Assembly: GCA_001803205.1 (NCBI GenBank)
Contig: MHBE01000048.1
Coordinates: forward strand, 1 to 64,000
Reading direction: 5' to 3'
Length of the DNA: 64,000 nucleotides
DNA from: Lentisphaerae bacterium GWF2_38_69
Lineage (GTDB): Bacteria > Verrucomicrobiota > Lentisphaeria > Victivallales > GWF2-38-69
Below the pieces are notes generated by a model. The model saw nothing but the letters and a program-made list of their open reading frames with translations, did not search any database and was not told the DNA's origin. Both the position numbers and the translations under genes were made by a program. Of the stretch, positions 1 through 64,000 are shown piece by piece. The stretch's first letter is position 1. Each line of letters opens with the position of its first letter.

Positions 1-57
1 TACCCTGGTACCAATCTGGTATTAAGATATGAGAGAATCGGCGAAACATGATTGCAT

Positions 58-110
58 GTGTCATCCTTTTGTCCCCCAGATCAAGATTCCTGAAATTTAG
101 CCTGGCTACT
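58..110 (-). repeat. dispersed repeat, inverted relative to 63853..63894
   Basis: Minus strand ttcaggaatcttgatctgggggacaaaaggatgacac vs plus ttcaggaatcttgatccgatggcaacaaggatgacac. Confidence 0.6.
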
Positions 111-469
111 TCCTGACAAAACCCCAATATCCCTCCCTTGATTCTTAATGAATCAATTCAAAAAAGAATACTTTTTAAAATCAGGTTATATAAGCAAATC
201 ATTCAAGAAGCGTTATATCGAACACATGGTAATAAGTCATTAGCTTCTAAGATATTATTCATATCAAAATCATTTCGTTAAAGGTATATGTTATACCGAA
301 TATAGTAGATATCATTTTTATTTTCCATAAACTTAAACTCTCCAGTCAATTGCTTTTGACATTAAGGTCAATTACAAAACTATTTCTCTCTTATTCTATT
401 CAAATTGATTTCTTTAATATATAAAATGTCTGCTACAGTTAATATTTATTGGATTTAAAGGAGTTACAT

Positions 470-730
470 ATGAGCGAATATGTAGATATAAACCATCTCC
501 GAGATTCTTCCATAAGATCTCTCATTAACTCATGCCCATTGTCAAATGATAATCCTGAATGCTGCCAGCTGCACCATTTCAGAAAACTCCCTCATGAACT
601 GAAAATAGCTGTTTTTAATAAGTTTTCTGACAAAGATTGCCTCGATATATGTAAAAGACATCAGATATGTCTATTCCAAAGAGTGATAGAATCTCAAATT
701 TATGGAAAGAAAATAAAAACTACTGCATAA
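470..730 (+). CDS. small Cys/His-rich hypothetical protein (start moved to internal ATG)
   Basis: ORF 449..730; RBS-like aaaggag precedes ATG at 470; protein has CPL...ECCQLHH...C..C pattern. Confidence 0.6.
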   Translation: MSEYVDINHLRDSSIRSLINSCPLSNDNPECCQLHHFRKLPHELKIAVFNKFSDKDCLDICKRHQICLFQRVIESQIYGKKIKTTA

Positions 731-742
731 TTAGCTGAGCTC

Positions 743-1318
743 TTATTTGTCTAAATCTGATGAGTAATTCACATTTTTAAGGATATTGGGATCATTGACT
801 TTTACATCTAAAACTTTAAATCCTGAATCTTTGATAAGCTGTCTCAATCCTCCTGAATAGCAAGGAGTTTTAAGAATAGAAAATAATTTTCCTTTAATGA
901 CTATAGGATGGCCAGGAAAACTGTTAAAAACAGGGCGGACTATCTGGCATTTTTCAGGATTAAAAGCGCTCTTAAGTTTTTTTATAGTATGCACATCTAC
1001 CATGGGATGGTCAACAGGGAGTATCAGGTAACCTTTAAATTCCGGGTAAGATTTCAAAGCATAGTACAATGATGAAATCATCCCTAACTCAGGCGTTGGG
1101 TTATCGACATAGAGAAGATTTTCAATCTTTATATCAAAACTCTTCTGCTTCACACATATAATATCTGAAAAACCAGAAAGGATCAGTTTTTCCTGTATTG
1201 TTTCAAGAAAAGTTTTTCCCTGAAATTCCCCCTGCCATTTTGGTTTGCCGAATCGGCTCCCTTCCCCGGCAGCTAGTACTATAGCTGCCAGAGAGATATC
1301 GCCATTGAGTTTATTCAT
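743..1318 (-). CDS. mocA: MobA/MocA-like molybdenum cofactor nucleotidyltransferase
   Basis: N-terminal LAAIVLAAGEGSRFGKPKW NTP-transferase signature; adjacent to xanthine dehydrogenase genes. Confidence 0.8.
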   Translation of the reverse strand: MNKLNGDISLAAIVLAAGEGSRFGKPKWQGEFQGKTFLETIQEKLILSGFSDIICVKQKSFDIKIENLLYVDNPTPELGMISSLYYALKSYPEFKGYLILPVDHPMVDVHTIKKLKSAFNPEKCQIVRPVFNSFPGHPIVIKGKLFSILKTPCYSGGLRQLIKDSGFKVLDVKVNDPNILKNVNYSSDLDK

Positions 1319-3560
1319 ATAAATACATGAATGCTTTTTCAGGAGTAATAGGAAGAGATGCTGGCAACGGTTTGTCTTTTCTAAAGCTCCTCAGAGCGCG
1401 GACAAGTGCAAAATAAGCGCCTAGACCATGGATAAAAGGCGGTTCTCCAACTGCCTTTGAATTGCTTACTGCATAAGGATTCAGAGAATTCTCTAGAATA
1501 TAGACATTAAATTCCTTAGGGCAGAACTTAATATCAGGTATTTTGTAGGAATTGACTGCTGTCAGCATTTTACCTTTGCTGTTATATTTTATCTGTTCCA
1601 TTGTAGACCATCCAATAGCCTGTATAATTGCGCCTTCAATCTGACCTTTGTCAATATTATGACTGAGTGAAACGCCTACATCATGAACTACATCAACTGA
1701 GTCAATATCATATGTTCCCCTAATGCAGTCAAGAGTAACTTCAGTTATTGATGTGCCATAGGAATAATATGCAAAAGGTCTTCCTCTTTCAGTTTTTCTA
1801 TCGATATAAACTCCTGGAGTAGCGTAGAATGCCCTGCATCCCAAATCTGTTCTGTCCCAATAAGCTTCATGGATAAGCTGCTCCCATTTATAATCCGTTT
1901 TTGCGCTCTTGAGGTAGACTATTTCATCTCTGATTGATATTTCATCAGGATTGTTATGATTAAATTTCTTGGCGGCAAAAACCTGGAGCCTCTTATATAG
2001 TGTATCACAGGCCATCTTTGCTGCCATACCATTAAGGTCTGCTCCGGTACTAGCAGAAGTCGGAGACGCATTAGGTATTCTGGATGTATTTGTAGTTTCC
2101 ACTCTGACTTTGTCTTTGCCTATAGAAAGAGCTTTTGCGGCTATGAGAGCAATTTTCATATTGACACCCTGCCCCATTTCTACAGCGCCCGTACTAACAG
2201 AGACAGAACCGTCGGCATAAATATTGGCAAGCGCGCTTCCCTGATTAAGAGCTGTTTGTGCAAACGAAATACCAAAACAAACAGGGACTACAGAAATTCC
2301 TTTTTTAGTTTCCGTATTAGCTTTATTATACGCTTCAATTGTTTTAATTCTTCTTGCGATGCCACCAGAACGCCTGTCAAGCTCTTCCCAACATCTGATA
2401 GCGTTAGTTTTTTCCAGCTGCATTCCGTAAGGCAAAAAGTCTCCGTCCTGGAGAAGATTTTTTCTTTTAATTACGCTTGGATCAACTCCCATAACTTCTG
2501 AAGCATGTTCAATAGCAGTTTCTATAACAAAAACGCCCTGAGGCACTCCAAATCCCCTGAAAGCGTTGTTAGAAGGAAGATTTGTCTTGCAGCTAACGGC
2601 CATAGCTTTCAGATTCGGGATAAAATAGGAACTTGAAACATGTAAAAATGACCTCCCGAGTACTGCCAGGGAAATATCCGCAAAAGCTCCTGCCTGTTGG
2701 TAAAGATCAACCTGATAGGCAAGGATTTTTCCGTCTTTGTCCAAACCCATTTTATAGTCAAACTCATACGGATGCCTCTTTCCGGAAGTAGCAATGTCTT
2801 CATTTCTGCCCAGAACCATTTTTACCGGCCTGTTGAGAAGTTTTGCGGCTAAGGCAGGGGCAACAGCCCAGATAGCTGTCGATTCCTTTCCTCCAAAAGC
2901 GCCGCCAAGGCGCCTTATTTCAAGTTCCACTTTATGCATTGGAATATTGAGGATTTCAGCTATATGATGTTGAAAAGCCCCTGGAGACTGAACGCTTGCG
3001 TAAACTTTCATTGTGTCATCTTCGCCAGGGACAGCCAAAGCTCTTTGTGTTTCAAAATAAAAGTGTTCCTGCGGCCCGTTATGAGCTTTGCCTTCTACGA
3101 TATATTCGCACTTACTCCAAGCCGAATCCAGATCCCCTGCAGTAATAACTCTCGGCGCAGCATGAATCATACCGCTCTTAAAAGCTTCTCTTGGTTCAAA
3201 AACTCCTTCCTCTTCTTTGACCTGAAGCTCTATAAGTTTAAGTGCTTTTTTAGCAAGGTGCTTGCTCTCAGCCACAACCATTGCAATAGGTTGTCCTGCA
3301 TATTGAATTTCCTTTTCAGCAAAAAGAGGCTGATCAGGAATCATGTGCCCTATTTGGTTCGGGCCAGGAATGTCTTTCCCGACGAAAACCCCTGCTACTC
3401 CTTCTGCCTTATTTGCCTTCGAAATATCCAGCTTCTCGATAGTGCCTTTAGCTATTGGAGACAGAAAGAGAACCGCATGAAGCAAACCTTCCTGGGCAGG
3501 AATATCGTCAACAAAAACAGATCTGCCGCGTATGTGCATTTTCATGTCAACATTTCTCAT
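1311..3560 (-). CDS. xanthine dehydrogenase-family molybdopterin-binding subunit
   Basis: Long ORF with xanthine dehydrogenase family motifs (GGAFGGKE, AFRGFGVPQG, VGEPPF); likely start at MRNVDMK rather than the upstream ORF start. Confidence 0.88.
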   Translation of the reverse strand: MRNVDMKMHIRGRSVFVDDIPAQEGLLHAVLFLSPIAKGTIEKLDISKANKAEGVAGVFVGKDIPGPNQIGHMIPDQPLFAEKEIQYAGQPIAMVVAESKHLAKKALKLIELQVKEEEGVFEPREAFKSGMIHAAPRVITAGDLDSAWSKCEYIVEGKAHNGPQEHFYFETQRALAVPGEDDTMKVYASVQSPGAFQHHIAEILNIPMHKVELEIRRLGGAFGGKESTAIWAVAPALAAKLLNRPVKMVLGRNEDIATSGKRHPYEFDYKMGLDKDGKILAYQVDLYQQAGAFADISLAVLGRSFLHVSSSYFIPNLKAMAVSCKTNLPSNNAFRGFGVPQGVFVIETAIEHASEVMGVDPSVIKRKNLLQDGDFLPYGMQLEKTNAIRCWEELDRRSGGIARRIKTIEAYNKANTETKKGISVVPVCFGISFAQTALNQGSALANIYADGSVSVSTGAVEMGQGVNMKIALIAAKALSIGKDKVRVETTNTSRIPNASPTSASTGADLNGMAAKMACDTLYKRLQVFAAKKFNHNNPDEISIRDEIVYLKSAKTDYKWEQLIHEAYWDRTDLGCRAFYATPGVYIDRKTERGRPFAYYSYGTSITEVTLDCIRGTYDIDSVDVVHDVGVSLSHNIDKGQIEGAIIQAIGWSTMEQIKYNSKGKMLTAVNSYKIPDIKFCPKEFNVYILENSLNPYAVSNSKAVGEPPFIHGLGAYFALVRALRSFRKDKPLPASLPITPEKAFMYLYE

Positions 3561-3561
3561 A

Positions 3562-4971
3562 TCAGCAACCCTCCCCTGCGCATACTTTAACGCCAAAAAG
3601 TTTATTAAAATGAGCAAATATAAGTTGCCTTATAAGCAGTTTCTTATAATTGGCCGAACCTCTTACATCATCGATGGGAGCTACTTGCGAAACAACATAT
3701 TCAGCTAATTTATTAACCGTTTCATAACTGATTTCTTTTCCTCTGAAGTTATCAAGGCCTCCAATCATTAAGGGTATGGAAGCTACACCTCCGGCAGATA
3801 TTCTCAGCGCGGCAATGTCCATACCGTTTGTTTCAATAAGAATTGAAGAATTGACAGCAGCAATATCTAGAATCTTCCTGTTTGAAACTTTTTCAAAGTT
3901 ATACAGGACTCCTTCATTCATAAAAGGAACAAGTATTTCTTTGATAATTTCACCTTCAGAAAGATCAAATTTCTTATAATCTTTATAGAATTTGTCCAGA
4001 GCAATTTCTCTTGTTTTTCCATTTCCATCAATTACGATTGAAGCATTTAAGGCCAAAAGCATGATTGTAATATCGCCAATAGGTGAAGCATTAACGATAT
4101 TACCGGCTAAAGTAGCTTTATTCCTGAGGATCATTGAAGAGTGAAGCAATACATCATCTTTCATAAAAGGGAAATATTTATTTACTGCACATGAATTCCT
4201 AAAATCCTCAAGGCTTGTTGCAGCTCCGATACGAATGCAGTTTCCGTCCACTCTTATGTAATTAAGGTCTTTTCTTTCAGAAATAAACTTGAGGTCTGAT
4301 TCAACAAGCTGATCAGGAATCTGTACAAATAAATCTGTACCTCCTGCTATAATTCTGGCTTTGGCAGAAGGAGAGCTAGCTGAAGAAGCATTTAGTTTTT
4401 TTAATTTCTGAGGAATTTGGGCAAAATAAGAAGGAAGAACACCTGCCTCAAGAAGAACATCTATTCTCTTATTCATATCTCTGCTCTTCGTTTTAAGCAA
4501 ATCAGATAAAGCCTTGGCAGCATTTCTTATTGCCACATATCCTGTGCATCGGCAAAGGTTTCCATCAAGAGCATCTTCAGCATCTTTATATGAAAATTCA
4601 CTGCTGCTGAGAGCAAAATAGGTAAGTGAAAGAACAATACCTGGAGTACAAAATCCGCATTGTGAAGCGCTGTAATCAAAAATTGCTTTCTGAATTGTAT
4701 TTAACTCTTCCTGATTTACTCCTTCGATGCTGACAATATGAGATCCGTTAACATCTCCGATAGGAAGAATGCATGAAGCAACGGATTTATAACTTATATT
4801 TCCTTTGTCATCCAAGGTTCCTGCCAGAACAGTACAAGCCCCGCATTCACCCTCTTTGCAGCCTTCCTTTGTACCATAGAGCTTCAACTCGTCTCTTAGA
4901 TAATCAATCAGAATTGTTCCGGGATGAGCATTGGTTTCAAGAATCTTATCATTAACAATAAACTTAAGCAT
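3562..4971 (-). CDS. fused xanthine dehydrogenase [2Fe-2S] and FAD-binding subunits
   Basis: N-terminal GTKEGCKEGECGACTVL and CGFCTPG..NLCRCTGY 2Fe-2S motifs, then AGGTDLFVQ / ATLAGNIVNASPIGD FAD-subunit motifs; RBS gggggttt before ATG at 4971. Confidence 0.88.
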   Translation of the reverse strand: MLKFIVNDKILETNAHPGTILIDYLRDELKLYGTKEGCKEGECGACTVLAGTLDDKGNISYKSVASCILPIGDVNGSHIVSIEGVNQEELNTIQKAIFDYSASQCGFCTPGIVLSLTYFALSSSEFSYKDAEDALDGNLCRCTGYVAIRNAAKALSDLLKTKSRDMNKRIDVLLEAGVLPSYFAQIPQKLKKLNASSASSPSAKARIIAGGTDLFVQIPDQLVESDLKFISERKDLNYIRVDGNCIRIGAATSLEDFRNSCAVNKYFPFMKDDVLLHSSMILRNKATLAGNIVNASPIGDITIMLLALNASIVIDGNGKTREIALDKFYKDYKKFDLSEGEIIKEILVPFMNEGVLYNFEKVSNRKILDIAAVNSSILIETNGMDIAALRISAGGVASIPLMIGGLDNFRGKEISYETVNKLAEYVVSQVAPIDDVRGSANYKKLLIRQLIFAHFNKLFGVKVCAGEGC

Positions 4972-5116
4972 AAAACCCCCGTTGGTTAGTAAATTAAGCA
5001 AAGAATCTACAATAATGCTTGAAAAAAACAAGCTACTCTCTACTATATGCCCTTTTATACTTTTTCCGTTAGCGCTTATTAGACTGAATATATTTTAATG
5101 TATAAGGGGGGATGAA

Positions 5117-8100
5117 ATGTCAGACAAATTCTTACCGATTTCGATGGAATCATTAACTAACTGGATTTTCACAGAACTTGAAGAGAAGAACAGCATTTTC
5201 GGTATAAACAGAGAGCTTTTTTTTAAACCAAAAGCAAAAGACAAATTCAAAGTTGACATTTACGCAACACAACTGGAAACCCCTTTCGGAGTAGCAGCAG
5301 GGCCACACACACAAATGGCGCAAAACCTAATTACTGCATGGCTGTCAGGCGCAAGATTCCTTGAGTTAAAAACAATACAAACTCTTGATGAATTAAAAGT
5401 TTCAAAACCATGTATCGATATGATGGATGCCGGGTTCAATGTCGAATGGTCTCAGGAACTGAAAATTAAACAATCCTTTGATGAATATATAAGAGCCTGG
5501 GTACTTATATATGCGCTTCATCATAAATTGGGCTTTCCTGGAAAAATTCCAGGTGTGATCTTCAACACAAGCATAGGTTACAATTATGAAGGCATTCAGA
5601 AAGACAATGTGCAGTGGTTTCTCAAGAAAATCAGAAATGCCGGCTCTCTCAGAGACGAAGCTGTAGAAACAGTTTCGAAATATTATCCTGAAATTAAGAA
5701 AATTGATATCCCTTATTCTATAAGCAATAATATAACGCTTTCAACAATGCATGGCTGCCCTCCGGATGAAATCGGAAAAATTGCCACATACCTTATTACT
5801 GACCTGGGATTCAATACAAATGTAAAACTAAATCCTACTCTGCTTGGGCCTGATATGCTTAGAAATATACTCAATAAGAGTCTTGGTTATAGGGAAATAA
5901 CAGTTCCAGACATAGCTTTCGAGCACGACCTTAAATATTCGGATGCAGTTGCCATCCTCAAGGATCTCATTTGGAAAGCTGACAAAAAGAAAATTACTTT
6001 CGGCGTAAAACTCACGAACACCCTTGAAGTAGAAAACCATAAGAATTTCTTCGACAAAAAAGAAAAGATGATGTATATGTCTGGTCGTCCGCTCCATGCC
6101 ATATCAGTCAATGTAGCAAAGAAGCTTTCCAATGAATTCAATGGAGAACTTCTTATGTCTTTTGCAGGCGGCGCTGACTGCTACAATGCAGCGGAACTTC
6201 TCAGTAGCGGATTAAAAACTATTACTGTAAGCTCTGATGTCCTCCGCCCTGGCGGTTACTGCAGAATAATTCAGTACATAAAGAATGTAGAAGACGCAAT
6301 GGAATCTGTAAAAGCTTCAAGCATCTCCGACTATATTACCAGAGTAGCCAGAAAAGACAAAGCTGTTTCAGCTATTAAAAACCCAGATGATAAAGTTACA
6401 GCAGCGGCTCTAAGCAACCTCAATAAATACGCTGATTCAGTCATCAGCGATCCTCTTTACATGAGAGATTCTTATGAGAGAAAACAGTCAAAAACATCCA
6501 GGAAACTTGAATTTTTCGATTGCATCAAGGCTCCATGTACAGACGAATGCCCTGTCAACCAGAAAGCTCCTCAGTATATTGAAGCTATAAAAGATGGCAA
6601 CTTAAAGAAAGCTTCTGAAATAATGAGAGAAGACAATCCTATTCCTAATATTCTCGGAAGAGCCTGCAATCACCAGTGTGAAACAACCTGTACAAGGTCT
6701 CACTATGATGAACCTATAGCTATTAGAGAACTAAAAAGGTACATTACTGATAATGTCACTTCTGCAAAATTTGATATTGAAAGACCAAACAATGTAAAAG
6801 TAGCGGTAATCGGAGCTGGTCCATGCGGCCTTTCAACTGGTTATTTCCTGGCTCAGAAAGGATTTGGAGTTACTCTCTTTGAAGAAAAAGATGGCGCTGC
6901 CGGAATGGTTTATCAGACAATCCCCAAATACAGGGCTACATCGAAATCCATCAATATGGATGTCAACACTATCAAAAAACTTGGCGTAAAAATTGAATCC
7001 AATAAAAAAGCTGGAAGGGATTTTCAGATTAAAGATCTGAAAAAGCAAGGCTACAAATATATAGTCGTAGCTGCCGGAGCTCAGGAAGGTATTACACTTG
7101 GAATCCCTGGAGAAAACGCCCATGGAGTAATAGACGGCATAAGTTTCCTGCGAACTGTAAAAAGAGGTGAAAAACTCGAATTAGGTGCTTCCGTAGGAGT
7201 AATCGGAGCTGGCGATGTAGCCATGGATTGCGCCAGATCAGCTAATAGGATTACAGGCGGAAAAGTATCTGTTATCTATCGCCGTACTATAGAAGAGATG
7301 CCTTCTCACAAGGAAGAGCTTGACGCTCTCCTCGAGGAAGGAATTGAAATAATCGAACTCACAGCTCCTAAAGCTGTAATAGCCGAAAATGGAATTATCA
7401 AAGCTCTCAAATGTTCAAAAATGACTCTCGGCGAAAGAGACGATTCTGGCAGAAGAAAACCTGTAGAAATTCCAAATTCCGATTTTTCCATTCCTCTTGA
7501 TACTCTTATCATGGCGATCGGTCAAAAACCCAATTTTGATTTCCTTAAAGACCTTCCGATAGTTTACAACAAAAAAGGCTATATAGATGTTGACCCTAAA
7601 ACTATGCAGACATCGATATTTGAAATCCTCGCTGGCGGAGACGCTATCGAGAATGGACCATTGACAATTGTCAAAGCTGCAGGAGACGGAAAGAAAATAG
7701 CCGTAAGTATCGCTGCTCTTGAAGCTAAAAAAACAATCCATGAAGAAAATATTTCAAACATAAAATGCAATTACAAAACCTTGATGAAGAAGAGAATGTT
7801 CAGAGAATTCAGGGTTCCTGTTCAGCATCTCTCAACTGCAAAGAGAGAAACTTTTGATGAAATAGTTGCCACTCTCTCTGACAGAACCGCAAAAAAAGAA
7901 GCCGAAAGATGCCTGCAATGCCATAAATTTTGCAGCACCTGCACCACAGTTTGCCCGAATAAGGCCATCTTCACTTACAAAACTCAGGAAGAGTCTATAA
8001 AACTGCCTGTTATCAAGATAAGTCTTGATAAGACTACATTAACAAGCGAAGAAATTTTCAAACTTGCTCAGAGCTACCAGACAGCAATATTTACTCCGTT

Positions 8101-8479
8101 CTGTAATGAATGCGGCACATGTCACACTTTTTGCCCGACATCAGGCAGTCCTTACAAAGACAAACCGCGATTCTATCTTGATAAAAAAGAATTTGATGCC
8201 GAAAACAACAATGCTTTCATGCTCTGCAAATCTAGAAACGGAACTTCAATCCAGGCTAAATTTGACGGAATACTGCACAGTCTTTCAGTTGCAGGAACAA
8301 ATATTTTCTGTTCAAATGAAACAGCAGACATTAAAATGAGCAAAAATTTCTCTATTCTTGAATGCAATGCAAAGAGCAAAGACTCTTCGACTCTCTCCAT
8401 GAAAAATTTCGCTATAATGTATGTGCTTCTTAAGAATGTAAAAAAATCTATGCCCGGCATGCCGTTTGCCCAAATCTAA
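5117..8479 (+). CDS. ygfK: YgfK-type putative selenate reductase subunit / FAD-NAD iron-sulfur oxidoreductase
   Basis: 1120 aa; DHOD-like N-terminus, GltD-like FAD/NAD domain (VAVIGAGPCGLSTGYFLA, GVIGAGDVAMDCAR), C-terminal Cys clusters; adjacent to ssnA and xdh. Confidence 0.85.
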   Translation: MSDKFLPISMESLTNWIFTELEEKNSIFGINRELFFKPKAKDKFKVDIYATQLETPFGVAAGPHTQMAQNLITAWLSGARFLELKTIQTLDELKVSKPCIDMMDAGFNVEWSQELKIKQSFDEYIRAWVLIYALHHKLGFPGKIPGVIFNTSIGYNYEGIQKDNVQWFLKKIRNAGSLRDEAVETVSKYYPEIKKIDIPYSISNNITLSTMHGCPPDEIGKIATYLITDLGFNTNVKLNPTLLGPDMLRNILNKSLGYREITVPDIAFEHDLKYSDAVAILKDLIWKADKKKITFGVKLTNTLEVENHKNFFDKKEKMMYMSGRPLHAISVNVAKKLSNEFNGELLMSFAGGADCYNAAELLSSGLKTITVSSDVLRPGGYCRIIQYIKNVEDAMESVKASSISDYITRVARKDKAVSAIKNPDDKVTAAALSNLNKYADSVISDPLYMRDSYERKQSKTSRKLEFFDCIKAPCTDECPVNQKAPQYIEAIKDGNLKKASEIMREDNPIPNILGRACNHQCETTCTRSHYDEPIAIRELKRYITDNVTSAKFDIERPNNVKVAVIGAGPCGLSTGYFLAQKGFGVTLFEEKDGAAGMVYQTIPKYRATSKSINMDVNTIKKLGVKIESNKKAGRDFQIKDLKKQGYKYIVVAAGAQEGITLGIPGENAHGVIDGISFLRTVKRGEKLELGASVGVIGAGDVAMDCARSANRITGGKVSVIYRRTIEEMPSHKEELDALLEEGIEIIELTAPKAVIAENGIIKALKCSKMTLGERDDSGRRKPVEIPNSDFSIPLDTLIMAIGQKPNFDFLKDLPIVYNKKGYIDVDPKTMQTSIFEILAGGDAIENGPLTIVKAAGDGKKIAVSIAALEAKKTIHEENISNIKCNYKTLMKKRMFREFRVPVQHLSTAKRETFDEIVATLSDRTAKKEAERCLQCHKFCSTCTTVCPNKAIFTYKTQEESIKLPVIKISLDKTTLTSEEIFKLAQSYQTAIFTPFCNECGTCHTFCPTSGSPYKDKPRFYLDKKEFDAENNNAFMLCKSRNGTSIQAKFDGILHSLSVAGTNIFCSNETADIKMSKNFSILECNAKSKDSSTLSMKNFAIMYVLLKNVKKSMPGMPFAQI

Positions 8480-8500
8480 AGAGGAGGAGTCAGTATAGTT

Positions 8501-9853
8501 ATGAAAAAATCACTCCTTATAAAGAACGGAACAGTTATTACTCTCGGACCGAAAAATCAGATAATTGAAAATGGCGCAGTTTTAATAGAAGACAAAACAA
8601 TAAGCAAAATAGGAAAATCATCTGACTTCAGTAGTCTTGATAAATCTACAGAGGTTATCGATGCCAAAGGCAAACTCATTATGCCTGGTTTCATTAACCA
8701 GCATATGCACTTCTATTCTACTTTTGCCAGAGGCATTATGCCAAAACAGCCACCAGCCCAGAACTTCGTAGAAATACTCGAAAAGCTCTGGTGGCCTCTT
8801 GATGAAACACTTAATGAAAAAGATATCTATTACAGCACTATAGTACCAGTCATAAACGGAATCAGAAACGGAACAACTACTTTTTTCGATCACCATGAAA
8901 GCCAGGGAATACAGAATGGCATTATGGATGTCATAGAAGAAGCTGTACGAAAAGTTGGGGCAAGAGCAAATCTTGCTATGGGAATTTCTGACAGATACAA
9001 CAGAGGAAAGGAAGGCATTGAAGAAAATATCAGGTTTATAAATAAGCTCCAAAAGCATATTAAAACAGAAAAAGATGACCTGATTACTCCGATGTTCGGA
9101 ATCCATGCTCTTATGACTGTTAATGAAAAAAGCCTAACCGAATCAACTCAGGCTGCAAAGGAAATGGGAGTAGGTTTTCATATTCATTGTGCTGAAGACA
9201 TTGCCGACCAGATTGTTAATAAAGACAGATACGGCAAAACCGTCATTCAGAGAATGTATGACGCAGGCGGACTTGGAGATAAGACTACCGCCATCCACTG
9301 CATTCATTTAAGAGACGAGGAAATGGATATGCTCTCCTCTACAAATACTGCAGTAGTGCATATTCCCCAGTCTAACATGAATAATGCCGTCGGCGTAGCC
9401 AATGTTCTCAAAATGCTCAGCAAGAATATTCTCGTAGGACTAGGCACCGACGGAATGAGTCCTAGAATGCAGGACGATGTCAGAGTGGCAAATTATCTTC
9501 ACAAACTCAACTGCAAGGATCCTAGAGTATTCTTCTGCGAATGCTGTCAGCTCCTTCTTGAAAACAATGCAAAAATCTCAAACAGGTACTTTTCAAAGAA
9601 AATAGGCGTGCTCGAGAAAGGCGCTTATGCCGACATAATACTTCTTGATTATCTAGCTCCGACACCACTGACAGAAAATACATTTTTCGGGCATTTCCTT
9701 TTCGGAATCTGCGAAGCAATTGTCGATACTACAATTGTTAACGGCAGAATCCTTATGCAGGACAGAAAACTTCTTTACCTGGATGAAGAAAAGATTTTTG
9801 CCGAAAGCAGAAAACAAGCTAAAAATTTCTGGGATAGATTCTACAGCAAATAG
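8501..9853 (+). CDS. ssnA: SsnA-type amidohydrolase
   Basis: Amidohydrolase motifs (MPGFINQHMHFYSTFARG, FHIHCAED, GLGTDGMSPRMQDD); position immediately after ygfK. Confidence 0.85.
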   Translation: MKKSLLIKNGTVITLGPKNQIIENGAVLIEDKTISKIGKSSDFSSLDKSTEVIDAKGKLIMPGFINQHMHFYSTFARGIMPKQPPAQNFVEILEKLWWPLDETLNEKDIYYSTIVPVINGIRNGTTTFFDHHESQGIQNGIMDVIEEAVRKVGARANLAMGISDRYNRGKEGIEENIRFINKLQKHIKTEKDDLITPMFGIHALMTVNEKSLTESTQAAKEMGVGFHIHCAEDIADQIVNKDRYGKTVIQRMYDAGGLGDKTTAIHCIHLRDEEMDMLSSTNTAVVHIPQSNMNNAVGVANVLKMLSKNILVGLGTDGMSPRMQDDVRVANYLHKLNCKDPRVFFCECCQLLLENNAKISNRYFSKKIGVLEKGAYADIILLDYLAPTPLTENTFFGHFLFGICEAIVDTTIVNGRILMQDRKLLYLDEEKIFAESRKQAKNFWDRFYSK

Positions 9854-9880
9854 AATTCTCTTCATCAGTCCCGGAAAGAT

Positions 9881-9912
9881 AAAAGCCAGCTTTTAGGCTG
9901 GCTTTTATTTTT
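9881..9912 (+). terminator. rho-independent terminator after ssnA
   Basis: aaagccagc ttttag gctggcttt followed by T-rich tract. Confidence 0.75.
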
Positions 9913-9931
9913 ATCCTAACTTTACAGATAT

Positions 9932-10288
9932 TTAGTAATATACATCTCCTGCTATGCTAGTTGTCACAGGAGTAAATATGCATAAAGTAAACATGCCTAT
10001 AATATAGTTTTTATTAGAAGATGAGGTAACTATATCAATTTTGTTTCCATTAAGCCTTTTGGACTCTTTAATAAATTCATTAAATGTGTTTGTATATGAA
10101 GCGTCCCAGAACATAGGCCATACACCAAAGAGATGGCATGCACAAACTGTAGTATTGACAAGGGCTATAGCTTTGCCATTAGTTGTCTCCACCCCTTTGT
10201 AGTTCATATCGACATTTGTAGTACCGCAACCTCCTGCAAGAAATGCTATTGCAGTAATTGCAAAAACCAGGGTTATTGCTTTTTTCAT
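9932..10288 (-). CDS. small lipoprotein
   Basis: Signal peptide with lipobox MKKAITLVFAITAIAFLAGGC. Confidence 0.65.
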   Translation of the reverse strand: MKKAITLVFAITAIAFLAGGCGTTNVDMNYKGVETTNGKAIALVNTTVCACHLFGVWPMFWDASYTNTFNEFIKESKRLNGNKIDIVTSSSNKNYIIGMFTLCIFTPVTTSIAGDVYY

Positions 10289-10475
10289 TATTACTCCTTT
10301 TTAGTATTGATAAAACATGTTAATTTTTACCAATGGGAATTATATCAGAATCAGTAAAAAGTATAGATATTAAGAAAAAATAGTTAACTTTATTTAAAAG
10401 AGCTTTTAGAAACTTTTCTAGCTTATACCTTATTCATAAAACATTTTATTAATCTCTAACATATTGGAGCAAAAA

Positions 10476-11531
10476 ATGATTGGATTAATTATGGCAGGCG
10501 GTTCGGGAAAAAGATTTTGGCCTTTAAGCAGACAGAAATTCCCAAAACAGTTTTTGAAAATAACTTCAGATCTTTCAATGATTGAAATGACATTTAACCG
10601 CATGCTTGGAAAAATCAATAGAAAAGATATCTATGTAGTTACAGCTGCAAGCCAGGCAAAGCTTGTCAAAGAAAATATTCCAGGAATCGCAGATGAAAAT
10701 ATAATAATTGAACCACAAGGCATGAATACAGCTCCATGCATAGCCTTGAGTATGCAATATCTTGCAGAAAAATACGATAAGAGAGAAATTGTTTTCATTG
10801 GTGGGGCTGACTACGAAATACTCGATACACAAGGATTTCTTGATTCTCTTGAACCAGGCGAAATGTCCGCAAAACTAGGTAATCTTGTAACATTTGGAAT
10901 AAAGCCAGCCTACCCTGCCACAGGCTACGGTTATGTCGAAGGAGGAGATCTAGCCAAATACGGATTAAAAGTAAAAAACTTCAAAGAAAAACCGGATGAA
11001 GAAACGGCAAAAGCTTTTCTGACTGCAGGAAATTACTTCTGGAACAGCGGAATGTTTATGTGGACTCTGGAGGAAATATTTACTGCTTATTCAAACTTTC
11101 TTCCAAAAGTCTTTTCCCTGATGAAAGAAATATCTTCCATCTGGAAATTAAAAGGCTATAACGCTGATATTTCCGAACAATATGCAAGAATGCCTAAAAT
11201 GCCTGTTGATATAGGAATTATGGAACAGGCAGAAAACCGTATAGTTATACCCGTTGACTATGGATGGAGCGATGTTGGAGGATGGAAAGCGCTATATGAA
11301 ATATCAAAGAAAGATTTCAATGGCAATGTAGTCAAGGGTGAAAACTTCAGTTTGGCTTCTTCAGGAAACTATATTAATTCCGGAAAATATGTAGCGATGC
11401 TTGGAGTTAAAAATCTTGTCGTAGTTGAAACAGACGATGTCCTTCTTATTGCAGATATGGACAAATCAGAAAGCGTGAAGGAAGTGGTAATTGAGCTAGG
11501 AAAAAACGAACAAAGAAAAAATCTGACTTGA
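10476..11531 (+). CDS. manC: mannose-1-phosphate guanylyltransferase
   Basis: LIMAGGSGKRFWPLSRQKFPKQF signature; ATG at 10476 preceded by ttggagc. Confidence 0.88.
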   Translation: MIGLIMAGGSGKRFWPLSRQKFPKQFLKITSDLSMIEMTFNRMLGKINRKDIYVVTAASQAKLVKENIPGIADENIIIEPQGMNTAPCIALSMQYLAEKYDKREIVFIGGADYEILDTQGFLDSLEPGEMSAKLGNLVTFGIKPAYPATGYGYVEGGDLAKYGLKVKNFKEKPDEETAKAFLTAGNYFWNSGMFMWTLEEIFTAYSNFLPKVFSLMKEISSIWKLKGYNADISEQYARMPKMPVDIGIMEQAENRIVIPVDYGWSDVGGWKALYEISKKDFNGNVVKGENFSLASSGNYINSGKYVAMLGVKNLVVVETDDVLLIADMDKSESVKEVVIELGKNEQRKNLT

Positions 11532-11658
11532 TTTGCAGATGTAATAACTATAATCCGCATCCTTTTTCTATTGACAGCTTTCATCATCCTGATATAAAAG
11601 GACGATTATTCAACTAAAGTTTTTTATATAAACCATCAACTAAAGAAAAGAGGAAATT

Positions 11659-13128
11659 ATGTCTTTAGATAATGCAAAACAAAAAGCTGATGCAATGATT
11701 GCCACAGCAAAACAAGCTGCCGCTATTTTCAACCAGATTTCCCAGGAACATGTAGATAGAATAGTGCACGCTGTATTCCAGGCGGCTTTTAAAAACAGAA
11801 TTAGACTCGCCAAGATGGCCGAAGCTGAAACTGGTCTCGGGAGATGGCAGGATAAAGTTATCAAAAATGTTGCCGCTTCCCTTTTTGTGTACGAAGACAT
11901 CAAAAACGAAAAAACAGCCGGCATTATTTCAGACAACAGAGAAACAGGAATTATGGAAGTAGCACAGCCCCTGGGACCGATTCTTGCCATAGTCCCTACG
12001 ACAAATCCGACTTCTACAGTGATTTTCAAAACTCTTATAGCTTTGAAGTCCCGTAATCCGATCATTATCAGCCCTCATCAAAAAGCTATAGGATGCTGTG
12101 CTGAAGCTGCGAGAATATGCTATGAAGCTGCAATCAATGAAGATGCTCCTGAAAACTGCATTCAGTGTACAAGGACAGAGCCTATCGACTTTTCCACTTT
12201 CGATATTAATGAATACTATGCAGAGACACAGGCCTTCATGACTCATCCAAAACTCGCTTTGATATTAGCAACAGGCGGAGGCGGAGTAGTCAGGGCTGCT
12301 TATACATCAGGAACTCCGGCTTATGGCGTAGGGTCTGGAAATGTCCCTGCTTTTATTGATAAATCTGCTAATATTGCGTTTGCGGTAGAAAACATTCTCA
12401 TATCTAAAACATTTGACTATGGTACAATTTGTGCAAGCGAACAAGCTATTATAGTTGAGAAATCAATTTCAGAAGCTGTTATCAAGGAATTCAAAGCTCA
12501 AGGCGGATATTTCCTCTCTGAAGATGAAATAACTAAAGTAGAAAACATCGCCTTCGATAGAAAAAAAGGAATTATGGCAGCAGGGGTCGTAGGCCAATCC
12601 CCTGAAAAGATAGCAAAACTCGCAGGAATTTCAGTTCCGGCCACAACTAGAGTCCTTTTGGCGCCACAGGCAGGAGTCGGAACCAACTATCCTCTTTCAT
12701 CTGAAATCCTTTGTCCTCTTCTGGCTTTCTATTCAGTTGATAATTTCAATGATGCAATCAAGACTTGCATAGACCTCAATTTCCATGGAGGAATGGGACA
12801 TTCGGCAAGCATATATGCGAACGATGAAAGCATTATCAGAGAGTTTGCCATAGAAATGAGCGCCGGAAGAATCCTAGTAAATTCACCTTCGTCACAAGGA
12901 GCTGTAGGCGGAATATACAACAAACTTCACACTTCACTTACTCTAGGCTGCGGAACAACTGGCAAAAACATTACTACTGATAATATAACGGCAAAACATC
13001 TCATCAATATTCAGCGTGTAGCAAGAAGAAGAGAAAATCAAAGGTTAAACCATTTCGATACCAAGCTCTTCTACAATGAAAATTTAAGTAATGAAGAAAT
13101 TCTCAGCAAATACAATCAGAACTACTAG
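11659..13128 (+). CDS. CoA-acylating aldehyde (acetaldehyde) dehydrogenase
   Basis: Aldehyde dehydrogenase fold with ALATGGGGVVRAAYTSGTPAYGVGSGNVP and ICASEQ active-site Cys typical of EutE/AdhE-N. Confidence 0.82.
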   Translation: MSLDNAKQKADAMIATAKQAAAIFNQISQEHVDRIVHAVFQAAFKNRIRLAKMAEAETGLGRWQDKVIKNVAASLFVYEDIKNEKTAGIISDNRETGIMEVAQPLGPILAIVPTTNPTSTVIFKTLIALKSRNPIIISPHQKAIGCCAEAARICYEAAINEDAPENCIQCTRTEPIDFSTFDINEYYAETQAFMTHPKLALILATGGGGVVRAAYTSGTPAYGVGSGNVPAFIDKSANIAFAVENILISKTFDYGTICASEQAIIVEKSISEAVIKEFKAQGGYFLSEDEITKVENIAFDRKKGIMAAGVVGQSPEKIAKLAGISVPATTRVLLAPQAGVGTNYPLSSEILCPLLAFYSVDNFNDAIKTCIDLNFHGGMGHSASIYANDESIIREFAIEMSAGRILVNSPSSQGAVGGIYNKLHTSLTLGCGTTGKNITTDNITAKHLINIQRVARRRENQRLNHFDTKLFYNENLSNEEILSKYNQNY

Positions 13129-13347
13129 AATTACAGCAAACCAGGAGTGTATAGAGTGCGGTCTTTCAGAGACTCCCTTCTTAGATTAGATATTTGCCAG
13201 AATAGAGTTGCGTCTTTAGGATTTTGCTCTTTTCGCATATGCTCAATTCATTTTCATGGGTAGAACAACATGTTTTAATATATAAACAACTATTGATTTT
13301 TTTATATCGTATTATAGAATCTCATATTAATGTTTTTTGTTAACTAA

Positions 13348-14448
<1,101 letters not shown>

Positions 14449-14471
14449 GTTTCTGTAAAATTTGAGCTTCT

Positions 14472-14497
14472 AATGGCAGGGAGACCTGCCATTTTTG
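14472..14497 (+). terminator. hairpin terminator/attenuator between gap and pgk
   Basis: aatggcagg gaga cctgccatt ttt. Confidence 0.65.
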
Positions 14498-14538
14498 CTT
14501 ATTGAAGAATTGTTTTTCAAGTTACAAGGAGGTTAAAA

Positions 14539-15753
14539 ATGGGTCTAAACAAAAAGACTATAAGAGACATAGATCTCAAAGGCAAGAAAGTGGTAATGCG
14601 CGTTGATTTCAATGTCCCCATTAAAGAAGGAAAAATTAAAGACGATACACGAATAGTTGCTGCTCTTGATTCGATAAAATACATCATCGAAAAAGGCGCT
14701 TCTCTGGTTCTTCTCAGTCACCTGGGCAGACCGGACGGTGAAAAGAAAGTTGAATATTCTATGAAACCTGTTGCAGAAAAGCTTCAGGAACTTCTTGGAA
14801 AAAAAGTAATCTTTGCTGATGACTGTATAGGAGAAGCTGTTGTCAAGCAGGCAAATGCTCTCAAATCAGGAGAAGTAATGCTCTGCGAAAACACGCGCTT
14901 CTATAAACAGGAAGACATGAAAGCAAAGACTGATGAAGATAAGAAACTTCAGGACGATTTCGTAAAAGAACTTGCGAAACTCGGTAATGTCTATGTAAAT
15001 GATGCGTTCGGCACAGCCCACAGAGCCCATGCTTCTACAGCTCTTATCTGCAAATATGTAAGACCTTCAGTTGCAGGGTTTCTCATGGAAAAAGAAATCG
15101 AATATCTCGGCAATGCTGTTTCTAACCCTCAGCACCCATTTGTAGCAATAATCGGCGGAGCTAAAGTTTCAGGAAAACTAGAAGTTCTTAAGAGCCTGAT
15201 GGAAAAAGTCAATACTATTATCATCGGTGGCGGAATGGCTTATACTTTCCTAAAAGCTCAAGGTCACACTATTGGAGCTTCCCTGGTTGAAGAAGACCTG
15301 ATTGCCACAGCTCTGGACACTCTCAAAACTGCTAAAGAAAAAGGCGTTAAATTCATGCTCCCGATAGATAATGTAATTGCTGATAAATTTGATAATGCTG
15401 CTGCTATAAAGACAGTAGGATTAGAAGTTCCGGACAATTGGATGGCATTGGATATCGGTCCCAAAACCGTTGCACTTTATACAGAAGAAATAAAAAATGC
15501 CAAAACCATCGTTTGGAATGGGCCTATGGGCTGTTTTGAAATGTCTAATTTTGCAAACGGAACAATGTCAATATGCAGGGCAGTAGCCGAAAGCGGCGCA
15601 ATCAGCGTTATAGGCGGAGGGGACTCGGTTTCTGCAGTAAACCAGAGCGGTCTTGCTTCCAAGATGACACATGTCTCAACAGGCGGTGGAGCATCCCTTG
15701 AATTCCTTGAAGGAAAGAGCCTTCCAGGAGTAACTGCTTTAGATGACAAATAA
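14539..15753 (+). CDS. pgk: phosphoglycerate kinase
   Basis: VVMRVDFNVPIKEG, SHLGRPDG, ENTRFYKQE, GGGDSVSAV motifs. Confidence 0.95.
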   Translation: MGLNKKTIRDIDLKGKKVVMRVDFNVPIKEGKIKDDTRIVAALDSIKYIIEKGASLVLLSHLGRPDGEKKVEYSMKPVAEKLQELLGKKVIFADDCIGEAVVKQANALKSGEVMLCENTRFYKQEDMKAKTDEDKKLQDDFVKELAKLGNVYVNDAFGTAHRAHASTALICKYVRPSVAGFLMEKEIEYLGNAVSNPQHPFVAIIGGAKVSGKLEVLKSLMEKVNTIIIGGGMAYTFLKAQGHTIGASLVEEDLIATALDTLKTAKEKGVKFMLPIDNVIADKFDNAAAIKTVGLEVPDNWMALDIGPKTVALYTEEIKNAKTIVWNGPMGCFEMSNFANGTMSICRAVAESGAISVIGGGDSVSAVNQSGLASKMTHVSTGGGASLEFLEGKSLPGVTALDDK

Positions 15754-15781
15754 GTTAACATTGTTGTTTTGATTCTATCAA

Positions 15782-15812
15782 GAAGCCTGCGATTTGCAGG
15801 CTTTTTTTTATT
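15782..15812 (+). terminator. rho-independent terminator after pgk
   Basis: aagcctgc gattt gcaggctt tttttta. Confidence 0.8.
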
Positions 15813-15901
15813 TTATAAAAATACACTCTTTCAGTAATCCCGTTTTCAGATATAATCTGTTCGGAAATTATACTTCCAACAATTTTATCCAAGAGGGGTC
15901 A

Positions 15902-17131
15902 ATGATTAAGAATTCATGTGCTATTTTTGTTCTATTTACCTTGCTATCATCACTTTTTATACTCCCAAGCTGCTCAAAAAAAATCCCTCAGCAGTTCAAG
16001 TCTCCTGAAGTTGTAGTAGCAAAAGTAAAAACTGAAGATCTATCCAAAATAAGTTCTGTAGTTGGGCAGATTGTAGCCATGGAACAAGTTGAGCTGAAAG
16101 CAAGAGTGTCAGGATTCCTAACGAAAAGAAACTTTGAGCCTGGCCAATTCGTAAATAAAGGACAATTGCTTTTCCAAATACAGAAGGAACAATACAAAGC
16201 GTCTGTCCTTAGTGCAAAAGGAAGAGTGCAGGAAGACCAGGCACAGCTCGATTATCTTAAAATAGAATATAACCGTCTAAAACTGCTCTACTCGCAAAAT
16301 GCCACAAGTCAGGAAAAATTTCAGCTAGCTGAAGCAGCGCTTATCTCACAAGAGGGAAAACTTGAAAGATCCACATCTCAATATCAACTTGCCGAATTGA
16401 ACCTAAGTTACACTGATATCCTGACTCCTTTTGATGGAAGAATAGGGATGTATCAGTACAGCATAGGGAATATGGTCAATCTGGAAAGCAAGCCACTTGC
16501 TGTAGTAACCCAGGTAAATCCTATATGGGTGACATTCAACTACAGCGAAGCTCTGTTTCAGACAGTACTTGCTAACTATCAAAACATCTTACCGTCAAAA
16601 GGCAATAATAATTATGCGCTTGCAGGAGATAAAGTTTCAGTCAAAATTATCCTTTCGAATGGAACAGAGTATAACCATGAGGGAAGAATTGATTTTATTA
16701 ACAATGTAATTGACCCTCTCACAGGTACAATTCAGATAAGAGCAGTCTTTCCTAACCCTGATGAAAAACTTATTGCCGGAGGATATGTTCAGGTAAAAAT
16801 AACTCCGTACAAGAAAAATCCGTGCATGGTCATACCGCAGTCTGCTCTGCAAGCAGACCAGACTGGAGCATATGTATTCATAGTCAACGACAAAAATATT
16901 GTTGAACAAAAATATATCAAACTTGGAATGCCTGAAGGTGAAAATGTAGTAATAACAAGCGGTTTAGATGGAAATGATCTTGTGATAACGCAGGGCATAC
17001 TCAAAGTAAGGCCGGGGATTCCTGTAATTTATACGCTCATGAAAGACCGCGGCAGTTTACCTTCCCCTCATACATCTGTACAACAGGATACCAAAATCTC
17101 CTCTGACTCGCAGAAAGCTCCAAATAACTAA
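15902..17131 (+). CDS. RND efflux periplasmic adaptor (membrane fusion protein), lipoprotein
   Basis: Start moved to ATG at 15902 after gaggggtc RBS; lipobox FILPSC; HlyD/AcrA-like architecture; followed by RND pump. Confidence 0.87.
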   Translation: MIKNSCAIFVLFTLLSSLFILPSCSKKIPQQFKSPEVVVAKVKTEDLSKISSVVGQIVAMEQVELKARVSGFLTKRNFEPGQFVNKGQLLFQIQKEQYKASVLSAKGRVQEDQAQLDYLKIEYNRLKLLYSQNATSQEKFQLAEAALISQEGKLERSTSQYQLAELNLSYTDILTPFDGRIGMYQYSIGNMVNLESKPLAVVTQVNPIWVTFNYSEALFQTVLANYQNILPSKGNNNYALAGDKVSVKIILSNGTEYNHEGRIDFINNVIDPLTGTIQIRAVFPNPDEKLIAGGYVQVKITPYKKNPCMVIPQSALQADQTGAYVFIVNDKNIVEQKYIKLGMPEGENVVITSGLDGNDLVITQGILKVRPGIPVIYTLMKDRGSLPSPHTSVQQDTKISSDSQKAPNN

Positions 17132-17152
17132 TCCAGATGGAGAAAGAAGAAA

Positions 17153-20100
17153 ATGTTTAGCTTATTTTTCATAAACAGACCCAAATTTGCCTTTGTTCTA
17201 TCAATAATAATTGTTATCGCTGGCATTATAGCCATAAAAAGTATGCCAATAGCAATCTTCCCTAATATCACCCCCCCTCAAGTACAGATAACTACAACTT
17301 ATCCTGGCGCTGATGCTGCCAGTCTTGAAAAAACCACTGTCATTCCCCTTGAGCAGCAGATAAATGGGGTAGAAGATATGATCTATATGGATACTCAGTG
17401 CTCCGATTCCGGAAACATGACCATCACTGTATCTTTTGATGTGGGAAGCAACCCGGATATGAATGTAGTTAATGTTAACAACAGAGTCAGTATAGCTCTT
17501 CCTCAGCTACCTGAAACAGTCCAGCGCCAGGGGATAACAGTAAAGCAGCAAAACAGCAACATACTACTTCTTATCAATATCTATTCCCCGACTGATGAAC
17601 ATGATTCGATCTTCCTTACAAACTTTGCATGCTTGAATCTTCTTGACGAAGTTTCCAGAATTCCTGGTGTCGGAAATGCTCAGGTTATGGGTTCGCTCAA
17701 CTACGCTATGAGAATATGGATAGACTCAAATAAGCTGGCAAGTTTGCAGATAACGCCATCAGACCTGATCAATGCGGTAAATGAACAAAACAAACAAGTT
17801 CCGTCAGGTCAGATCGGCGGACAGCCGTCCGAAGCAGACCAACAGTTCCAGATTACTATTCTCTCACAATCGAGAATGGACTCCGTAGAACAATTTGAAA
17901 ACATTATTGTCCGTGAAAATCCTGATGGCAGCATGATCAGGGTTAAGGATGTAGCAAAAGTTACAATGGGAGCTCAGGCCTATACTACATTCGGACAGTT
18001 TAATGGAAAACCCTCAGCAAATCTAGCTGTCTATCAGCTGCCTTCTGCCAACGCTCTTGAAATCTCACAAAAAGTAAGAGAAATAGTCAAAAAGCAGTCT
18101 GAATCTTTTCCAAAAGGTGTCGCTGCCGAAATAGTCTATGATACGACGCTGTTTGTAAGCGTATCTCTAAAGGAAGTAGTGATCACTCTTATTGAAGCAA
18201 TTATTCTTGTAATACTGGTGGTATTCATTTTCCTGCAGGACTGGCGAGCTACGCTAATTCCTAGTATTGCTATTCCTGTATCGCTCGTGGGAACCTTCTC
18301 ATTTCTTCTGGCGCTAGGATATTCGATAAACACTATTACTCTCTTTGCAATGATCCTGGCAATCGGAATAGTCGTGGATGACGCGATAGTCGTAATAGAA
18401 AATGTGTATCGCATAATGGAGGAAGAGCATCTGGATCCAATTGAAGCAACTAAAAAAGGCATGCTTCAGGTAACAGGCCCGGTTATAGCAACCTCACTGG
18501 TTCTTTGGGCGGTATTTATCCCTGTGGCTTTTATCCCTGGAATTACCGGCGAACTGTACAGGCAATTTGCTGTAACAATAGCCGCTTCGGTAGGAATTTC
18601 AGCCTTTAACGCCCTTACTCTGAGCCCTGCCCTCTGCGCGACATTCCTGAAACCCAAAATTGAGGGAAAGAAGGAGTTCATCCTTTTCCGGTGGTTTAAT
18701 AAAGGTTTTGATAAGATAAGCGAAAAATACCTCTCCTATGTCGCAGCAACCATCAGAAATCTGCCGGCAGTTGTAATTTTCACAGTACTGCTTCTTGCAA
18801 TGATTTACTTCCTTTATGCATATCTTCCAACTGGTTTTATTCCCAACGAAGACCAGGGGTCGTTTATTGTAGAACTGCAGATGCCGAGCGGTGCGGCATT
18901 GACCAGGACTGAAAAAGTTATGGAAAGTATTCGCGAAATTGTCCAGAAAGCAGATGGTGTGGCTGACACTATCACAGTCAACGGCTACTCGCTGATGAGT
19001 AATATGTCAACTTCAAATGCCTCCTTGCTGTTCGTGGTACTAAAAGATTGGGATCAGCGAAAGACGCCTGAATTGCAAATAAACGCCATCACCAGTAATA
19101 TTCGAAATATCCTCCAGAAAGATATTCCCGAAGGCATGACTTATGTCTATCAACTCCCCCCCATCCCAGGTTTAGGTTCTGCCGACGGATTCCAGTTTGA
19201 GTTAGAACAAAAATCAGGCAATAATCCTCAAGAGATTACCCAAGTGCTTAACAACTTCATTTATCTGGCCAATCAGCAGCCCGAACTAGCCCATGTATAC
19301 AGCCTATACAGATCCAATGTTCCGAAGGTTCATGCCCAATTTGATATTGACAAACTAAAAAAACTCCAGATATCGCTTGATGAAGCTTTCGGCACCATTC
19401 AGTCCTACTTTGGTTCGAGTTATGTAAACCAGTTTGACAAGTTTGGAAAAGTTTATCAGGTGTATATACAAGCGGAGTCAAAATTCAGAGCTACTCTCCA
19501 AAATATTGAAAACGCATATGTGATGAATAAAAGAAAAGAGATTGTGCCTATGGATACTGTGCTCACACTAAAACCTGTTCTAGCTCCCGACATTATCTAC
19601 CATTACAACATGTTTGCCAACGCCGAAATTGAAGGAGCTGCCGCGCCAGGTTACAGCACAGGACAAGCAATAGATGCCATGGAGAGAGTCGTCAAAGAAG
19701 TTATGCCCCTGGGTATGCAGTATGAATGGACCGGAACAGCGTATCAGGAAATCATAGCCGGCAATCAGACTATCATAGTTTTCATGCTTGCAATTATATT
19801 TATTTATCTATTTCTTGTGGCCAAGTACGAGAGCTGGATGCTTTCGCTTGCTGTAATGCTTTCTGTGCCTGTGGCTATTCTCGGTGCTCTAGCGGCAATG
19901 TGGCTGGCTGGGATTGATAATAATATTTATGCTCAAGTAGGATTTGTGCTGCTTTTCGGCATGTCCAGCAAAACAGCTATCCTAATGGTGGAGTTTGCCG
20001 ATAAAGAATATAAATCAGGCAAGAATCTTCTGGACGCCGCCTATGAAGCTGCTAAAATAAGATTCAGAGCAGTAATAATGACCGCTACAGCTTTTATTCT

Positions 20101-20317
20101 GGGAGTAGTTCCGCTTCTTATCGCGACTGGACCAGGAGCAAATAGCAGAAAAGCAATAGGTTTTGCGGTATTCGGAGGGATGCTCCTTGACGCAATTCTA
20201 GGCACATTGCGTATCCCGTCATTCTATGTTCTGATGGAAAAAATAATAGGGTGGGCAGAAGGAAAAAGGGAACCTAAAATTCAAAAATCTGATGATTCTA
20301 ATTCTAAACCCGGGTAA
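17153..20317 (+). CDS. RND (HAE1/AcrB-like) efflux transporter
   Basis: 1054 aa; MFSLFFINRPKFA, GIVVDDAIVVIENV, LLFGMSSKTAILMVEFA motifs. Confidence 0.93.
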   Translation: MFSLFFINRPKFAFVLSIIIVIAGIIAIKSMPIAIFPNITPPQVQITTTYPGADAASLEKTTVIPLEQQINGVEDMIYMDTQCSDSGNMTITVSFDVGSNPDMNVVNVNNRVSIALPQLPETVQRQGITVKQQNSNILLLINIYSPTDEHDSIFLTNFACLNLLDEVSRIPGVGNAQVMGSLNYAMRIWIDSNKLASLQITPSDLINAVNEQNKQVPSGQIGGQPSEADQQFQITILSQSRMDSVEQFENIIVRENPDGSMIRVKDVAKVTMGAQAYTTFGQFNGKPSANLAVYQLPSANALEISQKVREIVKKQSESFPKGVAAEIVYDTTLFVSVSLKEVVITLIEAIILVILVVFIFLQDWRATLIPSIAIPVSLVGTFSFLLALGYSINTITLFAMILAIGIVVDDAIVVIENVYRIMEEEHLDPIEATKKGMLQVTGPVIATSLVLWAVFIPVAFIPGITGELYRQFAVTIAASVGISAFNALTLSPALCATFLKPKIEGKKEFILFRWFNKGFDKISEKYLSYVAATIRNLPAVVIFTVLLLAMIYFLYAYLPTGFIPNEDQGSFIVELQMPSGAALTRTEKVMESIREIVQKADGVADTITVNGYSLMSNMSTSNASLLFVVLKDWDQRKTPELQINAITSNIRNILQKDIPEGMTYVYQLPPIPGLGSADGFQFELEQKSGNNPQEITQVLNNFIYLANQQPELAHVYSLYRSNVPKVHAQFDIDKLKKLQISLDEAFGTIQSYFGSSYVNQFDKFGKVYQVYIQAESKFRATLQNIENAYVMNKRKEIVPMDTVLTLKPVLAPDIIYHYNMFANAEIEGAAAPGYSTGQAIDAMERVVKEVMPLGMQYEWTGTAYQEIIAGNQTIIVFMLAIIFIYLFLVAKYESWMLSLAVMLSVPVAILGALAAMWLAGIDNNIYAQVGFVLLFGMSSKTAILMVEFADKEYKSGKNLLDAAYEAAKIRFRAVIMTATAFILGVVPLLIATGPGANSRKAIGFAVFGGMLLDAILGTLRIPSFYVLMEKIIGWAEGKREPKIQKSDDSNSKPG

Positions 20318-20326
20318 TATTTCATA

Positions 20327-21412
20327 ATGTATTGGTTTTTAATATATATAGTAGTTTTTTTGTTTTCACTGCTTCTATCTCTTCTTTTTACCCCGGTTTT
20401 TAAGAGAATTGCTGTAAGAATTAACCTTGTCGATATTCCCTCTAAAGAGAGACATAAAAATCACGCAAAAATAATTCCTCTTATGGGTGGAGCAGCCATG
20501 TGCATGGCATGGCTAATAACCATTATTGCAGGTTTTATTGTTCCACTCTTCATTAGAGAATCCATCCCCCAGTATATTACAGGAGATATAAGCGGAATTT
20601 TCATGACTCAAAAGAGAATCATCATAATAGCGCTGGGAGCTTTGTGCATGACTTTCCTTGGTTTTCTTGATGATAAACGCCCTATGAGAGCAAGATCGAA
20701 ACTCGCCTGGCAATTTATAATTTCAGCTTTCGTAGTAATTTTTGCTGATATAAAAGTTTCTCTATTTCTAGATTCGGAAATCCTCACATGGGGTATAACA
20801 ATTTTCTGGATTCTCCTTATTGTGAATGCCCTTAATTTTTTTGATAATATGGACGGACTCGCAGTTGGAATAGCGGGAATAGCCTTCTTTTTCTTTACGA
20901 TTATCGCTATAATTTTTAAACACTATTTTATTGCAAGCTTTAGTGCCTCAGGATTAGGAGTAAGCATGGGATTTTGGTTTTATAATAAATCTCCCGCTAG
21001 CATTTTTATGGGCGACAGCGGTAGTCATTTTCTAGGCTTTATTCTGGCAGTAACAGGTGCCATGGCCACTTATTATCAACAGGGAATCACGCAATCTGAA
21101 CTTGCTGTTTTTATACCAATATTTGTATTGGCCATTCCTCTTTTTGACCTCCTCTCAGTAGTCATAATCAGGCTAAGGATAAAAAAACCTATCTATATTG
21201 GAGACAATAATCATATTTCTCACAGATTCACAAAGATGGGAATGACTAGAAAAACTGCTGTTACATGTGTTCATCTGCTTTCAATAATAATTTCTTTAAG
21301 TGTGCTTCCGCTGCTTTGGGGTGACAGATACACTGCCACAGTCTGCCTGATTCAAGCATGCGTCATCCTTCTTCTTGTATCAGTCCTCCAGTATGCGGCA
21401 AAAAAAGACTAG
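20327..21412 (+). CDS. undecaprenyl-phosphate sugar-1-phosphate transferase (MraY/WecA family)
   Basis: Multi-TM; NFFDNMDGLAVG, FMGDSGSHFLGF motifs. Confidence 0.87.
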   Translation: MYWFLIYIVVFLFSLLLSLLFTPVFKRIAVRINLVDIPSKERHKNHAKIIPLMGGAAMCMAWLITIIAGFIVPLFIRESIPQYITGDISGIFMTQKRIIIIALGALCMTFLGFLDDKRPMRARSKLAWQFIISAFVVIFADIKVSLFLDSEILTWGITIFWILLIVNALNFFDNMDGLAVGIAGIAFFFFTIIAIIFKHYFIASFSASGLGVSMGFWFYNKSPASIFMGDSGSHFLGFILAVTGAMATYYQQGITQSELAVFIPIFVLAIPLFDLLSVVIIRLRIKKPIYIGDNNHISHRFTKMGMTRKTAVTCVHLLSIIISLSVLPLLWGDRYTATVCLIQACVILLLVSVLQYAAKKD

Positions 21413-21416
21413 CTTG

Positions 21417-21705
21417 TCAGCTTATTTTAGAGGCAAGCCAGTAGATATTTTCACAAAGTCGGTCAAGCGTAGCCAGCGCCTCTTTATCGTTTTCAATTTC
21501 TCCTTTGGCACCGGCAAATCCTATATTCCAATAAGTAGAACCTGGAACAATCATATCATTAATAATATACCAATATGCCATTTGCGCATAAGTAAAGTTT
21601 TGCCCTGCTCTCCTGGCTACAACTACAGGCGCGCCGATTTTGAGTGAAAAGAGATTTCCGTATTGCCGTGTCTTCAGGGCTTCCGCTTATCAAAACTGCT
21701 TTCAT
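21417..21705 (-). pseudogene. degraded flavodoxin-fold NAD(P)H-dependent FMN reductase-like protein
   Basis: Minus strand reads MKAVLISGSPEDTAIR then, in a different frame, SLKIGAPVVVARRAGQNFTYAQMAYWYIINDMIVPGSTYWNIGFAGAKGEIENDKEALATLDRLCENIYWLASKIS*; central section missing plus frameshift. Confidence 0.72.
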
Positions 21706-21741
21706 TGTCTCTCCTGTAAATTTGCTTATCCTCTTATAAAT

Positions 21742-23028
21742 CTATGGGCGTCTTATAATAAATGTAGTAAATATAAAATTAGATATACCAAGACAAAGCA
21801 AGAAATATGGAATGCTCATGCCTAAGTTGATGCAAATGGTAAAAAGTATTGTTCCTGCAACCATATACACTGAGTTGAATATATTATTAGAAGCAATAAC
21901 TCTTGACATATGAGCTTTTTCAGATAGCTGCTGGACAAGCGTATTCAAAGGCACTACATAAAAACCAGAAAATAGAGAAATCGCCAGAATATCCAAAACA
22001 ATTATCCAATTCCAGGGCGTCAACAGGAATAACCATAAAGTCACTATATTTTCAGGGCAATTATATTCTAAAGACAGATAGAAAAGAAGTATAATAAAAA
22101 TAGTCATGCCCAGTCCGCCAACAGGCACATATCTGGTATGTATTTTTTCTCTCATAATTACTTCGCATAAAAGAGAGCCGATAGCTATGCCTACTGTAAA
22201 GACAATAAGAAAGAATGTGTAAACTGATGGTGCAGCATTGAGAAAATCTTTAACAAAATTAGGCAATAGAGTCATTATAGCCATGCCAATTGTCCAAAAC
22301 CATGATATTGCCATAATTGCCCTGAAAACCTTTTTGTTGCACTGAGAATATTTAATAATTTCCTTCGTCGAACGAAAAATATTAAAACTTATTTTCAGAT
22401 CTTTCTGCATAGATGGAGCTGAAGGAATAAAGAAACTTATAAAAAAGCCACCAGCACTGAGACATGCTCCCAATAAAGCCACATAGACAGCTCCTTGGCT
22501 AATCGTATCAAGTTTTAATGTAAGCGGTAATTCATTCCCCAGAATGCATCCTGCAAGTATTGCAATGAATGTACCCCCTTCGATAAAGGCATTTCCAGCC
22601 AGAAGCTCCCTTTCTTCAAGATGTTGTGGCAAAATAGAATATTTTATAGGTCCAAAAAAAGTAGAATGCAGTCCAAGGAGAAAAACAATAATCAGCAAGA
22701 TTGTCACGCTCCTGTTCATGAATCCATAAACGGCAAGGAGCATAAGGCAAACTTCAAACCCCTTTATAAACCTCGTTACAATCGCCTTATCAAACCTGTC
22801 GGCAATTTGTCCCGATATTGAGGAAAAAAGAAAAAAGGGAAGCATCAGCAGAGCACCTGAAACGGCGATTACCATCTCAGAAAGGCCAGGAGCATTTGCA
22901 TAAATTTCAAATGCCGCAGTTAGAATAAGCATGTTCTTAATGAGATTATCGGTAAGAGCACCCTGAAACTGTGTTAAGAATATCGGCAGAAATCTTCTGT
23001 GTTTAAATAATAAATAGTGGCTTTTCAT
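21742..23028 (-). CDS. MFS transporter (LplT-like)
   Basis: FLPIFLTQFQGALTDNLIKN N-terminus, 10-12 TM. Confidence 0.75.
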   Translation of the reverse strand: MKSHYLLFKHRRFLPIFLTQFQGALTDNLIKNMLILTAAFEIYANAPGLSEMVIAVSGALLMLPFFLFSSISGQIADRFDKAIVTRFIKGFEVCLMLLAVYGFMNRSVTILLIIVFLLGLHSTFFGPIKYSILPQHLEERELLAGNAFIEGGTFIAILAGCILGNELPLTLKLDTISQGAVYVALLGACLSAGGFFISFFIPSAPSMQKDLKISFNIFRSTKEIIKYSQCNKKVFRAIMAISWFWTIGMAIMTLLPNFVKDFLNAAPSVYTFFLIVFTVGIAIGSLLCEVIMREKIHTRYVPVGGLGMTIFIILLFYLSLEYNCPENIVTLWLFLLTPWNWIIVLDILAISLFSGFYVVPLNTLVQQLSEKAHMSRVIASNNIFNSVYMVAGTILFTICINLGMSIPYFLLCLGISNFIFTTFIIRRP

Positions 23029-23184
23029 TCAATTCCAGGCATTATGACAAAACTTGTTTTTTTTGATTAACATGAAGCTAAAACATAAGTATATTGTTCC
23101 GCACTATATAGGAATACTCCAGTAGTATTCCCTAGAAATTCTTCATTCAATTTTTTCTTAACTTTTTTCTGATGTCCTCTCATT

Positions 23185-23628
23185 TTAAATATCATCTTCC
23201 AGTGAACCTATGGCATTGCGTAATGGTTCATGTCTTCCAGGAGAATCTACATCAATCTGGCCATTAACAACAGAAACAGTGTCAACTTCAACTTCAGGTT
23301 TCGAGCTTATTCCTATCATATCCCAAAAACCGCTATGAACTGTACCGGTAATTGTTACAGTGCTCTGTGCTGATACATCTAATCTTCTCCATGCTCTTTT
23401 TGAAATAATTAAAGTCACTTCTCCGGATGAATCAGAAAAAGAGTATTTTTTTTTGCCAATCCTTCCTGTTATTCTGCCTGTTAAACTCACAAAAGTTCCG
23501 TCCGAAGCTTTTAGTGCCTGTGCGACAGTTGTTATGCTCTGTTCGCCGTCAGGAATAAAATCCGCCATAAGAGAACTTCCCATAATTATAACTGTTGCCG
23601 CAATAACTGATTTCAATATTTTCTTCAT
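23185..23628 (-). CDS. exported OB-fold (YgiW/BOF-like) protein
   Basis: Signal peptide, then GEQSITTVAQALKASDGTFVSLTGRITGRIGKKKYSFSDSSGEVTLII. Confidence 0.72.
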   Translation of the reverse strand: MKKILKSVIAATVIIMGSSLMADFIPDGEQSITTVAQALKASDGTFVSLTGRITGRIGKKKYSFSDSSGEVTLIISKRAWRRLDVSAQSTVTITGTVHSGFWDMIGISSKPEVEVDTVSVVNGQIDVDSPGRHEPLRNAIGSLEDDI

Positions 23629-23862
23629 AATCTCATCTCCTTGGTTTCTTACAGGTGAGTTATTAATTTTATATCGTTTTGTACAGCAAGTGTAGTTTGC
23701 CTTGCATAGACTTCAATATCAAATGCCGTAACTAACCACTACCTCATAAGCTTCTATCTTTCTATTTGCCGTGATTCAGGTAAAGATTTCATTCAATAAA
23801 GATTTTTCCCCTGCTCCTGCTACAATGGATTCATAGAAACTAAATGAAGGAGTAATTTAATT

Positions 23863-24631
23863 ATGGATATAGCTCAACCTCTCGATGGCATATTAGTTAT
23901 TGATTTTTCACAAGCATTTTCAGGCCCCTTCTGCGCAATGAACATGGCAGACCAGGGAGCTAGAGTAATCAAGATTGAAAGAGAAGGCATTTCAATCGGA
24001 GATATAATAGCAGGATTATACGCGTATATGGCCATAACTACCGTGCTATATGGCAGAGAAAAGAGTGGAAACGGCACTTTTATAGACATTGGCATGAATA
24101 GATTGCCTCTTCTCAATATTATCTCTGGAGGTAGCCAATTATGCCAATACTGGAAGAATCTCAAATCCATCTGGCAATTCTCATCCTGCAATTTCACCCT
24201 TTGGAGTGGTTTACACAAAAGATGGAGCAATAATCGTAGCAGTCCTTGGAGGCAAACTTTGGCATAGTTACTGCAAATCTATCAATATGCCTGAACTTGA
24301 AAACAACGAAAAATTTAGGACTAACGAACTGCGGCTGCAAAACAGAGAAGAGTTCAGAGCTATAACCCGGCCTATAATGAAAACTAAAACTTCTAAAGAA
24401 TGGTTGGTCTTGTTCCATGCGGAGGGGATTCCCTGCGCTGTAGTAAATAACATAAAACAGGCTTGCGAAATGGAACAGATCAAAGAAAGAAACATGCTTT
24501 GTAAGGCCGGTGAATATACTCTTGCGGGAAATCCCATGAAAATGTCAGGTTATTCAGATTCTATAAATAAGAAACCTGTTCCCAAAGTTGGTGAACATAC
24601 AGAGAAAATTCGCAGGGAATTCTCTATCTAA
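23863..24631 (+). pseudogene. decayed CaiB/BaiF family CoA-transferase
   Basis: N-terminal LDGILVIDFSQAFSGPFCAMNMADQGARVIKIER joins directly to SIGDIIAGLYAYMAI; the remainder (VYTKDGAIIVAVLGGKLW...) is in another frame (24206..24631). Confidence 0.8.
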
Positions 24632-24661
24632 CTGAAAGTAAAAATAATACAAAAACTAGTT

Positions 24662-26128
24662 TTAGTTTTTAGTTGCAATGTGTCTGTTTAACAACGGCGC
24701 AATCAGCGCCATTATTATGCTTCCAATCAAGGTAGCTATTCCAAGTTTAAAAAACAAACTAGTATATATCGGCAAAGTCAATAACGGATCTGTTACATCT
24801 TTTGGAATACTGGCAATAGCCGCTACATATCCGCCAAGAATCATAGCAACAGCAGTGGACATAAACCAGATCCCCATCATCAAACCCATTATCTTATGGG
24901 AAACCAGCTGAGCTATCATAGCAAGGCCTAAACCGGCTATAAAAATCTCTCCCAGACTCATTAACCCTATTCCGAGAAACAACCATTCTCCGGCAATCTT
25001 TCCTTCGCTGTTGGCAAAAAATACCGCTCCAAACTTTAGAACCAGAAAACCTATAGAACAAAGAAACATGCCAAAGGCAAATTTATATGAAATCGGGAGT
25101 GATTTACCTTTCTTGGCAGAGCGATTGAAGAAATATGCCAGAATCGGGCTTGCTGCCAATATCCAGAAAGGATTAAATGATTGAAATGCCAGAGGATCAA
25201 GAGGTATTCCAAAAACAGAATGGATAGTATTTCGAATAGTGAAAAGATTTATTGAAGTGGCTCTCTGCTGATAAAGCACATAAAAGCTTATTGCCTCTAT
25301 TATCAATATAAGAGCTACTGCAAGATTTTTCCTTTCAGAAGAGCTTTCTGCCTTGATTAGAAGCCTGATGCACAAAACCACTATCAGAATAATAGCCACC
25401 ATGAGTAGAGCTTTTGCCACTACCAGATGTTCAAGAAGACAAGCTGAAATTACTATAATAAACAATATAATGGCAAAGACTTTTATGTAATCGAAGAATT
25501 TAGGCTTTTCAAAATCCGGAGCAGATCCTATTTCTGCTACCATGCTCTTGAGAAATACAAATGCGCCAATAGCTATAAATAAACCAACAAAACTTATTCC
25601 GAAAGCAATATTCCAGTTATAGTGTTTTCCTATATAGGGCACAGAAAGCGAGGCTATAAAAGAACCAACATTTATTGCCATGTAATACATTGTGAAAGCT
25701 GACTCTACGCGATGATCATCACTCTTGAAAAGTTTTGTAACCAAAGCTGAAGGGTTAGATTTAAAAATACCATTCCCTGTTATAATTATACCCAAACCCC
25801 AAAACAGCATTTCATGAGGGTTAATAGCCAGAACAATATAACCCAATGCAAGCACAAAGGCTCCGACTATTACAGTTCTTTTAGTTCCCAGAATTTTATC
25901 GCCTATATATCCTCCTACACTTAAAAACGCATATGCAAGAGCAGTAAATGCCCCGAAAATATGGTCGGCCTTGTCATCTGGAAAGCCCATTACTTTTATC
26001 ATAAAGTAAATCAAAATAGCCTGCATCCCATACCAGCCGAACCTCTCCCAGAGTTCAACAAAAAATATCAGGCTGAAAGGTTTAAAAGGTTTTTCAGGAT
26101 AAGATACACTATTTGCAGTAGAAGCCAT
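24662..26128 (-). CDS. POT/PTR family proton-dependent oligopeptide transporter
   Basis: PFSLIFFVELWERFGWYGMQAILIYFM; GGYIGDKILGTKRTVIVGA. Confidence 0.88.
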   Translation of the reverse strand: MASTANSVSYPEKPFKPFSLIFFVELWERFGWYGMQAILIYFMIKVMGFPDDKADHIFGAFTALAYAFLSVGGYIGDKILGTKRTVIVGAFVLALGYIVLAINPHEMLFWGLGIIITGNGIFKSNPSALVTKLFKSDDHRVESAFTMYYMAINVGSFIASLSVPYIGKHYNWNIAFGISFVGLFIAIGAFVFLKSMVAEIGSAPDFEKPKFFDYIKVFAIILFIIVISACLLEHLVVAKALLMVAIILIVVLCIRLLIKAESSSERKNLAVALILIIEAISFYVLYQQRATSINLFTIRNTIHSVFGIPLDPLAFQSFNPFWILAASPILAYFFNRSAKKGKSLPISYKFAFGMFLCSIGFLVLKFGAVFFANSEGKIAGEWLFLGIGLMSLGEIFIAGLGLAMIAQLVSHKIMGLMMGIWFMSTAVAMILGGYVAAIASIPKDVTDPLLTLPIYTSLFFKLGIATLIGSIIMALIAPLLNRHIATKN

Positions 26129-26280
26129 AAATCCCCCATTTAATAATAAATTTTATGAAATTAGAAATAAAAGTAATTATATCAAAAAGAATATAGTTTA
26201 CCATATCTTCACTTTTGACTCTTTGTTATTAGATGATAGAATCAGTATAGATTCTTTTACCTATGTTCAAAGCTAAAGAC

Positions 26281-27870
26281 ATGAATTTAAAAATATCTCT
26301 TGCCTATTTGCTCTTATTGTCCTTGCCTTTCTCTGTTTTCGCAAAGCCTTCAGATATGCCATTCTTTGCAAAAGATGTCATATGGAACATTACGGCTAAT
26401 ATTCAAGACAATATTTCTTCTGATTCTAACAGCTTTCCGAATGCTCTTTATCCTGACTCTGCATTAGAAAAAGAAGCTCTTCCCGGAGCAATAGTTTCAG
26501 CTCCGTTTGAAAAGGAAAAAGAAGGTCTTCTGACAAATTCAAATTACTACACTTATATGTGGCAACGCGATTCGGGAATCACCATGCTATCACTCCTTGA
26601 AGAACTCAAATCAGCTTTGAGTTCAGGAGACAGGGAATCAATAGACAAATATGGAACTATTTTTATAAATTATACAAAATTCTATGATTTTGCGTCCAAG
26701 CAGGATAGTTATAGCCCTGGGATTGCAAAATTCTACCTTTCAGGGCAACCGGTATTTGCCTGGCAGAATCCTCAAAATGACGGCCCTGCGTTTACGGCGC
26801 TCGTCTTAACAGAGTTTGCCGCCCTTATTCTTTCACAAAAAGAACCGATAGTAGCCGAAGGCATCACAATAGATAAACTGTTTATAAGTAAATACCTTTT
26901 TAATGTTGATGGGAAAGGACTTATCAACCAGAATCTTTCATATATAGTAGATCATGCCAGGGAGAAAACTTATGATCTTTGGGAGTCTTGTACGGGCTAT
27001 ATGTTCTTTACTACAATGATTCAGATAAAAGCATTGACAGCCGGAGCTGCCCTTTCAGCTAATTTTGACAATCTTTCTCTTGCTACAAAATATATTTCCA
27101 CAGCTGAGTATCTTACTTATCAAGCGCTCGAACACTATAAGATATTTACATACGGCAAAGAACAATTTAAAGCTTATTGTGAAGGATTAAATTTTCCTCC
27201 TAATCTATCCTTTCCAATTTATCCGAAATACAAAAAAAATGATTTTTCCAAATACAGGGGAATGTCGATTGATTCATCAATTGTCCTAGGAATTCTATAT
27301 GGCGACCTCTTTGAATATTCTCTCCCCTCATCATGGGTTTACATGTCTCTTAAAGAAGATAGTTTTCTTTCTAATAAATTAGATATAATACTAAAGGCAT
27401 CAAAAGAAGATCTCTTCCCTACCTCTCTTGAAGTTATAAAGAGCGTCAGACTGTTGGCAGAAAAAGCATTCTCTGAAAAAGGACTTGATCCATATAAAGT
27501 AAACAATGAACTACCAAGAGGGTTAAATCTGCTCGGACGCTACCCTGGAGATATTTACAATGGAACTACCTGGAATGATCCATTAAACCAAGGCAACCCA
27601 TGGTTTGTTACCTCTCTTGCCTTAGCCCACTATTACTACACAGTAGCTTATGAGATTAAAAAAATCGAGTATGCCGAAATGGGAGACAGGCAAATGGAAC
27701 TGATATTTAAATACATTAAAGAAAAGCAAGATACTTCAGGAAAATCTTTCATAATGTCAGAACAAATTGATAGAAACACCGGCGAACAAACCGCCGCTCA
27801 CAATTATACATGGAGCTACGCCCAGTATCTTCTGACTTATCAGGCATATATAAAAACCCGCGAAATGTAG
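26281..27870 (+). CDS. exported glucoamylase-like glycoside hydrolase (GH15)
   Basis: Signal peptide; YTYMWQRDSG, YDLWE, NPWFVTSLALAHYYY GH15-type motifs. Confidence 0.85.
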   Translation: MNLKISLAYLLLLSLPFSVFAKPSDMPFFAKDVIWNITANIQDNISSDSNSFPNALYPDSALEKEALPGAIVSAPFEKEKEGLLTNSNYYTYMWQRDSGITMLSLLEELKSALSSGDRESIDKYGTIFINYTKFYDFASKQDSYSPGIAKFYLSGQPVFAWQNPQNDGPAFTALVLTEFAALILSQKEPIVAEGITIDKLFISKYLFNVDGKGLINQNLSYIVDHAREKTYDLWESCTGYMFFTTMIQIKALTAGAALSANFDNLSLATKYISTAEYLTYQALEHYKIFTYGKEQFKAYCEGLNFPPNLSFPIYPKYKKNDFSKYRGMSIDSSIVLGILYGDLFEYSLPSSWVYMSLKEDSFLSNKLDIILKASKEDLFPTSLEVIKSVRLLAEKAFSEKGLDPYKVNNELPRGLNLLGRYPGDIYNGTTWNDPLNQGNPWFVTSLALAHYYYTVAYEIKKIEYAEMGDRQMELIFKYIKEKQDTSGKSFIMSEQIDRNTGEQTAAHNYTWSYAQYLLTYQAYIKTREM

Positions 27871-27950
27871 TTTCACTTATCGCTCAAATTCCAGCTTTTC
27901 ATAGATATGATACCATGTTGGAATTCTAGCAAAGGTTCGCCTAATTTCTG

Positions 27951-29201
27951 TTAATTGAAATCTGTAAGCCTGCGCCAGTATTTTCGCATGAAATACCTTG
28001 AGTAACGGACTAAATAACTCACATTTTTATTACCGATTATATCTTTGACTTTATTATTCTTGTCCTTTAGAGTTACATAGATACAAATTATAACCAGAGC
28101 AAGTATTATCAACCCTACCATAAGAGCGCTCAATATACTGAAATGGTTTACGAAGAAGCTTGAAAATGGTAATGCGAGCACGCCTCCAATTGTGCCTGCG
28201 AGTATCATAAAACTCATAAGTTTAGGGCAACTGTAAGGCAATTGGTCAATTCCGTAAGATAAAATTGAAGCGTAAAGCCCTGCGTAACCCATTCCCATAA
28301 TAGCTATCATCACAAGGTCAAAAGTTGTATTCCTGTTTATAAATATCAGGAGATATGCAATAAAAGCAAGAGAACTGGAAATCAATATAAATTGATGAAG
28401 TTTCATATATCTGGCAATTTTGTCGGAAGCAAAACGGCCAAAAGTTATAAATAACCAGAAAATAGTAAGCCCCAAAGTAGCTTTCCCGATTGAAAAACCG
28501 CAAATCATTTTAAAATAGGAAACTATCCAGGCTGAAAAAATGCATTCGGAAAGAACATAAAAGAATAGAGCCGCTGCAATAAGATATATACTTATATGCC
28601 AGCTGTCTCTTCGCGATGAGTCTTCCTGTGTGATATCTTCGTCTTTAAATCTTGAGTATTCAATTACTTTATTCAGCCAGAAAAGTAAAATCAGAAAGAT
28701 AAATCCGAGAGAAACTGCCAACTGCCATGGCCAGTTTATGTCAAGAAGCTGCCCAAGTAAAAAAGGACCGATTATCCCTCCTACACTGAAGAAGAAATTG
28801 ATAATATTCAATTTCTGAAATTTGTCTTCCTTGTGAAGAGTTATTATCAGATAATTGGGCACTGAAATTAGTATACCATTTCCAAACCCCTGAAAAATAA
28901 GCCCTAAAATAAATAGTGGATAATAACCGCTGATTATCATAATCAGACTCAATGTTTCAAATCCAAGCCCTATATTTATCTGGTATTTCAGGTTAGTCTT
29001 TTCAAGAAAATAACCGTTAAAGTAGGTGACTATCGCTTGTATGAAAGTCGGAATAAAGAGCAGATATCCCACATTCGCAACGCTAAAATTATATGATTTC
29101 GAAACATATAAAATCAAAACTCCCTGGGAAATAAAAACACATCCCATAAACAGGAATATCAGGTACGAAAGCCATGTAATACGACTAACTGTGTTTTCCA
29201 T
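27951..29201 (-). CDS. MFS transporter
   Basis: 12-TM MFS pattern. Confidence 0.75.
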   Translation of the reverse strand: MENTVSRITWLSYLIFLFMGCVFISQGVLILYVSKSYNFSVANVGYLLFIPTFIQAIVTYFNGYFLEKTNLKYQINIGLGFETLSLIMIISGYYPLFILGLIFQGFGNGILISVPNYLIITLHKEDKFQKLNIINFFFSVGGIIGPFLLGQLLDINWPWQLAVSLGFIFLILLFWLNKVIEYSRFKDEDITQEDSSRRDSWHISIYLIAAALFFYVLSECIFSAWIVSYFKMICGFSIGKATLGLTIFWLFITFGRFASDKIARYMKLHQFILISSSLAFIAYLLIFINRNTTFDLVMIAIMGMGYAGLYASILSYGIDQLPYSCPKLMSFMILAGTIGGVLALPFSSFFVNHFSILSALMVGLIILALVIICIYVTLKDKNNKVKDIIGNKNVSYLVRYSRYFMRKYWRRLTDFN

Positions 29202-29221
29202 ATTTTATTGTTTGAAATATT

Positions 29222-29485
29222 TTATGAGTTTCTGATTTTTTCTTTTTCCCGTTCAAGCTTTGAGTTTATAGAGGCCAGTTCCACAACAAGGTCATTGTTG
29301 ATTTGCTCAAGCTCAGCAATAACTTTGGCTTTTAGCTTCCTGGAGCTTGCCGACATTTCCGCTTCAGCTCTTTTTGCTTTATAAAGTACCTCAATTTCGG
29401 TAATTTGTTTCTTCTGTTCTTCGGTTAATTTTTTGACAGGTTCAATTCCAGCTCTTTCCATTGCCAGTTCGTATGCGCTTTTCAT
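29222..29485 (-). CDS. small coiled-coil hypothetical protein
   Basis: 87 aa, charged helical; abuts the NUDIX gene. Confidence 0.6.
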   Translation of the reverse strand: MKSAYELAMERAGIEPVKKLTEEQKKQITEIEVLYKAKRAEAEMSASSRKLKAKVIAELEQINNDLVVELASINSKLEREKEKIRNS

Positions 29486-29491
29486 ATTTCC

Positions 29492-30091
29492 TTACTTTGT
29501 AGTTTTGTTTCTTATATATTCATAAAACATCAGGGTATTAAGCACCAACCCATGATCGATCTCTCCGGAAAGTATCATTTCCTTCACTTTCCTATAAGGA
29601 ATTTTCATGCAAAAAATATCTTCTCCGTCGTCAAATTCAGTTTCAGCAGTTTTTTCTACATTTTCTATAAGCATAGCATAACAGTAATTACCCTGAAGGG
29701 CAGGATTTGGAGAAACTCTTCCAATTATTCTGGGATTTTCTCCGACATAACCTGTTTCCTCTCTAAGCTCTCTTATACCGGCAGTCAAAGGGTCTTCCCC
29801 TCTTTCAATACAACCGCCTGGAGTTTCAAGTTCGAATTTTCTCGAGCCCTGTCTGTACTGTTTTACTAAAACAAGTTCATCATTCTTGGTTACTGCTGCA
29901 ATATTTACCCATGATCTCGGACAATCTATCACATAGAAGTTTCCGGCTTTACCGTTCCTTGGACATATGGATTTTTCCCTATAAATGTCAAAGACAGGAG
30001 TATTTAAAACTCTTTCTTTAGTGAGAATCTGCCATGGAGTTTGTTCTACTTCTTCAATCCCATCGTATTTATCATTCATTTCTGAGAACAA
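29492..30091 (-). CDS. NUDIX hydrolase (ADP-ribose pyrophosphatase-like)
   Basis: NUDIX box GGCIERGEDPLTAGIRELREETGY. Confidence 0.88.
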   Translation of the reverse strand: MFSEMNDKYDGIEEVEQTPWQILTKERVLNTPVFDIYREKSICPRNGKAGNFYVIDCPRSWVNIAAVTKNDELVLVKQYRQGSRKFELETPGGCIERGEDPLTAGIRELREETGYVGENPRIIGRVSPNPALQGNYCYAMLIENVEKTAETEFDDGEDIFCMKIPYRKVKEMILSGEIDHGLVLNTLMFYEYIRNKTTK

Positions 30092-31089
30092 ATTTTTATA
30101 AAAGGTTCAATACTTTCCATAAACTTATGAAACTCCGATGATTTTATTTGTTGGGCAGCATCACTGGAAGCATTTACCGGATCTGGATGAGCCTCAACTA
30201 TCAGTCCGTCTGCTCCTGCTCCTATTGCTGCCTTTGCCAGAGGAAGAACCAGGTTAACTCTTCCTGCAGCATGCGAAGGATCTGCAATCACCGGAAAATG
30301 TGATTCCTGTTTAGCTACGGCAATGGCTCCGACATCCATAGTATTCCTTGTAGCCGTCTCAAAAGTCCTAATGCCTCTCTCGCACAAAATCACGCTTGAG
30401 CATCCGTTCACAAGAAGATATTCTGCTGCAGAAAGCCACTCATTTACAGTAGTGGACATTCCTCTCTTAAGCAGAACAGGTTTTTCAGCCTTTGCCGCCA
30501 TTTCTAAAAGGTGATAATTCTGGCAATTCCTTGCGCCTATCTGAATGCAGTCCGCCACTTCTGCAATAAGGTCAATATGAGTAACTCCTACTACCTCTGT
30601 TATTACAGCTACGCCGAACTCTTTTTTCATAGCTTGCAGTATCTCTAGGCCTTCCTTGCCCATTCCCTGGAAAGAGTATGGAGAAGATCTTGGTTTATAG
30701 GCTCCTCCTCTTATAATCCTTACACCTGTTTTGTAAACATCTTTTGTGGCCTTGCGCATTTGTTCATAACTCTCAACCGCGCATGGACCTGCAATAACCT
30801 GAAAATGACCGGCGCCAATATAGTAATCGCCTATCTTTACCTTGGAACATTTTGGATGATACTCTCTGCTTGCAAGTTTGTACGGTTTCTGAATAGGAAG
30901 AACAGTCTGGACAGACGGATGGCTTTTTAATATCTCAAGTGTCTGATGTTTGCGTTCATCGCCGACAGCTGCTATTACAGTGTGCTCAACGCCTTTGATT
31001 ATTTTGGGTTCATAACCAAGCTTCTGTGTAATGTCTGCTATTTCTTTGATTTTTACTTCAGTTGAGTGGGGTTTGAGTACTATAATCAT
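30076..31089 (-). CDS. aroF: 3-deoxy-7-phosphoheptulonate synthase (DAHP synthase with N-terminal ferredoxin-like domain)
   Basis: AGPCAVES, GGAYKPRSSPYSFQG, KRGMS, DPSHAAGR motifs. Confidence 0.92.
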   Translation of the reverse strand: MIIVLKPHSTEVKIKEIADITQKLGYEPKIIKGVEHTVIAAVGDERKHQTLEILKSHPSVQTVLPIQKPYKLASREYHPKCSKVKIGDYYIGAGHFQVIAGPCAVESYEQMRKATKDVYKTGVRIIRGGAYKPRSSPYSFQGMGKEGLEILQAMKKEFGVAVITEVVGVTHIDLIAEVADCIQIGARNCQNYHLLEMAAKAEKPVLLKRGMSTTVNEWLSAAEYLLVNGCSSVILCERGIRTFETATRNTMDVGAIAVAKQESHFPVIADPSHAAGRVNLVLPLAKAAIGAGADGLIVEAHPDPVNASSDAAQQIKSSEFHKFMESIEPFIKICSQK

Positions 31090-31233
31090 AATATCTTCGC
31101 GTTTTTTGTGATTAATATTTATTGTTTTCCTAGCTTATTATTCTTTGAAAACAGCGCAAAGCAACTAACCTAACTCTAAAAAACATATTTTATATATACC
31201 TCTTGTTTTGAAGAATAAAAGATTTATCATTGT

Positions 31234-32214
31234 GTGAATACATATAGGCACAGCCTTATGATAAATGGAAAAATAATTGCATCTTTAGATATCGGCCTGA
31301 GCGCAGTAATGCTTCTGATAGTTTCCTGCGATAAATCAGGGCGATTTGAAATTATTAACGAGTTTGGAGGCATCTCCAGGCTTGGCTATGGCATTAATAA
31401 AACAAATACCCTTTCCAAAGACCGCATTGACTCCACGCTTCAGCTCTGCAAAGAAATAGTGGAAATAGCATCCAGAGAAAGCGTTGAAAAAATTATTGCC
31501 ACAGCGACAAGCGGTATTAAAAATACAATTAATAAAACTCAATTTCTTGTTGAATGCAGAAGCAGATTCAATATATTCCCCAACATTCTTACAGAACAGG
31601 AAGAAGCCAGACTAATTTACAAAGGCGCATCTACTAATTTTATAGATGAAGTAAGACCAATTGTAGTAATAGAAGTAGGCGGAGATACTACATATATAGC
31701 GTTTGGCAGGAAAGGCTCCATAATTAAATCACATATAATGGAAATCGGTTCTTTTCATATTTTTGACAATCCGAATAAATTCAAAGGACTTCTTTCTTTT
31801 TTAAACCCGAAATTAAGAGCAACAGTCAGCGAGGAAATCTCTGATTTTAGAAATGAACTCTTTTCCTGGCTGGAAGGAAGTAAACCTCTTTTTATATGCA
31901 GCGGAACTCTTGCTTCTATATTCTATGGGGTTCTGTCAGGAAGATCAGTTCATAGCAGAGCAAACATGGAAGGCAAGAGATGCAGCCTTAGAACTCTTAT
32001 GAAAGTTTATGCTTCGCTTAGTAAAAAAAATCTTGAAGAGAGAAAAAAAATCCCCGGAATTGATCCTGAGAGGGCTCACACCCTGCCCACAGCGCTTAAT
32101 ATACTATATGATACAATAAAATTTCTGAATGCAAAAGAGTTTATACTTACTACAAACGGATTAAGAACAGGTATATTGAAATCTTATATGGAAAAGAGTT
32201 TTTTCTGGAATTAA
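31234..32214 (+). CDS. Ppx/GppA phosphatase-family protein (short, no HD domain)
   Basis: ASLDIGLSAVMLLI, EQEEARLIYKGAS, VVIEVGGDTTYIAFG; GTG start. Confidence 0.75.
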   Translation: MNTYRHSLMINGKIIASLDIGLSAVMLLIVSCDKSGRFEIINEFGGISRLGYGINKTNTLSKDRIDSTLQLCKEIVEIASRESVEKIIATATSGIKNTINKTQFLVECRSRFNIFPNILTEQEEARLIYKGASTNFIDEVRPIVVIEVGGDTTYIAFGRKGSIIKSHIMEIGSFHIFDNPNKFKGLLSFLNPKLRATVSEEISDFRNELFSWLEGSKPLFICSGTLASIFYGVLSGRSVHSRANMEGKRCSLRTLMKVYASLSKKNLEERKKIPGIDPERAHTLPTALNILYDTIKFLNAKEFILTTNGLRTGILKSYMEKSFFWN

Positions 32215-32254
32215 AACTTCACTCAAAAATTTACGCCTTCCGAAAAATAGATCA

Positions 32255-33592
32255 CTAAAGTTCAGCAGTAAGTCTCTTCATCTTCTGAATAGCTTTTACT
32301 TCAATCTGCCTTATACGCTCTCTTGAGAGAGAAAAATGCTTTCCAACTTCTTCAAGGGTTTTGGGTTTGTCATCATTAATCCCATAGCGCATCTTCAGAA
32401 TAAGCTGTTCTCTTTCCATCAGTGAAGCTAAAACCTGCTTGAATGTTTCCTGTTTGGAGGCTATCAAAGCCTGTTTGGCAGGATCTTTGGCAGTAGATTC
32501 TAATATATCTTCCAGAGAAGTTTTATCATCTTCATCGGATGTGAGGGAAGCCTGCAGCGATAATGGCTGCATAGCCATTTTCCTGAGAGCCCTTACTTTA
32601 TCCACAGTAAGTTCAAGTATTTTTGCGAGGTCTTCGATAGTAGGCTCAAAACCATTTTCACGGATAAATATCTGCTCTTTCAGGAACATTTTGTTAATAG
32701 TTTCAAGCATATGAGTTGGAATTCTTACAATTCTTCCCTGTCTCTCTGCTGCTCTTCTTATATGAAGCCTGATCCACCATGTGGCATAAGTGCTGAATCT
32801 AAATCCCTTGGTGCAGTCAAATTTATCAACGGCCTTCATAAGACCTATATTGCCTTCCTGTATGAGATCGATAAAAGGAACGCCCCTACTCTTAAATTTT
32901 TTGGCTATGCTTACCACAAGGCGCAAATTGCTTTCTACAATCCTATCCCGAGCCGCAAGAGACAATCTTCTATAAGATGCGATTGCTTCCATATGCGCTT
33001 CGAATTCTTCAGGCGTCATCATGTTTTTTTCATGAATAAATCCTCTGCCTCTTCTGTCCTGCTCTGAAAGACTATTCAGAATATCATAATATTCCTTTGC
33101 CACATCATACCATTCTTCAAGTTTTTCTGAAAGGACTTTATGGCGCGCTAAAGTTTCGCGCATTTTCTTTCTTGCTTCGATAAGTTTAGCAGGCTGTTTC
33201 TTAATGAAACATCTTGTAAGCTCACCTTTGGATTTCAGGATGGCTTCTTTCCAATCAGGTAAACTCAGATATATATGCTCAGAAGATTCACTGTTCTTAC
33301 ACTTGATGCTGGTAAAGAAAACATTTTCTATCTCATCGATTTCTTCACCTATAGAATCAATAAGCTTTATATGCTCGTCAATGACAAAGGCAAAGTCATA
33401 AATAGCATTGCGAATATTTTCGATATTGCTAAAATATTGAGTCATCAGTTCAACTTCTTCAGAAGCATTCAAAAGAGAAGACTTGGAAATCTGCCTGAAA
33501 TAAGAGCTTAGAGTTGAGTTTGTTCCGAAGTATGAACTTCCCGATTTGGAGTCAGCGTAGTAATCGTCATCTGAATGCCTGTCTATCGCCAT
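32255..33592 (-). CDS. rpoD: RNA polymerase sigma-70 family factor (RpoD-like)
   Basis: [66 protein letters not shown]. Confidence 0.88.
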
Positions 33593-33797
33593 ATTAAGCT
33601 TACTTTTAAGATTAAGAGGTTTAATAGATAATTCTTCTGAAAATCACAGAACCTGAAATAAAGTCCTGATTCAGATAGAAACCTGTTGCGAATAAAACTA
33701 TAAAAAACAAACAGGAGTAGTTTAGACTTGCATTCGACAATATGCAAAACTAAAATCTAAAAATAATCAGAATAATAAAATAAAGGATCCGGCAATT

Positions 33798-34205
33798 ATG
33801 CAGATAAATGAAATTTTCTCAATTGAAGGTGAAGTCAGGGATAACGAATTGGACATCCAGGGAATAGTAAATAATGCAAACTACTTTATTTTTTTCGCGC
33901 ATGCCAGGCATAAGCATCTCAAAGCCCTAGGTCTAGATTTTGCAAAAACACATGATGAAGGTCACGACCTGGTGCTTGCTGAAGCTACAATCAAATTCAG
34001 AGCGCCTCTAAGATCAGGTGACTTATATACTGTTACATCAAAGTTAGTTCCGCAGGGAAAAATCCGCGCAATCATGGAACAGGAAGTATTACGCAAATCC
34101 GATGGCAAAATATGCTGTCTTGGCACTTTTACTATTACTTCAATTTCAGGAAAAACAGGCCGTCCCGAATTCCCTGTTTGCTTGAAACAATTGCTGGGTA
34201 TATAA
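33798..34205 (+). CDS. YbgC/FadM-like hotdog thioesterase
   Basis: DNELDIQGIVNNANYFIFFAHARH hotdog motif. Confidence 0.82.
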   Translation: MQINEIFSIEGEVRDNELDIQGIVNNANYFIFFAHARHKHLKALGLDFAKTHDEGHDLVLAEATIKFRAPLRSGDLYTVTSKLVPQGKIRAIMEQEVLRKSDGKICCLGTFTITSISGKTGRPEFPVCLKQLLGI

Positions 34206-34395
34206 AATTCCCCGCCAGAAAAGGATTGCTGTCTTTGTTATACAATGATTCAATAAAAATAGTGTTTATTGGAAATTTTTTCTTAGCTAGGCTGTCTTGA
34301 TACTCACTCAGGAACCTTAATTCTTTTCCATAGAGTTGAGCGCGTAGCGAAGTACCGAGAAGTCGCTTGATTAGACATTTTTAAAGCAAAAAAAA

Positions 34396-34410
34396 GAGAA
34401 TGTCGTGAAG
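34396..34410 (-). repeat. 3' arm of 15-bp long-range closing stem
   Basis: Plus-strand gagaatgtcgtgaag is the exact reverse complement of 35410..35424. Confidence 0.9.
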
Positions 34411-35409
34411 GTATTGCTTTGGCAGGATATCCTGTTAATTGCCTGATATTCGGTTTTAGCTTCTGCCACATATTAAAGTTATTTATACTTTAACTGTATA
34501 GCATAGCCTGAAATATCTTATTTTTGATACTATCTTTAAAAAGTATTTCATCTTCGTCCAAAGCTACCATATCATGTTTTATTCGGAAAGTTCTTTCCCT
34601 GGTACTATTTCTGTACACACTCAGGTCACCCTGACGCCCTGATTACCATATTGGGTTTGTTTTGGTGTTTCGGGCTTATCTGATATGCATTCCTGCATCC
34701 AGCAAACTTCATATATTCGCTTAAGTCGCTTCGTCTTATTCCATATATCTCAATATAGAACAGTTTCGGCATTCCATTCGGTTTGTCTAGGCTGCTTGTG
34801 TCTTGAGGTTAGGTTTTATCCTTCTCTGATAACCTTTTCGCATTATCACGCTCTCATGCGCCGTTTTTTCCGTCACATTTAGCTCTTTCCGCAGCTTTTA
34901 CTGCTTCGGCACAACCCTTTTGACAGTTTTTTCTGTCCTGTGCTGTGCAGATCACCACGCCTGAACCTTGGAGTATTTGAAATCAATAAGGTTTACTCAT
35001 TGGGAGTCATGCCATTATCCTGCATTGTCCTGATACTCCGGCATATTAAGTTACCATCTTAAATCTGCCTCAATCTTCCTTCGGGTTTTCCGAACAAAGT
35101 TGTTTAATCCTGGAATTTTTCAGTATATACCTTGGTTATTCTTTATACTGAAATTCTTTAGCCTGAATGCTCCCGAACAGATTTCTCTGCCCCTCCATAT
35201 CTTTTCAGATACTGTTATTTTCACAGTTTTTGCTGTTTTACCCCATGGTTTTTCATGGTTTCAGCATTCATCGGCTTGAAATCTTGAAACTTTCAGTTTT
35301 TCGCAGTTTTCGCTGTTACTCTTATTATTCTGATAAGTTCCCTTTCAGCATCCCTGCTGCTTTCGCAGAGGGCGCTCTTCGATTATATCATACCGTAATT
35401 TCTTACGGG

Positions 35410-35424
35410 CTTCACGACATTCTC
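35410..35424 (-). repeat. 5' arm of 15-bp long-range closing stem
   Basis: Plus-strand cttcacgacattctc, perfect inverted repeat with 34396..34410. Confidence 0.9.
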
Positions 35425-35427
35425 AAA

Positions 35428-35439
35428 TTTTCAAAGAAC
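35428..35439 (-). promoter_or_regulatory. boxA-like antitermination element in ncRNA leader
   Basis: Minus strand GTTCTTTGAAAA, resembling rRNA-leader boxA, 3 nt upstream of the closing stem. Confidence 0.6.
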
Positions 35440-35520
35440 TTTGTTCTTTAACCGCATTTTCAGCTTTCGTTTTGCGTCAGTTGTTTTTTGCGATGAGTTT
35501 TTAAACTGCCAGAAATTTTA

Positions 35521-35529
35521 ATTATAGCA
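35521..35529 (-). promoter_or_regulatory. extended -10 promoter (TGcTATAAT) of the ncRNA
   Basis: Minus strand TTTGCTATAAT in AT-rich context; no clear -35. Confidence 0.65.
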
Positions 35530-35573
35530 AATCAAATTTAAAAAATATTTTTAACTTTTTTTATTTGACCTCA

Positions 35574-35605
35574 TAATAAGGCTGTTTTCGCCTTATTTTT
35601 TATAT
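35574..35605 (+). terminator. hairpin terminator between ppi gene and ncRNA promoter
   Basis: aataaggc tgtttt cgccttatt ttttt. Confidence 0.6.
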
Positions 35606-36237
35606 ATTTTATCTATAACTATCGCATTAACAGGAACATCGCTCATATAGCCAACCGATGTTGTTTTTGAATCTTCAATTTTATCTACTATATCCATACC
35701 TTTTATAACCTTGCCAAAAACAGCATAACCGTATCCCTGTGCAGTAGGCGAGGTGTAGTTGAGAAATGAATTATCTTTTGTATTGATAAAAAATTGCGAA
35801 GTAGCAGAATTCGGATCGCTTGTTCTTGCCATCGCGATAGTACCTTTATCATTCTTAAGTCCGTTGTCAGACTCAATTGCTATAGGCGGGTTTGTTTTCT
35901 TCTGAACCATATCTTTAGTAAATCCGCCTCCTTGAATCATGAAATTCTTTATAACCCTGTGGAAAATTGTTCCAGAATAAAAATCGCTTTTGACATATTG
36001 AAGGAAGTTTTTTACAGTGTTAGGCGCTTTTTCCTGGTTTAATTCAACTTCTATATCTCCGAGGTTAGTCTGAATAACCACTACGGGATTAGGGCTTTTG
36101 TCCGATGTGTCATTTGTTTGCATTGAATTTACCTTATCATTAGTTGTTGTTAGTTTGCTATCAGACTGAGCAGCAAAAAGGCCGCAAAACCCAATAGTCA
36201 GAAAGAATACTAGAATTGAAGCTGTTGATCTCATCAT
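35593..36237 (-). CDS. exported cyclophilin-type peptidylprolyl isomerase
   Basis: Signal peptide; FHRVIKNFMIQGGGF, MARTSDPNSATSQFFIN. Confidence 0.92.
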   Translation of the reverse strand: MMRSTASILVFFLTIGFCGLFAAQSDSKLTTTNDKVNSMQTNDTSDKSPNPVVVIQTNLGDIEVELNQEKAPNTVKNFLQYVKSDFYSGTIFHRVIKNFMIQGGGFTKDMVQKKTNPPIAIESDNGLKNDKGTIAMARTSDPNSATSQFFINTKDNSFLNYTSPTAQGYGYAVFGKVIKGMDIVDKIEDSKTTSVGYMSDVPVNAIVIDKIYKK

Positions 36238-36325
36238 TTTTAAATCCTCCTATGACGCATGTGTAAATTTATAATTTGGTACTGAAGAATATGAGTATTC
36301 TTTTTATCCAGATAATTCAAGGACA

Positions 36326-36646
36326 TTACTGACAATTCTCTTGAATCCAGTTGAGATAGGCCGTACTTCCGTTCATAAGAGGAATCTGAATGATTTCTGG
36401 TGTCTGGTAAGAATGGTTTTTAATTATTAGCTCTTCGAGTTTTTCATACAGGCAGGATTTAGTCTTTATCTCAAGCTTACACTCAAGGTCATTATTGACT
36501 TTATCGTCCCAAAAGTAAAAACTTGTCGTCCGTGAAATCTGAACGCATGCGCCGAGTTTAGCTTCAATAATAACAGACGCAAGTTTTTCAGCTTTTTCCA
36601 TGGAATCAACAGTAGTTACAACCACGCAGTAATCATAAATTTTCAT
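36326..36646 (-). CDS. cutA: CutA family divalent-cation tolerance protein
   Basis: AEKLASVIIEAKLGACVQI..SFYFWDDKV..E..L.IKT. Confidence 0.9.
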   Translation of the reverse strand: MKIYDYCVVVTTVDSMEKAEKLASVIIEAKLGACVQISRTTSFYFWDDKVNNDLECKLEIKTKSCLYEKLEELIIKNHSYQTPEIIQIPLMNGSTAYLNWIQENCQ

Positions 36647-36762
36647 AATATGTTAGACCTATTTTAGTTTTAGATAAAGAGATTAATTTTAAATCAATTA
36701 AAATAGAAACTATCTTTTCAAATAAAACAGTATTAAACCATAGGATAAGCGAGAAAGATTTT

Positions 36763-38118
36763 ATGTCTGTAGGATATAAAGGAATTAAAAGATATTGGGC
36801 GCTTCTGCCTTTTGTCGTTTTTCTGGGCACTTACCTCGTTACCTCGCTGATAATAAATGACTTCTACAAAGTACCAATAGCTGCTTCAGTCCTGCTTGCA
36901 GCAGTAGTGGCCATTATAATGAATCACAATGAGGAAACTAATAAGAAACTCGATACATTTGCTCAGGGCGCAGGGAATCAGACAATTATAATAATGTGCA
37001 TCATTTTCATACTTGCCGGAGTTTTCGGGAGTGTGGCAAAAGAGACAGGCGCTGTAGCTTCCACAGTAAATTTTGCTCTGTCAGTTCTTCCGCCTCAAGT
37101 GCTTATACCTGGAATTTTTCTTATAGCCTGCTTTATATCTCTTGCGATAGGAACTTCCATGGGAACAATAGCGGCACTGGGGCCTATAGCAGTCGGCATT
37201 GCCGCTCATACATCATTCCCTGTAGCATTAGTTTTAGGTGCAGTACTAAGCGGAGCCATGTTCGGGGACGGACTCTCTTTCATTGGCGACACTACAATTG
37301 CAGCCACTAGGACACAAGGATGCGAAATGCAGGACAAATTCAAAATGAATTTTCTTATAGTGCTGCCTGCTGCAATAATATCTTTTTTTGTATTCTATTT
37401 CGTAGCAAGTCTCTATCAGACCAGCACTGCTGTCGGACATGACAGTTATCAGCTCTATAAAATTATTCCATATCTGGTAGTCATAGTAATTTCGATCTTC
37501 GGCGTGAATGTTTTTATAACTCTGATTACAGGTATTATTCTTTCGATTGCAGTAGGATTTATAGCTCATTCATTCGACATATGGCAATTGCTAGATGTAA
37601 TACAAAAAGGCATAACAAGTATGATGGATCTTGTGCTAATCTCAGCAATTCTCGGAGGAATAGTTGAAGTTATTAAATATAACGGAGGAATAGCGCAGAT
37701 ACTCGGCATTCTGAGGACAAATATAAAAACAAAGAAAGGAGCGGAACTGGGCATAGGCTTATTGGTAAGTTTAGTTGACATATGTACAGCAAATAACACT
37801 GTGGCTATTATCGTTACCGGTCCTTTGGCTAAGGATATTGCAAAACGCTATAATATCGCACCGAAGCGAACAGCAAGTCTGATAGATATTTTCTCATGCG
37901 CGATGCAAGGAATTATACCTTATGGAGCGCAAATACTCCTCTGCGTAAGTTTTGTCGGAATGAATCTTCTATCTCCTCTGACTATAATGAAATACTCTTA
38001 CTACTCCTACCTTTCTGGAATCTTTGTAATTCTGGCAGTACTCTTGAGCTGGCCGGGAGATGAACCATGGAAATGGCTGGATAAATTTATGAACCGTTTT
38101 AAAAAGAACAAAAACTGA
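36763..38118 (+). CDS. NhaC-family Na+/H+ antiporter
   Basis: Multi-TM; GTSMGTIAALGPIAVG, GAMFGDGLSFIGDTTIAATRTQGCEM. Confidence 0.83.
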   Translation: MSVGYKGIKRYWALLPFVVFLGTYLVTSLIINDFYKVPIAASVLLAAVVAIIMNHNEETNKKLDTFAQGAGNQTIIIMCIIFILAGVFGSVAKETGAVASTVNFALSVLPPQVLIPGIFLIACFISLAIGTSMGTIAALGPIAVGIAAHTSFPVALVLGAVLSGAMFGDGLSFIGDTTIAATRTQGCEMQDKFKMNFLIVLPAAIISFFVFYFVASLYQTSTAVGHDSYQLYKIIPYLVVIVISIFGVNVFITLITGIILSIAVGFIAHSFDIWQLLDVIQKGITSMMDLVLISAILGGIVEVIKYNGGIAQILGILRTNIKTKKGAELGIGLLVSLVDICTANNTVAIIVTGPLAKDIAKRYNIAPKRTASLIDIFSCAMQGIIPYGAQILLCVSFVGMNLLSPLTIMKYSYYSYLSGIFVILAVLLSWPGDEPWKWLDKFMNRFKKNKN

Positions 38119-38131
38119 GGCTATAATATTT

Positions 38132-39328
38132 ATGATACCATTCAGCGAAGCTTATAAGGTTGTAATGTCCAATGTATTCAGGACTAAAACTGAAAAAGTC
38201 CCACTTGTCGAAAGCCTCTGGTGTATTCTGGCTGAAGATGTAATTTCGGATATAGACATGCCACCTTTTGACAAGTCGGCAATGGATGGGTATGCCTGCA
38301 GGTTAGAAGAGTTGAAAGAAGAACTTGAAATCCTTGAGACTATCCCTGCCGGATACACACCAAAGAAAAAGATTACCACTGGAAAATGTTCAAAAATAAT
38401 GACCGGAGCAATGATTCCTCAGGGAGCAAACTGCGTAATCATTGTCGAAGAAACAGAAATTAAAAGACCAGGCAAGGTTCTATTTACCGGAGAAAGAGCT
38501 CAATTCACAAAGAAAAATGCAAAATGCAATATCTGTTTCAAAGCCGAAGACATTAAAAAAGGCGACTGCCTGATAAAAAAAGGGATACAGATCAAACCCC
38601 AGCATATTGCGGTTCTGGCCACTGCCGGTTACTCAAAAGTAACAGTGTCAGCCCAACCTTCTGTAGGGATAATCACTACCGGCTCAGAACTGGTCGAACC
38701 TGGAAAAAAACTTTCACAGTCAAAGATAAGAAACAGCAACGGTCACCAGCTGATTGCCCAGGTTCTGAATTCAGGAGCTCTCCCGTCTTACTACGGAATA
38801 GTCAAAGATGACGAAAAAGCTATAACCGATACAATAACACAAGCTCTTAACGATAATGATATAGTCCTTATATCGGGCGGAGTTTCAATGGGAGATTATG
38901 ATTTCGTTCCTCAGTGTCTCAAAAAAAACAATATACAAATTCTTTTCGACAAGGTAGCAGTTCAACCTGGAAAACCAGTCAACTTTGGTATTGGAAAAAA
39001 CAAAGCATGCTTCGGTATGCCGGGCAATCCGGTTTCGACTTTTATGCAGTTTGAACTTCTGGTAAAACCTTTTCTCTTCGCGATGATGGGCTCTGAATTT
39101 AAACCTGAAATATTTCTTTTGCCCATGGGGACTTCATTCAAGAGACACAATACTACCAGAGAGTCTATAATTCCCGTCGAACTGCAAGATGGCAAAGTTT
39201 ATCCTCTTGAATATCATGGTTCAGCGCATATAAACGCCATAGCCCAAACAAGTTTTGTTATCTCGATCCCCCAGGGAGTAAAAGAGATAGAAAAAGGCAA
39301 GTTTGTTAATGTTAGACAGATTCAATAG
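38132..39328 (+). CDS. moeA: molybdopterin molybdenumtransferase
   Basis: DMPPFDKSAMDGYA, GDYDFVP, GMPGNPVSTFMQFE. Confidence 0.92.
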   Translation: MIPFSEAYKVVMSNVFRTKTEKVPLVESLWCILAEDVISDIDMPPFDKSAMDGYACRLEELKEELEILETIPAGYTPKKKITTGKCSKIMTGAMIPQGANCVIIVEETEIKRPGKVLFTGERAQFTKKNAKCNICFKAEDIKKGDCLIKKGIQIKPQHIAVLATAGYSKVTVSAQPSVGIITTGSELVEPGKKLSQSKIRNSNGHQLIAQVLNSGALPSYYGIVKDDEKAITDTITQALNDNDIVLISGGVSMGDYDFVPQCLKKNNIQILFDKVAVQPGKPVNFGIGKNKACFGMPGNPVSTFMQFELLVKPFLFAMMGSEFKPEIFLLPMGTSFKRHNTTRESIIPVELQDGKVYPLEYHGSAHINAIAQTSFVISIPQGVKEIEKGKFVNVRQIQ

Positions 39329-40106
39329 AAAAATCAGCTACCTTCGAATATCTGTTACAGACAGATGCAATCTTCGCTGCAATTACTGCATGTGCGGAAA
39401 TGAGTTTAACTTCATCAAATCAGATAAAATCCTTTCCTTTGAGGAAATCTATGAACTCACGGCTAAAGCTGTTGAGTATGGAATAGATAAAGTAAGAATT
39501 ACCGGAGGGGAACCTCTGGTAAGGAAAAATATTGTTCACCTTATTAAACTCTTAGCCTCAATTAAAGGCATTAAAGACTTCTCGATGACAACTAACGGAA
39601 TAATGCTTTTTGAGTTTGCTGAAAAGCTCAAAGAAGCAGGCCTGCACAGAATAAATGTAAGCCTGGATACAATTGACCCCGATAAATATAGAGAAATTAC
39701 AAGAGGAGGAGAACTGAAAAAAGTTTTGGAAGGACTTGAAGCAGCAAAAAAAGCAGGACTCTCCCCGATTAAAATAAATTGCGTTATCAGAGAGTCACCT
39801 GATGAAATTGATGCAAAAAAAGTTGCGGTCTTCTGCCATGAGAAAGGCTTCAATATAAGATATATAAGGCAGATGAATATAAAAGAAGGTAAATTCTGGC
39901 CTGTTATCGGAGGAGAGGGAGGAAAATGCAGTTCATGTTCAAGACTGAGACTCTCTAGCGATGGAAAAATATATCCGTGTCTTTTCAGTGATAAAGTATT
40001 TTCAATTCGTGAACTAGGCATAGAAAAAGCTTTGAAGGAAGCAATCAGATCCAAACCCAAAGAAGGAGACAGAGCCGGCAATGAATTTTATACACTTGGA
40101 GGATAA
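39309..40106 (+). CDS. moaA: compact MoaA-like radical SAM GTP 3',8-cyclase
   Basis: SVTDRCNLRCNYC, RITGGEPLVRKNI, SSCSRLRLSSDGKIYPCL, C-terminal GG; about 265 aa, shorter than canonical. Confidence 0.82.
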   Translation: MLDRFNRKISYLRISVTDRCNLRCNYCMCGNEFNFIKSDKILSFEEIYELTAKAVEYGIDKVRITGGEPLVRKNIVHLIKLLASIKGIKDFSMTTNGIMLFEFAEKLKEAGLHRINVSLDTIDPDKYREITRGGELKKVLEGLEAAKKAGLSPIKINCVIRESPDEIDAKKVAVFCHEKGFNIRYIRQMNIKEGKFWPVIGGEGGKCSSCSRLRLSSDGKIYPCLFSDKVFSIRELGIEKALKEAIRSKPKEGDRAGNEFYTLGG

Positions 40107-40109
40107 AAT

Positions 40110-40565
40110 ATGAATGAACTATCGCATATCGGAAACGATAATAATCCTTCAATGGTAGATGTTTCTGATAAACCTGATATGCACAGAGTAGCCAAAGCTG
40201 AAGGTTTTATTAAACTAAAAACTGAAACTGTCAAACTCATCGCAGATAATACCATAAAGAAAGGAAATGTGCTTGTTACGGCTGAACTTGCCGGAGTCAT
40301 GGGAGCAAAAAAAACACCAGACCTCATTCCACTTTGTCATTCTCTTAATACTACTAACATCAAAGTCAGGGCTGAACTTAAAGAAAATGGGGTTTTTATT
40401 TCAAGCGAAGTTTCATGTATCGGAAAAACCGGAGTTGAAATGGAAGCTTTGACAGCTGTAAGCATTGCTCTTTTAACTATTTATGATATGTGCAAAGCTG
40501 TAGATAAAACTATGGAAATTGCAAACATAAAGTTAATTGAAAAAACAAAAGCGAATGTTAAGTAA
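40110..40565 (+). CDS. moaC: cyclic pyranopterin monophosphate synthase
   Basis: MVDVSDKP, GVMGAKKTPDLIPLCHSL, VEMEALTAVSIALLTIYDMCKAVDK. Confidence 0.93.
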   Translation: MNELSHIGNDNNPSMVDVSDKPDMHRVAKAEGFIKLKTETVKLIADNTIKKGNVLVTAELAGVMGAKKTPDLIPLCHSLNTTNIKVRAELKENGVFISSEVSCIGKTGVEMEALTAVSIALLTIYDMCKAVDKTMEIANIKLIEKTKANVK

Positions 40566-40747
40566 ACAAGAAGCACTTATTAATTACAAAGGTAATACGA
40601 TTTGAACTTCATAAGTCAAAGCAGCTTATTTCTATTTTTCTCACAAGTATTGAAAGAGTCAAAAAAAACTCTAAGCTATACTGAAGAGATTTATAATGAT
40701 AATTGGATATTCCGTATTCAATACTGGACATTGAAGGAGGATAGAAA

Positions 40748-41680
40748 ATGAGCGTAGGAAAGATTGTTTCAATAAATACTTCTGAAAAGAAGGGAACAAT
40801 TAAGAAGCCCGTATCTGGCATTGCGCACATCGACTGCAAAGGAATTATGGGAGACGCGCATTCCGGTTCATGGCACAGACAGATAAGCCTTCTTTCAAGC
40901 GAACGCATTGAAGAATTTTCAAGAGAAATCGGGAAAAACATTAAATTTGGTGAGTTCGCGGAAAATATCACTACAGAAGGAATTGATTTGAAGTCTGTCA
41001 CTCTGTTTGATCGTTTTATAGCAGGTTCCTTAATCCTGGAAGTAACCCAGCTGGGTAAAAAGTGTCATGGAGAAGGATGCGCAATTTTCAGGGAAGTTGG
41101 AAAATGCGTTATGCCGCATGAAGGGATTTTCTGCAGAGTAGTTCATCCAGGTTCAATTAGAATAGGTGACCAGATAAAATATTTAAGCATCCCTTTAAAA
41201 ATATCAGTAATAACAGCAAGCGATAGGGCCAGCAAGGGTGAATATGAAGATAAAAGCGGACCTGAAGTCATTAAGCAGATTGAACAGTTCTTTATTGACA
41301 AACCATGGAAACTAGCCTTTAAAAAGCTGATAGTTCCTGATGAATATGATCAGCTTGAAAATGCCATTAGAGATTCCGTTGAATTATCAGATGTAGTCTT
41401 TATTACAGGCGGGACAGGGATTGGCCCCAGGGACATAACAAGCGATATAGTTGAAAAGATAATCGATAAGGAAATACCAGGCATAATGGATTATATCAGA
41501 AATAAATATGGAGAGAGCATTCCATCTGCGCTAATATCCCGATCAATAGCTGGCGTCACAAAATCGAAATTGGTTTATGCCATCCCTGGAAGTGTAAAGG
41601 CTGCCCGTGAATATGTTCAGGAAATCATGCGCACAATAGAACACTGCCTTTTCATGCTTAAGGGAATAGACTCACATTAA
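40748..41680 (+). CDS. MOSC domain fused to MogA/MoaB
   Basis: N-terminal MOSC (GIMGDAHSG, NITTEGIDL, KKCHGEGCAIF) then VITASDRASKGEYEDKSGP, ITGGTGIGPRD. Confidence 0.9.
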   Translation: MSVGKIVSINTSEKKGTIKKPVSGIAHIDCKGIMGDAHSGSWHRQISLLSSERIEEFSREIGKNIKFGEFAENITTEGIDLKSVTLFDRFIAGSLILEVTQLGKKCHGEGCAIFREVGKCVMPHEGIFCRVVHPGSIRIGDQIKYLSIPLKISVITASDRASKGEYEDKSGPEVIKQIEQFFIDKPWKLAFKKLIVPDEYDQLENAIRDSVELSDVVFITGGTGIGPRDITSDIVEKIIDKEIPGIMDYIRNKYGESIPSALISRSIAGVTKSKLVYAIPGSVKAAREYVQEIMRTIEHCLFMLKGIDSH

Positions 41681-42480
41681 TGAAGATTAATATAGTATTC
41701 TTCACATCAACAGGAAATACTTTATACTTGGCTCTCCGTGCAAAGTATTTCTTCGAAAAAGCTGGACACAGAATAGGGTTGTTTGATGTAGTAAATTCAA
41801 GATACGATGAAATTATCTCGTGCGACGCTCTCGGAATATTTTACCCTGTTTGGATGTCAAATATGCCGGATCATCTTCAGGTTTTCTGCAATTTACTTTT
41901 AAAAGAACAGAACAAAAAAGACCTCTTTATTATTGGAAATTGCGCAACTGGAGCAGACACCAGTCCTAACTTCTGGAAAAATAAACTAATAAAATCCGGG
42001 CACAGGGTTCACTATACGGCAATTCTTAAAATGCCATCTAACTGCAATATATCAGTCCTTGCCAAAGATACTTCTGAAAGCCAAATATCCGATTTCAAGA
42101 AAGATTCAGTTAATAAACTACAGGAAATATGCAAAGACTTATTGTCAGATGTAAATAAATATCTTCCAGGTGCCGGAATCTCCAATCTTTACGCACTTCA
42201 GAGGTTCTTTTTCTTCCTTAAAAATAAATTTGCCTATAAGTATTTACGACTTGTTAATCACAGATGTTCAAGATGCTATCTATGCGTAAGGCTCTGCCCT
42301 GTCAATAATATCAAACTAGGATATGACAACTTTATTTCATTTGGGGAAAAATGTATTTTGTGTGCAAAATGCTTCAATTTCTGCCCGGAAAAAGCCATCT
42401 GCATAGGAAAAAAATCTGAAGACTTTCAAAAATACCGCCGCTATGTATGCAAAGAAGTAAAACCTCTTTTCTACAGATAA
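41680..42480 (+). CDS. EFR1-type flavodoxin-ferredoxin fusion
   Basis: INIVFFTSTGNT plus CSRCYLCVRLCPVNN / CILCAKCFNFCPEKA. Confidence 0.87.
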   Translation: MKINIVFFTSTGNTLYLALRAKYFFEKAGHRIGLFDVVNSRYDEIISCDALGIFYPVWMSNMPDHLQVFCNLLLKEQNKKDLFIIGNCATGADTSPNFWKNKLIKSGHRVHYTAILKMPSNCNISVLAKDTSESQISDFKKDSVNKLQEICKDLLSDVNKYLPGAGISNLYALQRFFFFLKNKFAYKYLRLVNHRCSRCYLCVRLCPVNNIKLGYDNFISFGEKCILCAKCFNFCPEKAICIGKKSEDFQKYRRYVCKEVKPLFYR

Positions 42481-42543
42481 TATAGCCCAAAAGAAAAGCC
42501 TGACTGAATAGACTTGCTCAGCCAGGCCTTGATCCTGATAGTA

Positions 42544-42645
42544 TTACTTGCCAGTTTTCTTGGCTTTCTTTTCAGCGCGTTTTTCTTTCAATGTCTTAGT
42601 TGGTTGTTTTTTGTTCTCTTTTTTCTGGTCTTGGGCTTTCGACAT
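42544..42645 (-). CDS. 33-aa Lys-rich small protein
   Basis: Not in ORF track; minus strand MSKAQDQKKENKKQPTKTLKEKRAEKKAKKTGK* with aaggag RBS. Confidence 0.6.
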   Translation of the reverse strand: MSKAQDQKKENKKQPTKTLKEKRAEKKAKKTGK

Positions 42646-42729
42646 AGCTTTCTCCTTGGTTTTTTAAGTTTTAAAATCCCCTAACTCTTGGAGCCATTAT
42701 ACCAGTTCCGTTTTGTTTTTAGAACTTAC

Positions 42730-42817
42730 AGGTAGGGACGCCTCTCCGTAGGTGTCCGTCCATTACGGTCAGCTTTACTACCATGCTGAATAGCAAGGCG
42801 GAGATCTGACCCTACCT
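42730..42817. repeat. dispersed palindromic-end intergenic repeat, copy A
   Basis: AGGTAGGG...CCCTACCT ends; ctccgtaggtgtccgtcc and ggcggagatc interior similar to copy B. Confidence 0.65.
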
Positions 42818-42895
42818 AATAAAGCTCCATGAAATTCAAAATCATTTCGTTATAGGTATAACAATTGTAGGTCAGTTCCTTAAAATTTTCAGCAA

Positions 42896-43732
42896 CTAAT
42901 TTTCATGATTTTTTGCAGAATTTTGTGTTTTTTGTGGAATAGGCTTTCCGAGAAATAGCATAATTTTCTGGAGGTCTTCCCATGCGTACTTTTTCTGGTT
43001 AGGGTCGCGCAAAAGGTATGCAGGATGGAATGACGGCAATGTTTTTATACCATGAAATTCAAACCATGTGCCGTGAAGTTTGGTAATTCCCACTTTGTCA
43101 AGGATATATTTCAAAGGTGTAGCTCCGAGGAGAAGCAGGACTTTGGGTTTGATAATATCTATTTGTTTAAGCAAAAACGGCAAACAGGTTTTAGCTTCCT
43201 CAGGCGTAGGTACACGATTATTAGGCGGGCGGCATTTTACAATATTTGCGATAAATACATCATCTCTTTTAAAACCCATAGCTCCTAGCATTTGCGTAAG
43301 AAGTTGCCCAGATCTGCCCACAAAAGGTCTGGCCTGCTCATCCTCATCCCTGCCTGGCCCCTCTCCTATTATCATTAGTTCTGCATGGGAACTACCCTCT
43401 CCAAAAACAACATTTGTTCTTGAATTACACAATGAGCACTTTTTGCAATTTTCCACACTAGACATAAGTTCCGCAAAAAAAGTCATGTCCGTAAGTACTG
43501 GCGGCACAGTTGATAGTTTTGGCATTTTTTCTGCCTGCCCAGAATGGAGATTTTGTTCTTCTGAAGGTGCAGTTCTAGGAACTTGAGTTTTGTTTTTTGT
43601 GATTCTAACAGAAGTATTTTGCGTTTTATCTGTCATAAATTCCTTAAGTGTTTCATGGTTTATGAATTCGTATTTCTTATTTCTTGACTCTTTATTAACA
43701 ATATCTATAAGATCATTCAAAGCTTTTTTCAT
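42896..43732 (-). CDS. family 4-type uracil-DNA glycosylase
   Basis: CKKCSLCNSRTNVVFGEGSSHAELMIIGEGPGRDEDEQARPFVGRSGQLL; SFHPAYLLRDP. Confidence 0.88.
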   Translation of the reverse strand: MKKALNDLIDIVNKESRNKKYEFINHETLKEFMTDKTQNTSVRITKNKTQVPRTAPSEEQNLHSGQAEKMPKLSTVPPVLTDMTFFAELMSSVENCKKCSLCNSRTNVVFGEGSSHAELMIIGEGPGRDEDEQARPFVGRSGQLLTQMLGAMGFKRDDVFIANIVKCRPPNNRVPTPEEAKTCLPFLLKQIDIIKPKVLLLLGATPLKYILDKVGITKLHGTWFEFHGIKTLPSFHPAYLLRDPNQKKYAWEDLQKIMLFLGKPIPQKTQNSAKNHEN

Positions 43733-43918
43733 AATTTAAATTCCTAATGGTTCTTACTCCCGGCACACTTTTTATCTATACTGCTTTGTAAACTTCTCAG
43801 TTTATATCTGATTGTAATATTTTTATACCAAAGATTAAGCAATTTTATTGAATATTCTTGAGATATAATTACAATCAAATATCAAAGAAATCATAATTAA
43901 TATTTTAAGAGGTGTTAT

Positions 43919-44830
43919 ATGAAAACAGCCTTAAAAGCTTCAATGATTTTAGCTTTTTTCATCTTGGTAACAGGAGCATACGCTCTAAATCCACAGTGGG
44001 AACTAAAGTCTTTGTCTCATTTCAATCAAGGACAAAAAGAGTACAACAGAATTCAACTTAAATTAAATGAAGCTGGAAAACTAATAAACGAAGAAGGTGA
44101 AGCAGCTTTTAAAATTATCAAAGCAAATAACGACAAAGATGGAAATGAAAACGGTATTTTTGTAATAGATCCAAAAAGCGGCAAAATCCTTGTAAGCCCT
44201 TCAGAAAAATCATTAGGCAATGGAGCTTTAAATAGTAATGACATAAACGGCAAAGCCATTGCAAAAGAAGCTATTCTAAAAGCTTATACCTCTCTTTATG
44301 GATCATCTTGGGATAACTGGCTGGAATCTCTGGGAGATGTCTACAATGCTTATATCACTCAAATAGCTATAACTTTGGAGGGCAAAGTCTATGCTCTTGC
44401 AATCGGCAAAAATGATTCTGATTTACAGAGACTTTTTGTTTCTAAACTTGTAGACAAGGCTTGCCAGACTATTGAGGAATATGGGACAGAAAAAGCTTTT
44501 AGCTTCTTCAATAGAGAAAACAGCATATTCAGATTTAAAGACACTTACATATTCGTATATGAAATCAAATCTGCTGATAATGTGACTTGCCTGTACAATC
44601 CTAATTATCCTGATATAGTTGGAAAAAATCTGATTAATCTTAAAGTCGGCGACATTGAGCCAATAAAAGATATTTACGCGCTGTTACAGGATTCTAACTC
44701 TGGCTGGGTAAGAAGCGCAGCTGTGGTACCTGGAACAAATGATATAAAACCTAAAGATTTATATGTGAAATCTGTCGAAGTAAACGGGAAAAAACTAGCT
44801 GTTGCGGCAGGAGTCTACTTGGTTCAATAA
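43919..44830 (+). CDS. exported protein with Cache-like tandem sensory domains
   Basis: Signal peptide; two related segments, each with a KA...Y(G)...AF.F....(S)(I)F.F.D.YIFV..-like pattern (DGNENGIFVIDPKSGKILVSP; RFKDTYIFVYEIKSADNVTCLYNPNYPDIVGKNL). Confidence 0.55.
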   Translation: MKTALKASMILAFFILVTGAYALNPQWELKSLSHFNQGQKEYNRIQLKLNEAGKLINEEGEAAFKIIKANNDKDGNENGIFVIDPKSGKILVSPSEKSLGNGALNSNDINGKAIAKEAILKAYTSLYGSSWDNWLESLGDVYNAYITQIAITLEGKVYALAIGKNDSDLQRLFVSKLVDKACQTIEEYGTEKAFSFFNRENSIFRFKDTYIFVYEIKSADNVTCLYNPNYPDIVGKNLINLKVGDIEPIKDIYALLQDSNSGWVRSAAVVPGTNDIKPKDLYVKSVEVNGKKLAVAAGVYLVQ

Positions 44831-44852
44831 AATTTCATTATTATTAAATAGA

Positions 44853-44880
44853 AAACCCGGTCTTTGGATCGGGCTTTTTA
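44853..44880 (+). terminator. probable terminator after Cache-like gene
   Basis: aacccggtctttggatcgggctttttatttt. Confidence 0.6.
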
Positions 44881-44955
44881 TTTTCACTCTTATCTTATTC
44901 CTTGCTTTCAGAAAATTATTAATTTGAAAAATTGCTGTCAGATTGCTTCCCATAT

Positions 44956-44990
44956 GATATGATATGATATGATATGATATGATATGATAT
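44956..44990. repeat. (GATAT)7 microsatellite
   Basis: Seven perfect GATAT units preceded by CATAT, ending 31 bp before ATG 45022. Confidence 0.97.
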
Positions 44991-45021
44991 TTGGTTTGAA
45001 TAAATTTTAAAGAATAAAACT

Positions 45022-46563
45022 ATGGTTAATTTTAAAAGTCCAATAGCCGTAATAGATGTAGGAGCCCATTTCGCCAGATTAGAAATAGTTCAGGCTTCCT
45101 CAAAAGGGAAAAAATACGAAACTCTTGAGAAACTTTCGAATGTAGCGCCGCTTGGAATTGATGTTTTTACCAGAGGAAAAATAAGCACTCAAAACACTTT
45201 CCTTATAGGAAAAATACTTAAAGATTATTCTGCTGTAATTAAAGAATATGATGTGAAATATATCAAAGCTGTTGCTACTTCGGCTGTAAGGGAGGCCTCA
45301 AACAGTGATATTTTTATTGAAAGAGTAGAAAAATTAAGCGGCATAAGGCTTCAGGAGCTTGATTCGACTCTCGAGTCGCGGCTCCTCTTTATGGCAATTA
45401 AGAATTCCTTCATGCAATCGCCTCTTTTTACTGAAAAGAATGCACTAATATGTTCTGTAGGAACAGGAGCCACACTTGTCTCATTTGTAGAAAAAGGCAT
45501 TCTTAAAAGTTCAGAAAATACAAGATTAGGTTCTCTAAGGCTCTTAGAGGAACTGGAAAGACCTCTGGCGAATATCCATCTCAAAGAAGTCATCAAACCT
45601 TTTGTTGAATCATCTGCAAAGGATATGCTTGCTCATTCTACAGTTAATTTCAAAAACGGTATAATGATTGGAGTAGGTTCTTCTGTACGGGCTCTTCTTA
45701 GACTATCAGACAAAATGCAGCTAGATGAAAATGGCATGCGTTTTATCGATATAGCAAATTTTGATGATCTTTATCTTCAGATTTCAGAGATGAAAACCGA
45801 TGAAATAGCAGGAAAACTGGGAATCTCAGATACTTTAGCGCAGAGTATCGAACCTTGCTGCGCAATTCTATATCACTTCTTCCATGCGTCCAACGCTGAA
45901 AAAATAATCATTCCTGATATCAGTACCAGAGACGCTATTGTCAGTGATTTCATAAGAGAATTGAAAAATGAACATGACCCGTTTACTCCATATATTATTT
46001 CGTCAGTAAAAAGCTTTGGAGAGAAATTTTTTTATGATCCTAAACACGCTTCAATGGTTGCTTCGATGTCAATGCACATTTTCGAGAATACCCATTTCCT
46101 TCATGGCCTGAATGAAAAGGACGCTTTGCTCCTTAGTGTGGCTGCTTATCTTCATGACATAGGGCTCTATGTCAGCAGCAGAAAACATCATAAGCACAGC
46201 TATTATCTCATACGAAACGCGCACATTCCAGGAATTTCATCAAAGGATATAGAAATCATTTCCCTGATAGCTAGATACCACAGAGGAGGTTTTCCTAAAA
46301 ATACTCATTCTGAATATCAGATTCTCGGTTCCGAAGACAAAGTAAAAGTCAATGCTTTGGCGGCAATACTCCGAATAGCTGATTCCCTAGACTTTATCCA
46401 TAAGTTTGAGATTGCCAAAATTAAATTTGATCACAGAAAAAAAGTAATGGAAATTATTCTTGACGGGATCGTCGATGCCGTTCTTGAAAACTGGGCAGCT
46501 AAACAGAAAGCTAATTTATTTAAAGAAGTTTTTGGATATAAAGTTAGGATTACAGGAAGATGA
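45022..46563 (+). CDS. ppx: Ppx/GppA exopolyphosphatase with C-terminal HD domain
   Basis: AVIDVGAHFARLEIVQ, CSVGTGATLVSF, AAYLHDIG; followed by ppk. Confidence 0.87.
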   Translation: MVNFKSPIAVIDVGAHFARLEIVQASSKGKKYETLEKLSNVAPLGIDVFTRGKISTQNTFLIGKILKDYSAVIKEYDVKYIKAVATSAVREASNSDIFIERVEKLSGIRLQELDSTLESRLLFMAIKNSFMQSPLFTEKNALICSVGTGATLVSFVEKGILKSSENTRLGSLRLLEELERPLANIHLKEVIKPFVESSAKDMLAHSTVNFKNGIMIGVGSSVRALLRLSDKMQLDENGMRFIDIANFDDLYLQISEMKTDEIAGKLGISDTLAQSIEPCCAILYHFFHASNAEKIIIPDISTRDAIVSDFIRELKNEHDPFTPYIISSVKSFGEKFFYDPKHASMVASMSMHIFENTHFLHGLNEKDALLLSVAAYLHDIGLYVSSRKHHKHSYYLIRNAHIPGISSKDIEIISLIARYHRGGFPKNTHSEYQILGSEDKVKVNALAAILRIADSLDFIHKFEIAKIKFDHRKKVMEIILDGIVDAVLENWAAKQKANLFKEVFGYKVRITGR

Positions 46564-48674
46564 AAGAAGATTTTTCAGATTACAAAATTACAAAAGATCA
46601 CTTCATAAACAGAGAGCTAAGCTGGTTAAGTTTTAACTCGAGAGTTCTCGATCAGGCTTTCGACAAGAATAACCCTATTCTTGAAAGACTTAAATTTTCT
46701 GCGATTTTCAGTAATAATCTGGACGAATTTTTCATGGTTAGAGTAGCCGGATTGAAAAAACAGCTTGAGTCAAGCATTTACATCAATGACAATACAGGCA
46801 TGAATGCCGAAGAGCAGCTCTCTGCTGTACTTTTAAAAACAAAAATGCTGTTAAAAAAACAGTACAACCATTATAAAGAGTACATACTGCCGGAATGCGA
46901 GGCAAACAACATTTACATATTGAAATATGATGACCTTTCTGCCACGGAAAAAGCCAGGCTCAAGGAACATTTTGAACATTCAATTATGCCCATTCTTACA
47001 CCAATAGGAATTGATCCTACGCATCCTTTTCCTGTTCTTAATAATAAAGCTCTGGAAATTGCCGTCAGGCTCAAAAGACCTTCGAAAGATTTCGAATCAT
47101 ACGGTTTTGTCGAAGTACCTTCTGCAATATCCCGTTTTGTGCCAATAAATCATACTGAACCCGGGAAAGCATTTATTTTCCTTGAAGAGCTTATCATGGT
47201 GAATTTGCGAAAACTCTTCGAAGGATGCGAAATATTTGATTTCTTTCCTTTCAGAATTACCAAGGACATGGATTTCGATATTGAAGACGAAGAACAGTCC
47301 GACCTTCTTAAGTACATGGAAAAAACCCTTAAATCAACAAGAAAAAGAAGCGCTATCAGGCTAGAAATACAAAAAGGCTCTTCTGCGCTGCTTGAAGAAT
47401 GGCTCAAGGAAAAACTGGACATAACTGATGAACTTATTTTTAAATACGACGGACCTTTAAACCTTGCCAGCTTTTTTGAATTCATACCTCAGGTAGCAAG
47501 AGAAGGTCTCGTTGATAAAAAAATAGAACCTCTCAAGATTCCGGCTCTCGAAAATTATACATCCCTTTTTGAAGCCATCTCAGAATGGCATGCCATCCCT
47601 CTCTATCATCCTTTCGAAAGTTTTGATTATGTAGTAAAATTCCTTGAAGAAGCCGCCAATGACCCTAATGTCCTTGCCATTAAACAGACTCTCTATAGGG
47701 TAAGCGGTAATTCACCGATAGTAAATGCCCTGCTAAAAGCTGCTGAAAATGGCAAGCAGGTTACCGTTATAGTAGAACTTAAAGCCCGTTTTGATGAATA
47801 TAGAAATATTCAATGGGCAAAACGGCTGGAAATGTCAGGAGCTCATGTCATATACGGCGTAGCCGGGCTTAAAATCCACTGCAAAGCGCTCCTTGTTGTA
47901 AGAAGGGAAGAAGGCACTATCAGGCGTTATCTGCATCTTTCAACAGGCAACTACAATGATACCACAGCAAAAGTCTATACTGACATGGGATTATTTCTTA
48001 ATGATCCTGAAATCTGCAGTGATATATCTTCACTTTTCAATGTAATGACAGGGTACTCGGAACCTCCAATATGGAAGAAAATTGCTGCTGCACCGTTTAA
48101 CTTAAGAGAGAAATTCCTTAGCCTTATAGACAGGGAAGCAAGGAATTCTACCAGGCATAAGCCAGGAAGAATTATCGCAAAGATGAATTCACTTGTTGAC
48201 ACAGAGCTTATCGAACATCTTCACAGGGCTGCCATGGCCGGTGTAAAAATTGATCTTCTTGTAAGAGGTATTTGCTGTCTGAGACCTTGCAAGGAATCAA
48301 GTAAAAATATTAATGTAATAAGCATAGTTGACCGTTATCTGGAACATACCAGGATTTACTATTTTGAAAACAACGGTAATCCTGAGTATTTCATGTCCAG
48401 CTCAGATTGGATGAATAGAAACTTAGATAGAAGAATAGAGCTTTTCTATCCTGTAGAAGAAAAATTTATTCAGGATTTCCTTTGGAAAATTCTTGATCTT
48501 CAACTCAATGATTCTTACAACGGAAGAAAACTTAAACAAAATGGCACTTACCACAAATCTCAATTCAGAAACATCGAGAGTAGAAGTCAGATTGGCACAT
48601 ACGAATTATTGAAACAATTAAGGCCGGAACAAAAGATCAAGAAGATCAATATATTGGAAAAGGAAGAATATTGA
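46560..48674 (+). CDS. ppk1: polyphosphate kinase 1
   Basis: FINRELSWLSFNSRVL, VKFLEEAANDPNVLAIKQTLYRVSGNSPIV, HLSTGNYND. Confidence 0.95.
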   Translation: MKEDFSDYKITKDHFINRELSWLSFNSRVLDQAFDKNNPILERLKFSAIFSNNLDEFFMVRVAGLKKQLESSIYINDNTGMNAEEQLSAVLLKTKMLLKKQYNHYKEYILPECEANNIYILKYDDLSATEKARLKEHFEHSIMPILTPIGIDPTHPFPVLNNKALEIAVRLKRPSKDFESYGFVEVPSAISRFVPINHTEPGKAFIFLEELIMVNLRKLFEGCEIFDFFPFRITKDMDFDIEDEEQSDLLKYMEKTLKSTRKRSAIRLEIQKGSSALLEEWLKEKLDITDELIFKYDGPLNLASFFEFIPQVAREGLVDKKIEPLKIPALENYTSLFEAISEWHAIPLYHPFESFDYVVKFLEEAANDPNVLAIKQTLYRVSGNSPIVNALLKAAENGKQVTVIVELKARFDEYRNIQWAKRLEMSGAHVIYGVAGLKIHCKALLVVRREEGTIRRYLHLSTGNYNDTTAKVYTDMGLFLNDPEICSDISSLFNVMTGYSEPPIWKKIAAAPFNLREKFLSLIDREARNSTRHKPGRIIAKMNSLVDTELIEHLHRAAMAGVKIDLLVRGICCLRPCKESSKNINVISIVDRYLEHTRIYYFENNGNPEYFMSSSDWMNRNLDRRIELFYPVEEKFIQDFLWKILDLQLNDSYNGRKLKQNGTYHKSQFRNIESRSQIGTYELLKQLRPEQKIKKINILEKEEY

Positions 48675-48833
48675 ACCCAGACTTAATGTCTAATCGCAGC
48701 AATTAGTTTTCACTCATAAATTTCTTGTTTTTTTTAGTATTTTGTTTGTTCAAAGTAACTTAGCATCTATCTTATAAATTTTATCTTTATAAAAAAAGGG
48801 CATTTTTAATAACTAGAAACAATTGGAGGAGAT

Positions 48834-50045
48834 ATGAATATTGATTACAAGAAAATCGCGGCAAAAGCAGAAGAATACAAACCACAGATATCTAAGTTTT
48901 TAAGAGACATGATTGCAATTCCTAGCGAAAGCTGCCAGGAAAAAGATGTTGTTCTCAGAATCAAAGAAGAAATGCTAAAGGTTGGTTTCGATAAAGTTGA
49001 GATTGACCCTCAGGGCAATGTTCTGGGTTATGTGGGGAATGGAAAACATCTAATAGCTTTTGATGCACATATTGACACAGTAGGCGTCGGAGAAATCAAA
49101 AACTGGAAATATGATCCGTATAAAGGCCATGAAGAGGGCGACATAATTATAGGCAGAGGCGCTTCAGATCAGGAAGGCGGTATGGCTTCAATGGTTTACG
49201 CAGGCAAAATAATCAAGGATCTGGGATTAGCCAAAGATGCTACAGTTCTTATGGTAGGAACAGTTCAGGAAGAAGATTGCGATGGACTTTGCTGGCAATA
49301 TATAGTTGAAAAGAGCAAAATCAGACCAGAATTTGTAGTAAGTACAGAACCGACCTCCTGCAGGATATACAGAGGACACAGAGGCAGAATGGAAATAAAG
49401 GTTACCACACATGGAATAAGCTGCCATGGTTCAGCTCCCGAAAGAGGCGAAAACGCAATCTATAAAATGGGTCCGATTATCAATGAACTTAAGGCTCTAA
49501 ATGAAAATCTCCATTACAATGAATTCCTAGGGAAAGGAACACTTACGATTTCCGAATGTGGATTTTCTTCTCCTTCAAGATGCGCTGTAGCAGACGGATG
49601 CTGGGTTTCTATCGACAGAAGGCTTACAGACGGAGAATCTTGGCAGTCAGCTATTCAGGAAATCAAAAACCTCCCCTCTGTTAAAGCAGCTAATGCCGAA
49701 GTTACTATGTATCAGTATGACAGACCTTCATACACAGGTTTAGTCTATCCGACAGAATGCTTCTTCCCGACATGGGTTATTCCTGCTGATCACCCGGCCT
49801 GCGCTTCATCAGTCGAAGCTTATAGAGGCCTTTTCAACGCAGAACCTGTTGTTGATAAATGGACATTCTCAACAAATGGCGTATCAATTATGGGTCGCTA
49901 TGGAATACCAGTTGTAGGCTTTGGCCCCGGACATGAAGACCAGGCTCATGCTCCTAATGAATGCACATGGAAGAGCGAGCTTGTCAAAGCTGCCGCAATG
50001 TATGCTGCTATTCCGGATATTTATACCGCCAAATACTGCAAGTAA
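48834..50045 (+). CDS. ygeY: YgeY-type selenium-metabolism-linked M20 hydrolase
   Basis: M20 motifs ([29 protein letters not shown]); followed by carbamate kinase. Confidence 0.8.
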
Positions 50046-50072
50046 TCTGTTATAAAAATACAGAGGTGTATT

Positions 50073-51038
50073 ATGAAAAAGTTAGCAATAGTTGCAATCG
50101 GAGGCAATTCTCTGATTGCAGACAGTAAACATCAGACTGTCGGAGACCAATATAGTGCAATTTGTGAAACATCTAATCACATTGCAGACCTTATCGCAGA
50201 AGGTTACAATGTACTTGTAACTCATGGCAACGGACCTCAGGTAGGTTTTATTCTCAGGCGTTCAGAAATAGCAGCTGAAGTAGCTCATATGCATGATGTA
50301 CCACTAGTCAGTTGCGATGCTGATACGCAAGGCGCTATCGGTTATCAGATTCAACAGGCTCTTGATAATGAGTTTAAGAAAAGAAAGCTCATGGATGGAG
50401 GTAAACTCAAATCTGCTGTTACAGTCGTGACTCAGGTAATTGTCGACAAAAACGATACAGCTTTCAAGAAACCTTCGAAGCCCATAGGGGGATTCGTAAC
50501 TGAAGCTCAGGCCAACGAACTCAAAGCAAAAAACCCTGATTGGTCATTTGTAAGCGATGCAGGAAGAGGCTTCAGAAGAGTGGTAGCTTCGCCTAAACCT
50601 ATAGAAATTGTAGAGCTTGAGGCTATCAAGAGTCTTCTTGGAGTAGGATTCTGTGTTATTGCAGTTGGCGGCGGAGGTATCCCGGTATTCAAAAACCAGG
50701 ATGAATCTCTTACTGGAGTTGACGCCGTAATCGATAAAGACTTTGCCACGAGTTTGCTTGCGGTTAATCTCAAAGCAGATGTTCTGATCATCTCTACTGG
50801 CGTAGAAAAAGTTTATCTCAATTTCGGTAAACCAAATCAGAAAGCCCTTGAAAATATTACTCTTTCTGAAGCTAAGCAGTACATGGCTGAAGGTCACTTT
50901 GCTCCCGGAAGCATGCTTCCAAAAATTCAGGCTGCTGTGCAGTACCTTGAAAATGGCGGAATGAAGGCAATTATTACTTCTCCCGAATTCCTAGGCAAAG
51001 CTATCAAAGGCGAAACAGGTACGCATATCGTAAATTAA
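50073..51038 (+). CDS. arcC: carbamate kinase
   Basis: AIVAIGGNSLI, VTHGNGPQVG, AVGGGGIPVF, AEGHFAPGSMLPKI. Confidence 0.93.
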   Translation: MKKLAIVAIGGNSLIADSKHQTVGDQYSAICETSNHIADLIAEGYNVLVTHGNGPQVGFILRRSEIAAEVAHMHDVPLVSCDADTQGAIGYQIQQALDNEFKKRKLMDGGKLKSAVTVVTQVIVDKNDTAFKKPSKPIGGFVTEAQANELKAKNPDWSFVSDAGRGFRRVVASPKPIEIVELEAIKSLLGVGFCVIAVGGGGIPVFKNQDESLTGVDAVIDKDFATSLLAVNLKADVLIISTGVEKVYLNFGKPNQKALENITLSEAKQYMAEGHFAPGSMLPKIQAAVQYLENGGMKAIITSPEFLGKAIKGETGTHIVN

Positions 51039-51064
51039 TTTTGTCGATCTTTATAAAATGTTAT

Positions 51065-51092
51065 GGGGAAAACTCATGTTTTCCCCTTTTTA
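51065..51092 (+). terminator. rho-independent terminator after carbamate kinase
   Basis: ggggaaaac tcat gttttcccc ttttt. Confidence 0.85.
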
Positions 51093-51127
51093 ATTTGCCG
51101 AGAAATGAACTTCTGCTCAACTTGTTT

Positions 51128-51637
51128 TCAGGATATAACTTCATCTTTACCCAATGGAATATATGTTAACAACTCCTTAAAACCTTCTTCGAGACAAATT
51201 TCAGGATTATTGACAAACCTTATTAAACTCTCAATCAGGTATTGATGGCGCCTCTCCTCAGCAGCCAGCTTTCCATAAATTTCTCTCAAATCTGAATTAA
51301 TGGAAGTTAATGCTTTTCGTTCATAAAAATCAGCCGCTTTTCTTTCTACTTCCAGAATATCTAAATAAATATCCGATTGAAAAAAGCCCTCGCCACAGCT
51401 CTTCTTTTCAACTTTCTTCAGTATTTCGCTAGTTTCCTGAACGAGTGTGCTGTCATCAATCAATTCAATATTGGAATTCTTTTTCATGCCTATAAATAGC
51501 TTATAATGTTCCTGTTCTGCATCAGCCAAAAAGTTAAAGAGAGCTTTAATCTCGCTACTTGAAGAATTATCTGCAAGTCTGCGATATATTTTTGCACCTT
51601 CTAGCTCAATTTCAGCAGCAAAAGTTAAAGGTTTCAT
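51128..51637 (-). CDS. ferritin-like/rubrerythrin-fold protein
   Basis: EIELEGAKIYRRLAD...DAEQEHYKLF..ERKAADFYERKA..AAEERRHQYLIE two-helix ExxH pattern. Confidence 0.78.
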   Translation of the reverse strand: MKPLTFAAEIELEGAKIYRRLADNSSSSEIKALFNFLADAEQEHYKLFIGMKKNSNIELIDDSTLVQETSEILKKVEKKSCGEGFFQSDIYLDILEVERKAADFYERKALTSINSDLREIYGKLAAEERRHQYLIESLIRFVNNPEICLEEGFKELLTYIPLGKDEVIS

Positions 51638-51660
51638 ATGATTTTACCTCATTTAATACT

Positions 51661-52518
51661 TCATTTCTTTTGATCCATTATCTCTTTAATAACACTCATA
51701 TTCCTATTCCTTTTATAGAGAGGCTCATGTAAATTCTCATATACGCTTATAAAGTCTTCAAAGATCTTGATACCTTCTACTTGATAAAAAATACCCAAGA
51801 AAAATGGCTCTTCTGAAAAAGCAAGAGACAAAGCTTTCAACCTATCATTTTTCTGATGTTCTTCAGGAATATATCCAGTGTTATCCTTATACCATTTATG
51901 AGTATTTATCTTATTAAAAGAAACACATGCCTGAAATACATCCACAAGGGCAAAACCCTTATGTAGAATAGCCGCCTTAATGACCTCTTTTGTTTTCTCT
52001 TTATCGCCTACAGAACCTCTAGCTACAAAAGTAGCACCCATTGTTATGGCTAGAGCTACCGGATTAAAGGGAAAAGCAGAAACCCCGGCAGTTTGTATAG
52101 GAGTTTTCATTCCTTGGTTGCTGGTTGGAGAGGCCTGCCCTTTAGTTAAGCCATAGACCATATTATCATGAACAATCACAGTCATATCAGGGTTTCTGCG
52201 AATTGTATGGATGAGATGATTGCCTCCCTCACCATAGATATCTCCGTCTCCGCTCTGGACAATGAGTTTCATATCAGGGTTAGCAGCTTTGATACCAACT
52301 GCTGCCGGCAATGCTCTGCCATGCAGACCGTTAAAATAGTTTACATCATAATATTGAGGGGACTTTGCCGCCTGCCCAATACCTGATACAAAACAGAGGT
52401 TTTCGCTATTTAAATGCAAGTCAGCCAGAACATCGAGCATAATATTGCGAAGTCCATAGTCTCCGCAGCCAGGGCACCATGCCACATCAGTGGTAATATC
52501 AAAAGGTTTAGCATTCAT
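51661..52518 (-). CDS. 2-oxoacid:ferredoxin oxidoreductase beta subunit (TPP-binding)
   Basis: WCPGCGDYGLRN; SGDGDIYGEGGNHLIHTIRRN. Confidence 0.9.
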   Translation of the reverse strand: MNAKPFDITTDVAWCPGCGDYGLRNIMLDVLADLHLNSENLCFVSGIGQAAKSPQYYDVNYFNGLHGRALPAAVGIKAANPDMKLIVQSGDGDIYGEGGNHLIHTIRRNPDMTVIVHDNMVYGLTKGQASPTSNQGMKTPIQTAGVSAFPFNPVALAITMGATFVARGSVGDKEKTKEVIKAAILHKGFALVDVFQACVSFNKINTHKWYKDNTGYIPEEHQKNDRLKALSLAFSEEPFFLGIFYQVEGIKIFEDFISVYENLHEPLYKRNRNMSVIKEIMDQKK

Positions 52519-54209
52519 TATACCACCTCCTTTATTCTGTCGTAAAGTTCGCCAGCAGTAAATTGCAGCCCGTTGTATTTCAAAATGGAGATCGGGATTT
52601 TTATTCCAATCTCATGCTCAAGAAGATTTTTGAATTGAGCAGTCTGATTATTTTCTATCATAATAATTTGTTTTGCTTTTCGGAAAAAATCCGAAGCTTC
52701 GCCTGATATTGGAAAAACCTGTTTAAAATGAAGCAGTGCGCTCTTTTTGCCAAATTTTAAAACAGCTTCTTGGGCTATCGAAAGAATCGATCCCCAGCAA
52801 ACAAACAGTGTTTCATAATCATCGCAGCCGTACAGATCCGGTACTAGAGCAGCCTCCTTAAGCAAGCTGAGCTTCATAAAGCGCTTATTTTTCATTTTAA
52901 GGCTGATTCCGTTGAGGTCTTCAGTTATCCTTCCAGATTCATCATGTTCGTCTGAGTCGACGCAAACTCTGCCTATTCCATAACCTGGAATGCCGCGAGG
53001 AGATAAAACTCCTTGACCTATGTCGTATCTCTTATATCCTTCTGAAGCTTCAATTATATGCTTCTTAGGTGACGGATATAATTTAAATTCAGGTGAGTTG
53101 TAGAAAACATCTGTCAAGTACTGATCTGTCAGTATAATAACAGGAGACTGATATTTATCTGCAATTTCAAAAGCATGTCTGCTTAGTTCATACGCCTGTT
53201 CAAGGGAACCCGGGGCAAAAATAGCTCTTGCAAAAACTCCATGCCCTGCATAGAGACCCAAATTCAAGTCCCCCTGTTCAGTTCTCGTAGGTAATCCTGT
53301 AGCCGGGCCGGGTCTCTGAGCCAAATGAATCACTACAGGAGTTTCAGTCATTCCTGAAAGAGAAACTCCTTCAGTCATCAGAGCAAAACCGCCTCCGGAA
53401 GTTGATACCATTGCTCTGCCGCCCGCATACCATGCGCCAATAGCCATATTAATTGCCGCAATTTCATCTTCAGCCTGTTCTACAACAACTCCTGCTTGTG
53501 TAGCCCACGAAGCCAAAGCTGTGAAAACTCCAGTTCCAGGCGTCATAGGATATGAGAAAATTGAGTCGCATCCTCCAGCTAAAGCGCCAAGAGCAATTGA
53601 TTCAGAACCGGAAAGAAGAATTTCATCTCTTACATTGTTGCTTCTTTTGATTTGAATTTCCATTTCTGAATTTTTAACAATCTTGCGTCCTTCTTCATAA
53701 CCTGCCTCAGCAGCTTTTATATTATTTGATACTATTTGCTCGCCTTTTGGCTCAAAGCGTTTGATTATATGAAGTTTAAGATCTTCTATTTCGGTTCCTA
53801 TGATGCCGCAAACAGTTCCAGTTACAACCATGCTTGAATATATTTTATCGCCAACCGTTAAAGCAATTTCGTTAAAACTTAGATCAAAAATATTTTCATT
53901 ATTTATTACTTTCTTGTCGGCAATCGTCAAAGTATTTGCTGACAAATCATTTTTATACCTTTCATAAGCGTTCAAATCAAAAGGTATGAATATATCAGGC
54001 TCACCATTTTGATTGAATATTCGATCGCCGGATATTCTTATGGTTATAGAATTTGTCCCTCCTCTTACACGGGACATGTATTCTTTCGTTGCAAAAACAT
54101 TGTACCCTGCGTTTTTTATCAATGAAAGAAGTATCGCCTCTGTTGATTGCACGCCAGCTCCTGCTTCACCGGCCAGCATGATAGTAAGTTCATTAAAAAT
54201 ATTTGACAT
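52518..54209 (-). CDS. 2-oxoacid:acceptor oxidoreductase alpha subunit (gamma-alpha fusion)
   Basis: AGEAGAGVQSTEAIL gamma-type N-terminus; YPMTPGTGVFTALA, GQRPGPATGLPTRTEQGDL-like segment. Confidence 0.9.
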   Translation of the reverse strand: MSNIFNELTIMLAGEAGAGVQSTEAILLSLIKNAGYNVFATKEYMSRVRGGTNSITIRISGDRIFNQNGEPDIFIPFDLNAYERYKNDLSANTLTIADKKVINNENIFDLSFNEIALTVGDKIYSSMVVTGTVCGIIGTEIEDLKLHIIKRFEPKGEQIVSNNIKAAEAGYEEGRKIVKNSEMEIQIKRSNNVRDEILLSGSESIALGALAGGCDSIFSYPMTPGTGVFTALASWATQAGVVVEQAEDEIAAINMAIGAWYAGGRAMVSTSGGGFALMTEGVSLSGMTETPVVIHLAQRPGPATGLPTRTEQGDLNLGLYAGHGVFARAIFAPGSLEQAYELSRHAFEIADKYQSPVIILTDQYLTDVFYNSPEFKLYPSPKKHIIEASEGYKRYDIGQGVLSPRGIPGYGIGRVCVDSDEHDESGRITEDLNGISLKMKNKRFMKLSLLKEAALVPDLYGCDDYETLFVCWGSILSIAQEAVLKFGKKSALLHFKQVFPISGEASDFFRKAKQIIMIENNQTAQFKNLLEHEIGIKIPISILKYNGLQFTAGELYDRIKEVV

Positions 54210-54312
54210 ATTGCCTCCTTTTAGTACTGAAATACTATAATCTCAAAAGTTAATGCTTAACTTTAGCTATTTTTTCACCTTTAACTATTAATCACCCAAT
54301 GCGGTTGAATTA

Positions 54313-54389
54313 AGGTAGGGATGGCTTTCCGTAGCCGTCCGAAATACATATAATCTTCTTCGGCGGTCTCGGAGAGACACGCCCTACCT
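54313..54389. repeat. dispersed palindromic-end intergenic repeat, copy B
   Basis: AGGTAGGG...CCCTACCT ends, with an outer ttgaattaa/ttaattcaa inverted pair. Confidence 0.68.
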
Positions 54390-54426
54390 GCTCTTAATTC
54401 AATGACATTGATTAATCACCAAATAC

Positions 54427-55605
54427 TTATTTAGACATTAGAGAATAGTGTTTCCCTGCTATAATATCAGCCAAGGCATCCAGCTCCTTGTAAGTAGATG
54501 CTGTCGGAACTCCTTTTACTGACACATTGCCCAACATCTCAAGCTTCAGATTGCTTATTATGTCACATATATTTTGTGCTGCATGGGCGGTCCAGCCAAA
54601 AGAACCTATCACCGCCGCGTATTTGAGTTTGGGTTTCAAAACACTCATTACCGAAGCTACATATACAGCTTTCGGATGAGGCCCGACATTTACAGTAGGA
54701 GTACCGATTACAACTGTTGCCGCATCAACCAGAGCCATTGCCAGTTTTCCAATATCGCTTACATTTAACTCGAATATTTCGTATCTAATGTCTTTGTCTG
54801 CCAGAGCCGAAGCCAAATATTCAACCATCTCTTTTGTGCTGCCGTGCATGGAAATATAAGGTATTACTACTAAGTTTTTTACATTATCGGAAGACCAGTC
54901 CTCGTATTTTGATATGATAAATTCAGGTTCGTCGTATATTGGACCGTGGCTAGGCGCAATATATTTGATATCAAAATTCTTAACTATATCTAAATTCTTC
55001 TGGACTATTTTTCTGTAAGGCATCATTATTTCTGCATAATACCTTTTTGCCGCATCTGAAATCTGCTGATTATTTCCGGCAAAGAGCTCAGTAGTAGCCA
55101 TATGAGAACCGAAAAAATCACATGAGAAGAGTATTTTCTCCTCCTGAAGGTAAGTTGACATCGTTTCCGGCCAATGAACCCAAGGAGTATAGATAAACTT
55201 CAAAGTCCAGTTTCCCAATGAAAGAACTTCTCCGTCTTCCACAGTTTGTATCCTTTCGGCATCTATTTTGAGATGAGCAGTAAGTAAGTCCTTTGCTTTA
55301 AGCGAACAAATTAAAATAGATTCAGGATATTTTTCAAGTACATTCGGTATGCTTCCCGAGTGATCCTGTTCAGCATGATTAGATATGACAAAGTCAATTT
55401 TCTTTACATTTGAAAGCTGTTTCATCAATGTTTCTGACCATTCAGATTCTACTGTATCTATTAGCGCAGTTTTTTCTGAACCTTCTATCAAATAAGCATT
55501 ATAGCTAGTTCCATCAGGAATAGGGATCATACCGTCAAATAGCCGGCGATTCCAATCTATAACACCCATCCAAAAAATATTATCCATTATTTTTCTCTTA
55601 TTCAT
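54427..55605 (-). CDS. FprA-type A flavoprotein (flavodiiron protein)
   Basis: SNHAEQDHSGSIP, HWPETMSTYL diiron motifs; C-terminal flavodoxin domain. Confidence 0.92.
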   Translation of the reverse strand: MNKRKIMDNIFWMGVIDWNRRLFDGMIPIPDGTSYNAYLIEGSEKTALIDTVESEWSETLMKQLSNVKKIDFVISNHAEQDHSGSIPNVLEKYPESILICSLKAKDLLTAHLKIDAERIQTVEDGEVLSLGNWTLKFIYTPWVHWPETMSTYLQEEKILFSCDFFGSHMATTELFAGNNQQISDAAKRYYAEIMMPYRKIVQKNLDIVKNFDIKYIAPSHGPIYDEPEFIISKYEDWSSDNVKNLVVIPYISMHGSTKEMVEYLASALADKDIRYEIFELNVSDIGKLAMALVDAATVVIGTPTVNVGPHPKAVYVASVMSVLKPKLKYAAVIGSFGWTAHAAQNICDIISNLKLEMLGNVSVKGVPTASTYKELDALADIIAGKHYSLMSK

Positions 55606-55628
55606 AGCATCCTCCCATCATTACTTTT

Positions 55629-55979
55629 TTACTGAAAAAATGAGTTTATAAGCATATCCGTTTTATTAGCCATGGTGAAGTCATTCTTGTGAAGCCCTTT
55701 GATCTTGTGAGTCCACCATGTCACTTCAACTTTACCCCATTGTGTAAGAATAACAGGATGATGATGCATTTCTTCAGCCGCGTTTCCTACCAAGTTTGTA
55801 AACCTTAACGCTTCAATAAAGTTTTTAAATTTAAAATTTCTTTTAAGTTTCTTGATTCCATCTTCTTCAATTATCTTCCATTCAGGAATCTGAAGGCAAT
55901 ACTCAGATAGCTCAGAATCCTGAATCCTCTCTTCTCCTTCACTGCATGGAACACACTTATTCTCTATTAAATTTTCCAT
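55629..55979 (-). CDS. pterin-4a-carbinolamine dehydratase
   Basis: NFIEALRFTNLVGNAAEEMHHHPVILTQWGKVEVTWWTHKIKGLHKNDF. Confidence 0.92.
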   Translation of the reverse strand: MENLIENKCVPCSEGEERIQDSELSEYCLQIPEWKIIEEDGIKKLKRNFKFKNFIEALRFTNLVGNAAEEMHHHPVILTQWGKVEVTWWTHKIKGLHKNDFTMANKTDMLINSFFQ

Positions 55980-56134
55980 AATTAATAATCCTATTTTATA
56001 TTTGCTACTATTATAGCATCATTTCAAAAAAATAGCTCACTATTTTCAAGCAAAAGAGAGGTAGTTTAATTAAATTCTAAGCTAGAATAATCATATCTAA
56101 CAGCTTATCGATGCCAGAGCCGTCCCTATCTCAA

Positions 56135-57757
56135 TCAATCCATCATGGCTTTCACATCGCTTTTGGCATCTGTAATTGGTTTGATATCAAAGTTTTTAAC
56201 GAGGACATCAACGACAGTCGGAGAGAGAAAAGCCGGGATTGTTGGTCCAAGTCTGAGTCCCTTTACTCCGAGAGCGAGAAGGGCAAGCAGAACAGCTACA
56301 GCTTTCTGTTCGTACCAAGCTATATCGAAAGCAATCGGGAGATCATTCAGGTTCTTTAGTCCAAAAACTTCCTGGAGCTTGAGAGCTATAACTGCCAGTG
56401 AGTAGCAGTCATTGCACTGCCCTGCGTCAAGGACTCTCGGAATACCGCCGATATTACCAAGGTTTTTCTTAATATATCTGTATTTTGCGCATCCTGCGGT
56501 CAAGATGATTGTATCCTTCGGGAGAGCTTCAGCTACTTCCGTGAAATATAACCTGTCTTTCTGTCTGCCGTCGCATCCGCCCATTACAACGAATTTCTTT
56601 ATCGCGCCTGACTTGACTGCTGCGACAACTTTGTCAGCCAGAGCCATTACCTGATTATGGGCAAACCCGCCTATGATTTCGCCTTTTTCAATTTCTGTCG
56701 GAGCTGGGCATGTCTTTGCAAGAGCTATGATTTCTGAGAAATCTTTTCGCCCGCCTTCTTTTCTGTCGATAATGTGTTTTACGCCAGGGTAACCTGCTGC
56801 TCCGGTGGTAAAGATTCTGTTCTTGTAAGAATCTTTAACAGGCACTATGCAGTTAGTAGTCATAAGAATTGGGCCGTTGAATGCTTCAAATTCGGAATTC
56901 TGATGCCACCATGAACCGCCGTAGTTTCCGACGAGTTGTGGATACTTTTTGAAAGCCGGATAGTAATTGGCAGGGAGCATTTCGCTATGAGTATAAACAT
57001 CCACTCCCGTATCTTTTGTCTGTTCAAGGAGTTCTTCCATATCCTTCAAATCATGCCCTGAGATAAGGATACCGGGGTTATTTTTTACGCCGATATTTAC
57101 CTTTGTGATTTCAGGATTGCCATAAGTTGTTGTATTTGCCTTATCAAGAAGAGCCATTGTAGTAACGGCTGTTTTGCCGCATTCTAGTACTAGAGCAATC
57201 ATCTCATCTACTGAAAGTTTTTTCGTCGTCGAAGCAAGTCCTTTTACAAGGAAAGCATATATTTCTTCGTCTTCATACCCAAGCACAGAGGCATGTTCAG
57301 CATAAGCAGAAAGTCCTTTCATTCCGTAAATAAGAAGTTCTCTCAAAGAACGGATATCCTCGTTTTCTGTAGAAAGGACGCCGACCGATTTTGCCTTTGC
57401 AAGCATATCAGATTCAGTAGTGGCATACCATATGAATGGATCGCAACCGCCTCCGCATGTACCATACTTCTTAATGAGCATTGATCTGATTTCAAAAGCA
57501 TCTTCTATGCAGGCCATTATTGCCTTGTTTGAAAAGTTTGCATTGGTAATTGTAGTAAAGAGGGCTTTGGTCATGAACCTGCCAACTTCCTTGTCGATCT
57601 TGTCTTCTCCTCTTCTTTCAAGAACGAGCGAGACTCCCTTCAAGACATGAACAAGCACATCCATGAGTTCGGCTGTATCAGCTGGTTTTCCGCAAACACC
57701 TTTTGCAAATTTGCATCCTTTGTTTGAAGCTGTTTCCTGACATTGATAACAAAACAT
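56135..57757 (-). CDS. hcp: hydroxylamine reductase / hybrid cluster protein
   Basis: [40 protein letters not shown]. Confidence 0.95.
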
Positions 57758-57810
57758 TTTAACTTCCTCCGTCCTGTGATTGTTATGATTTAGACTAAAT
57801 TTTGTTAAGT

Positions 57811-57999
57811 TTAATCAATCGACATTATTGCTGTAACAGGGCAGTCATCCAGTGCCGTCTGACATCTCTCTTCGGCTTCTTTAGGCACGACATCTACGAC
57901 AACTACCGCCTTATCTTCCTTCATTTGATAAACTTCCGGGCAGGTATTTGCGCAAAGACCACATCCAATACATATATCAGCATCAATTTTTACTTTCAT
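57811..57999 (-). CDS. ferredoxin
   Basis: [34 protein letters not shown]. Confidence 0.93.
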
Positions 58000-58026
58000 T
58001 TTATTTCTCCTTGTTTTGACATTTTG

Positions 58027-58551
58027 TTAAGGTTGGGCATTTATCACAGGTGCGTTGGGATCTACATATACTCTTTTGGCCAGCTCTCTATCCAGCATTA
58101 TAATCACTTCAGAAGAATTATCGGAAGACTTAAGCTGCCGATATATCTCAAGTTCATTGGCTTCTTCCTCAGTCTGTTCTTTCAAAAACCATTGCAATTG
58201 AGAACTGGTAGTATAATCCTTCTCTCTGATGGCAAGATCAGTAATTTCGGTGATACATGATGTAACAAGTTGCTCATGTTCATACGCTGCTTTGAAAACT
58301 TCCATCGCCGATTCCCAGGAATGAGGAGGCTTCGCAATTTTTTCAAAAACAATTGAAACTCCCCTGTTTAATACATAATTAGACAGCCTGAGAGCATGCC
58401 CAAGCTCTTCTCTGGCCTGAATTTCCAGCCAATGCGAAAATCCCGGCAGGTTCAATCTCTTTAAATATGCAGACATTGCCATGTATAAGTAGGAAGAATA
58501 CAATTCCATATTAATCTGTCTATTTAATGCTTCTTCAATTTTCGGGTTCAT
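58027..58551 (-). CDS. ftnA: non-heme ferritin
   Basis: ALNRQINMELYSSYLYMAM, HALRLSNYVL, QLQWFLKEQTEEE. Confidence 0.92.
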   Translation of the reverse strand: MNPKIEEALNRQINMELYSSYLYMAMSAYLKRLNLPGFSHWLEIQAREELGHALRLSNYVLNRGVSIVFEKIAKPPHSWESAMEVFKAAYEHEQLVTSCITEITDLAIREKDYTTSSQLQWFLKEQTEEEANELEIYRQLKSSDNSSEVIIMLDRELAKRVYVDPNAPVINAQP

Positions 58552-58584
58552 GCCACCATCTCCACTTTTTTTATGTGCCCTTCA

Positions 58585-58854
58585 CTACTCTATTTTTTTA
58601 GCTCTGGACGGGATTATCAATACAGGACATTTGGTGTTCTTTAACACAGTCATTGTTATGCTTCCTAACAATGCCTGTGACATGGGACCGTGCCCGTGTG
58701 ATCCCATAATAATCATGTCAGGGTCATATTCTTTAGCCTGCGATAAAACAACTTCAGATATTTTTCCTTTTAGAAGAAAAGATTTTACATTAATTATTTC
58801 GATCCATTCTATATAATGTTTATCTTCGATTGGATGCGGGGTTGCCCCTACCAT
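58585..58854 (-). pseudogene. N-terminally truncated universal stress protein (UspA) remnant
   Basis: Only the C-terminal half (DMIIMGSHGHGPMSQALLGSITMTVLKNTKCPVLIIP); upstream aggaggagacaaa-ATG opens a 12-codon ORF (MSNKRNQGLKLW*) in another frame. Confidence 0.6.
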
Positions 58855-58905
58855 AATTTTAATCCCTGATTTCTTTTATTACTCATTTTGTCTCCTCCTC
58901 TTTGA

Positions 58906-59394
58906 TTATTCAGCTTTTATATCAATTTTCTTCGAATGTATTTTTGCTCTTTGTGTTTTAGGAACATGTATAGAAAGGATTCCCTTGGAAAAAGAAGCTT
59001 TAATCTTTGAAGAATCTCCCTCTGTTGGCAATGTAAAAGCTCTTTCAAAGGAGCCAAATCTCCTTTCAGAAATATGGTTTTTGCCTTTCTTGTCTGAAAC
59101 TTCTTCTTTCTTTTCTCCAGAGATTCTAAGGACATTATCTTCAAGTGAGACCTCTACATCTTTCTCATCCATCCCGGATAGCTCTGCTTTGATGTCATAA
59201 CCGTGAGCGGTTTCCTTGATATCAAAGTTAGGATTGAAATCAAATTTTTTTCTGGACAATTCATAAGAGCCAAACTCTTTGACTATATCTGAGAATGCTT
59301 TGTTCATTGAAGTGTACATGTCTGAAAAGAAATCATCATTTCTTCTAACCAGATCGCTTTTGTTTTTGAACAATGGGATAATATCTTTAATCAT
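58906..59394 (-). CDS. Hsp20 / alpha-crystallin family chaperone
   Basis: YDIKAELSGMDEKDVEVSLEDNVLRISGEKK; RRFGSFERAFTLP; gaggtga RBS before ATG at 59394. Confidence 0.93.
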   Translation of the reverse strand: MIKDIIPLFKNKSDLVRRNDDFFSDMYTSMNKAFSDIVKEFGSYELSRKKFDFNPNFDIKETAHGYDIKAELSGMDEKDVEVSLEDNVLRISGEKKEEVSDKKGKNHISERRFGSFERAFTLPTEGDSSKIKASFSKGILSIHVPKTQRAKIHSKKIDIKAE

Positions 59395-59522
59395 ATAAAT
59401 CACCTCTATCCTTTTATTCACTCAATTTTTATTTCTATTTTTGCTTCCCTTTTTAAGACCTAGGCAGAATCACCTTAAATACTCCGCCTTTTTTAGTTAG
59501 TTACCTCAAGTTTATCTAGTTG

Positions 59523-60071
59523 CTAAAAACTAATATATTTTTCCTTTTTTGCGCTGCAGACAGGACATATCTCTGGCGCGCTTTCATTTTCCAATGTATA
59601 ACCACAGACCGAGCATACATGTACTTTATTGAGCTCGACATCATTTCTTTTTCCCACAGCAGCTATCGCTTTTTCAAATAACGCCTTATGCATTTGTTCC
59701 GTAGCAAAAGCTCTTTCAAAACTGGTGGATGCGCCCGCTTCCTTCTGGAATTTTGCTACTTCAATGTAAACAGGGTACATTTCTTCGACTTCAAAAGTTT
59801 CACCCATTAATGCCAGTTCAAGATTCTTCAATGTATCACCAGGGCCGAAGGTGGCTCCACTATTAGCTGTCCTTCCACCCTTTAAGTGTGATAAGTTTTT
59901 GTAATGACTGTGCGCGTGTATTATTTCTGCGCGGGAAATCGCAGAAAACAGCCTGGAAACATTTGGTAGTTTTTCTTGACTTGCAACCTCAGAAAATTTC
60001 AGATACCTCATATGTGCCTGACTTTCTCCACCAAATGCGTCAATAAGATTTTGTTCTGTCATTGCTCTCAT
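59523..60071 (-). CDS. rbr: rubrerythrin
   Basis: NLIDAFGGESQAHMRYLKFSEVA; C-terminal rubredoxin-like CSVCGYTLENESAPEICPVCSA; aaggag RBS before ATG at 60071. Confidence 0.93.
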   Translation of the reverse strand: MRAMTEQNLIDAFGGESQAHMRYLKFSEVASQEKLPNVSRLFSAISRAEIIHAHSHYKNLSHLKGGRTANSGATFGPGDTLKNLELALMGETFEVEEMYPVYIEVAKFQKEAGASTSFERAFATEQMHKALFEKAIAAVGKRNDVELNKVHVCSVCGYTLENESAPEICPVCSAKKEKYISF

Positions 60072-60190
60072 AATTTCTCCTTTTCTCATTAATTTTTTAT
60101 ATTTTTTCATCGACTTCCAAGTTTTTGATTTCCTCAATCAACTCCTTAGCTTTTTCAGTCTTAGTATCGCTACACAACCGAGAAAATAAA

Positions 60191-60209
60191 TAAGCATTAT
60201 ACATGCCAA
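60191..60209 (-). promoter_or_regulatory. sigma-54 promoter facing rbr
   Basis: Minus strand TTGGCATGTATAATGCTTA, GG-N10-GC spacing. Confidence 0.75.
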
Positions 60210-60285
60210 AAATTATTATTTGTCATATCTTACTTATAGACAAGATATTTTAGCCATTTAGAGCATTTTCGTAGTTCTTAGAGTT

Positions 60286-60304
60286 ATCTAAACTTAAGTT
60301 GATA
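60286..60304. promoter_or_regulatory. candidate upstream activator site 1
   Basis: Minus-strand TATCAACTTAAGTTTAGAT containing palindrome AACTTAAGTT; centred ~101 bp from -12 GC of the rbr promoter. Confidence 0.6.
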
Positions 60305-60428
60305 CAAGAAGACTTTTGTTCCTGTTTCAAAATAAAGATAAATAGAATGTGAAACTCTATTTTTCGTGTGTCTGAAAATTTATTTCTTCAGACTGATATG
60401 AAATAAACATCTGTGGCTTAGTCTATAA

Positions 60429-60445
60429 TATCAACTTAGGTTGAA
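60429..60445. promoter_or_regulatory. candidate upstream activator site 2
   Basis: TATCAACTTAGGTTGA, inverted TCAAC-N4-GTTGA. Confidence 0.5.
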
Positions 60446-60632
60446 AGAGTATTATCGAAACAGAACTTGTTTTACCTGTTCTTTCAGATATCATTAATGC
60501 AAACTATTATGGGAGAGTATATTTGATTCCTTAGCTGGCAACTATACTTTTGCGATAATAGTGCTTCATGAGTTAGGAAAGTGACAAAATAATAGCACTA
60601 ACTAAATATCAGAGACTAAGGAAAAGATTATT

Positions 60633-62069
60633 ATGTCAGGTATAAAGCATAAAGCTTATCTCTCGAGTTCAATCTTAATAATTGATGATGATCCTGATTT
60701 TCTCGATATGTTGAAGAGTTTATTATTCTCTTCGGGGTATGAGAATGTAATAAGCTGTGACGATCCAAGACAAGTCATGGATATTCTGAAGAAAAACAAT
60801 ATTGAATTAGTGCTTCTTGATTTGAATATGCCATACATTCAAGGAAATGAAATACTTAATCAGATCCTCTCACTCTATCCATTAATTCCAGTTATCATCA
60901 TAAGCGGTTCGAATGATATTTCTTCTGCTGTCAAATGTATTAAAGAAGGTGCTTTTGATTATATCACTAAACCCATCGAGAAAGATAGATTACTCAGCAT
61001 TATTACTACTGCTATTAAAAACCTTGAATTGAAGGAGGAGAACCTAGAATTAAAGAAAAAGCTTTTTTCTGATTTTTCAGATATTAATAAAGCATTTTCC
61101 GGTATTATAACAAACAGCCACCTGATGAAATCCATATTCAAATATTGTGAAGCAATATCTTGCAGCAAGCAGCCTGTTCTTATTACTGGAGAAACAGGAA
61201 CTGGAAAGGAACTTATAGCAAAAGCTCTTTTTAAACTTTATAATGTTCAGGGTAAATTTGTTTCTGTAAATATTGCAGGCCTTGATGATAACATGTTTTC
61301 TGATAGTCTATTCGGACATGTCAAGGGCTCTTATACCGGAGCATCGACTTCTCGGGAAGGACTTGTTAATAACGCAGAAAATGGAGTTTTGTTTCTCGAT
61401 GAAATAGGTGATTTGAATTTTCAATCTCAAGTTAAGCTTTTACGGTTATTGCAAGAACGCGAGTATTCCCCGTTAGGAAGCGACACTACTAAGCGATCAA
61501 ATACCAGATTTATATTAGCAACTAATAAAGAAGTGTCGGAACTTAAGAAGTCGGATGGATTCAGAAAAGATTTGTTTTATAGACTCTCCACACATCAGAT
61601 CAATCTTCCGCCTCTTAGGGAACGCGCTGGTGATATTCCGCTTTTATTGAATACTTTCATTCTTGAAGCTTCAGAGGATATGGGAATAAAAGCACCTTCA
61701 TATCACCCTGATGTTGTAACTCTCCTAAAGACTTATCGCTTTCAGGGCAATGTAAGGGAACTGCAGGGAATGGTTTATAATGCAATAAGCAAGAACAAAT
61801 CAAATATGCTTTCAGCTAAATCTTTCAGAGAATATATTGATACAGACTTACAAGAAGAGAGAGAGCTAAATGCTCAATCTGACTCAGAAGATAAGGAGTG
61901 CGCCGAATGGGTTTCGCAGTTAAATTTCCTTCCTTCCTTTAAACAAATCAATAATATAATTTGTAATGAAGCATTGAAGCGATCCAACGGCAATCAGCAA
62001 AAAGCATCCAAACTACTCAGAATATCTCCTCAGGCCTTAGGTAAAAGAATTAAAAAAAGAGCAGAGTAA
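60633..62069 (+). CDS. NtrC-family sigma-54-dependent response regulator (REC-AAA+-HTH)
   Basis: SILIIDDDPDF, LVLLDLNMP; GETGTGKELIAKAL, GSYTGA (GAFTGA position), LFLDEIGDL; C-terminal Fis-type HTH. Confidence 0.93.
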   Translation: MSGIKHKAYLSSSILIIDDDPDFLDMLKSLLFSSGYENVISCDDPRQVMDILKKNNIELVLLDLNMPYIQGNEILNQILSLYPLIPVIIISGSNDISSAVKCIKEGAFDYITKPIEKDRLLSIITTAIKNLELKEENLELKKKLFSDFSDINKAFSGIITNSHLMKSIFKYCEAISCSKQPVLITGETGTGKELIAKALFKLYNVQGKFVSVNIAGLDDNMFSDSLFGHVKGSYTGASTSREGLVNNAENGVLFLDEIGDLNFQSQVKLLRLLQEREYSPLGSDTTKRSNTRFILATNKEVSELKKSDGFRKDLFYRLSTHQINLPPLRERAGDIPLLLNTFILEASEDMGIKAPSYHPDVVTLLKTYRFQGNVRELQGMVYNAISKNKSNMLSAKSFREYIDTDLQEERELNAQSDSEDKECAEWVSQLNFLPSFKQINNIICNEALKRSNGNQQKASKLLRISPQALGKRIKKRAE

Positions 62070-62250
62070 ATCTTCTGTAATATTCAATTTATTATTCACG
62101 CACGATAATCCTTATACCAATAACTAAATTGTTTTCTATTTTCATGTAGCTTTATTTTATTATCTTCACAAATTCAACCTTACGCACAAATGGTTTTGTT
62201 CCTCTCTACCGCCTTTAGTAATCTTTGAAACATAAACTAAATCAATATTT

Positions 62251-62269
62251 ATATCAACTTTAGTTTAGG
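62251..62269. promoter_or_regulatory. candidate upstream activator site 3
   Basis: ATATCAACTTTAGTTTAGG; core centred ~100 bp upstream of -12 GC of the sodB promoter. Confidence 0.6.
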
Positions 62270-62345
62270 TAAGATTCTGAATCTTTAGCTCATTAGATCA
62301 GTCTTTATTTACTATCTATAAACAATATACATTAAATAATACTTG

Positions 62346-62364
62346 TTGGCATGCATAATGCTTA
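62346..62364 (+). promoter_or_regulatory. sigma-54 promoter of sodB
   Basis: TTGGCATGCATAATGCTTA, GG-N10-GC, 18/19 identical to the rbr promoter. Confidence 0.78.
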
Positions 62365-62426
62365 GATCTTTGGCTGTGAGAATAAACAACATGAAAAAGT
62401 AGTTTAATAAAATAAGGAGAAGAACT

Positions 62427-63020
62427 ATGTCTTTTATTCTACCTAGACTTCCATACTCGAAAGATGCCCTCGAACCCCATATCAGCGCAAAGACCTTGGA
62501 TTTTCATCATGGGAAACACCATAGCGCTTATGTTAGAAGCCTGAATGAGTTGATAGAGGGAACAGCTTTTGCCAATGATGAACTGGAAACAATTATTAAA
62601 AAAACAGCAAATAATACAGCCCAATCCCGAATCTTCAATAACGCAGCCCAAGTCTGGAACCATAACTTCTACTGGAAATCCATGAAGCCTAATGGCGGGG
62701 GAAAACCCACAGGATGTATTGAGCAGATGATTAATACTGATTTCGCGGATTATATGACTTTTATTGCAAACTTTAAGAATGCTGGTCTAACTCAATTCGG
62801 TAGTGGCTGGATATGGCTGGTACTCAAAAATAATAAGCTTGAAATCATGAAAACATCCAATGCTGATACTCCAATTGCTCATAATATAAAGCCTTTGTTG
62901 ACCGTGGATATCTGGGAGCATGCCTATTATCTCGACTATCAGAACCGCAGAGGAGACTATCTGGATGCTTTCTTCAAGTATCTTGTAAATTGGGATAATG
63001 CCAACTCTCTCCTCGGTTAG
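62427..63020 (+). CDS. sodB: Fe/Mn superoxide dismutase
   Basis: LEPHISAKTLDFHHGKHHSAYV; DIWEHAYYLDYQNRRGDYLDAF. Confidence 0.95.
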   Translation: MSFILPRLPYSKDALEPHISAKTLDFHHGKHHSAYVRSLNELIEGTAFANDELETIIKKTANNTAQSRIFNNAAQVWNHNFYWKSMKPNGGGKPTGCIEQMINTDFADYMTFIANFKNAGLTQFGSGWIWLVLKNNKLEIMKTSNADTPIAHNIKPLLTVDIWEHAYYLDYQNRRGDYLDAFFKYLVNWDNANSLLG

Positions 63021-63082
63021 CTGGAATTATTAAAATCTAAAAACCGAAATTTTAACAAATCAATATAAGAAAGGAGACTGAT

Positions 63083-63565
63083 ATGATAAACCCAAAAATA
63101 CTAGATGCTTTAAATACTCAGGTAAACCAGGAACTAAACAGCTATTACCTATATTTGGATATGGCAAACTGGTTTGCTTACAAGAATCTTGATGGATTTG
63201 CCAAGTTAACTAAAAAACAAAGCGATGAAGAAAAGAGTCATGCAGACAAGATAATGAAATATATTACCGATTTAGATGAGCAGGTAGTTCTTAAGCCATT
63301 GCAGGAACCCAGGAAGTCATGGAATACGGCGTTAGAAATATTTACTTGCGCATATGAATCTGAAGAAAAAACTACTCATTATCTTACACAAATAGCAAAG
63401 TTAGCAATATCAGAAAACGATTTGAGAACAGTATCTTTTCTGGATTGGTTTTTAATTGAACAAATTGAAGAAGAGAAAAGCACCAATGAGGTAATGACTC
63501 AATTGAAAATGATTGGTGATGATCAAACAGGACTGTTGCTATTGAACGAAAAATTGAACAAATAA
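63083..63565 (+). CDS. ftnA: non-heme ferritin
   Basis: ALNTQVNQELNSYYLYLDMANWF; SHADKIMKYI; FLDWFLIEQIEEE. Confidence 0.92.
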   Translation: MINPKILDALNTQVNQELNSYYLYLDMANWFAYKNLDGFAKLTKKQSDEEKSHADKIMKYITDLDEQVVLKPLQEPRKSWNTALEIFTCAYESEEKTTHYLTQIAKLAISENDLRTVSFLDWFLIEQIEEEKSTNEVMTQLKMIGDDQTGLLLLNEKLNK

Positions 63566-63573
63566 ACACCAAC

Positions 63574-63600
63574 GCCCCGCTGCAATTACAGCGGGGTATT
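63574..63600 (+). terminator. hairpin terminator after ferritin
   Basis: ccccgctg caatta cagcgggg tattt. Confidence 0.7.
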
Positions 63601-63852
63601 TGTGTGCAATACACCTTACCCAACCCAAGCCCTCTTGCAGGGAATTCCTCTTCATCGGAGCGGCAACATATTAAGACATTGAATTCTTGTTATATTTTAT
63701 ACATAAACTAATTGAAATAATTTACAAATCCGAAACTTGAGTTATAACATTCAGCATAAAATTTGCATTGAATAATCAGATACACTAGAATACGAATCTC
63801 GTATTAGACTTAAACAGAACATGAGGAAATTTCCACAAATTAAAAAATCAGC

Positions 63853-63894
63853 AACCTAAATTCAGGAATCTTGATCCGATGGCAACAAGGATGA
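63853..63894 (+). repeat. dispersed repeat, second copy
   Basis: See 58..110. Confidence 0.6.
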
Positions 63895-63947
63895 CACTAA
63901 ACCAATGGAGGAAGGGCTCCTTTGGACGCATCGTTGTATTGGTTTTT

Positions 63948-64000
63948 GTGGGATGGCTCTCAGCAGCCGTTCGTTGATTTCGGCGCTTTCGGAGAAAGGC
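63948..64000. repeat. partial/diverged copy C of the AGGTAGGG-type repeat, cut by window end
   Basis: gtgggatggctctcagcagccgttcg...tttcggcgctttcggagaaa parallels copy B gggatggctttccgtagccgtccg...cttcggcggtctcggagaga. Confidence 0.45.

Follow-up and report, generated by a model that had tools for sequence, protein, structure and literature searches.

A giant structured RNA with a boxA-like element, present as three diverged paralogues in a single Lentisphaerae genome

We found that an intergenic region of Lentisphaerae bacterium GWF2_38_69 encodes a real giant structured RNA, and that selection has acted on a secondary structure that this region has in common with two diverged paralogues located elsewhere in the genome. 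We put the probability at about 0.68 that the three genes represent a new class of giant structured non-coding RNA that is tethered by Nus factors and acts as a particle or scaffold; its expression, Nus binding and role are inferred.

Three paralogous loci with a common fold

The window (the whole 64,000-nt stretch of DNA that was analysed) carries genes for a 4HBT thioesterase (33798..34205, plus strand) and a cyclophilin-type peptidyl-prolyl isomerase (35593..36237, minus strand), which are convergent around an RNA region of ~1.3 kb. A preliminary description of this DNA had proposed that the region contains no credible protein and instead encodes a giant structured non-coding RNA with the architecture of an rRNA precursor. 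Consistent with the first proposal, no minus-strand ORF that reaches into the region exceeds 55 aa; plus-strand ORFs in the region are at most 94 aa and lack an obvious equivalent in the two further copies described below. The inferred transcript is ~1.1 kb (34388..35493, minus strand; all RNA features of the window copy below are on this strand), extending from the promoter to a U8 tract, although the start site has not been measured. Within it, 1,029 nt (35424-34396) form a closed unit, whose conserved helices number in the dozens. We also observed a terminator-like hairpin at 35575-35597, between the cyclophilin gene and the RNA promoter, that was flagged on the plus strand; read on the minus strand, it has few U residues after the stem.

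Searching the organism's own genome with the window stretch identified two further loci, on contigs C17 (46123-47249, minus strand; L002) and C35 (around 52275-53308, plus strand; L003), each a complete, diverged copy. The window copy (C48) is 61% identical to the C17 copy, and the C35 copy is 50-51% identical to either; to judge from their sequences, the copies are as diverged as old paralogues rather than recent hops. All three share the same order of elements: TTGCTA, ~18-19 nt, GTTTAAA or TCTTAAT, a variable leader of ~60 nt, the boxA-like TCTTTGAAAA, GAGRATGTCGTGAA, internal domains with helices in the same order, TTCACGACATYCT and a U-tract. By contrast, their gene neighbourhoods are unrelated, with no gene common to all three. 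Two covariance models, R1 derived from the P5 domain of the three copies and R2 from a different internal domain (P8-P13), matched exactly these three loci in the genome, with scores of 161-205 bits and 127-148 bits, respectively, and no fourth. The paralogues are the decisive new evidence for a giant structured RNA, within the limit that only three sequences are available, all of them paralogues from one metagenome-assembled genome.

For the window copy, the predicted fold of the sequence running from boxA through U8 has an energy of about -300 kcal/mol, and the folding energies of the three copies relative to dinucleotide shuffles correspond to z = -9.2 (window copy), -14.3 and -10.1. For all three copies, the sense strand has a better fold than the antisense strand when each is measured against shuffles; the promoter, boxA and U-tract likewise all indicate the minus strand. 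The RNAalifold consensus of a sequence-only MAFFT alignment has an energy of -124.3 kcal/mol with 162 pairs, compared with -41.8±4.8 kcal/mol in 60 column shuffles that preserve gaps and conservation, and 64 pairs keep their pairing through double changes, compared with 37.7±6.2 in the same shuffles. As a test free of consensus bias, we transferred folds of single copies to another copy: 46-65% of doubly changed pairs still paired, as opposed to 33-39% in a slid control with the partner shifted by 1-4 positions. A structure-aware alignment, which is biased in favour of structure, gave 225 pairs, 105 of them doubly changed. Thus, the proposal of a giant structured RNA with rRNA-precursor-like architecture is supported: the paralogues share the promoter, boxA, closing stem and U-tract, and compensatory change among them is extensive and beyond chance, although expression was not tested.

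The hairpins named in the preliminary description are present: CCGTAA-GAAA-TTACGG, CTGC-GAAA-GCAG, TATCT-GAAA-AGATA, TTTCAGTATA/TATACTGAAA and GACAG-A6-CTGTC. We catalogued the helices using a variant of the structure-aware alignment (214 pairs, 92 doubly changed); the simple aligner, which we wrote ourselves, favours structure, and the counts that follow are biased accordingly. Hairpin P2 (35393..35408) carries a GNRA loop in each copy (GAAA, GAAA and GCAA), with a different stem in C35 (CCGGA/UCCGG). P3 (35347..35376) is a 13-bp hairpin with double changes in seven pairs, in which only the AGC/GCU ends are kept, and the 11-bp helix P4 (35286..35341) has double changes in five. The multi-branch domain P5 with its inner hairpins (35153..35281) is closed by a 17-bp helix, of which 15, 17 and 14 pairs are formed in the three copies, with four double changes (GAACGCU/AGCGUUC becomes GAAUGCU/AGCAUUC); each inner hairpin has two or three. 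P6 (UUCAGUAUA/UAUACUGAA; 35119..35152) combines five double changes with a strongly conserved 16-nt loop, AAUANCCAA.

The central domain is enclosed by a long-range helix, P7 (34771..35116), whose arms, 35116-35107 and 34782-34771, form 8-10 of 10 pairs in each copy, with two double changes. Inside it are P8 (AUGC..GCAU; 35009..35025), which has a conserved AGGAYAAYG loop, is part of model R2 and replaces AU/UA pairs with GC/CG in C35; P9 (CAAUGAG/CUUAUUG; 34984..35002), with double changes in six of seven pairs; and P11/P12 (GCACAGC/GUUGUGC with inner GACAG/CUGUC; 34909..34948), with six and two, respectively. Further toward the 3' end, a hairpin at 34739..34760 (UUCUAUAU/AUAUGGAA) has four double changes, and a 3'-terminal two-part hairpin (34458..34508), composed of GGCUAUGCU/GGCAGAAGCU and inner GUUAAAG/CUUUAAU, forms all eight outer pairs in every copy, with three and five double changes in its two parts. 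A conserved ACUCNAAAGGUUAUGC-like stretch at 34949-34975 has a predicted pairing that is incomplete in two copies. The stretch may be engaged in a tertiary contact or a pseudoknot, which three sequences cannot resolve; a search for pseudoknots among unpaired columns found nothing convincing.

Promoter, boxA and closing helix

The -35-like element TTGCTA (35525..35530) is invariant in the three paralogues and aligns with TTGATA and TTGCAA of rRNA promoters from two genomes of the same order (G001 and G012). In all three copies it is followed, ~18-19 nt further on, by a -10-like element (GTTTAAA at 35500..35506 in the window copy, TCTTAAT in C17 and C35) that is preceded by a conserved CTGGCA. 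The preliminary description had placed an extended -10, TGcTATAAT, at the upstream site. That element is not conserved in the other copies, and its TATAAT overlaps the conserved TTGCTA; hence, we read the site as a -35.

The boxA-like element that had been reported, GTTCTTTGAAAA (35428..35439), recurs in both paralogues, with TCTTTGAAAA as the part that is invariant. It ends 3 nt ahead of the 5' arm of the closing stem, and lies shortly upstream of that arm in all three copies, which is the feature that marks an rRNA-style boxA transcript. The corresponding sequence in the giant RNA, GTTCTTTGAAAATTTGAGAATG, can be compared with GTTGTTTGAAAATTGAATAG in the rRNA leader of G012; the boxA-like word of rRNA from G001, a member of the same family (ATTTGAGAATTGAAC), is less similar. 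Taken together, the promoter and boxA resemble the rRNA leaders of same-order relatives. The leaders compared are those of relatives because the 16S locus is missing from this genome, so that its own rRNA boxA was not available. The 16S genes of order relatives (L031-L033 and L036) carry ACTCCTACGGGAGGCTGC, the target site of EUB338-IV, which is linked to Lentisphaerae. This suggests a host of the Lentisphaerae type, probably a member of the Lentisphaeria (Victivallales-like).

Two further proposals about the boxA region held only in part. An AAAGAAC/GTTCTTT hairpin over the boxA is present, but is only partially conserved across the copies. The RNA had also been called antiterminated; it does bear a boxA, but "boxA-bearing" is the better description, given that the main documented role of boxA and the Nus complex at E. 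coli rRNA is in co-transcriptional loop formation and folding (PMC4807359, PMC5725501). BoxA-like sites in genomes of the same family are not accompanied by a closing repeat and then a U-tract. Three such sites, in G002, belong to a 135-330-nt repeat that is 84-95% identical between loci L040, L046 and L049 (~1260-1660 of each) and has GTTCTTTGAAAATTTG in the same place. We rejected this repeat as a relative of the giant RNA; apart from a common 16-nt boxA-like word, the two are unrelated by alignment.

The closing helix P1 is formed by GAGAATGTCGTGAAG (35424-35410) and CTTCACGACATTCTC (34410-34396), which are exactly complementary over 15 nt, and is followed by the terminal U8 tract (34388..34395), which is conserved in the three copies. 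As had been proposed for the window copy, a closing stem and then a U-tract are present, and the arrangement recurs in both paralogues, with the U-tract directly after the 3' arm or within a few nucleotides of it in 3/3 copies. Two pairs of P1 show double changes among the copies, and the helix otherwise hardly varies. A 15-bp inverted repeat taken alone is weak evidence, and crude block shuffles yield ~0.3 per 64-kb window by chance. The case for the closing helix therefore consists of the exact match between its arms, its position and no more than two covarying pairs. There is no local hairpin before the U-tract in the window copy, where the 1-kb closing helix is the only stem abutting it.

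Alternative explanations, known large RNAs and distribution

One alternative, which we regard as possible but on balance doubtful, is that the RNA works with protein partners in an OLE-like ribonucleoprotein rather than as an RNA-only particle. The strongly conserved unpaired loops (that of P6, AGGAYAAYG and GAUAACAUC) could be protein sites. Against this, the three neighbourhoods have no gene in common, but a partner could be encoded elsewhere.

An improbable alternative is that the three loci are copies of a mobile element, such as a degenerate self-splicing intron or a transposon RNA. The presence of three scattered copies in one genome and the patchy distribution are suggestive of mobility. 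By contrast, none of the copies lacks a promoter, boxA or U-tract of its own, there is no enzyme gene in or beside any of them, their identity of 50-61% indicates that they are old, and no intron or omega-RNA family matches them. The distribution is narrow: a blastn search of 60 relatives gave only one match, a chance A-rich one, and a 5' pattern allowing up to 3 mismatches gave two weak matches in other genomes among 199 genomes of the class. Model R1 detected no relative in 390 genomes of the phylum and those of the class, giving only weak matches in or overlapping ORFs; a 25.7-bit match in G114 coincides with the beginning of a mutS2-like ORF, and matches of 18-20 bits in G180 and G169 were likewise in or overlapping ORFs. 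Model R2 recovered only the genome's own copies from the 390 phylum genomes and 138 genomes of the order. One pattern scan of 85,462 species, each represented by one genome, gave seven chance matches, none with the 3' arm; five scans of viral contigs gave nothing or chance matches only, phage and plasmid records gave no match, and we found no description of this RNA in the literature searched. Hence, among the genome, viral, phage and plasmid sets searched, which exclude metagenome collections, the family is known from a single genome, possibly as a result of sparse sampling, loss elsewhere or horizontal gain.

Membership of GOLLD, ROOL, OLE or some other catalogued class of large RNA, in a highly diverged form, is also improbable, despite a similar size, a helix-dense and A-rich build, and a function that is similarly unknown. 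No Rfam family matches at gathering level anywhere in the window (1-64000), and low-threshold searches (E up to 5 for the window copy, up to 1 for the other two) gave nothing below E = 0.5 for any copy; sub-threshold matches in the stretch are attributable to chance. The covariance models of GOLLD, ROOL and OLE matched none of the three copies. Genomic context also differs: GOLLD and ROOL are characterised by phage or prophage location near tRNAs, a feature met at none of the copies. There is no tRNA in the 64-kb window or around the other two copies, and no phage genes lie beside the copies, whose neighbours are ordinary cellular genes. The caution expressed in the preliminary description about membership of these classes was thus well placed.

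The likeness to these RNAs is one of size and style only. GOLLD, which forms a homo-14-mer RNA cage, is ~0.8-1 kb (members exceed 800 nt; PMC12286853), with many helices, A-rich loops, no ORF and an unknown function, but the RNA described here differs in having three chromosomal paralogues, an rRNA-style boxA, and a U-tract attached to the closing stem. ROOL, a homo-octamer RNA cage, is also large and ornate and seems to have no protein partner; its solved form has 659 nt, compared with 1,029 nt here, where phage and tRNA context is lacking. The abundance of ROOL can match that of 16S rRNA (PMC12286853), a level that the rRNA-like promoter here would suit. OLE is likewise a large structured bacterial RNA, and differs in that its model gives no match and no gene is common to the neighbourhoods of the three copies.

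The closest architectural parallel is the rRNA precursor, in which the 16S processing stalk has a boxA. The promoter type, a boxA a few nucleotides before the upstream arm, and a long-range stem joining the 5' and 3' ends are all similar, but the RNA enclosed here is not rRNA, and a U-tract directly follows the stem. We can effectively discount a degenerate rRNA operon remnant or other rRNA-derived RNA, notwithstanding these leader features: SSU, LSU and intron models matched no copy (SSU/LSU at E up to 5 for the window copy and up to 1 for the others), and compensatory changes indicate a structure that is maintained, not decaying. A chance origin, in which A-rich intergenic sequence merely lends itself to the drawing of many hairpins, is refuted by the covarying paralogues and energy z-scores below -9, even though single-sequence hairpins are easily found and 15-bp repeats arise in shuffled windows.

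Proposed synthesis and role

Whereas selection on structure and the conservation of the promoter-like and boxA-like elements, closing helix and U-tract are observations, each step of the following pathway is an inference. The rRNA-like promoter would be strong and give rise to an abundant untranslated transcript. Nus factors would bind the boxA, which ends 3 nt short of the 5' arm, and so keep the 5' end tethered to RNA polymerase as it moves along; this follows the model for rRNA, where boxA is close to the upstream stem arm (PMC4807359). When the 3' arm emerged ~1 kb later, it would pair with the 5' arm that had been held. The closing helix may itself be the terminator stem, because no local hairpin lies ahead of the U-tract; release would then be coupled to closure. 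Trimming at the closing stem by an RNase III-like activity is possible, and the mature RNA would serve as a stable scaffold or form a particle, either by itself or in association with protein, with frequent A-rich and GNRA loops that would be suited to A-minor contacts. Such contacts, together with kissing loops, are used by GOLLD and ROOL (PMC12286853).

The absence of shared neighbouring genes suggests a scaffold or particle rather than a local regulator, and a structural particle or scaffold fits best with the absence of common neighbours, the absence of an ORF, and the frequency of A-rich and GNRA loops. An RNA particle or scaffold is therefore the likeliest cellular role, but it is unproven and inferred from anatomy alone. 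We offer only tentatively, as a conjecture more likely wrong than right, a fuller version in which a particle-forming giant RNA is made like rRNA, Nus-tethered and with the closing helix as terminator, such that release requires completed folding, and in which the paralogues could form a mixed particle.

Very few bacterial RNA classes of this size are known, and two of them proved to form cages that consist of RNA alone and exceed the ribosome in size (PMC12286853). A 2017 survey of boxA elements explicitly left out non-coding RNAs (PMC5725501). If our reading is correct, the RNA described here would provide a case outside rRNA for the model in which boxA-Nus loops help distant RNA ends to meet. 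It would also add a further, unrelated class that is apparently non-phage and has three paralogues, which would mean that giant RNAs are more than an oddity of phages.
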